From Planctomycetales bacterium (GTDB lineage: Bacteria > Planctomycetota > Planctomycetia > Planctomycetales > Planctomycetaceae): a DNA stretch of 32,622 nt. A program made the translations under genes and the position numbers. Under the pieces are notes generated by a model. The model was not told the origin of the DNA. It was given only the letters and a program-made list of their open reading frames with translations, and did not search any database. The stretch is taken from NCBI GenBank assembly GCA_026400835.1, contig JAPLOA010000052.1, forward strand, positions 1-32,622. The letters are read 5' to 3'. Shown here in pieces: positions 1-32,622 of the stretch (position 1 is the stretch's first letter; each line of letters starts with the position of its first letter).

Positions 1-88
1 CTAAGTCTGTCAATTCTAAAGTCCGACACCACCATCAAAGACAACGTCCGAGGCAAACGTCTGCTTGCAGGATGGAATTTGAACAACC

Positions 89-805
89 TCAAGAAGATTT
101 TGTCAGCTTTTCAAGCCACTTGAACGTGCGATTGCCCTGCCGCTCCGACAAATGGCCAAGGTATCGATTAGAACCGTATGCGGTAACAATCAGGCACCCT
201 CCCGGACGAACGACTCGCCGTAGTTCACTGGCCCACCCGGCCGCCTTATCGTAAGGGATGTGTGTAAAGACCGAGTTCGCCCACACGAAATCAAAATACT
301 GATCCGGGTAGGGCAAAACTGGTTCGGTAGTCAGCACCTTTGTGCGAACACGTCCGCCCAACTGCCGTTCAACTTCGCGAACAACTGGTTCTGTGACATC
401 GCATCCGTGCAATTCGGCGGCGAAAGCGTAGAAATGACGGATCAGCCGCCCGACCCCGACGCCGAAATCCAATATGCGTTCAAATGACCTGGGATCAAAT
501 CCGTGATCTCTCAGATCCTCGAGCAGTAGGATTGAAGCACGATAGCCGCTCGCGAAGAACACGTCTGCACCAGTCTTATTCGCCTGTTGAATCGATGCCA
601 CGAGTTCGCCGCTCGGCAAGAGTGACTCATCCGACTGAACCGGATGCATCGCCACACAATACTCCTCCCGCAGCATACGCTCGAGCCGCTGCCTCCAATA
701 CGTGCGTTCCTCGGCACGGTCCTTCGCTCGCTGCCTTTCCGCATGTCGGAGCGGCCCACCCATCAACGTCTTGATAGCTGTTAACACGTCTTCCACCCTC
801 TTCAC
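89..805 (-). CDS. Class I SAM-dependent methyltransferase
   Basis: The 238-residue protein has a Rossmann methyltransferase core. The SAM-binding glycine motif (ILDFGVGVGRL) lies near residue 112, an acidic strand-2 end (GCDVTEP) follows, and a post-motif segment (LRRVVRPGGCLIVTAYG) lies near residue 195. The first 80 residues are basic and rich in charged helix. It probably transfers a methyl group to a sugar or lipid in the surface-glycan pathway, because it is the last gene of a minus-strand run of glycan genes. The start is GTG with no strong ribosome-binding site; an internal ATG at 763 is an alternative. The substrate is not predictable. The 88 bases beyond its stop show nothing recognisable. 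Confidence 0.8.
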   Translation of the reverse strand: MKRVEDVLTAIKTLMGGPLRHAERQRAKDRAEERTYWRQRLERMLREEYCVAMHPVQSDESLLPSGELVASIQQANKTGADVFFASGYRASILLLEDLRDHGFDPRSFERILDFGVGVGRLIRHFYAFAAELHGCDVTEPVVREVERQLGGRVRTKVLTTEPVLPYPDQYFDFVWANSVFTHIPYDKAAGWASELRRVVRPGGCLIVTAYGSNRYLGHLSERQGNRTFKWLEKLTKSS

Positions 806-878
806 GAAACGGATCTTCGAATCGCATTCATGTCAACACTCTCGCTCCACTTCCGGCGGTGATGATGTCAGCATTGTG

Positions 879-1703
879 TCATCCACGTTTTCCTAATCGC
901 TGAAGCAACCCAGCGGCCTTGCGCCAAAGTGCTCCCACGCGCATCGGTCGATTTCCATCTAAGATATCCTTGCGTACGTAAGCTCGCATCAAAGTGAGTT
1001 TCACGTCCTCCTCGGAGATTAGGCCGGAATCACGAGCTTCTTTGAAGTACTGATGCCACAATTCGCCAAAGGGATGGTTTGGAAACTTCCAGGGTTGCCG
1101 CGAGAGATCGGTGTAATGAATCAACTTCGTGTTTGAATCAAAGCGATCAAACTCGTTCCACGTCGGGGCGAGTTCCGCAATTGTGTAAGGTCGATGCTGC
1201 AGGAAATGGCCAGCAAACCGGGAGAAGTCGGAGTACGAGTAACGGCCTGCATCAATTTCGTCAAAAATCGTCTCTAACTCAAAGCGACATCGACCGCAAT
1301 TGAATAGCATAACGCTGGTCGCCCACATCGAATCTCCATACTCTTTCACCGCCCGAAAGTCGACGTCATCCATCGGTGTGTCAAACAGCTCACCAATATC
1401 GCCCAGACAGATCATGTCGGAGTCGAGGTAGATGGCTCTTCCCTGATAGTCGCACATCTGCGGAATTAGGTACCGATACAAGCTGAACTCGGTGACGTTG
1501 CGGTACTTCATCTCCAGGGACATGGGCGCGAGAAATGGGGGGGCGTCGTTCCGCTCAATGGCGTTATGAGTGCCGTTGATCACCCAGATCTCGAGGGGTC
1601 GCTTGGAATTCTTCCGCAGCGAGTAGATCAGGGTCTTCCGTTCGAGCAGGCTGGCCTCGCCGGAGCCGATGAACACTCGCACTGGAGCCGAGGCGTCAGA
1701 CAT
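879..1703 (-). CDS. Glycosyltransferase family 8-like protein
   Basis: The 274-residue protein resembles GT8 (glycogenin/LgtC-type) glycosyltransferases, which use a nucleotide sugar and a divalent metal. The metal-binding DxD is D94-S-D96 inside AIYLDSDMICLGDIGELF, the GT8 hallmark. A later HYTDLSRQPWKF segment corresponds to the family's C-terminal HxxGxxKPW-type motif. It is cytoplasmic with no signal peptide. Its ATG overlaps the 3' end of the upstream FkbM methyltransferase by 8 bases, so the two are probably translationally coupled. It likely adds a sugar to the exported polysaccharide. The donor and acceptor cannot be read from the sequence. Confidence 0.82.
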   Translation of the reverse strand: MSDASAPVRVFIGSGEASLLERKTLIYSLRKNSKRPLEIWVINGTHNAIERNDAPPFLAPMSLEMKYRNVTEFSLYRYLIPQMCDYQGRAIYLDSDMICLGDIGELFDTPMDDVDFRAVKEYGDSMWATSVMLFNCGRCRFELETIFDEIDAGRYSYSDFSRFAGHFLQHRPYTIAELAPTWNEFDRFDSNTKLIHYTDLSRQPWKFPNHPFGELWHQYFKEARDSGLISEEDVKLTLMRAYVRKDILDGNRPMRVGALWRKAAGLLQRLGKRG

Positions 1704-2589
1704 GTTGAGTTCCTTGGTTCGCCGGGTGCTGGGGCGACCGGCGGTAGATCAGGTTATGGGCGACCGTCGCCGGGTCGCTCCCCGTCCGCAGCCTCTCAAG
1801 GCCGGCAGCCGTATCATGCCGTTCGATACGCTCAAATCCGCAGTCGCTCATTGTGGACGCGATTCGGTCTATACACCCGGCATTGACCTCGACCTGCACC
1901 TCCCGCGGCGCCAGCACGTCAGTCAGCAGCCGGCGCATCCCCGCGAGGATGAGCGGCTCATTCCCGTCAACGTCGATCTTGATGTGGGTCGGCGGAAGAA
2001 TGGCGCCCGCCTCCACCAATCGATCGACCGACGTGGCCTGTTTCAACTCCACGGCTTCCGGAGTGAACGCGCGGTCGTCGCCATCTTTCAGGCGGTCGAG
2101 TTGACTCATGGAACTGCCCGAAGTGAGGGAGAAATAATTGAAGGGCAGCATTTGCTCGTCCTGGTGCAACGCGACGCACAGAGTGGTGATGCGTTCGCCA
2201 AAGCTGTTCGACGCAATGTTCCGCAACAAGCTCGAACAGTTGAGCAGATGGGGCTCAAAGGCGAAGACCCGCCCCGCGGGCCCGACTCGCAACGCCGCCA
2301 GAAGGGAGTAAATGCCGATGTTTGCACCAACATCGTAGAAAACGTCGCCCGGACCGACCGAGCGGCTGATCCAGGCCACGGTTCCGGCTTCCTTGTGAAG
2401 CAGCGATGTCGCCCGCCACTGCTCCATCTCCGACGTGGCGACGAATCGCAAATTGCCATGGGGAGTAGCGACATCGATCAGTCGCGGTGCTCCGTTGGTC
2501 GGAGCGCCGGAGCGGCGGTTGTCAGTCAGGCGCGAAACCACTCCCACGATGCGCCGGATGATGTTGGGAGCTTGCGGTTTAGAAGTCAC
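1696..2589 (-). CDS. FkbM family methyltransferase
   Basis: The 297-residue protein carries the FkbM signature. Motif I is VFYDVGANIGIYSLLAA (from about residue 83), and the second family motif HIKIDVDGNEPLILAGM falls around residue 200. FkbM enzymes are SAM-dependent O-methyltransferases that often modify sugars of polysaccharides or antibiotics. The gene overlaps both neighbours, by 11 bases with the oxygenase upstream and by 8 bases with the GT8 gene downstream, which marks it as part of one operon. A 312-codon open frame on the opposite strand is a shadow of this gene. Confidence 0.88.
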   Translation of the reverse strand: MTSKPQAPNIIRRIVGVVSRLTDNRRSGAPTNGAPRLIDVATPHGNLRFVATSEMEQWRATSLLHKEAGTVAWISRSVGPGDVFYDVGANIGIYSLLAALRVGPAGRVFAFEPHLLNCSSLLRNIASNSFGERITTLCVALHQDEQMLPFNYFSLTSGSSMSQLDRLKDGDDRAFTPEAVELKQATSVDRLVEAGAILPPTHIKIDVDGNEPLILAGMRRLLTDVLAPREVQVEVNAGCIDRIASTMSDCGFERIERHDTAAGLERLRTGSDPATVAHNLIYRRSPQHPANQGTQHV

Positions 2590-3346
2590 TGGACGCCTCG
2601 ATATTGATGGTCAGGGTGCGGCGCATGGCGTGGGGAGCATCGGCTGTCATCGGTCGCACGGCGTGCCATGAATTGAATGTCTTCACAAAGACAACCAATT
2701 GATTTGGAACAAAATCAAAGGTTTTAATTACGTCGACTTCTGAAAACTCCGCCTGCCGGTTTACGTGATTGAAACTGTGACGAGGCTCCTTCACACGCAG
2801 TACATCCGTTCCGCCGCCCCACGCGATATTCCATTCGCCGATAGTCACAATCGAATACACCAGTGTGATCAGTTTCTGTGGAGCGTCGGTGTGGGGTTTG
2901 ATGCAACCGCCGGCGCTGGGCATCATGGAAAACTCGAATCTGGACCTTAACTGCGACGCCTTGCGACGACTGAGACGACGCCAAAACGATTCCGTGAAAG
3001 TACGCGGCTTTAAGTCACTAAGTCCTGACTGCGGCGATATGCCCAGATCGATGTGTTGTTTTCGCAAGCCTTCAATAACTCGATCGATAAAGTCAGTACT
3101 CTTGATCTCCTGCCAAACGGCGTTCCAGACGGGGTCACTTTTAACCACTCGGGAATATTGGTCTGGATGGTTCCGTTCCGACAACGAGTACTTCAGGCCA
3201 AGAGCGGGCATGTAGCAAAAGTGCTCTTGCGCGGGCCATGCGGCTACCATCCGCTCGTAAAACTCAGGGTTGACGACGTCGCGCTGGTAACCAATTGGGA
3301 ACGGCTCGTAGTCGAACTCCAGGTTGTCGAAGCGAAAGAATGACAT
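2579..3346 (-). CDS. 2-oxoglutarate/Fe(II)-dependent oxygenase-like protein
   Basis: The 255-residue protein has the facial triad expected of 2OG-Fe(II) dioxygenases: H152-x-D154 (PHTDAPQK), a distal H228 (NSWHAVRPM) and a 2OG-anchoring arginine at 242/243 (RRTLTINIE). Spacing and the surrounding beta-strand pattern fit the 2OG-FeII_Oxy_3 type. It presumably hydroxylates or oxidises a glycan or its carrier, given that it lies between methyltransferase genes of the same operon. It overlaps the FkbM gene by 11 bases. The start is ATG, followed by MSFFRFDNLEF. The substrate is unknown. Confidence 0.72.
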   Translation of the reverse strand: MSFFRFDNLEFDYEPFPIGYQRDVVNPEFYERMVAAWPAQEHFCYMPALGLKYSLSERNHPDQYSRVVKSDPVWNAVWQEIKSTDFIDRVIEGLRKQHIDLGISPQSGLSDLKPRTFTESFWRRLSRRKASQLRSRFEFSMMPSAGGCIKPHTDAPQKLITLVYSIVTIGEWNIAWGGGTDVLRVKEPRHSFNHVNRQAEFSEVDVIKTFDFVPNQLVVFVKTFNSWHAVRPMTADAPHAMRRTLTINIEASSDF

Positions 3347-3396
3347 GCGTTTAGTTCATTGCGGTTGGTGTTGTTGAGTTGTTGTTTTCAGCACAC

Positions 3397-4593
3397 TCAA
3401 CGTGCGAAAAACGATAACGCACGGATCACGCGAGTCGGCAGATTCCAGAACGCCTGGCGACACTGGCGGAGACGTCTCCGCAACTGCGGAAGGCAGAGTC
3501 CGTAGTGGAACCTGCGCTCCGTCCGCTCGAGATATCTCCGGACAAACTCTCCGTTCTGATGGACGCAGACCGTCGAATCGTCAACCTCGGCAGGGGCGAA
3601 TTCAATCCACATCTCAGCGGCATGCGACCAAGGAGTTTCGAGCGACGGCGGCGTCACACGCCGGGCATGCCGTCCGACTCGTTGTGCCAGAAGATCTAAA
3701 CCCCGATGGCTATAATTGAAAATGTGTGCCACGTGAAAATATTGGAGGGCGTCTCCGGCGGGGAATTCACTGCGGTCGATGCCGAGGATGTCGGGGACAA
3801 TATGGAGCAGGACGCCGTTGGGCTTAAGCAGTCGTGCTGCATTGCGCAATTGCTCTTCAGGATTCCAGACATGTTCGAATACGTGGTGGCTGAAGACCAG
3901 ATCGCAGGACTGAGGGCCGAGCCTTTCGAGAGTCTGAGCGATTGGTTCTTGTCGGACTCCGCCGAGACCGCGTGACTGCGCATACGTGACCAGTCGCGCA
4001 TCGTACTCGCAACCGGCGCAATCCCAGCCAGCCTCGGCGAAGACCGAGAGTGCGCCGCCGGCGCCGCAGCCGATCTCCAGGACGCGCCGGCCTTGCCCGC
4101 CGGAACTCATCAATGAACGAAGGACCTTTTCGCCGTACGCGGCCTGTCGCGAGAAGTACGCGGGCAGGTCGGGCGAGCGTCGATACAGTCCCTGGTAATG
4201 CTGAGTGTAGAAGTGCTCAACCGAAGGTTCATCAAGGTATGGGTCGAAACGGAGCGTGCCACAGGTTTCGCACACCACGGTGTCCAGCGGTAATCCATAC
4301 CGGTCTATGGTGGCGACGGTCGTGCTTGCGGCGGTCTCGCCGCACGGACACTTGGACTCCGTCAGATGAAACGTACCCTGTTCAAGCATCGCCCGAAACG
4401 CGGCAATCTGTGCGACCTGGTCCGAAGCCAGAGAGGCCGATGGATCCGCGAAGCGACGATCGAAGCGCGGCGAGATGATCGCCGAGGATCGTTGAGAACT
4501 TGAGATCCCGTTCATTCTTGTCACGGCACACGGCCACGTGCTCCCGGCTTCGTGTGCATTAGCCGAGGGTGGGGCATTCGAACACTGGGTCAT
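3397..4593 (-). CDS. Zinc-ribbon SAM-dependent methyltransferase
   Basis: The 398-residue protein has two parts. A four-cysteine zinc-ribbon-like N-terminal unit (C82-x-C84 and C108-x2-C111) resembles that of sugar C-methyltransferases. A class I methyltransferase domain follows, with motif I VLEIGCGAGG at residues 171-180, the acidic strand-2 end GCEYD, and LVFSHHVFEHV. The first 70 residues are low in structure and may not all be translated; ATGs exist at residues 1 and 27. The first ATG overlaps the upstream TylF stop as ATGA, which favours the long form. It probably modifies a nucleotide sugar or the growing glycan. Confidence 0.8.
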   Translation of the reverse strand: MTQCSNAPPSANAHEAGSTWPCAVTRMNGISSSQRSSAIISPRFDRRFADPSASLASDQVAQIAAFRAMLEQGTFHLTESKCPCGETAASTTVATIDRYGLPLDTVVCETCGTLRFDPYLDEPSVEHFYTQHYQGLYRRSPDLPAYFSRQAAYGEKVLRSLMSSGGQGRRVLEIGCGAGGALSVFAEAGWDCAGCEYDARLVTYAQSRGLGGVRQEPIAQTLERLGPQSCDLVFSHHVFEHVWNPEEQLRNAARLLKPNGVLLHIVPDILGIDRSEFPAGDALQYFHVAHIFNYSHRGLDLLAQRVGRHARRVTPPSLETPWSHAAEMWIEFAPAEVDDSTVCVHQNGEFVRRYLERTERRFHYGLCLPQLRRRLRQCRQAFWNLPTRVIRALSFFAR

Positions 4594-5357
4594 GGATTGT
4601 TTCCGCCGCGGATGGATTCGTTGGTGGCGAGGCGGAACAGAACGGCTTGGCCGGTGGTCAGCTCGACGAGGGGCGCGTTCGTATTCTGCACAAATTCATC
4701 GACAGCCTGCCGCGCGCCCGGACAAGTGCGAAAACCATAGTCGTCGCACACAATGATGCCCCCGTTCACCAGTCTCGGGTAAAAGAAGGCCAGCGCATGA
4801 GCAGTCGGTTCGTATAAATCGAGATCAATGTGTGCAAATCGAAAGGGGAACTCCGAGCAAGGTTCGAGCACCTCAGGAATCCAGCCCTGGACTAATTCGC
4901 AGAACGGGAATTCCTTCAGATGTTGTCGGGCCGTCGCGTAATTCGCGGTTAGATCCCCGGAGTTCCAGGCGTCGCCATCTGAGGTAGTCGGTTCTGGCAA
5001 ACCAGCGAACGAATCGAAGGCCCAATGCCGTTCGCCGTCGCTATAGCTGTCGCGGAGAACCTCGCAAATCACAGCCGAACTGACGCCAGTAAAGACTCCG
5101 CACTCGGCAGTCTGTCCGCGGAGACGTAAAACCATTCCGGCGAACTGGGCCAGCGTAAATCGACGATCCAGAATCCGCTTCCAGTCGCCGACCCCCGTCG
5201 GCCCCGCGTCCGGTCGTAGATGCCGCTCGAAGCGACTCAGCCAGCGCTCGTCATTCCACCAGACAACCTTTGGGTTGAATGTTCTCGCAGGTGGCACTGA
5301 TCGACGAAAGAGCCAATTGAGCACGTGAGTCGTATTCCCGGATGTAATGTTGAGCAA
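4590..5357 (-). CDS. TylF/MycF-family O-methyltransferase
   Basis: The 255-residue protein matches the macrocin O-methyltransferase (TylF) family, which methylates sugar hydroxyls using SAM and a metal ion. Visible landmarks are AECGVFTGVSSAVICEVL near residue 85, HIDLDLYEPTAHALAFFYPRL near 175 and GGIIVCDDYGF with the metal-binding acidic pair near 200. The open frame has no ATG at its 5' end. TTG at 5357 is the first candidate and GTG at residue 12 the next, neither with a good ribosome-binding site. It follows the ABC ATPase stop by 13 bases and overlaps the next gene by 4 bases. Confidence 0.85.
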   Translation of the reverse strand: MLNITSGNTTHVLNWLFRRSVPPARTFNPKVVWWNDERWLSRFERHLRPDAGPTGVGDWKRILDRRFTLAQFAGMVLRLRGQTAECGVFTGVSSAVICEVLRDSYSDGERHWAFDSFAGLPEPTTSDGDAWNSGDLTANYATARQHLKEFPFCELVQGWIPEVLEPCSEFPFRFAHIDLDLYEPTAHALAFFYPRLVNGGIIVCDDYGFRTCPGARQAVDEFVQNTNAPLVELTTGQAVLFRLATNESIRGGNNP

Positions 5358-5370
5358 TCGTCTGTTTCAA

Positions 5371-6678
5371 TCATTCGCGGTGCGCTGCGACCGCATGTCC
5401 TGTCATGAATTCGAGTTTGTCCGTGGCGTTCAGCGACAAGATTTCCCAGTGATGTGGTTGATGGACGAGTCCAACCTGCGATGCCGCAATTGGGTCTGGA
5501 GAGACATCGAACTGCGCTTCACCCCAATCCAGAATGTCCAAGACCTCGAATGGAGGGTGCTCCAATCGCAGTTTCAGATCATACGTGCCGTGTGTCAGAC
5601 AACAGGCGTCCCAGATCAACTGGACTTCCGTGGTCAACGAATCGAGGACGAGTTCCCCGAGGCTGTCTTTCGTCAAGAATGCGGCGGACATAAGTTCCGG
5701 TGAATCCACACTACGGATGCCGACGAACAGTGCCAGGTCCTTGCAGCGGATGGGAGCTTGAAGCGTCACGGCGAGCGATGCAGGCTTTCCGGAAATCAGA
5801 CTCGCGAGCGGATGCCCCGCTGGGTCCCTCCACTGAACGTCAACGATTCTTGGACCGTCAAAGGCCTCCCGTCTCCGTTTGAAAGGGAAACTTGCTGTGG
5901 AGCCGACGTTTCCCGACTGAGGAATGTTCGCCTTACGATACTGAGCCAAAGCTGCGCTGATCTCTCCGACAAAGATAGATCGTCCAGCACAGAGAACTAC
6001 GCCACTGTCACAAGTCGCTTTGACCAGTTGCTCGCTGTGCGACACGAGAATTAGTGCCGTGCCGGCCCGCCGGAGTTCGGCGATAACACGATAACACTTC
6101 ATTCGAAACGCCAAATCCCCTACTGCCAGCACTTCGTCAATCAAAAGTATATCGGGCTCCAAGTGGGCTGCGACAGCGAAGCCCAGGCGGACGCGCATCC
6201 CGCTCGAGTAACTCTTGACTGGTGCGTCAATGGCATCCCCGATATCAGCGAAGGCAATGATCTCATCAAGTCGACGGTCTGTCTCGCGTTTCGACATTCC
6301 GAGAATCGCCGCATTGACGTAAATGTTCTCGCGACCGCTCAGTAGCGGATGAAAGCCCGCCCCTAACTCGATAAGTGCGCCCACTCGACCACGGATTCGA
6401 ATGCTGCCCGCATCGGGCTTAATCAGGCCATTCAACATCTTCAAGAGCGTGCTTTTCCCGGCCCCGTTTGCGCCGATAAGCCCGAAACATTCGCCACGAC
6501 GCAGTTCGAACGAAACGTTATTCACTGCCCAGAACTCGCCTGCACGCAGGTCTGGGCCGCCAGATGCCAGACCGCAGAGTGCTCCGGCAATATCCTGCAG
6601 GCCATACCACAGTGATTGCTTCAGATTGCGGCAGAAGCGTTTGGAAACACGGTTGACTTCAACGAGTACATCGCTCAC
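5371..6678 (-). CDS. Polysaccharide ABC exporter ATP-binding protein (Wzt-like)
   Basis: This is the ATPase of an ABC exporter for surface polysaccharide, 435 residues from the chosen start. Walker A (GANGAGKST) is at residues 69-77, the signature is YSSGM, Walker B is DILLIDE and the H-loop is LVSHS. The RVGALIELGAGFHPLLSGRENI stretch is typical of KpsT/Wzt proteins. Residues from about 255 on form a beta-rich extension like the glycan-binding C-terminal domain of Wzt, which recognises the capped end of the chain. The frame stays open 49 codons further upstream, but GTG at 6678 is the start. It has GGAGGA just ahead and lies 11 bases after the permease stop, while the extension reads as non-conserved antisense to the permease. 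Confidence 0.92.
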   Translation of the reverse strand: MSDVLVEVNRVSKRFCRNLKQSLWYGLQDIAGALCGLASGGPDLRAGEFWAVNNVSFELRRGECFGLIGANGAGKSTLLKMLNGLIKPDAGSIRIRGRVGALIELGAGFHPLLSGRENIYVNAAILGMSKRETDRRLDEIIAFADIGDAIDAPVKSYSSGMRVRLGFAVAAHLEPDILLIDEVLAVGDLAFRMKCYRVIAELRRAGTALILVSHSEQLVKATCDSGVVLCAGRSIFVGEISAALAQYRKANIPQSGNVGSTASFPFKRRREAFDGPRIVDVQWRDPAGHPLASLISGKPASLAVTLQAPIRCKDLALFVGIRSVDSPELMSAAFLTKDSLGELVLDSLTTEVQLIWDACCLTHGTYDLKLRLEHPPFEVLDILDWGEAQFDVSPDPIAASQVGLVHQPHHWEILSLNATDKLEFMTGHAVAAHRE

Positions 6679-6689
6679 GGTTCGTCCTC

Positions 6690-7670
6690 CTACGTACTCA
6701 ACCGTGCGATGATGTGAGGCATCGCGATTCGGTACGAAACCCAACCCGCCATCAGACAGGCCATCGTGCCTGCAGTGATGGCGATATACGCCCCAAGGTG
6801 TGTGACCTCGGAGCCCGTCAGCCATTGGCGACAGGTGATCAATAGCGGACTAACCGGATTGGCCCAGGTCAAAATGCTTGCGGGCCATGATGTTGGCGGG
6901 GGATAAACCGCGGGCGTCAGGAAGAACCAGATTGGCGTGATAACTTGAATTGCTCGGCCCACGTCGCCATACAACATCGCCAACGGCAGCAGCAGAATCC
7001 CAACAACAAATCCCAAAAGCATTAGCGACAATAGACCCGCTGGAACAAGGAACACCCCTGAACCCGGAAATACTCCATAGTAGAAGAGCACTCCGGCCAG
7101 TAACACCAGGCGTACCATTGTCTGAAATGCCGCTTGGGCAAAAGCGGACATCAGTAATGCCTCCCGCGGAAAGTTGACCTTCGCCAACATGGATGCAGCT
7201 CCTCCGACAACCGTCAGCGGAGTCACCATGGCCGACACAAAAGCTTCCCACAAGACCAGACCGGTGAGAACGAAGACCGGGTACGGCAGAGTCGAATCTC
7301 CAAATGCAAACACTTTAGTAGAATGAAGAAAGACCCATACGCCCATCGAAACCAGCGGAGGCAGCAAAAGCCACAAATAGCCCAGGATCGATTCACGAAA
7401 CTGTCCACTAAAGTCCCGAACGAATAATCGCCAGGCAAGTTCACGGCTTCGAATCAGATCCGCAAACATCGAACGCAGCATCAGAAATGGGCGCCGTAGT
7501 TCTGAGTCTGGGGTGTACAGCACCTCGGCAAGCAAGTCCGGCGAACGCGGTATTTCTGACGGAGGCTCCATGAGTGAGTTCGCAGAGTCTTCAGAGTCTA
7601 CCAACTTACCGCCCCAACTCGATTGTTTCTGATTGACTCCATTATCGAAAGCCTGCCCGGGTAAGGTCAT
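6690..7670 (-). CDS. ABC-2 type polysaccharide exporter permease
   Basis: This is the membrane partner of the adjacent ATPase, of the Wzm/KpsM class. A short amphipathic cytoplasmic segment (SRELAWRLFVRDFSGQFRESILG) is followed by about six hydrophobic spans, the usual ABC2_membrane layout. It moves an undecaprenyl- or lipid-linked glycan across the inner membrane. The start is uncertain. ATG at 7670 would overlap kdsD by 29 bases, ATG at 7571 would leave a 70-base gap, and neither has a clear ribosome-binding site. The conserved part begins well after both. The open frame extends to a TTG at 7709, inside kdsD. Confidence 0.88.
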   Translation of the reverse strand: MTLPGQAFDNGVNQKQSSWGGKLVDSEDSANSLMEPPSEIPRSPDLLAEVLYTPDSELRRPFLMLRSMFADLIRSRELAWRLFVRDFSGQFRESILGYLWLLLPPLVSMGVWVFLHSTKVFAFGDSTLPYPVFVLTGLVLWEAFVSAMVTPLTVVGGAASMLAKVNFPREALLMSAFAQAAFQTMVRLVLLAGVLFYYGVFPGSGVFLVPAGLLSLMLLGFVVGILLLPLAMLYGDVGRAIQVITPIWFFLTPAVYPPPTSWPASILTWANPVSPLLITCRQWLTGSEVTHLGAYIAITAGTMACLMAGWVSYRIAMPHIIARLST

Positions 7671-8640
7671 GCAGATGAATCGCCCCCACAAGGTTCTCCT
7701 CGTTATCAAGAACTGGAAGAACCGTGACGGAGTTGGCTTTCATGACGTCGAGCGCTTCGCATGCCAGCCGATCCTGAGTAATCGTTTTGGCCTCAGTTGT
7801 CATTACATCTGAGACGAGCAGATTCAGGGGATTTGGATTCGCCTGAAGCAGTCTTCTCAAATCGCCATCGGTAAAAATTCCCAGCAATCGACCAGACTCA
7901 TTCGTGATGAATGTTGCCCCAAGTCTTTTGCGGGAGACTTCAAGCAAAGCTTCACTTACGACAGCAGTTTGTGGGACCAAGGGTATCTCGGAACCAGAAT
8001 GCATCAACTCGGATATCCGCCACAGGAGTCGTCTCCCCAGCAATCCTGCCGGATGTAGTTTAGAAAAGTCCTGCTTGCTAAAGCTTCGGCCTTTCATCAG
8101 CGCTATCGCGAAGGCATCACCCAATGCCAGCATCGCAGTGGTGCTCGATGTCGGCAGACAGTCAAGCGGATCCGCCTCTTCGGGAACATTCAGTTCCACA
8201 ACGATGCCAGAGAGCCTCCCAATTGTTGACTGATTTGATCGGGTCACAGCAAGCACCGGCATCCCTCGTCGCCTTACCGCAGCAACGACATCAGTTACTT
8301 CGTCAGTCTCTCCACTAACGCTTAATGCAAGCAGAACATCGAGATCGGACACGCTGCCAAGGTCTCCGTGACAGGCTTCGGCCGGATGAAGAAAGAATGA
8401 CGGCGTGCCACTGCTGGAAAACGTTGCGGATATTTTGCGCCCGACCAATCCAGCTTTTCCCATGCCCGTTACGACAACATGCCCTCTGCAGTTCTTCAGT
8501 AGGTCAAATGCATCCACAATCCGTTCGTTCAACGTACTTTCGACTTGCTCGATTGCACGCCTTTCAGCAGCAAGCACTGTTTGAATATCACCAAGAACCT
8601 GTTTGCGGTGAGCCTCAGCGACTGTTAACTGCTCTAACAC
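7642..8640 (-). CDS. kdsD: Arabinose-5-phosphate isomerase, SIS plus paired CBS domains
   Basis: The 332-residue protein is a KdsD/KpsF-type D-arabinose 5-phosphate isomerase, which converts D-ribulose 5-phosphate to D-arabinose 5-phosphate, the first step of KDO synthesis. The SIS domain spans roughly residues 35-180 (VVVTGMGKAGLVGRK, HPAEACHGDLG, SVSGETDE). Two CBS modules fill residues 205-330 and probably sense nucleotide or sugar phosphate. The start is GTG with GGTGAG just before it. It lies 66 bases downstream of kdsB on the same strand, so the two KDO genes are probably co-transcribed with the exporter. Length is normal for the family. Confidence 0.93.
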   Translation of the reverse strand: MLEQLTVAEAHRKQVLGDIQTVLAAERRAIEQVESTLNERIVDAFDLLKNCRGHVVVTGMGKAGLVGRKISATFSSSGTPSFFLHPAEACHGDLGSVSDLDVLLALSVSGETDEVTDVVAAVRRRGMPVLAVTRSNQSTIGRLSGIVVELNVPEEADPLDCLPTSSTTAMLALGDAFAIALMKGRSFSKQDFSKLHPAGLLGRRLLWRISELMHSGSEIPLVPQTAVVSEALLEVSRKRLGATFITNESGRLLGIFTDGDLRRLLQANPNPLNLLVSDVMTTEAKTITQDRLACEALDVMKANSVTVLPVLDNEENLVGAIHLHDLTRAGFR

Positions 8641-8706
8641 ATCTCACCCAGTCGTGGAGGCCTCTTGAAGAACTGCTGCACACGTGATTTCAATAACCAA
8701 ACTCGG

Positions 8707-9444
8707 TCACCACTGGACGTTGTTTCGTATCATGTAGTCTTCAGCAGTCGTCAGTTCCTCCGGCGTGTTGACTTCGAGCAGCGGCCAGTCTATCAGTGAA
8801 ACGTGAATGGAATGGCCATGTTCGAGGACACGCAATTGTTCGAGGGACTCGCACTGTTCCAGCGGGGTCGGCGCAAGGCCGGAGTACCGCTGCAGGAACG
8901 ATGCCCGAAATGCGTAAAGACCCAGATGATGATAAACCGGTACATCCAGCTGGTTCCGAAAGAAGGGAAGTGCAGCTCGAGAAAAATACAGAGCCCTGCC
9001 TCGCTGGTCGCATACGACTTTAACACAGTTGCAGTCGGCGCGATTGCTTTCTGATGCAAATGGACACGCAATGGTACTCATGTCAGGAGGAAGTGCTTCA
9101 CGGAATGGCTGGATAAGCGAATCAAGAACTGCGCTGTGGATCATCGGCTGATCGCCCTGAACATTGACCACAACTTCAGCATCCGGATAGTGTTTGGCAA
9201 CCTCAGCAACTCGATCCGTGCCAGTCGCGTGATCTCGGGAGGTCATCACAACGCTACCGCCAAAGTCCGCAACTGCTCTAGCGATCCGCTCATCATCTGT
9301 GGCGACCACAACAACATCGAGTGAAACGCACAATTTCGTACGCTCGTACACCCATTGAATCATTGGTTTTCCACACAACAATGCCAATGGCTTACCAGGA
9401 AATCGAGTCGAATCGTATCGCGCTGGAATCACAGCAAGGATCAT
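8707..9444 (-). CDS. kdsB: 3-deoxy-manno-octulosonate cytidylyltransferase (CMP-KDO synthetase)
   Basis: The 245-residue enzyme activates KDO with CTP to give CMP-KDO. The nucleotide-binding N-terminus is MILAVIPARYDSTRFPGKPL, the metal-binding motif is VNVQGDQP, and HHLGLYAF and EQLRVLE match the family. ATG at 9444 gives the normal KdsB length and places the conserved motif at the N-terminus. The open frame continues 84 codons further upstream, but that part is the out-of-frame debris of a dead ABC ATPase and is not part of KdsB. Together with kdsD it shows that the cell makes KDO for a lipopolysaccharide core or a capsule linker. Confidence 0.94.
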   Translation of the reverse strand: MILAVIPARYDSTRFPGKPLALLCGKPMIQWVYERTKLCVSLDVVVVATDDERIARAVADFGGSVVMTSRDHATGTDRVAEVAKHYPDAEVVVNVQGDQPMIHSAVLDSLIQPFREALPPDMSTIACPFASESNRADCNCVKVVCDQRGRALYFSRAALPFFRNQLDVPVYHHLGLYAFRASFLQRYSGLAPTPLEQCESLEQLRVLEHGHSIHVSLIDWPLLEVNTPEELTTAEDYMIRNNVQW

Positions 9445-9497
9445 TTCTTGTCCACGTTCATCTTTAGGTGATACAAAGCGTTTCAGATGCCGCTGAC

Positions 9498-9750
9498 TTA
9501 GATGTCTGAGAAGACGTTCTGTACATAGCCAAACCCGGTGCCGACTTCCAGCAGACTGGCGACTCGGCTTCGCACGGCAAAACGTCCTCTGGTGGCTTCT
9601 GTGATGCGGTACTGGATCTTTAACAATATGCTCTTGCCAGCTCCGTTGCGACAAATTTATCCCGACGACTTCGCCTTGCTTGACTTCAAAGCTCACGTCC
9701 TTGATCGCTCAGGATTCGACTTTGTTCGCTGATTCAGCCTCGCCATGCTT
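9498..9750 (-). pseudogene. Fragment of a Wzt-like ABC ATPase gene
   Basis: Reading the minus strand gives AIKDVSFEVKQGEVVGI, the familiar start of a Wzt/TagH-type ATPase core. It then shifts frame by one inserted base near 9655 and resumes as RNGAGKSILLKI, an altered Walker A region, continuing to VRSRVASLLEVGTGF before ending at a TAA (9498-9500). A TGA at 9709-9711 replaces the tryptophan normally found before AIKDV. The rest of the ATPase (signature, Walker B) is absent. The intact ATPase of this locus (5371-6678) has a different sequence, so this is a remnant of a second, lost transporter. Preceding codons to about 9830 could be its linker. Confidence 0.8.
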
Positions 9751-10057
9751 GTCCTTCATTCCGTTGAAAACAGCGCACGCTAAATCTTTCGATCTGTCGT
9801 CGTCAGGTGTCGACGATGACTCTATTGAATTAACGACCGCGGACAGTGTCTTAATAGTTCTGCTATCAACGAGAAAAAAATGACGAATAGCGGGGAATCG
9901 CGGCGTACTTCGTCCCTCTGGGTGACCAAGCCTTTAGGGGCTGTCCCATCGGGGATGCATTCATTGCGGTTGTACGACGTAGTGTTAAGATTCAATTGTT
10001 AAGAAACGTCGTTGGCCGATGACGCAATCAGGATTTTTCTGAGGGAACGCAGGCAGT
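9751..10057. other. Intergenic stretch with no recognised gene
   Basis: This stretch lies between the ATPase fragment and the stop of the TMTC-like gene. The minus-strand frame that leads into the fragment stays open for part of it and reads as a polar, low-complexity stretch (SIESSSTPDDDRSKDL), which might be the decayed linker of the ATPase. Beyond about 9900 no coding or structural signal was recognised. Confidence 0.4.
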
Positions 10058-11842
10058 TCAATGCAACTGCCGTAACCGTTCGAGGTCCGCTTCCACATCT
10101 TTCCATCCCGGACGCAGTTCCAGTGCTCGCTGAAAATGATCTTCGGCAGATACGATGTCACCGCGGTCTCGCGCCAGAGAGCCAGCTAGAGCCCTTGCGT
10201 CGGCAAAGCTATCGTGAAGGTCGAAGCTCGATTTGAGGTATCGCTCCGCAGAAGCTGGATCGTTCTCAGAGAGTTTGCAGATCGCCATATTCACATGCAT
10301 GGCGGCACGACATTTCTCTCGGCGGTTGATGTCAGATCCTGGAGTTTCAAGTTTCTCGAGGGCAAACGCTTGCCGCAGATTCCTCCGTGCTGACACGAAG
10401 TCTCCGGCTTTTAACTGTTGTTCGGCAAGGCGAGCGAGCACGACCCACGATTCTCTCCGCTCGACCGTCAGGCGAGCACTGAGCTTCCGTAGGAACGGCA
10501 ACACTTCTGTCTCGCGCTTCTCTCGAAAGGAATGCTCTATCAGGTTTTGAATCGCTCGATCATTTTCGGGATTTTCAAGAATGGCAGCCTTCCATAGATT
10601 CATACCACTGGCGTAGTCCATTGCTCTCAGATGGCAGCGGCCAGCAAGGGCTATCAAAATGATTCCAATAATCAGCCACTCCCGTCGCACAGTTGTCACT
10701 GAAAGTCTCAGGAATAGGAGTGCTGAGAACCCGAACGTCACAAAGGCAAGGGGCAGATACATTCGATGGTCGACCCAGAGATCGGCCGTTGGAATGAAGG
10801 ATGAAGTTGGTGCAAGGATGATGAGCGGAGAAAGCGTCATAAAGACGAGTTTCCACCGTCGACGAGCGGCAAAACGGAAAATTGTGAACAGGAGCAAACC
10901 GGTCATCAAAATCCAGCCAGCATTTTGGCCCAGAGTTGCCGGGCCCCGCAGACCGTGATCGATACTCAGCCACGTCGGCCAACAGGCTGAGAACAGATAA
11001 AGCCACAAAACATTGCATTGTGCGGCCAGATGCAACGCTATTCGCGGAGCATCGCCACCAAACCCCACGTTGGCGTCTCCTCTCCTCAGTCCCGGCAGCA
11101 GAGGCCAAATGGCGACGCATGCCAGCAGCAGCCCAACGGCCGCCGGTTTCCAGTGAGCTTTTGCGACATCTCTCCATGAGGTCGCAAGGAATGCGCGATC
11201 CATCAACAGCAACACCACAGGCGCCGTCACAATAATCGTCTTTGAGTACACTCCGACAGCCATGGCAAGGATCGCGAATCCCAGCCACGACGGTTTTTCT
11301 GTCTGTCGCCACCGGGCAGCACAGTACAGGAACAGCACATATCCCAACCCCATGAGAGATTCCGATCGCTGAGCGACATAAGCGACGGTTGCCGAATTCA
11401 GGGGATGAAAGAGCCAGAGCATTGTCCCCGCCATGCTCATGCTCCATTTGCCGCCTTCCGATACGTTCGGGAAATCTTTGCATTGGGTCAATAACCGCGC
11501 GAGACTCAGCATGGCGAGGCCGGTCAGGAAATGAAGGCTGAGATTCATGATTCGGTGAGCAGCCTGAGATTCTCCAAAAAAGCACGTTTCCAGCTGAAAT
11601 GACATGGTCACCAATGGTCGAGCAGCCGGATTTCTCCAGGGCTGATCGAGAATCGCGTCGATCACACTTCGGTTTTGTGGGTCTTTGGGGAGGAGATTCC
11701 GGTCGTCAAAGACCCACGGACCGGAAAATGAAGGAAAGTAACAGACGAACAGAACGACAAGGCTCACCAGCATAATCGGAGCGGTGAAGCGGCGAAATGA
11801 CTCGGCCGAGCCTTCAGACCGTAGGTAGTTAGGGCTTGGCAT
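10058..11842 (-). CDS. TMTC-like membrane glycosyltransferase (GT-C fold) with C-terminal TPRs
   Basis: The 594-residue protein starts with a hydrophobic span (about residues 17-37) followed by FDDRNLLPKDP, an acidic loop typical of the first periplasmic loop of GT-C enzymes, then NPAARPLVTMSFQLE and AHRIMNLSLHFLTGL. This order matches TMTC/O-mannosyltransferase-like proteins, which take a sugar from a polyprenyl-phosphate carrier. About ten membrane spans follow, and roughly the last 140 residues form TPR-like helical pairs (DPASAERYLKSSFDLHDSFADARAL, GDIVSAEDHFQRALELRPGW). ATG at 11842 overlaps the DUF2304 gene by 14 bases; the upstream open frame is antisense-like and was excluded. It probably glycosylates a protein or lipid on the far side of the membrane, using the product of the neighbouring GT2. 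Confidence 0.8.
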   Translation of the reverse strand: MPSPNYLRSEGSAESFRRFTAPIMLVSLVVLFVCYFPSFSGPWVFDDRNLLPKDPQNRSVIDAILDQPWRNPAARPLVTMSFQLETCFFGESQAAHRIMNLSLHFLTGLAMLSLARLLTQCKDFPNVSEGGKWSMSMAGTMLWLFHPLNSATVAYVAQRSESLMGLGYVLFLYCAARWRQTEKPSWLGFAILAMAVGVYSKTIIVTAPVVLLLMDRAFLATSWRDVAKAHWKPAAVGLLLACVAIWPLLPGLRRGDANVGFGGDAPRIALHLAAQCNVLWLYLFSACWPTWLSIDHGLRGPATLGQNAGWILMTGLLLFTIFRFAARRRWKLVFMTLSPLIILAPTSSFIPTADLWVDHRMYLPLAFVTFGFSALLFLRLSVTTVRREWLIIGIILIALAGRCHLRAMDYASGMNLWKAAILENPENDRAIQNLIEHSFREKRETEVLPFLRKLSARLTVERRESWVVLARLAEQQLKAGDFVSARRNLRQAFALEKLETPGSDINRREKCRAAMHVNMAICKLSENDPASAERYLKSSFDLHDSFADARALAGSLARDRGDIVSAEDHFQRALELRPGWKDVEADLERLRQLH

Positions 11843-12239
11843 TTTCGAACTCGGGATCGAATTGTTGCTCAGAGAACGTTCGTTCTGTCGGCGGATTAGT
11901 CGACAATGGTTGATGATACGGCCGATCAATCGCGAGTCGTCTGACGAGTCGCGATATCTGCTCCCGCTGTCGCTCCACAGCGTGCAGGAGATAAAAAAAT
12001 GCCAGCAGGAAACAAATGGCCATACCGTAGAGCAGGACATCAGCACCTCGCCCGATGCTAAGGATCTCGGCGACTCGGTTCGTCGCAGATGGCACGAGAA
12101 TCAGGAACAAAGCCAGCAACCAGACAGCCGCTCGCAGACTGCTGATGATACTGCGTGTTTTGCCCGTCAGCTGCAGAACAACTTCCATCAGAATCAAAGC
12201 AGACATCAGGCCGCTGCAAAGCCATTGAAACAATGTCAT
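11829..12239 (-). CDS. DUF2304 family small membrane protein
   Basis: The 136-residue protein has three or four hydrophobic segments and the family motif ILSIGRGADVLLYG around residue 60. A charged coiled tail (HAVERQREQISRLVRRLAI) follows. DUF2304 proteins are usually encoded beside DPM1-like glycosyltransferases, as here, and have no assigned activity. It may anchor or assist the GT2 at the membrane (inference). It overlaps the GT2 stop by 4 bases (ATGA) and the TMTC-like start by 14 bases, so the three genes form a tight unit. Confidence 0.85.
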   Translation of the reverse strand: MTLFQWLCSGLMSALILMEVVLQLTGKTRSIISSLRAAVWLLALFLILVPSATNRVAEILSIGRGADVLLYGMAICFLLAFFYLLHAVERQREQISRLVRRLAIDRPYHQPLSTNPPTERTFSEQQFDPEFENAKP

Positions 12240-12907
12240 CTCAGTAGCCTCGAAATCGCTAACCGGCCCAGGATTCGAAAGGCGGCAGAGCTGCGTTGTC
12301 CTTTAGCGAGACTCTGTTCGCTGTAAACAATGGAACAAGGGACTTCGTGAACTCGAAGTTTCAGTCGTGCCGCCATCGACAGGATCTGCGATGCATGGGC
12401 CATGCCGTCTTCCGTGAAGCTCAGTTTTCCAGCCGCATCAGCGGTCATGGCACGAAGTCCATTGTGGACATCGGTCAGGTTCAGTCCTGTCGTGAACCGT
12501 GTAAAGACGACGGCCATCTTCAACAGGCACCAACGATGAAACGGGATTCCGGGGGCACTGCCCAAAAAACGTGAACCAACAACAAGATCGGCTTGAGTGG
12601 TCCTAAGTACCTTAACGAGAGATGAAAGATCCTCCGCCTGATGCTGCCCATCGGCATCAAACGTGATGACTTCGTCCGCTCCATGATCCAGAGCAAACTG
12701 AATTCCGGTCCGCAGGGCAGCTCCCTGCCCTCGGTTAATCAGGTGACGCAGCACATAGACACCGGCGTCCGACGCGACAGCGGCCGTTTGGTCTCCGGAG
12801 CCATCATCGACCACAACGATCTGGAACGGCTTATCACGCAGCCCACGCAGGACATGAGTGAGGCGAACCGCTTCATTATAGGCCGGGATGACAATCCAGC
12901 TTCGCAT
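12236..12907 (-). CDS. Glycosyltransferase family 2 (polyprenyl-phosphate sugar synthase-like)
   Basis: The 223-residue protein begins MRSWIVIPAYNEA and has the GT2 landmarks VVVDDGSGD, DxD in VITFDADGQH and a DVHNGLRAM segment near the acceptor site. This architecture is that of dolichol/undecaprenyl-phosphate mannosyl- or glucosyltransferases without C-terminal membrane spans. It would load a sugar onto a lipid carrier in the cytoplasm. The frame is open to a TTG at 12982, but ATG at 12907 places the conserved motif directly at the N-terminus. Overlap with DUF2304 and coupling to the TMTC-like gene suggest donor synthesis for that enzyme. Confidence 0.87.
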   Translation of the reverse strand: MRSWIVIPAYNEAVRLTHVLRGLRDKPFQIVVVDDGSGDQTAAVASDAGVYVLRHLINRGQGAALRTGIQFALDHGADEVITFDADGQHQAEDLSSLVKVLRTTQADLVVGSRFLGSAPGIPFHRWCLLKMAVVFTRFTTGLNLTDVHNGLRAMTADAAGKLSFTEDGMAHASQILSMAARLKLRVHEVPCSIVYSEQSLAKGQRSSAAFRILGRLAISRLLR

Positions 12908-13211
12908 TCTCTGAGTTCCCGCGGTTCCGTCAGTGCGTGTCCGATTCCGCAATGCAATGGTCGAATACAATTCGTTTAACAAACATCCACCGTCATCTTG
13001 ATATCGATTTGAGATGAAGAATTCGTGAATGTTCTGTTAACTTCTCGTCGGTGGTGTGCTCGCTTCATCAATAATCGATTGAGCAGTGAGGACAGATGCG
13101 GACGAGCAGTCCTGTTCCAGAAGCGAGAATGTTTCAATCACAGAGCATTCATGTAGACAATACTGACAGTCAAGAAAGCACCAACAGTGAACGAAGCGAG
13201 CGGCACAAGCT
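12908..13211. other. Upstream region of the glycan locus
   Basis: The glycan operon must be transcribed from here or further upstream, since every gene to the left reads on the minus strand. AT-rich stretches occur around 12960-13080, but no convincing promoter or structured RNA could be picked out by eye. The open frame from TTG at 12982 to the GT2 start shows no conserved residues. Confidence 0.35.
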
Positions 13212-13246
13212 GTCTGTTGATTTAGCGGCGTAATGAGCGTTTTTCG

Positions 13247-13251
13247 TTTAA
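13247..13251. repeat. Left target-site duplication (tttaa)
   Basis: The bases tttaa directly precede the IS left end (cccgg). The same five bases directly follow the right end at 15033-15037, as expected of a duplicated target. Confidence 0.8.
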
Positions 13252-15032
13252 CCCGGATTATTCATAACTGGTTCAAATGAAAGGGCCATCGCTGCGTAGA
13301 AGTTGATGTCAACGAACAACTTACGGAAACACAGCGAGGCCACGGATGAGTATACACACTGTTGAGGGATTTGGATGTGGAAACTGGCAAGGAAAGCCGG
13401 TCGAAATGGAAGCGGTTGAAGAGAATCTCACCAGTGACGGTGGATTGCTTGTCTTCAGTCAGCTCGACGAGAAGCTGGGTTGGACCGCACAGTTTGCAAA
13501 GCTGATATCTGATCCGCGAACCGCTCCGCAGCAATCCGCACTCAGCATTGTCCGGCAGCGCGTCTTTGGCATCATCGCCGGATACGAAGATCAGAACGAT
13601 CATGACACACTCCGAACTGATCCGATGTTCAAGATAATGGCCGGGCGAGTTCCAGGGGACATTGATCTCGCCAGTCAACCCACGATCTCAAGGCTGGAGA
13701 ATTCTGTCTCTGCAACAAACCTATTGATGATGCAGGACTGGTGCATTGAGCAGTTTGTCAATTCTTTCCAGACGCCGCCCTCCGCCATCACGCTCGACAT
13801 TGACACGATGGATGATCCGACTCACGGACAACAGCAACTCACTTTTTTTCACGGCTATTACAAACAATATCAGTATCTGGTTCGATACGTCACCTGTGCA
13901 GAAAACGACATGGTGGTCCTTCCACAACTCCTGTTCGGAGACGCGCCAGCCAAGCTGGGGGCCGTCGATCAGTTACACACCATCATCACACGATTCCATC
14001 AGCGGTTTCCAGACACGCGGATTTACATTCGAGCAGACTCAGCTTTCGGTGGTCCAGAGGAGTATGAGACGCTCGAATCTCTGCCAAACGTCACGTACAC
14101 AATTGGGATGAAGCTCAACCCAAAGATTAAGCGTCTGAGCGAACATCATCTGACGGAAGCGAAGGCGGAACAGGAGAAAACCCAGTGTTCTCAGCTGCGA
14201 TTTCTGTCACTTGAAGAGTACGACAGCAAGCAATGGAGCAGCGCCAAGACCGTTGTGGTGAAGACAGAGGTGACGGAATTCAGCAGCAGCCAGCGCGCCG
14301 TGATTACCAACGTCCCGAATGCCGCAGTCGATCCTTATGCGACCTATCTGAACTACGCAATGCGTGGTGAAAGTGAAAACCGCAACAAAGAATTAAAGTG
14401 TGATCTTTGTGCAGATCGTTTGAGCGATCATCGCTTCATGGCGAATATGTTTCGAGTTCTGATGCACTGCATGGCTCACAATCTTGTTGTGCGACTTCGG
14501 CAACTCGTTGCGGAGCAGACTTCGATGCCGGTCGGCTCATCAAATGAGACCGTCTCAGGAGCAAACATCGTTTCATCATCGGATTCGATGTTACAGATGT
14601 TCGGCACAGTCAGCATCACAGGGTCTTCCGGAAGCCAGGGCATCCACACTCGACTTCATAGTGAAAGCGACCGTGCGCGACGAGGTCGTCACAATGCGCG
14701 TCACCGACGCAACTGTCTTGGTGAAGGCCACCCTCGAACTTATCGCATGCTGGTGACAAAAGTCGCCGCGCGAATTATCGTCAGTGCGCGTCGCGTGCGG
14801 ATTCTTCTTTCCGCCAGCTGGCCGAACGTACCGCACCTCCGCCGCGCAGCTCTAGCGGTCAAGAACTTCATTCCCAATTAGCCCAGAGACAATTCGACTC
14901 TTCCTTCGCTCGAATTTCACTTCGGGGGGAGGGGCATTCCGCGCTGACTCCGAAACTCCGACAAATCAAACCTCGCATTGAAAGGAACTCGTCAGCACTC
15001 GACGACGATGCGACGAGCGTGAATAATCCGGG
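13252..15032 (+). mobile_element. IS1380-family insertion sequence, complete
   Basis: The element is 1781 bp. Its termini are inverted repeats: cccggattattca on the left and its complement tgaataatccggg on the right (13 bp perfect). It is flanked by a 5-bp direct repeat, tttaa, in line with the 4-5 bp duplications of the family. A single long transposase gene fills most of it, with about 95 bp before and 150 bp after. The last 91 bp are repeated without mismatch, inverted, at 32532-32622. Intact ends, the intact DDE triad and the exact duplication suggest a recent insertion. Confidence 0.93.
13346..14881 (+). CDS. IS1380-family DDE transposase
   Basis: The 511-residue transposase has the family's catalytic regions: TLDIDTMDDPTHG (D151/D153), IRADSAFGG (D231) and GESENRNKEL (E344). 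The C-terminal basic part (RARRGRHNARHRRN, then LLSASWPNVPHL) is intact. It catalyses cut-and-paste movement of the element. ATG at 13346 has gagg six bases ahead and begins MSIHTVEGFGCG. No frameshift or stop is seen, so the enzyme is probably functional. It is slightly longer than many family members because of a linker around residues 385-450. Confidence 0.95.
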   Translation: MSIHTVEGFGCGNWQGKPVEMEAVEENLTSDGGLLVFSQLDEKLGWTAQFAKLISDPRTAPQQSALSIVRQRVFGIIAGYEDQNDHDTLRTDPMFKIMAGRVPGDIDLASQPTISRLENSVSATNLLMMQDWCIEQFVNSFQTPPSAITLDIDTMDDPTHGQQQLTFFHGYYKQYQYLVRYVTCAENDMVVLPQLLFGDAPAKLGAVDQLHTIITRFHQRFPDTRIYIRADSAFGGPEEYETLESLPNVTYTIGMKLNPKIKRLSEHHLTEAKAEQEKTQCSQLRFLSLEEYDSKQWSSAKTVVVKTEVTEFSSSQRAVITNVPNAAVDPYATYLNYAMRGESENRNKELKCDLCADRLSDHRFMANMFRVLMHCMAHNLVVRLRQLVAEQTSMPVGSSNETVSGANIVSSSDSMLQMFGTVSITGSSGSQGIHTRLHSESDRARRGRHNARHRRNCLGEGHPRTYRMLVTKVAARIIVSARRVRILLSASWPNVPHLRRAALAVKNFIPN

Positions 15033-15037
15033 TTTAA
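15033..15037. repeat. Right target-site duplication (tttaa)
   Basis: This is the second copy of the 5-bp target, directly after the IS right end and followed by cggcaagccg of the interrupted palindrome. Confidence 0.8.
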
Positions 15038-15192
15038 CGGCAAGCCGTAGGCGTCGTCGCACCATTTTCGCCTACGCCTGCGGCTCGCCGTTAAACGAAA
15101 ACGCTCAGTACGCGGCTAAATCAACAGACCGCCAGCCAGAGTTGTGTCGCCAGTATTTCGGGACGGAGCGCGTTCGCAATCGATAGCAAGCT

Positions 15193-15230
15193 GAAGATTT
15201 GATATTTCAAATTTGAAATTTGAGATCTTC
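15193..15230. repeat. AT-rich palindrome (family copy 1)
   Basis: This 38-base inverted repeat runs from gaagat to atcttc. Inside is a perfect 16-base palindrome (atttcaaatttgaaat, 15204-15219). Its aaatttgagat core recurs at 21511-21550 and, inverted, at 27773-27806. It lies beyond the 3' end of the rhodanese gene and could act as a weak transcript-end hairpin. Confidence 0.65.
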
Positions 15231-15271
15231 AAATGGTGCCGATCTCCACCGATCGGGAGATCTCTTCAACG

Positions 15272-15814
15272 TTATTTCGTCTCGCACGACCCAACATTAT
15301 TCCACGGCATGCGAGCCAGCAGGAGTCCCATGCCGCAGGTGTCGGTGATACCGGCGAAGATCAGTCCGGCTCCGACGAAGCCTGAGAGGCCGATCCACCA
15401 TGGATGAACCCAGTGGCTAAGCACGGCACCAGTCAGCACCAGCGATCCTGCGGCGATTCGAACTTGTCGTTCGAGCGAGATGGCTTTCTGACCGCGAATC
15501 ACTGGCAGGCCGGCAGCATCCCAGGCCTGAGTACCACCTTCGACGTTGATGACTTTGGTATAGCCTGCAGCGATAAGCTGTTCACAGGCCTGACGACCAC
15601 GACCGCCGGATTTGCAGATGATGTAGAGAGGTGACTCGTCGTTGCGAGTCGTGGCGATTTTCTTTGCATCCAGTTCAGTCAGCGGCACATTTCTGGCGAT
15701 GGCCACGTGCACCTCACGGAATTCGACCGGTGTCCGCACATCGATCAGTTCTGCCGGTTCGCCCTTTGAGATCAGTTCATGCAGACGTTGCGGTGTGATG
15801 GTCGTTACGCTCAT
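15272..15814 (-). CDS. Rhodanese-DUF2892 membrane protein (YgaP-like)
   Basis: The 180-residue protein has a rhodanese domain (about residues 1-105) with the sulfur-carrying cysteine C67 in the loop ICKSGGRG. The C-terminal half has two hydrophobic spans ending ITDTCGMGLLLARMPWN, the DUF2892 pattern. This is the architecture of E. coli YgaP, a membrane sulfurtransferase. The chosen ATG at 15814 has GGAG eight bases upstream; the open frame continues 17 codons further without conserved residues. It lies 131 bases downstream of an ArsR-type regulator, mirroring ygaV-ygaP, and likely handles sulfane sulfur or persulfide at the inner membrane. Confidence 0.88.
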   Translation of the reverse strand: MSVTTITPQRLHELISKGEPAELIDVRTPVEFREVHVAIARNVPLTELDAKKIATTRNDESPLYIICKSGGRGRQACEQLIAAGYTKVINVEGGTQAWDAAGLPVIRGQKAISLERQVRIAAGSLVLTGAVLSHWVHPWWIGLSGFVGAGLIFAGITDTCGMGLLLARMPWNNVGSCETK

Positions 15815-15945
15815 TGAATTACTCCGTTCTATCGAATCGAGTCGAACTGTTTGAGTCGAGGACAAGGACAGCAGATTCTACAGGCGGACAGCGATTATGA
15901 CTGTTGACTCAAGCGTCAGGGCAGACCACTCTGGAGTTTTTGCTG

Positions 15946-16263
15946 CTATTTTCTTCTTGCCTTGTCAAATCTTTGCACCAGACACTGCAGGATCGCTGTG
16001 ACATGAGGTTCCACGATGAAGTAGAAAACATTCCGACCTTCGCGTCGGCTATCCAGAAGTCGGCAACGCTGCATCAGACGGAGATGTTCCGACATCATGG
16101 CACTGGGCAGTTCGCACGCTTCCGCCAGCTCACCGACGGGTTGTTCGCCCTGGGAAAGAATCTGCAGAATTCTAAGGCGATGCGGATGAGCAATCGTCCT
16201 CAGGCATTCGGCAGCTTCGGACAGCGCATCAAGATTCGTCAGACGAAGGCCAGGTTGAGACAT
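15946..16263 (-). CDS. ArsR/SmtB-family transcriptional regulator
   Basis: The 105-residue winged-helix protein has the ArsR core: RTIAHPHRLRILQIL, then GELAEACELPSAMMSEHLRLM as the helix-turn-helix, and RREGRNVFYFIVEP as the wing. Cysteines are at 20, 50, 67 and 94. C50, just before the recognition helix, and C94, in the last helix, are placed roughly like the redox pair of persulfide sensors of the BigR/SqrR/YgaV group, although the match is not exact. It probably represses the downstream rhodanese gene in response to reactive sulfur (inference). A metal-sensing role cannot be excluded. Confidence 0.85.
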   Translation of the reverse strand: MSQPGLRLTNLDALSEAAECLRTIAHPHRLRILQILSQGEQPVGELAEACELPSAMMSEHLRLMQRCRLLDSRREGRNVFYFIVEPHVTAILQCLVQRFDKARRK

Positions 16264-16284
16264 CGCACAGATCCTTCGTGCAAT

Positions 16285-16318
16285 GGAAAAACCGGACAGC
16301 GCTGGGACGCTGTCCGGT
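16285..16318 (-). terminator. Rho-independent terminator of the DUF1559 gene
   Basis: On the minus strand a perfect 11-bp stem (accggacagcg / cgctgtccggt) with a 6-base loop is followed by a run of T. It begins 28 bases after the DUF1559 stop and lies before the ArsR start, so it separates the two transcripts. Confidence 0.9.
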
Positions 16319-16346
16319 ATAAGGTTGGGAGAGCTGTGCGAGATGC

Positions 16347-17417
16347 TTATGGAACCTGAACCACTTCGCCGTTGCCGCGTGTTATGAGGCCGGCAAACAG
16401 AGTAAGGTCAATGTTCTCGCTGAGGAAGGCCACACTGCCATCGCCGAACAGGAACTGAGCACCACCGGTGTGGAAAGAGAATGGCTGGCTCGTGCCCTGA
16501 ACACCGTAGGCACCGGTCGGATAGGTTTCGGCTCCGACATTGTGACCGTTGGTTGCATTAAAGGGAGTCGTTCCGCCCAAAGCTGAGCCGTCAGCACGCT
16601 GGCTCATTACCAGAATATCGCTCGCCGGGCGACACCATCCACCGGCGTTCACGCGGTTGGTCGGGACAATACCGAAGGGTCGTGGGCCGCGGCGGTAAAC
16701 GGTTGGTCGTCCGGCCGATTCAATCACGGAAACCGTATTTGACAAGCCGTCCGTCACGTCACGGAACTTTGAATCCACATTCTGAGCATGCATGCCGGCA
16801 AAGTATCTGTGAGCAGGTGCCGTCGGGTCGACGAAGTTTCCAGTGATTGGAAATGTGGCCTGAGCCGTCGTTGGAAGGAAGGCGTTAATGTTCACATCCA
16901 CTCCCTTTGACAATGCATAGTCTGAAGTAGCAACCATGTTGGCCGCATATCCAGATGGAGTCGTCGTAACGTCCGGGTCGCCGTCCAGTTTCAGTTGAGC
17001 AGCGGATGAAGGACACTCAAAGGCAGGCAACCGAGTGCTCACGACGGATCGCATCGTAGGATCGGGGTTACTCCACTGAAGTGTCTGGTCATACCTCGTA
17101 TACAGATTGGCCTGTTCCAGTTGAGGAAGGATCTTCACAAAGCCAGCCAGCCGCTTGGTTCCGGTGCCTGGAGGACGACTACTGACGGGGAGAACCCCGT
17201 AAATGTCCGCAAAGTTATGGATCGCAAGACCAAGTTGCTTCAGGTTATTCTTACATTGCGTCCGACGAGCAGCCTCGCGTGCCTGCTGAACTGCAGGCAG
17301 CAACAATGCAATCAGAATTGCGATGATGGCAATTACAACAAGCAGCTCGATCAATGTGAACCCGCGACGAGAGTCCGAACGAGCCACAGACACTGAATTG
17401 AAACGAAACTTCTTCAT
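16347..17417 (-). CDS. DUF1559 domain-containing prepilin-like protein
   Basis: The 356-residue protein has a type IV prepilin N-terminus: a short basic leader, the cleavage/methylation site [19 protein letters not shown] and a hydrophobic helix. The DUF1559 body follows, with [31 protein letters not shown], and the C-terminal signature is [23 protein letters not shown]. Such proteins are exported and processed by a prepilin peptidase; they are massively amplified in planctomycetes and their function is unsettled. The upstream neighbour is the small lipoprotein commonly paired with them, 86 bases away. A good terminator follows the gene. Confidence 0.95.
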
Positions 17418-17503
17418 AAACTCTGAGACCTTTGCTTAAAATGGAAGTGGCGTAAGTAACGCCCTGAAAAAAAAACGGCATAAATAAACAGAGCGCGCTA
17501 TCA

Positions 17504-17974
17504 CTACTTCTTAAGATCGATCGCAGGAATCGCGGTTTCCGAGTCACTGATCACAACGTTGATCCCGGATGTCTCCGGGTTCGCATACTTTGCGGGAAGT
17601 GCGTTATCGCCTCGCACCATACTGCCCCCGCTGTTCACAAGCTTGAACCAGACAGCACTGACTTTGTATTCGCCGGCAGGAGCACCATCGCCGGTGCCAT
17701 AGGTCCCCAAAGTAAAGGATCCGTCAGCGACGGATTTTGCAGAGGGGCGAACTGTTGCCGGGACATCAGCAGAGACCGGCGTCAATGTCAGCTCTGCTCC
17801 TTCAACGGGTTTACCTTCGAAGGTAATTTTTCCGCTGGCTGGCACCACAATTTCCCATGGCTTTGCGGCCTCACCGCAGCCGGCCAGACCCACTGCGAAC
17901 AGCCAACACGACAGCACGATCGGAAGGCGTGATGTCAAAGGAGATGTCCTTAAGCGTTCTATTTTCATATTCAC
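17504..17974 (-). CDS. Small transthyretin-like lipoprotein paired with DUF1559
   Basis: The 156-residue protein has a lipoprotein signal (WLFAVGLAGC, lipidated cysteine C33). A single beta-sandwich domain follows, with PASGKITFEGKPVEGAELTLTP and a DGSFTLGTYGTGDGAPAGEYKVSAVW segment, as in carboxypeptidase-regulatory or transthyretin-like folds. It should sit in a membrane facing the periplasm. Such lipoproteins usually adjoin DUF1559 genes in planctomycetes. ATG at 17974 or 17968 could be the start. No enzymatic residues are evident. Confidence 0.85.
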   Translation of the reverse strand: MNMKIERLRTSPLTSRLPIVLSCWLFAVGLAGCGEAAKPWEIVVPASGKITFEGKPVEGAELTLTPVSADVPATVRPSAKSVADGSFTLGTYGTGDGAPAGEYKVSAVWFKLVNSGGSMVRGDNALPAKYANPETSGINVVISDSETAIPAIDLKK

Positions 17975-18137
17975 CGTACCCTCAACTCCCGTCCCGGGAA
18001 AACTTTACTTAACAAATACATCATCGACACAGTCGTGTATATTTAAAGTGCAAGATTTTTCGATTTTCGCCGAATCAGCGAGACCGCCTCGGAACTGATG
18101 CTCGGACACCCGCAACAAATGCCAAATCAATATAACA

Positions 18138-18154
18138 CTCACTGAGTGGGTAAT
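18138..18154. promoter_or_regulatory. Possible operator-like motif, copy 2
   Basis: The 17 bases ctcactgagtgggtaat match atcactaaatgggtgat at 26321 in 13 positions, and cactcactgagtg overlapping the left edge is itself palindromic. It lies about 165 bases upstream of the lipoprotein gene and just downstream of the sulfate-binding gene. A regulatory role is only a suggestion. Confidence 0.25.
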
Positions 18155-18194
18155 GTATTACGATTAAAACGCTGACACAAGGCTATTCCTGAAG

Positions 18195-19316
18195 TTATTT
18201 TGTATGAGCACTCTGCTCATACAGCTGATCAAAAATCCCGCCTTCCACAAAGAACATCGCGTTGGCCTCCTCCCAGTCGGTGGCGAAATCGGAGATTGTG
18301 AAGGTCTTAAGTTCTGGGAATGTGGATTGGAATTTCTTGCGAACCTCTTCCTTTGCCGGGCGAAAATAATTGCTTGCAATAATCTGCTGCCCCTCGTCAG
18401 TGTACAGAAACTGCAAATAGGCCTGCGCGACACCTCGAGTCCCCCGAGCGTCAACCACATTGTCCACGATTGCGATATGCGGCTCATGGATGATGCTGAC
18501 CGGCGGGTACACGATTTCCAGCTGACCGGACGATTCTCTTACTTCCAGCATTGCTTCATTCTCCAACGCCAGATGAACGTCACCGACGCCTTTCTGAGCA
18601 AACGTGGTTGTGGCCCCACGAGCTCCCGCATCCAGCACGGGCACCCGTCGATAAAGCTCTGTCACAAGTTTTCGGGCGTCATCCTGCGATCCGCCAGTGG
18701 AAATCACACTTCCCCACGCAGCCAGGAAGCTCAATTTGCCATTTCCAGAAGTGCGTGGGCTGGGGGTGATGATTTGCGTGTCGCCTTTGATCAAGTCCGG
18801 CCAATCTTTCAGATTCTTTGGATTTCCTTTGCGAGTCACAAAAACAATCGTGGACGTGTAAGGGAGCGAGCGGTCGGGGAATGTTTCTTCCCATCGTTCT
18901 TTGATCAGTCCAGCTTTCTGCAGAGAATTCGTATCCGACCAAATTGAGAGCGTCGCGACATCAGCCTCCAGCCCATCGATGATCGCCCGTGCCTGACTGC
19001 CGGACGAGCCGTGAGACTGCTTGATACTGACTTTAATCCCGGTTTCTTTCTCGTACGCAGGGATGAATGCGTTGTTGATTTCTTTCCACAATTCACGTGT
19101 CGGATCATACGACACGTTCAAAAGGGTGATCTCCTGTGGTGCGGGGGGCGTTTCACCCGTTGAGATTGATGGATCAGGTTCCTTCGCACATCCGAATATC
19201 ACCGCAACGAGAAGCACAACAACCCATGGCCGATGCACCAGGTTGCCCAACTGCCGAATAGGTCTGCAGATTGAGGCATGCTCGGTGCCTGGAGCCGATT
19301 TGTAGATCTGCTTCAT
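18195..19316 (-). CDS. Sulfate-binding lipoprotein of an ABC importer (copy 1)
   Basis: The 373-residue protein belongs to the sulfate/thiosulfate-binding (Sbp/CysP) family. Landmarks are LLNVSYDPTRELWKEINNAF, SIKQSHGSSGSQARAI, LPYTSTIVFVTRKGNPKNLKDW, TSGNGKLSFLAAWGS and GARGATTTFAQKGVGDVHLALENE. Instead of a free periplasmic signal it has a lipobox (VVVLLVAVIFGC), so it is probably membrane-anchored. ATG at 19316 precedes a basic region and this signal; the frame is open to a TTG at 19364. It lies 105 bases downstream of cysE, apart from the permease genes, and is a diverged paralog of the protein at 25237-26292. Confidence 0.9.
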   Translation of the reverse strand: MKQIYKSAPGTEHASICRPIRQLGNLVHRPWVVVLLVAVIFGCAKEPDPSISTGETPPAPQEITLLNVSYDPTRELWKEINNAFIPAYEKETGIKVSIKQSHGSSGSQARAIIDGLEADVATLSIWSDTNSLQKAGLIKERWEETFPDRSLPYTSTIVFVTRKGNPKNLKDWPDLIKGDTQIITPSPRTSGNGKLSFLAAWGSVISTGGSQDDARKLVTELYRRVPVLDAGARGATTTFAQKGVGDVHLALENEAMLEVRESSGQLEIVYPPVSIIHEPHIAIVDNVVDARGTRGVAQAYLQFLYTDEGQQIIASNYFRPAKEEVRKKFQSTFPELKTFTISDFATDWEEANAMFFVEGGIFDQLYEQSAHTK

Positions 19317-19421
19317 AGAAAGTGACGATCTCAAGTGGTTGATCTGGACACTCGCCCCCGCCAAAAAAATGGCTGAGTATTTGGCTGGTATTGTCCGAGG
19401 AGGAACTGAGAGGCTGAAACG

Positions 19422-20378
19422 CTAGATGCCCGCCCCACTATTGAACACTTCGTTCTGATGCTTGGCCTGAGTGATATTGCTGTCCGGTGGCACGCTCCGA
19501 GTCAGCCAGACGTTACCACCGATGACCGATCGGGCTCCAATCGTGATCCTTCCCAGAATCGTGGCTCCGGCGTAAATCACCACGTCATGCTCAACGATGG
19601 GATGTCGCTCCTTACCCTTCAACAACGCGCCGTTTTCGTCGACCGGGAATCGTTTGGCTCCCAGTGTAACAGCCTGATACACACGAACTCGATCTCCTAC
19701 AACGGCTGTTTCCCCAATGACCACACCAGTGCCATGGTCAATAAAGAAACTCTGGCCAATCGTTGCACCGGGATGAATATCAATGCCGGTCAGCGAATGA
19801 GCAATCTCCGCGATAATGCGCGCGACCAACGGTGCTCCCAGTCGGTGCAGAAGATTGGCCATGCGATGATGCAGAATTGCCGTCATCCCGGGATAACACA
19901 CCAAAACTTCATCTGCACTCCGTGCGGCCGGATCGCCTTCGTACGCCGCCTGAATATCTGTCTCAAGCGTCTGTCGAATCTGGGGCAAATGTGCAGCAAA
20001 GTGACGAGTAATCTCCGTGGCCTTCTGACGATTGTCGTCCGGCGTCGGTGAGTATCGTTCAGCGAAGATCATCTCCAGGGCGATCTGCTCGTCCAGATGT
20101 CGCAGAGCCTTTTCGAGCGTATGTCCGACGAAGTAGTCGATGCTCTCCTGAACAACGTCATGTCCTCCCAGTCGATTCGGAAACAACGCAGCTCCGAGAT
20201 CTTCCACGACTCCGGCCAACACTTTGCGGGATGGCAGTTTGATGGGCTTCCCGGCTCGTTGACGAGTTGCCAGTGACTCTTCGCGTAACGCTCGCAGTTC
20301 GGCAACAATTTCGCGAGTCTCCCAACGCTTGCTTTGGGGAGGGGGACAGCAGGATACTGGTTGTTCTTTGCTGTTCAT
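19422..20378 (-). CDS. cysE: Serine O-acetyltransferase (EpsC/CysE type)
   Basis: The 318-residue enzyme makes O-acetylserine from serine and acetyl-CoA, the first committed step of cysteine synthesis. The C-terminal left-handed beta helix carries the catalytic pair D214-H215 ([19 protein letters not shown]) and the second histidine H259 ([20 protein letters not shown]). The long N-terminal helical domain (about residues 50-180) fits the EpsC subgroup. Its ATG overlaps the cysK stop by 4 bases (ATGA), so the two enzymes of the pathway are translationally coupled. The C-terminus (VFNSGAGI) ends in isoleucine, as required in known CysE tails that dock into CysK. Confidence 0.93.
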
Positions 20379-21349
20379 CGGGCTTTGCCTTCCGCGTCGA
20401 AAACACCTTCGAACAGGATCGAGCTGAGGTACCGCTCACCAGAGTCAGGAAGCACGACAACGATCGTTTTGCCTTTGTTTTCCGGGCGTTTGGCGACTCG
20501 AATGGCCGCGACTGTTGCCGCTCCACAGGAGATACCACAAAGAATTCCTTCTTCCTGAGCGATTCGTCGTGCCATCAGCACCGCGTCTTCATTGCTGACC
20601 TGTTCGATTTCGTCGACTACCGACAGGTCCAGCACTTCAGGAACAAAACCGGCTCCGATACCCTGAATCTTATGGGGCGCTGGTTTGAGTGGCTCACCGT
20701 TTCTTTTCTGAGTCAACACGGGGCTCGCGGACGGCTCCACGGCGACTGAACGAACGCTGCTCTTTTTCTTTTTCAGATAACGTGACACTCCCGTGATGGT
20801 TCCGCCAGTGCCAACTCCACCAACAAAGATGTCAACGAGTCCATCCGTGTCTTCCCAGATTTCTGGTCCGGTCGTCTCTTCATGGATTGCGGCATTCGCG
20901 GGATTCTTGAACTGCTGGAGCAGAACGTACTTTCCCGGATCAGAGGCGTAGATTTCTTCTGCCTTGTTCACGGCGCCGGTCATTCCTTTGGGCCCTTCGG
21001 TGAGCACCAGTTTTGCTCCAAAGGCCAACAGCAACTTTCTTCGCTCGATGCTCATCGTCTCCGGCATCGTCAGTGTCAGAGGGATGCTTTTCGCCGCAGC
21101 CACGAATGCCAGGGCGATGCCCGTATTACCGCTGGTAGGTTCGACCAGTTCTTTGCCTGGTCCGAGCAATCCCTTTTTCTCAGCGTCCCAGATCATGGCG
21201 GCGCCCAGACGGCACTTGACTGAGTACGCTGGATTTCGTCCCTCGATTTTTGCCAGCACTGTGGCGGGGGCGCCATCGATCACGTGGTTCAATCGAACGA
21301 GCGGCGTACGACCGATGGAAAGAGAATTATCAGCAAACCAGCGTGGCAT
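20375..21349 (-). CDS. cysK: Cysteine synthase A (O-acetylserine sulfhydrylase)
   Basis: The PLP enzyme converts O-acetylserine and sulfide to cysteine; it is 324 residues from the chosen start. The PLP lysine is in [11 protein letters not shown] (K45 from this start). [10 protein letters not shown] is the substrate loop, [15 protein letters not shown] the phosphate-binding glycine loop and [10 protein letters not shown] the C-terminal motif. ATG at 21349 gives the usual N-terminus [18 protein letters not shown]; an in-frame TTG four codons earlier is less likely. An intrinsic terminator ends 29 bases before this ATG, which implies control by read-through. The gene overlaps cysE by 4 bases. 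Confidence 0.94.
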
Positions 21350-21378
21350 AGGAAGGTCCAAATTGAAAAGTACAAACG

Positions 21379-21416
21379 AAAAAAGGCCGCTGCGTTTTGA
21401 ATAAAACGCAACGGCC
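21379..21416 (-). terminator. Intrinsic terminator in the cysK leader
   Basis: On the minus strand a 14-bp stem with one mismatch (ggccgttgcgtttt / aaaacgcagcggcc, 4-base loop) is followed by six T residues. It lies 146 bases after the cysA stop and only 29 bases before the cysK ATG. It may end the cysTWA transcript, or act as an attenuator for cysKE if transcription starts upstream of it. Confidence 0.85.
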
Positions 21417-21510
21417 TCCGAGTTTTTCGGTCAGCGGTATTGTTAAGGAATTTACAGGGATCACAGGTCTGACGTCAACATGGGTTGTGTCGTGAGTTTT
21501 AATGGCTTGG

Positions 21511-21550
21511 GATTTCGAATTTGAAATTTGAGATACGAAATCTCGAATTC
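21511..21550. repeat. AT-rich palindrome (family copy 2)
   Basis: Arms gatttcg and cgaaatc enclose aatttgaaatttgagata, and a second overlapping hairpin is gagatacgaaatctc. The core matches the repeat at 15193-15230. It sits just after the cysA stop, between cysA and cysK. Confidence 0.65.
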
Positions 21551-21562
21551 CGCGCGTAGAAA

Positions 21563-22624
21563 TCAAATCACGTAATCTGCCTCCGGCATAAAGACGCGGA
21601 CTGATCGAGGATGCACGTAGACAATATCGTTGAGTTTCAGCTCCAACTGTTTGGCTCGATAATGCGTCACATCGACGTTCAGCTCAACGCCAAACTCTTC
21701 GACGGCGACTCGAACCTTCAGCACCGAACCAGCCGGATTAATCTGCTTGATTTTTCCCAGCAGTGATGCCTGTGAAGGTGATCGATCGATGTCCAGCTCG
21801 TGAGGTCTCACATAGGCGGTTGCATTCCGTGGCTCCTCATGCTGGTACTCATCGTACTGCAGACTGAACGGCCCCATCTGAACTCGCCCCGATTGAACTC
21901 GCCCGTGAAACACATTCACGTTACCCAGAAAATCCATGACGAAAGATGTGGCCGGATTATCGAAGACGGCCTGAGGTGTCCCGGTCTGCTCGATATGTCC
22001 CTGACTCATGACCACAACCTGATCAGCCATTTCAAAGGCCTCCTCCTGGTCGTGCGTCACGAATACCGTTGTCACATGCATTTCTTCATGCAGTTTTCGC
22101 AACCATGTTCGCAGTTCCTGTCGCACCTTGGCATCCAGCGCGCCAAACGGTTCATCGAGTAACAGCATGCGAGGTTTGACTGCAAGTGCCCGTGCGAGAG
22201 CGACGCGTTGACGCTGCCCACCGGAAAGTTCGGAAGGATACCGCTGGCCTAGTCCTTCGAGTCGCACAAGATGCAGCAGCTCGTTGACGCGTTCGCGAAC
22301 TTCATTATTCGGAGCATTGCGAACTCGCATTCCGAATGCAACGTTCTCAAACACAGTCATGTGACGAAACAGTGCGTAGTGCTGAAAGACGAAACCCACT
22401 TCTCTATCGCGGGCCGAGCGAGTCGTTACGTCTTCATCTTTGAACAGAATGCTGCCCTCATCAGCACTTTCCAGCCCGGAGATGATTCGCAGCAGAGTCG
22501 TCTTGCCCGAACCTGATGGTCCCAGCAATGCGGTCAGACTGTCTGAGGGGACTTCCAGACTGACGTTCTTCAAAGCGACGAAATCACCGAATCGCTTCGA
22601 AAGATTTTGAACTGAGATACTCAT
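21563..22624 (-). CDS. cysA: Sulfate/thiosulfate importer ATP-binding protein
   Basis: The 353-residue ATPase of the sulfate ABC importer has Walker [10 protein letters not shown] at residues 35-43, the Q-loop FVFQHYALF, the signature [15 protein letters not shown], Walker [13 protein letters not shown] and the switch histidine VFVTHDQ. A C-terminal TOBE-type regulatory domain (about residues 240-353) includes [13 protein letters not shown], characteristic of CysA. It lies 61 bases downstream of cysW on the same strand. Length is normal. Confidence 0.95.
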
Positions 22625-22628
22625 GGGA

Positions 22629-22649
22629 ATTACCTGACAGTGGGGTAAT
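22629..22649. promoter_or_regulatory. Inverted repeat ahead of cysA
   Basis: Perfect 6-bp arms attacc and ggtaat are separated by nine bases, directly before the cysA start and over its ribosome-binding region. Its agtggggtaatg half resembles the motif at 18138. It might be a regulator site or a translational hairpin; the evidence is only the symmetry. Confidence 0.3.
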
Positions 22650-22685
22650 GAATCGCAGTTTTAAACCTGAGCTAAAACCTCAGTG

Positions 22686-23567
22686 CTACTCTGCTGAACT
22701 CTGCTCCATCGATGCGGCGACCATTCGTTCCAGAATGATCTTCAGCACCAGTGTCGAAAGAGCCATCAAGGTCAGGACTGACGCAACCGCATAGGAGCCG
22801 GGGTTGTTGTAATCCTGAAAGAGCTTTTCGACTCGCAGAGCCATCGTGTAGGTTTCTCGTTCAATGCGGCCGGAAACGACATAGACCGCTCCGAATTCGC
22901 CAATCGCACGAGCATTGCACTGGATCACTCCGAACAACAGGCCCCATTTGATATTCGGCAAAGTGACTCGCCAGAAGATCTGCCATGGCGATGCACCCAG
23001 ACTGACGGCGGCCAGTTCTTCGTCATCACCCAGAGCCTGCATCAGAGGAATCAATTCGCGAGCCACAAATGGGATGGTCACAAACATCGTGGCCATCACG
23101 AGGCCAGGCCAGGCAAAGATCACCTTGAGTCCGATCGCATTCAGCATCGGAGCGAAGTAACCGGTTCGCAGGTTGTACAACAACACGAACATCAAGCCGG
23201 CTACGACCGGTGAAACGGCAAATGGCAGATCGAGTGCCGTCATCAACAGTGTTCGACCAGGAAACTTGAACTTGGTCAGGGTCCACGCAGCGGCAACTCC
23301 GCAAACGGTGTTCACCAACACCGCGAGCGGCACCACAATCAGCGTCAGAAAAACGGAATGTCGCGTTTCCGCGTCATTGAAAAGGTTATTCCACCAGCCG
23401 GAAATGCCCTCAGAAAATGCCTGCACGAAGACATAAATCAGGGGCACAATAATCAGGACACTGGCAATCAAATAGCAAAGCGAGATCAGCAGAATGCGAA
23501 ACCACAGCGGTTCGTTCGCCACCATCTTGCCTGCGGTCTTCTGCGTTCTGACGGAGTTAACGTGCAT
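22686..23567 (-). CDS. cysW: Sulfate ABC importer permease CysW
   Basis: The 293-residue permease has six predicted membrane spans and the EAA-type cytoplasmic loop (LAAVSLGASPWQIFWRVTLPNIKWGLLFG). AIGEFGAVYVVSGRI is typical of CysW. It forms the importer channel with CysT. ATG at 23567 has AAGGA upstream and overlaps the cysT end by 11 bases; the frame is open to a TTG at 23588. The upstream extension has no conserved residues. Confidence 0.94.
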   Translation of the reverse strand: MHVNSVRTQKTAGKMVANEPLWFRILLISLCYLIASVLIIVPLIYVFVQAFSEGISGWWNNLFNDAETRHSVFLTLIVVPLAVLVNTVCGVAAAWTLTKFKFPGRTLLMTALDLPFAVSPVVAGLMFVLLYNLRTGYFAPMLNAIGLKVIFAWPGLVMATMFVTIPFVARELIPLMQALGDDEELAAVSLGASPWQIFWRVTLPNIKWGLLFGVIQCNARAIGEFGAVYVVSGRIERETYTMALRVEKLFQDYNNPGSYAVASVLTLMALSTLVLKIILERMVAASMEQSSAE

Positions 23568-24438
23568 AGCGGCGATTCCTTGCTTCAAGCCAGTTAATCA
23601 GCATCAGAGTGGTAATCGATCCGGCCAGCAGAACGACCGCAATCGCGGTGGCTTCTTCGTACTTGTAGTCTTCCAGCCGCGAGTAGATCAGCATCGGAGC
23701 GATCTCGGACTTGAACGGGATATTCGTCGAGACAAAGATGATCGAGCCGTACTCGCCCAGTCCGCGAGCAAACGCGAGGGCGAATCCGGTGTAGAGTGCT
23801 GGCATCAGAGACGGCAGGATGACTCGCATAAACGTCTGCCAGCGAGAAGCTCCCAGTGATGCAGCGGCTTCCTCAATATCACCTTCGAGACTCGACAAAA
23901 GTGGCTGCACTGTTCGTACGACAAACGGCAGTCCCAGAAAGACCAGAACCAGCACGATGGCAAATCGCGAGTACGCGCCTTCAATTCCCAGCGGCACCAG
24001 AAACTGGCCGAACCAGCCGTTCTTCACATAGAGACTGGAATAAACCAGCCCGGCTACGGCTGTCGGCAAGGCGAAGGGAAGGTCGACAATCGCATCGAGC
24101 ATCTGACGACCCGGAAAACGATATCGCACAATGACCCATGCGAACAGGAGGCCAAGTATAACGTCAACGACAGCAGCGATGGCTGCCGCTCCGAACGTCA
24201 GAGTATAGGCGGCTCGAGCACGATCCGACCAGGCCGCTGCCAGAAACTCCGAAGGCGTCAGAGAAATCGACTTGGCAATCAAGGCTATCAGGGGAACAAA
24301 CAGCATGACGGTCAGCCAGCTGATCGTCACGGCTAACCCCGGCCCAAATCCTGGCAACGGGCTGCGATGTTTTCCTGAGACAAGTCGTCTCAGAGTACCC
24401 CCGAGAGATTGATTGGGGGAAGGTTTAGCGGCACTCAC
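23557..24438 (-). CDS. cysT: Sulfate ABC importer permease CysT (CysU)
   Basis: The 293-residue permease has six hydrophobic spans and an EAA loop (EAAASLGASRWQTFMRVILPSLMPAL). LGEYGSIIFVSTNIPFKSEIAPMLI is the CysT-specific end of that loop. GTG at 24438 is chosen because AGGAG lies seven bases upstream; the open frame runs 26 codons further back without a plausible protein sequence. It is the first of the three transporter genes cysT-cysW-cysA. A large palindrome separates it from yezD. Confidence 0.94.
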   Translation of the reverse strand: MSAAKPSPNQSLGGTLRRLVSGKHRSPLPGFGPGLAVTISWLTVMLFVPLIALIAKSISLTPSEFLAAAWSDRARAAYTLTFGAAAIAAVVDVILGLLFAWVIVRYRFPGRQMLDAIVDLPFALPTAVAGLVYSSLYVKNGWFGQFLVPLGIEGAYSRFAIVLVLVFLGLPFVVRTVQPLLSSLEGDIEEAAASLGASRWQTFMRVILPSLMPALYTGFALAFARGLGEYGSIIFVSTNIPFKSEIAPMLIYSRLEDYKYEEATAIAVVLLAGSITTLMLINWLEARNRRYAR

Positions 24439-24634
24439 GTTGTTCGCTCCTGAAAGATGCGTACATCGTGCGCCAAAATAACGCGGACGCGTTTCTCGTC
24501 GAGAAACTGACTGCAAAAAGTCGCATCTGAACCGGCCCTCGAAGTGGTATCGTCAGGCAAAATTTGATTTGCGGAAAGAAGAGGAGGTCAACTCAATGAA
24601 GCGAAGAAATCTTCACCACTGACTTTACCGGGGC

Positions 24635-24749
24635 GTTGATTTAACGGTTTTTCAAAACCCGAAACGTCAGTGAGGGATTGCAATTTCAGGTTTAAACAGT
24701 TCTCGCCCCAAAATCCCTCGCTCACGCTTCGGGTTATGATTCAATCAAC
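24635..24749. repeat. Large imperfect palindrome (REP-like)
   Basis: Long arms cccgaaacgtcagtgaggga (24658-24677) and its near-complement at 24714-24733 face each other across a loop containing caggtttaaac. The outermost bases are gttgattta and tcaatcaac. On the minus strand the stem is followed by TTTTGAAAAA, so it could also terminate yezD transcription. It has no coding content. The gttgattta ends recall the ends of the split palindrome at 13212. Confidence 0.75.
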
Positions 24750-24786
24750 AGTCTGATAAACCCCGATGAAGTCGCTTGTCCAAATA

Positions 24787-25017
24787 CTACTGCGTTGTCT
24801 GCGACGTCTGTCGTTCGTTGCGAGTAATGCGACGGCGTTCGAGACGATCGATCTGCACCACAACTCCGTCCTGAACCACAATCTGCACATGTCCAAAGCG
24901 GAGATTGCGAAGTGATTCTCGAATCTGTGCCAACACCAGGTCTTCTGAATCAGATCGACCGTCTGCTGTGGCATGGTCTTCGGCGGTGTCGCTTTTCTTT
25001 CCCATGACTCTGCTCAT
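24787..25017 (-). CDS. yezD: YezD family protein (DUF2292)
   Basis: The small protein is 76 residues from ATG 25017; GTG at 25026 and ATG at 25005 are alternatives. The conserved stretch is IRESLRNLRFGHVQIVVQDGVVVQIDRLERRRI, which is the YezD/DUF2292 signature (FGxVxIxxxDGxVVQI...). The family is small and without known activity, but its genes often accompany sulfate-assimilation genes. It is encoded between the second sulfate-binding lipoprotein and cysT on the same strand, which supports a role in sulfur metabolism. No signal peptide or membrane span is seen. Confidence 0.85.
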   Translation of the reverse strand: MSRVMGKKSDTAEDHATADGRSDSEDLVLAQIRESLRNLRFGHVQIVVQDGVVVQIDRLERRRITRNERQTSQTTQ

Positions 25018-25236
25018 TTCACTCACGTCAACCGGGGTTACAGTCTTTCACACGGCTTTACGCTCACCGTGCTCGCAACAATGCTGCCCGCGCCGATGAC
25101 GAGAGCATCTCTGCCATGGTTGACGGGCAACCCTGGAATGCAGAAAAAAATTCAGGCACCGAATATCGATTCTCTTGGCCGCCGCCCTGAGCATTCAGGG
25201 CAAGCAGTGTTTGGCAGGCCGGCAGAGCACAAGTCC

Positions 25237-26292
25237 TTATTTCTCGCCGATGTAGATCTTGTCGAACTCAGCACCGTCCTCGAAAAATTTCGCCTGAGCG
25301 TCATCCCAGCTGGCAGCAATTTTTGTCACTGGAAACAGCTCGACCGCTGGAAATGATGCAGCACTGGCAGCCAGGACTTCGGCATTCGATGGTCGATAGA
25401 AGTGCTTCGCGATGACTTCCTGTCCCTCCTTTGTGTACAGGAACTTCAGGTACTCTTCGGCTGTTGCTCGAGTACCCTTCTTGTCCGCGACAGAATCCAC
25501 CACCGCGACATGTGGCTCGGCGAGAATGCTCACTTCAGGAAAGACGAGCTCCAGTTCACCTTTCGCTTCAGCCACTTCAAGATGAGCTTCGTTTTCCCAG
25601 GTCAGATGAACATCACCGATGCCCTTCTGAGCAAATGTTGTTGTGGCTCCACGAGCAGCGGTGTCAAGCACCGGAACCTGCTTATATAGCTGAGTCACGA
25701 AGGCTCGTGCATCGTCTTCACTGCCACCTTTGCTGATCACGCTTCCCCAGGCTGCAAGGAAAGCCAGTTTCCCGTTGCCGGAGGTCTTTGGGTTCGGTGT
25801 AATGATCTCGATACCAGAGGCGGTGAGGTCAGCCCATGATTTGATGTTCTTCGGGTTTCCCTTACGCACGACAAAGACGATCGTTGAGGTGTACGGCAAA
25901 CTACGATTCGGTAACGCATCCTCCCAGCCGTCTTTGATCAATCCCTTCTTGTGCAGTTGCTCTGTGTCAGACCACATTGCCAGCGTCACAACATCCGCCT
26001 CAAGCCCATCGATGACAGCGCGAGCCTGACTGCCGGAACCGCCATGGGACTGTTTGATCGAAACCGTCTTGCCACTGGCTGACTGCTGGGCCGTGAACTT
26101 TTCGTTCAGTTCCTTCCACAGCTCCCGAGTCGGGTCGTAGGACACGTTCAGCAATTCGATGGGAGCCGAGGATCCAGTCGCTGCTGACCCGCCGTTCGTC
26201 GCTGACGACTCTGTGGAGGAGTTGGAGCCGGAACCACATCCGATCGCAGCCAAAAAGAGTGGAAGCAGGAAAACCAGGGAACTCTTCTTCAT
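25237..26292 (-). CDS. Sulfate-binding lipoprotein of an ABC importer (copy 2)
   Basis: The 351-residue Sbp/CysP-family protein has the same landmarks as copy 1 (LLNVSYDPTRELWKELNEKF, SIKQSHGGSGSQARAV, TSGNGKLAFLAAWGS, GARGATTTFAQKGIGDVHLTWENEA). Its signal ends in a lipobox, FLAAIGCGSGS, followed by a Ser/Thr-rich linker, so it is probably lipid-anchored. ATG at 26292 opens the signal (MKKSSLVFLLPLFLAAIGC); earlier in-frame codons are not conserved. It is the second gene of the locus, 70 bases after the Rrf2 regulator. It lies closest to the permease genes and is the more likely main binding protein. Confidence 0.94.
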   Translation of the reverse strand: MKKSSLVFLLPLFLAAIGCGSGSNSSTESSATNGGSAATGSSAPIELLNVSYDPTRELWKELNEKFTAQQSASGKTVSIKQSHGGSGSQARAVIDGLEADVVTLAMWSDTEQLHKKGLIKDGWEDALPNRSLPYTSTIVFVVRKGNPKNIKSWADLTASGIEIITPNPKTSGNGKLAFLAAWGSVISKGGSEDDARAFVTQLYKQVPVLDTAARGATTTFAQKGIGDVHLTWENEAHLEVAEAKGELELVFPEVSILAEPHVAVVDSVADKKGTRATAEEYLKFLYTKEGQEVIAKHFYRPSNAEVLAASAASFPAVELFPVTKIAASWDDAQAKFFEDGAEFDKIYIGEK

Positions 26293-26320
26293 GAAAGTCA
26301 TTCCAAATCCAAAAACAATC

Positions 26321-26337
26321 ATCACTAAATGGGTGAT
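26321..26337. promoter_or_regulatory. Possible operator ahead of sbp copy 2
   Basis: The inverted repeat atcac-n7-gtgat lies 29 bases before the sulfate-binding gene start, immediately downstream of an Rrf2 regulator gene. A 13/17 match occurs at 18138. It could be the regulator's binding site; this rests on position and symmetry only. Confidence 0.35.
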
Positions 26338-26362
26338 AGATAAGAGCAAAAAAGAGAGACTG

Positions 26363-26827
26363 CTAAATGCCATCCCCGTAATTCAACTCCGCAGAGAACA
26401 CTTCTTCCCGGCTTACGATGGCCCCGGCAAACACTGTGGACAGCGTCGCATTATCCATCAGGCGAGCGATATAGTTACGAATATCCAGCATAACGCGGCG
26501 AAAACGGCAGACACCTTCCTGCGAACAGGGTTCATAGTCCGACGTCGAAACGCAGGAAATCGGGGCCAAAATGCCGTCAAAATGACGAACAATCTCGCCC
26601 ATCGTGATTTCTTCCGGCCGCTTCGCCAGTACAAAACCGCCGTCACGTCCCGCGATACTTTCAACCCACCCCCGCGACTTCAGGTCAAGCATAATCTGTT
26701 CGAGAAACCGACGTGGAATGTCGTTTTGTTCGGCCAGTGTTCGAATGGAAATCGGTCCCTGACCGCGATAAGCCACCAAGCTGAACAAAGCTCGCAGTGC
26801 ATAATCTGATTTTCTGGAGAGCTTCAT
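26363..26827 (-). CDS. Rrf2-family regulator with cluster-type cysteines
   Basis: The 154-residue protein begins MKLSRKSDYALRALFSLVAY, the canonical Rrf2 N-terminus. The helix-turn-helix is ISIRTLAEQNDIPRRFLEQIMLDLKSRGWVES, followed by the wing GRDGGFVLAKRPEEITMGEI. Three cysteines at 92, 101 and 107 (C-x8-C-x5-C) occupy the region where IscR and NsrR bind an iron-sulfur cluster, although the spacing differs from IscR (C92, C98, C104). Standing at the head of the sulfate genes, it is likely a sulfur- or cysteine-responsive repressor, comparable in role to CymR. The open frame extends seven codons upstream of the chosen ATG. Confidence 0.88.
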   Translation of the reverse strand: MKLSRKSDYALRALFSLVAYRGQGPISIRTLAEQNDIPRRFLEQIMLDLKSRGWVESIAGRDGGFVLAKRPEEITMGEIVRHFDGILAPISCVSTSDYEPCSQEGVCRFRRVMLDIRNYIARLMDNATLSTVFAGAIVSREEVFSAELNYGDGI

Positions 26828-27213
26828 CGACTCAGGGACTCCGGCCACTGGATAAATACCACTCGATTGGTCGTGTTTTATCTTTCAGGCCCGATCGCCG
26901 CAACCAATGAATCAGATTTTCTTGCCGAAGAGGACGGATATTGCCATCTGAGTAACGTTTGGAACCCATCGCATAGATCAGGCGAAGATTCTTGCGGCGG
27001 GCATCAGCTTACTGAGCTCGGCTGGTTCGAACCCATAAGTGCAATTGAACGCAGAGGGTGCAGGGGATCTCAGGGTGCAGTCTTTGGCCGGATTTCCCTG
27101 CGATCCTCCGCGACCTACGCGTACAGAGAATGAGCATTTCAGCGGCGCTTGGAATGATGAGACACAAAGCAAGCGAGACTCGGAGGGCTGACGCCCTGCC
27201 GCTCTCCTTTCGG
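26828..27213. other. Intergenic region with a decayed inverted repeat
   Basis: Between the Rrf2 start and the cysteine-rich gene's stop no convincing gene is seen; an 88-codon plus-strand frame has no recognisable domain. Bases 27049-27075 and 27096-27122 form an imperfect inverted repeat (20 of 27 positions) built on acgcagaggg and gcaggg-type units, like a degraded palindromic repeat. Confidence 0.45.
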
Positions 27214-27744
27214 TCATTTTTCTGTGATCGCCGCCACGACGTAGGCTCCTTCGACTTTAGGAGCATCAGGCACCGTCATGCCTTCAGGCACAGTCACTGG
27301 CTCGAGCGAGGTGAGGCATTGTTGGCAGGCATCTTCGATCACCCATTTGAACGACGGGACTGTCTTTGTCATCGTTTTCTTCATCAGCTTACGTTTCGTA
27401 AAGACATCCGCTCCACAACCCGGAATCCAGGATGTCCATACGATCTTCTTTGGCTGAGCACAGATGTTCTTGTCTTCCGGTGTCTTCGGGCAGACCGTTT
27501 CACAGTGTTTGCAATCCGGAGTGCTTGGGCCAGGAACACAGAACTCTTCACACTGCATGCCCCAGCATGTGGTCGTGATCTTCTTGTCTTCTCGCACCAA
27601 TCGACAAACCTTGCGACAACGACTGGCACTACAGCCGCAATGAGCACAGCAACGATCCGCGGCGTTGCCAACATTGGCGAGCACAGGTGCAAACGCAGCC
27701 GCAATCATGGACCCCAGAAACAGTCGACGTGATGAAGACTTCAT
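27214..27744 (-). CDS. Exported cysteine-rich protein of unknown function
   Basis: The 176-residue protein starts MKSSSRRLFLGSMIAAAFAP, a signal with a twin arginine (RRLFLG) that could use the Tat or Sec route, with a likely cut after NVGNA. The mature part has 16 cysteines, clustered at 32-47, 60-69, 78-95 and 110-143 with C-x2-C spacings (CCAHCGC, CKHCETVC, CQQC). These suggest disulfides or metal binding. No known domain was recognised. AGGTG lies nine bases before the ATG. It is encoded just after the porin on the same strand, about 100 bases apart, so an outer-membrane or periplasmic metal role is possible (inference). Confidence 0.75.
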   Translation of the reverse strand: MKSSSRRLFLGSMIAAAFAPVLANVGNAADRCCAHCGCSASRCRKVCRLVREDKKITTTCWGMQCEEFCVPGPSTPDCKHCETVCPKTPEDKNICAQPKKIVWTSWIPGCGADVFTKRKLMKKTMTKTVPSFKWVIEDACQQCLTSLEPVTVPEGMTVPDAPKVEGAYVVAAITEK

Positions 27745-27772
27745 GGAAGTTACACCTATGGCAGCCAGGTCC

Positions 27773-27806
27773 GAATTTGAGATCTCAAATCTGAAACTTC
27801 AAATTC
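27773..27806. repeat. AT-rich palindrome (family copy 3)
   Basis: gaatttga at the left and tcaaattc at the right form the ends; tttgagatctcaaa is a perfect 14-base palindrome inside. It shares the atttgagat word with the copies at 15193 and 21511. It lies between the porin and the cysteine-rich gene. Confidence 0.65.
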
Positions 27807-27848
27807 CCGTGGGAACGTGTGGAATAAAGAGAGACACCTGAGAAGTCA

Positions 27849-29393
27849 TCACCAGTTGAAGTCGAAACGCATCGCCAACAGATCGGATTCTGTTTCGCCA
27901 AAGACAGTCGAACCTGTCGTCACCGGATGAATCCAGTCAAACATGATTCGAGTTCGATCACTCCAGTACCAGTTGAACCCCGTTGTCAGATCGTTGTATT
28001 CGCCTTTGGTGAATTCGTTCAGATTCAAATGCGAATAGCGAGTCTTCACTTCCCACGCTCCGGGACTCATCGCACCAGGAACAACAAAGAAGTTGGAGGT
28101 CGGGACGTTGCGACCGAACTGTGCTCCGTGTTGCCCGAATCGCTCATAAATGCGATTTTCACCGGTCAAAAAGTAGCTCAGGTGGGCATAGCCGCCATGC
28201 GTTGTTTCTGTTCCGGAGGCCATTGTGTTGACATTGCAGAGAAATGCTTCACTCTGCAATGTGACCGGCCCCATCACGGCAGCAAACTCCAGATTTCCCG
28301 TTGTGTAAGATTCCGCATCGATACTGCCGCTGTCGATAAGTCGTGGTCCTTCGTGAATCTGTGGACGCGCTCGAAAGCTGACTTTCTTATCCTGGTCCTG
28401 GGTATGCAGAATCCCAATACCAGTATGAATCATATAGCGACCGTTGGAGGGCTCATCGTAGAACGGCGTCCAGTTGAGTCGGCCGGAAACACGACAACCC
28501 TGATTGTCATCAATGCGTTCTTTCAGGCCTTCACTGATACTGTCAAAGAAAACTCCCGTCGCCCATGACACGCTTTCGTCGTCGGTGTGGTTGTAAAGAG
28601 CGATCCCGACTTCGCGATCCACCGCGAACACTCCCTGAGAAGGCAGTGATCGCTCCATGAAGATATTGTTTGTGTCGTTCGTGACCTGTTCGAGGCTGAA
28701 TGGAACGAAAAAGTTACCGATTCGAAAACGCCCAAGCCCCGGAATCTCATTCATCGAGAAGTACGCGTCTTTCACATCCGGCGATGTCACCGTTCCCGCC
28801 GGGCTGGCACCAACCGTTTCCGGCTCAAGAGTCATCTGCAGACGGAAGTCACACTGTCCATATCCGGCGCCGTCAGCCACCAAACGGAGGCGGCGGAACT
28901 GAAAGTAGTCCTGGGTCCCGACAATGGCCGGATCAGCGTTGGCCCAATTGATATACTCCGCCTGAACATGACCACCCAGCTTCACCGTCCACTTGTCGGT
29001 GGACATATCCTGCCAGCCTTCCGCTTTCTTGGCCTCTTCATCCTTCTTCTTTTTGTCCGAGTCGACTCGCTTCTTTTCCGAGGCTTCCAACTGATCGATA
29101 CGCATCTGCAGGCGGCTGAGTTCGCTCTCAAAGTCTCCGGCTGGTGCTTGAGCTAATGCATCATCAGCGGCTGGAATTTTTTCCGCCGGGGGAACTTCAG
29201 GGGAAGGGTCGAAGAGGTAGCTGGCTCGCGCCACCCCACTTTCGACGGACAGCCACTCCGGAGCGTTACTTGCGGGGCGCGATAAAAACGGCGAATGCAG
29301 TTCGTCCTCCGCCATCACGGGAAGGCAATAGAACAGCCCGGCAGCCAGCCCCAGCAGAGCTTCCAGCCTGATGCGAATACGTAATGGGCCCAT
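27849..29393 (-). CDS. Porin_O_P (OprP-like) outer-membrane porin
   Basis: The 514-residue protein has a signal peptide (cut likely after LPVMA), a Pro/Ala-rich segment, and a charged heptad region (about residues 85-125, ELSRLQMRIDQLEASEKKRVDSDKKKK) predicted to be coiled coil. A beta-barrel domain follows from about 130. Landmarks are VKLGGHVQAEYINW, FQFRRLRLVADG, RFRIGNFFVPFSLEQV and a C-terminal RFDFNW ending in an aromatic residue, as recognised by the BAM machinery. It resembles phosphate-selective porins. The role here is probably anion uptake, perhaps phosphate or sulfate (inference). GAAGGA precedes the ATG by about five bases. Confidence 0.9.
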   Translation of the reverse strand: MGPLRIRIRLEALLGLAAGLFYCLPVMAEDELHSPFLSRPASNAPEWLSVESGVARASYLFDPSPEVPPAEKIPAADDALAQAPAGDFESELSRLQMRIDQLEASEKKRVDSDKKKKDEEAKKAEGWQDMSTDKWTVKLGGHVQAEYINWANADPAIVGTQDYFQFRRLRLVADGAGYGQCDFRLQMTLEPETVGASPAGTVTSPDVKDAYFSMNEIPGLGRFRIGNFFVPFSLEQVTNDTNNIFMERSLPSQGVFAVDREVGIALYNHTDDESVSWATGVFFDSISEGLKERIDDNQGCRVSGRLNWTPFYDEPSNGRYMIHTGIGILHTQDQDKKVSFRARPQIHEGPRLIDSGSIDAESYTTGNLEFAAVMGPVTLQSEAFLCNVNTMASGTETTHGGYAHLSYFLTGENRIYERFGQHGAQFGRNVPTSNFFVVPGAMSPGAWEVKTRYSHLNLNEFTKGEYNDLTTGFNWYWSDRTRIMFDWIHPVTTGSTVFGETESDLLAMRFDFNW

Positions 29394-29885
29394 TTTTCCT
29401 TCGCCTTCCGCGACGATTGGACAGAGACCTGATCGAAGCGTTAATCCGTAGCGCCACGGAATGGTCTCCGGCCTCCGGTTGTCCGGTCAGCTGGATATCT
29501 ATGAGCAGAATTCGCTGCTGCCAGATTGCTTTGAACTGACGATTAGAATCGGAGACGACCTGCCCGTGACTGAACGTCAGGCAGTCGTTTGAACAAGTAA
29601 GTTTGACGCTCGCCTGCACGCCGCATTAACCAATGGCAATAGATGCCGAAATTTGTCGTTCCATTTCGCCCAGACTAAACAACCGTCAAAGTCCGGGGCC
29701 ATCATCGCACGAGCAACTCACGCAGAATTCTCCTCCGCCATTCCGCACAGTTGATGGATGCTGATGTGCAGATTCAGCCCTCGGCCGAACCCAAAGAGCA
29801 GACACTTTTCACCCGTCACTACTTGTCGGCTGCGTATTTCCGTTAGACTTATGAGGCAACAGGCAACTCAGGAGCGTCGACGATT
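29394..29885. other. Divergent intergenic region between porin and fusion gene
   Basis: The 492 bases must hold the promoters of two oppositely transcribed genes. AGGAG lies about 12 bases before the plus-strand ATG. No clear consensus promoter, repeat or RNA gene was recognised. A 117-codon minus-strand frame running into the porin is a shadow frame without protein-like composition. Confidence 0.4.
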
Positions 29886-32474
29886 ATGGTCAATACGAAA
29901 TCATTGTTGTTCACGTGTCTGATCTTCTGTCTCATGGCTACGCCGCTGTTGTCGCGCAGCGTGGTTGAAGGGGCGGAGTTGCCCGCAATTAAGGTCAGCA
30001 CAGGTGGAACACACTTTATCAGCGGAGATTCTGGTACGCCGTTTCGGCCGATGGGTTTCAATTACGATCATGATGCTGATGGTCGACTGCTGGAGGACTA
30101 TTGGCATTCAGAATGGGATCGTGTCGAGAACGACTTTCGCGACATGCAAAGTCTCGGCGCGAATGTGGTGCGGATTCATCTGCAGTTCGGCAAGTTCATG
30201 AAGTCGGCCACGGAAGCAAACGCAGAAGAACTGAAACAACTGCAGCGGCTGTTGACTTTGGCCGAAGAAACAAAGCTGTATCTCGATCTGACCGGGCTGG
30301 GTTGTTATCACAAGAAAGATGTCCCCGCATGGTACGACGCGCTGGACGAACAGGCCCGCTGGAATGCTCAACAGGTTTTCTGGGAAGCCGTGGCCACGGT
30401 TTGCAGCGAGCGCTCAGCCGTCTTCTGCTACGACCTGATGAATGAACCAGTAATCGGTGGTGATAAGGCAGGACCTGACTGGTTAGGACCCGCCTTTGCC
30501 GGAAAGCACTTTGTGCAGTTCGTCGCCAAATCCACCAATGGGAGAACTCGCCCTGAGGCCGCCAAACAGTGGATCGATCAGATGGTGAATGCTGTTCGTC
30601 AGCATGACAAGCAACATCTGATCACGGTAGGCTTTGTCGACTGGAGTCTGGACCGTCCCGGCCTGACGTCGGGATTCGATCCGCTGAAAGTTGCCGAGAA
30701 CCTGGATTTTCTGGCCGTGCACATTTATCCCGCCACGGGCAAAGTTGATGAAGCTCTGGAGACGTTAAAGGGATTCCAAATCGGCAAGCCGGTGATCGTC
30801 GAAGAGACATTCCCACTGAAGTGTTCTCATGATGAGATGAAAGACTTCATGGATCGCAGTGGCGATCACGCCGACGGCTGGATCAGTTTCTTCTGGGGCA
30901 AAATGCCGGACGAATATCAACCGACGACCTCTGTTGGCGATGCGATCATTTCACAGTGGCTGACTCAGTTTTCTGCGATAATGAAAGTGCAGAAGCCACA
31001 AGCAGCCACAACATCCGCTGATGATTACGATGATGAAACCGAGGCTGTTATTGCAGCGTTCGTTCAGCACACGCAGGGAAACTCGGATGGCCGAGCAGCC
31101 TTCTCTGTGGATCTGAAAGCGTGGTCTGACGAAAACAGTGACCTGCCAATCGGAGTCTTCGATTCGGGCATCGGCGGATTAACGGTCCAGGAGGCGATCT
31201 ACTCTCTGGATGCCTTCGATAACAAGAACTACTCACCCAAGCCTGACGGAAAGAAAGACTTCGCAAACGAACGGTTTATCTATTTCGGCGATCAGGCCAA
31301 CATGCCTTATGGAAATTACCCGGCAGTAGAACGCCAGACTTATCTGAAGGAATTGATCCTGAAGGACGCCGCCTTTCTGCTGGGCCGTCGCTATTGGAAT
31401 TCGACGAAGGACCAGGAACCGAAATTCGACAAGCCTCCGGTCAAAGCCATCGTCATCGCTTGTAACACGGCCACGGCCTGGGGACTTGATGAGATTCGTC
31501 AGGTGGTCGAGGCATGGAAAGTTCCGGTCTTTGTGATTGGAGTTGTTGAAGCCGGTGCTCGCGGGTTAACGGAGTCGATTGAAACGGCTACGGAGAAACG
31601 CACCGTCGCGGTTCTGGCCACCGTCGGAACCTGCAGCAGCAATGCTTATCCGAAAGCGATCGGTCGAAGTACCGGGTTGGCGGGCAAACGCGTGCCCGAC
31701 GTTGTCCAACAGGGTTCAGCAGGACTGGCGGCGGCCATCGAAGGCGACCCGGCGTTTGTCGTTTCGCCGGAAGCTGGCCTGTCAAATGCTGGCGTCTACA
31801 ACGGCCCATCAATCGATCACAAAACTGCCATCATTGATCCCGAGCTACTTGATGTCTACGGCTTTAATCCGATGGGACTCCGGGGAGATCTCTCATCGCC
31901 GAAATCGTTGAGGCTCAACTCTGTCGAGAATTATGTTCGCTACGACGTGGCGACACTTGTTCGTACTCACCAGAAATCCGGACAGACATCGCCGATTGAT
32001 ACGGTCGTGCTTGGATGCACTCATTTTCCACTTGTTCGACAGGAGATTCTCGACAGCTTTGCTCGCCTTCGAGCTTACGAGAAAGATGGTGAACGTCCCT
32101 TTGCAAATCTGATCGCGGAGAAGATCGCCGTTGTTGACCCTGCCGAACTCACAGCCAAAGAACTCTTTCGGGAACTCGCGCGGCGCAAGTTGTTTCGGAA
32201 GACATCGGGAGAGTCGGATTCGCAAAAATCAGCCGCGGCCCGAGATCAGTTCTATATCTCCATCGCCAATCCAAAGTCTGCTGGTGTTGTCCTGAGTCCA
32301 GACGGATCGTTGGATCGCGAGTACAAATATGGTCGCAGTCCGGGGCGACTGGAAATCGAGGACACAATCTGTGTGCCGATGACTCAGGATCGTCTTCCGT
32401 CCACGAGCCTGAATCTGATCCGCACGAAGTTGCCTTCCGTGTGGCAGCGGCTGAATCGATCGAGTAATCCGTGA
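29886..32474 (+). CDS. Exported GH5-like glycosidase fused to a glutamate-racemase-like domain
   Basis: The 862-residue protein has a Sec signal (residues 1-31, cut likely after VVEGA) and two catalytic domains. Residues 35-365 resemble a GH5/clan-A (beta/alpha)8 glycosidase: GANVVRIHLQFGKF, the acid/base E187 in DLMNEP and a nucleophile candidate E306/E307 in PVIVEETF. An acidic linker (about 366-418) leads to residues 421-830, an enlarged Asp/Glu racemase: GVFDSGIGGLTV (D426), YFGDQANMPYG, ACNTATAW (C526) and VVLGCTHFPLV (C711). Both catalytic cysteines of MurI are present. The spacing between them is 185 residues, against roughly 110 in ordinary MurI, so one or more insertions lie in between. 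The frame is continuous. A wall- or glycan-related job outside the cytoplasm is likely. The pairing is unusual and the substrate unknown. Confidence 0.85.
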   Translation: MVNTKSLLFTCLIFCLMATPLLSRSVVEGAELPAIKVSTGGTHFISGDSGTPFRPMGFNYDHDADGRLLEDYWHSEWDRVENDFRDMQSLGANVVRIHLQFGKFMKSATEANAEELKQLQRLLTLAEETKLYLDLTGLGCYHKKDVPAWYDALDEQARWNAQQVFWEAVATVCSERSAVFCYDLMNEPVIGGDKAGPDWLGPAFAGKHFVQFVAKSTNGRTRPEAAKQWIDQMVNAVRQHDKQHLITVGFVDWSLDRPGLTSGFDPLKVAENLDFLAVHIYPATGKVDEALETLKGFQIGKPVIVEETFPLKCSHDEMKDFMDRSGDHADGWISFFWGKMPDEYQPTTSVGDAIISQWLTQFSAIMKVQKPQAATTSADDYDDETEAVIAAFVQHTQGNSDGRAAFSVDLKAWSDENSDLPIGVFDSGIGGLTVQEAIYSLDAFDNKNYSPKPDGKKDFANERFIYFGDQANMPYGNYPAVERQTYLKELILKDAAFLLGRRYWNSTKDQEPKFDKPPVKAIVIACNTATAWGLDEIRQVVEAWKVPVFVIGVVEAGARGLTESIETATEKRTVAVLATVGTCSSNAYPKAIGRSTGLAGKRVPDVVQQGSAGLAAAIEGDPAFVVSPEAGLSNAGVYNGPSIDHKTAIIDPELLDVYGFNPMGLRGDLSSPKSLRLNSVENYVRYDVATLVRTHQKSGQTSPIDTVVLGCTHFPLVRQEILDSFARLRAYEKDGERPFANLIAEKIAVVDPAELTAKELFRELARRKLFRKTSGESDSQKSAAARDQFYISIANPKSAGVVLSPDGSLDREYKYGRSPGRLEIEDTICVPMTQDRLPSTSLNLIRTKLPSVWQRLNRSSNP

Positions 32475-32531
32475 GCGAAGCAAAGCAGCCGGAGCGATCG
32501 GTTTTGTAACACTGATGAAGTTCTCGTTTAA

Positions 32532-32622
32532 CCCGGATTATTCACGCTCGTCGCATCGTCGTCGAGTGCTGACGAGTTCCTTTCAATGCGAGGTTTGATT
32601 TGTCGGAGTTTCGGAGTCAGCG
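32532..32622 (-). mobile_element. Second IS1380-family copy, partial (runs off the window)
   Basis: All 91 visible bases equal the reverse complement of 14942-15032, the right end of the complete IS. This copy therefore lies in the opposite orientation, with its transposase 3' end towards the fusion gene. It is preceded by cgtttaa and begins 57 bases after the fusion gene's stop codon. The rest lies outside the window. Confidence 0.92.

Follow-up and report, generated by a model that had tools for sequence, protein, structure and literature searches.

Why should a racemase of the MurI type, regarded as a cytoplasmic enzyme of wall synthesis and as a drug target, share one reading frame with a glycosidase that carries a leader? 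The question is raised by a planctomycete gene in the stretch of DNA analyzed here (32,622 nucleotides, called the window), where a frame uninterrupted by internal stops had been read as an exported fusion of a GH5-like glycosidase and a glutamate-racemase-like domain (Table 1). The answer we favor, to which we give about an even chance, is that the protein combines a secreted GH5 enzyme with a long-form exported glutamate racemase of two-cysteine MurI chemistry, and that its most likely role is the salvage of D-glutamate as L-glutamate outside the cytoplasm. Open-access titles and abstracts yielded no description of an exported MurI-type racemase or of its fusion to GH5, links to D-aminoacylases included, in keeping with the original prediction, whose author knew of no described system with this pairing.

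Table 1. Features of the fusion gene, in window positions.
Feature	Position	Strand	Basis
Whole fusion ORF	29886..32474	+	862 aa; same single-frame layout full length in 9 genomes including its own
Predicted signal peptide, about residues 1-31	29886..29978	+	Hydrophobic segment by heuristic; dN/dS 1.29 over residues 1-28
GH5 glycosidase domain, residues 34-365	29985..30980	+	Pfam PF00150, 7.6e-14; invariant residues; dN/dS 0.07
NEP motif, residues 186-188, candidate GH5 acid/base E187	30441..30449	+	Invariant in 20 rows of alignment A4
E306-E307, candidate GH5 nucleophile	30801..30806	+	Invariant in 20 rows of alignment A4
Linker (about 366-383), then a putative N-terminal arm inherited from the mature racemase (about 384-418)	30981..31139	+	Likeness by eye to L079, L080, L178
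Long-form MurI-like racemase domain, residues 419-862	31140..32471	+	PF01177 and glutamate-racemase profiles, AF2, Foldseek, tree, dN/dS 0.12
D426-S427-G428	31161..31169	+	Kept in long-form and canonical MurI rows
ACNTATA, residues 525-531, first catalytic cysteine C526	31458..31478	+	Invariant in 27 rows of alignment A3; C526 common to canonical MurI
GCTHFPL, residues 710-716, second catalytic cysteine C711	32013..32033	+	GCTH invariant in 27 rows of alignment A3; common to canonical MurI
KYGR, residues 814-817, clade-specific C-terminal motif	32325..32336	+	K814/R817 in 44/44 long-form and fusion rows

A search of the 862-residue protein against domain databases, as had been proposed, recovered both halves of the single-frame fusion above the Pfam gathering cut-offs: Cellulase/GH5 (PF00150) at residues 67–286, with 52.3 bits against 23.5, and Asp_Glu_race (PF01177), whose best stretch is residues 516–610, with 47.6 bits against 31. 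NCBIfam glutamate-racemase models match residues 420–593 (E 9.4e-26 and 7.1e-25), far under their curated cut-offs; TIGR00067 gives 87.9 bits on the protein and 59.8 bits for the best stretch of the genome, both below the curated 146.65. The 24 distinct PDB sequences that the protein matches are 23 glutamate racemases and one GH5 enzyme (CelA).

The first alternative to be weighed is that the frame is an assembly artefact, or that one of its domains is a decayed passenger. When genomes with the same domain order were listed, the full-length single-frame fusion was found at 11 loci in nine genomes of one genus, its own included, among 59 genomes searched, and the other fusions of the genus are 54–87% identical to the window protein. 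A further fusion, in G015 (L003), is truncated by a contig end. G003 and G008 hold two copies each, with equal scores in both genomes, and may be near-duplicates of each other; alignment A1 omits L003 and both G008 copies. Both domains are under purifying selection. In the closest pair, the window gene and L002 (from G004), dN/dS is 0.07 in GH5 and 0.12 in the racemase, but it reaches 0.46 in the 50 residues ahead of the racemase core and 1.29 in residues 1–28, the leader; three further fusion pairs give 0.08–0.10 (GH5) and 0.12–0.13 (racemase). Recurrence in nine genomes, together with the values of 0.07 and 0.12, rules out an assembly error or two separate genes, and an artefact or decayed domain, for which the want of a confident GH5 model (below) is all the support that we found, has next to no probability.

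In the GH5 half, all 20 rows of alignment A4, the window included, share R96, H142, N186, E187, H279, Y281, E306, E307, and W337, so that the NEP and EE candidates noted originally, which hold the two presumed catalytic glutamates, are kept with the surrounding residues by which membership in GH5 was judged. E187 is the candidate acid/base and E306-E307 the candidate nucleophile site. Alignment A4 omits L014, which has internal stops, and several GH5 matches of the genome search were given no locus. Modeled alone by AF2 with no homologue rows, this half reached a pLDDT of 42.5, and in a model of the whole protein with no GH5 homologue rows supplied it was likewise of low confidence. Three solved sequences are matched by the GH5 profile, the beta-mannanases 3ziz and 1qno and the putative beta-xylosidase 9ku5, all of them very distant (E 1.3e-8 to 5.6e-7). 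A search of viral contigs for GH5 homologues returned 55 pattern matches and no true relative.

The racemase half is better defined structurally. Its AF2 model (27 rows) has pLDDT values mostly above 90, and the best Foldseek match is the glutamate racemase 5hj7_B (E 6.5e-16, TM 0.72 by target length); the domain is thus predicted to take the MurI fold, as the proposed structure check had asked for this half. It resembles MurI (TIGR00067; 1zuw, 5hj7) in this fold and in the two-cysteine, PLP-independent motifs DSG, PYG, CNT, and CTH, and both cysteines of the original prediction, C526 and C711, are common to canonical MurI. In the long-form and the canonical rows alike, 85% or more keep D426, S427, P474, Y475, G476, C526, N527, T528, C711, T712, and H713, to which we applied a list of residues that we take to be catalytic or substrate-contacting in MurI, assumed rather than computed from a complex.

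The same half differs from MurI in several respects. Canonical MurI is a cytoplasmic single-domain enzyme of about 260 residues, whereas the window racemase is fused to GH5, and it and its relatives, which we call long-form, are about 430–440 residues long with long insertions, are predicted to be exported, and score under the family cut-off. Near the active site, the long-form clade changes DTAR to DQAN and P556 to A; among the 44 long-form and fusion rows, 29 carry D in place of E619, which the fusion rows retain; and all 49 canonical rows are gapped where KYGR (K814, R817) stands. A 93-row tree places the long-form and fusion rows (44) and the canonical rows (49) on opposite sides of one branch (support 100/100), with several long branches flagged. 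The nine fusions form one group (96/83); three rows from Verrucomicrobiota and one from the phylum of the window, G410, adjoin it (97/82). Long-form (L078–L104) and canonical (L105–L157) loci were assigned by length and identity within the best 80 of 585 relatives, a set that may miss near kin of the window; L102, which is cut, is omitted from alignments A2 and A3, the tree, and the count of co-occurring MurI.

Is export a property of the fusion or of the racemase family? Our export calls apply our own hydrophobicity rule to N-termini, not SignalP. By this rule, the signal peptide first read in the window protein is seen as a leader-like N-terminus, which 8 of 10 fusions have (L007 lies slightly under the threshold, and L008 starts with GTG), and the fusion protein is predicted to be exported. 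A leader-like N-terminus also marks 33 of 36 long-form loci versus one of 49 parsed canonical loci (of 53, among the best 80 of 585 relatives; the four unparsed loci lie outside both this count and the tree), and 13 of those 33 have a lipobox by script pattern. The long-form misses are L093, whose 5′ end is cut, and L082 and L083, whose N-termini are hydrophobic with no ATG in place. The lone canonical exception, L150, joins MurI to an Rce1-like membrane domain. When the canonical MurI genes of long-form genomes were read more crudely, from stop to stop, 3 of the 16 that could be parsed (of 20) passed the threshold somewhere before the core (L185, L186, and L191); in L186, the hydrophobic stretch precedes the probable start.

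The relatives suggest how the two halves came together. The stretch ahead of the fused racemase core resembles, by eye, the mature N-terminus of the standalone L079, L080, and L178, so the fusion looks like a GH5 enzyme joined to a racemase minus its signal peptide. In G001, of the same genus, a standalone racemase begins with a leader-like N-terminus of its own and is then cut off by a contig end; a separate GH5 frame of 389 residues lies elsewhere. The window protein is matched somewhere in 40 of the 59 genomes searched; beyond the genus, matches occur in 24 of 41 genomes and cover the GH5 half only, mostly at 41–60% identity (that of G048 is weak). By these comparisons, the GH5 half stems from a GH5 that relatives commonly carry as a gene by itself, and the racemase half from a long-form family already exported-looking; the fusion did not create the predicted export. 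The original prediction stands as to a real, conserved, predicted exported fusion with its catalytic residue sets kept. Its suggestion of wall turnover coupled to isomerization finds no support here: no result ties the GH5 half to peptidoglycan or the two reactions to each other chemically.

The long-form clade includes Bacteroidota, Verrucomicrobiota, Planctomycetota, Acidobacteriota, and other phyla, and its distribution is patchy. Matches at E 1e-40 or better occur in 8 of 395 Bacteroidota genomes, one of which supplied a model row, and within the phylum of the window, 392 genomes include 17 that match at E 1e-3, strongly only in G000, G418, and G410. A plasmid search with the L085 racemase gave no match at E 1e-20. 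Because 22 of 26 long-form genomes also hold a MurI above cut-off (the copy in G443 has an internal stop), the exported form usually exists in addition to an ordinary MurI.

Gene neighborhoods bear on what this extra enzyme may do. Neighbors suggestive of salvage are found at 10 of 36 long-form loci and at 0 of 53 canonical loci, a descriptive comparison, as the class was picked after the loci had been viewed; the other 26 long-form loci have no scored salvage neighbor. Not every one of the ten positive loci counts as independent, since L085 and L166 lie close together on the tree. D-aminoacylase-type genes, six in number, lie directly beside the racemase (±1) in L082, L085 (one on each side), L098, L104, and L166, five of the 36 long-form loci, versus 0 of 53 canonical loci (Fisher 0.009), a set mostly of Bacillota and not taxon-matched to the long forms. 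They are also absent at ±1 from 20 canonical MurI loci of the same genomes as the long forms, a matched control that covers 20 of 22 possible genomes with flanks of about 5 kb or less. With one gene per kb assumed, gene counts predict some 0.006 such adjacencies across 12 of the genomes that hold the 36 loci, a selection made so as to include all five positives. Among solved structures, the L082 neighbor, the one so compared, is nearest to D-aminoacylase 1m7j and N-acyl-D-glutamate deacylase 3gip; these enzymes resemble the partner genes of several long forms elsewhere, not the fusion itself. Some relatives of D-aminoacylase are able to act on sugars, such as PpOngB (PMC12017989, in its available part), which is among the solved structures as 9kb1.

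Other long-form loci have neighbors suggestive of degradation or uptake. NagK-like, AmpG-like, and GH3/beta-lactamase genes lie near the racemase in L171, and NagK-like and AmpG-like genes in L168; in L172, AmpG-like and GH3/beta-lactamase genes are five to six genes off, and a GH3/beta-lactamase match nine ORFs off in L099 was left uncounted. The names D-aminoacylase, AmpG, and NagK denote similarity here, with NCBIfam matches below curated cut-offs and Pfam family cut-offs reached. In L091, the order is SusC, SusD, racemase, and Na+/glutamate symporter, but SusD carries little weight because it is also present in 2 of 20 matched control loci (L189 and L193). In L083, the gene 36 bp upstream of the racemase encodes a peptidase C26 whose N-terminus, by eye, looks like that of a lipoprotein. 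For 11 of the 53 canonical loci and L081, which have no called center gene, ORFs were scanned, without distances.

The window fusion itself has as its neighbors an oppositely oriented porin gene and the end of the contig. Among ten window ORFs scanned, which include sulfate-type ABC transporter genes and the porin, we saw no link to the fusion, and the single D-aminoacylase-type match of the genome lies on another contig. The window also encodes a DUF1559 protein, by whose association with planctomycetes we take the lineage to be planctomycete. The fusions of other genus members were viewed mostly with 1.5-kb flanks. In L005 and L007, a C-terminal part of gyrA stands next to the fusion gene; any connection with DNA gyrase was set aside, as the protein is predicted to be exported and the neighbor in L004 is dnaN.

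The gene content of the window genome raises a different possibility, that the fusion is the source of D-glutamate for peptidoglycan synthesis in a genome without MurI. At E 1, this genome, which is 99.99% complete, holds no TIGR00067 or PF01177 match besides the fusion, and its MurD is above cut-off. Nevertheless, we consider the possibility very unlikely. TIGR00067 matches occur in 10 of 59 genomes, every one at a fusion locus (the search passed over cut racemase fragments in G001 and G011), and the 49 without a match include none with a complete fusion. All of 30 genomes hold aminotransferases akin to D-amino-acid transaminase, below the cut-off of that model, and DapF is above cut-off in 29 of 30, the window's included. 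DapF has been proposed as the D-glutamate source of PVC bacteria that lack MurI (PMC5885031, as far as its accessible text goes). In Vibrio fischeri, according to the accessible portion of PMC12502697, D-glutamate auxotrophy was relieved in a suppressor by loss of the secretion signal of the periplasmic racemase BsrF. An exported racemase without uptake cannot feed cytoplasmic MurD, and with DapF as a proposed alternative, supply of the wall by the fusion is improbable.

Salvage outside the cytoplasm fits this setting better in our judgment. We infer the substrate of the racemase, the direction of its reaction, its role, and any chemical coupling to GH5, and the steps would be as follows. The gene product would be a secreted two-enzyme protein, the C-terminal half being an extracytoplasmic, cofactor-independent glutamate racemase of two-cysteine MurI chemistry. 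D-Glutamate would be freed outside the cytoplasm from peptidoglycan peptides or N-acyl-D-glutamate and converted to L-glutamate, which ordinary transporters would take up; because racemization is reversible, the net flow would be set by this uptake. In one genus, the mature racemase would have become joined behind a secreted GH5 enzyme, leading to co-export and perhaps placing the racemase on the glycan under digestion.

The changed residues near the active site and the long insertions count against salvage of glutamate, in that the substrate may differ. It is conceivable, although we think it somewhat unlikely, that the long-form clade acts instead on aspartate, on peptide- or gamma-linked D-glutamate, or on another acid, the MurI scaffold having been recruited extracytoplasmically. 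Clade-wide substitutions, insertions, and the new KYGR would all suit such a change, as would the failure to reach any glutamate-racemase equivalog cut-off and the peptide and amide hydrolases among the neighbors. Oppositely, the MurI catalytic and contact residues assumed above are kept, save for the change of E619 in 29 of 44 rows, from which the fusions are exempt, and one locus (L091) adjoins a glutamate symporter.

A further reading, improbable in our estimate, is that the racemase makes extracellular D-amino acids for peptidoglycan modification or signaling, as BsrV does in Vibrio cholerae. Against it stand the narrow substrate range of MurI-type enzymes and the informative neighbors, which are degradation and uptake genes and not transpeptidases. 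BsrV, BsrF, and the Alr of Pseudomonas putida are PLP-dependent and have another fold than MurI, whereas the window half is Asp_Glu_race only by Pfam and its predicted fold is that of MurI. Predicted export favors the reading, and so does the precedent of periplasmic broad-spectrum racemases that do this in other bacteria (PMC12502697, in the part available). The likeness to these enzymes lies in extracytoplasmic amino-acid racemization and extends to catabolism, for the periplasmic PLP-type Alr of P. putida works in the catabolism of amino acids, in its case from L to D (PMC6034422, from the accessible section), and so is a precedent for the salvage that we favor.

Extending salvage to the whole clade is a more tentative proposal, which we hold as possible but short of probable: long-form racemases of several phyla would be undescribed extracytoplasmic, cofactor-independent glutamate racemases that feed D-glutamate from wall debris or N-acyl-D-glutamate into central metabolism, and the GH5 fusion, as a specialized form, would isomerize glutamate that is either released from the glycan being cut or bound to it. 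In a deep-sea metatranscriptome, glutamate-racemase genes are reported as active along with genes of peptidoglycan degradation, the available part of the report making no mention of export (PMC11044484).

What is new here is an exported variant, by the N-terminal prediction above, of a MurI-like racemase and its genus-specific fusion to GH5, which is real and conserved. If the proposed role is true, a sister clade acting outside the cytoplasm, mostly with an ordinary MurI in the same genome, would put MurI chemistry to degradative use, and bacteria would have a route for recycling D-glutamate. It would also counsel caution in annotating long forms as MurI, above all in the MurI-less relatives of the window genome.

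MurD, the cytoplasmic user of D-Glu in wall synthesis, gave no match at E 1e-10 in 8 of the 30 genomes searched (G037, G038 and G042–G047, all of the same class), and DapF, the proposed D-Glu source in PVC bacteria lacking MurI, was found in all eight of these genomes.

Other domain arrangements and neighboring genes were observed as well (table below). Behind the same GH5 domain, a C-terminal region differing from that of the fusion occurs at L013, L019, L021 and L023, in open frames of ~640–650 aa; for L013, the only one of the four scanned, the Pfam match was to GH5, with no further domain. At L150 a canonical-type MurI is itself joined to a membrane domain, and beta-lactamase-fold genes lie near the long-form racemases of L171 and L166. 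The top NCBIfam match of the one at L166 is 3-succinylated cholic acid synthase, with a score well under the cut-off.

Coordinates of the accompanying features
Locus	Position	Strand	Feature
L150	1185-2822	+	Rce1-like (CAAX protease) membrane domain, then MurI, as a fusion; Tissierellia MAG
L171	2859-5735	+	GH3 and beta-lactamase-fold fusion, in cluster beside racemase
L166	7866-8897	-	Beta-lactamase-fold gene, upstream of racemase
L013	1495-3309	+	GH5 with differing C-terminal region
Window	18195-26848		Sulfate-type ABC transporter genes with PALP-family enzyme and Rrf2 regulator on opposite strand

Downstream of the fusion lie the C-terminal part of gyrA at two loci (L005 and L007) and dnaN at a third (L004), and thus the fusion may be close to replication genes in some genomes.
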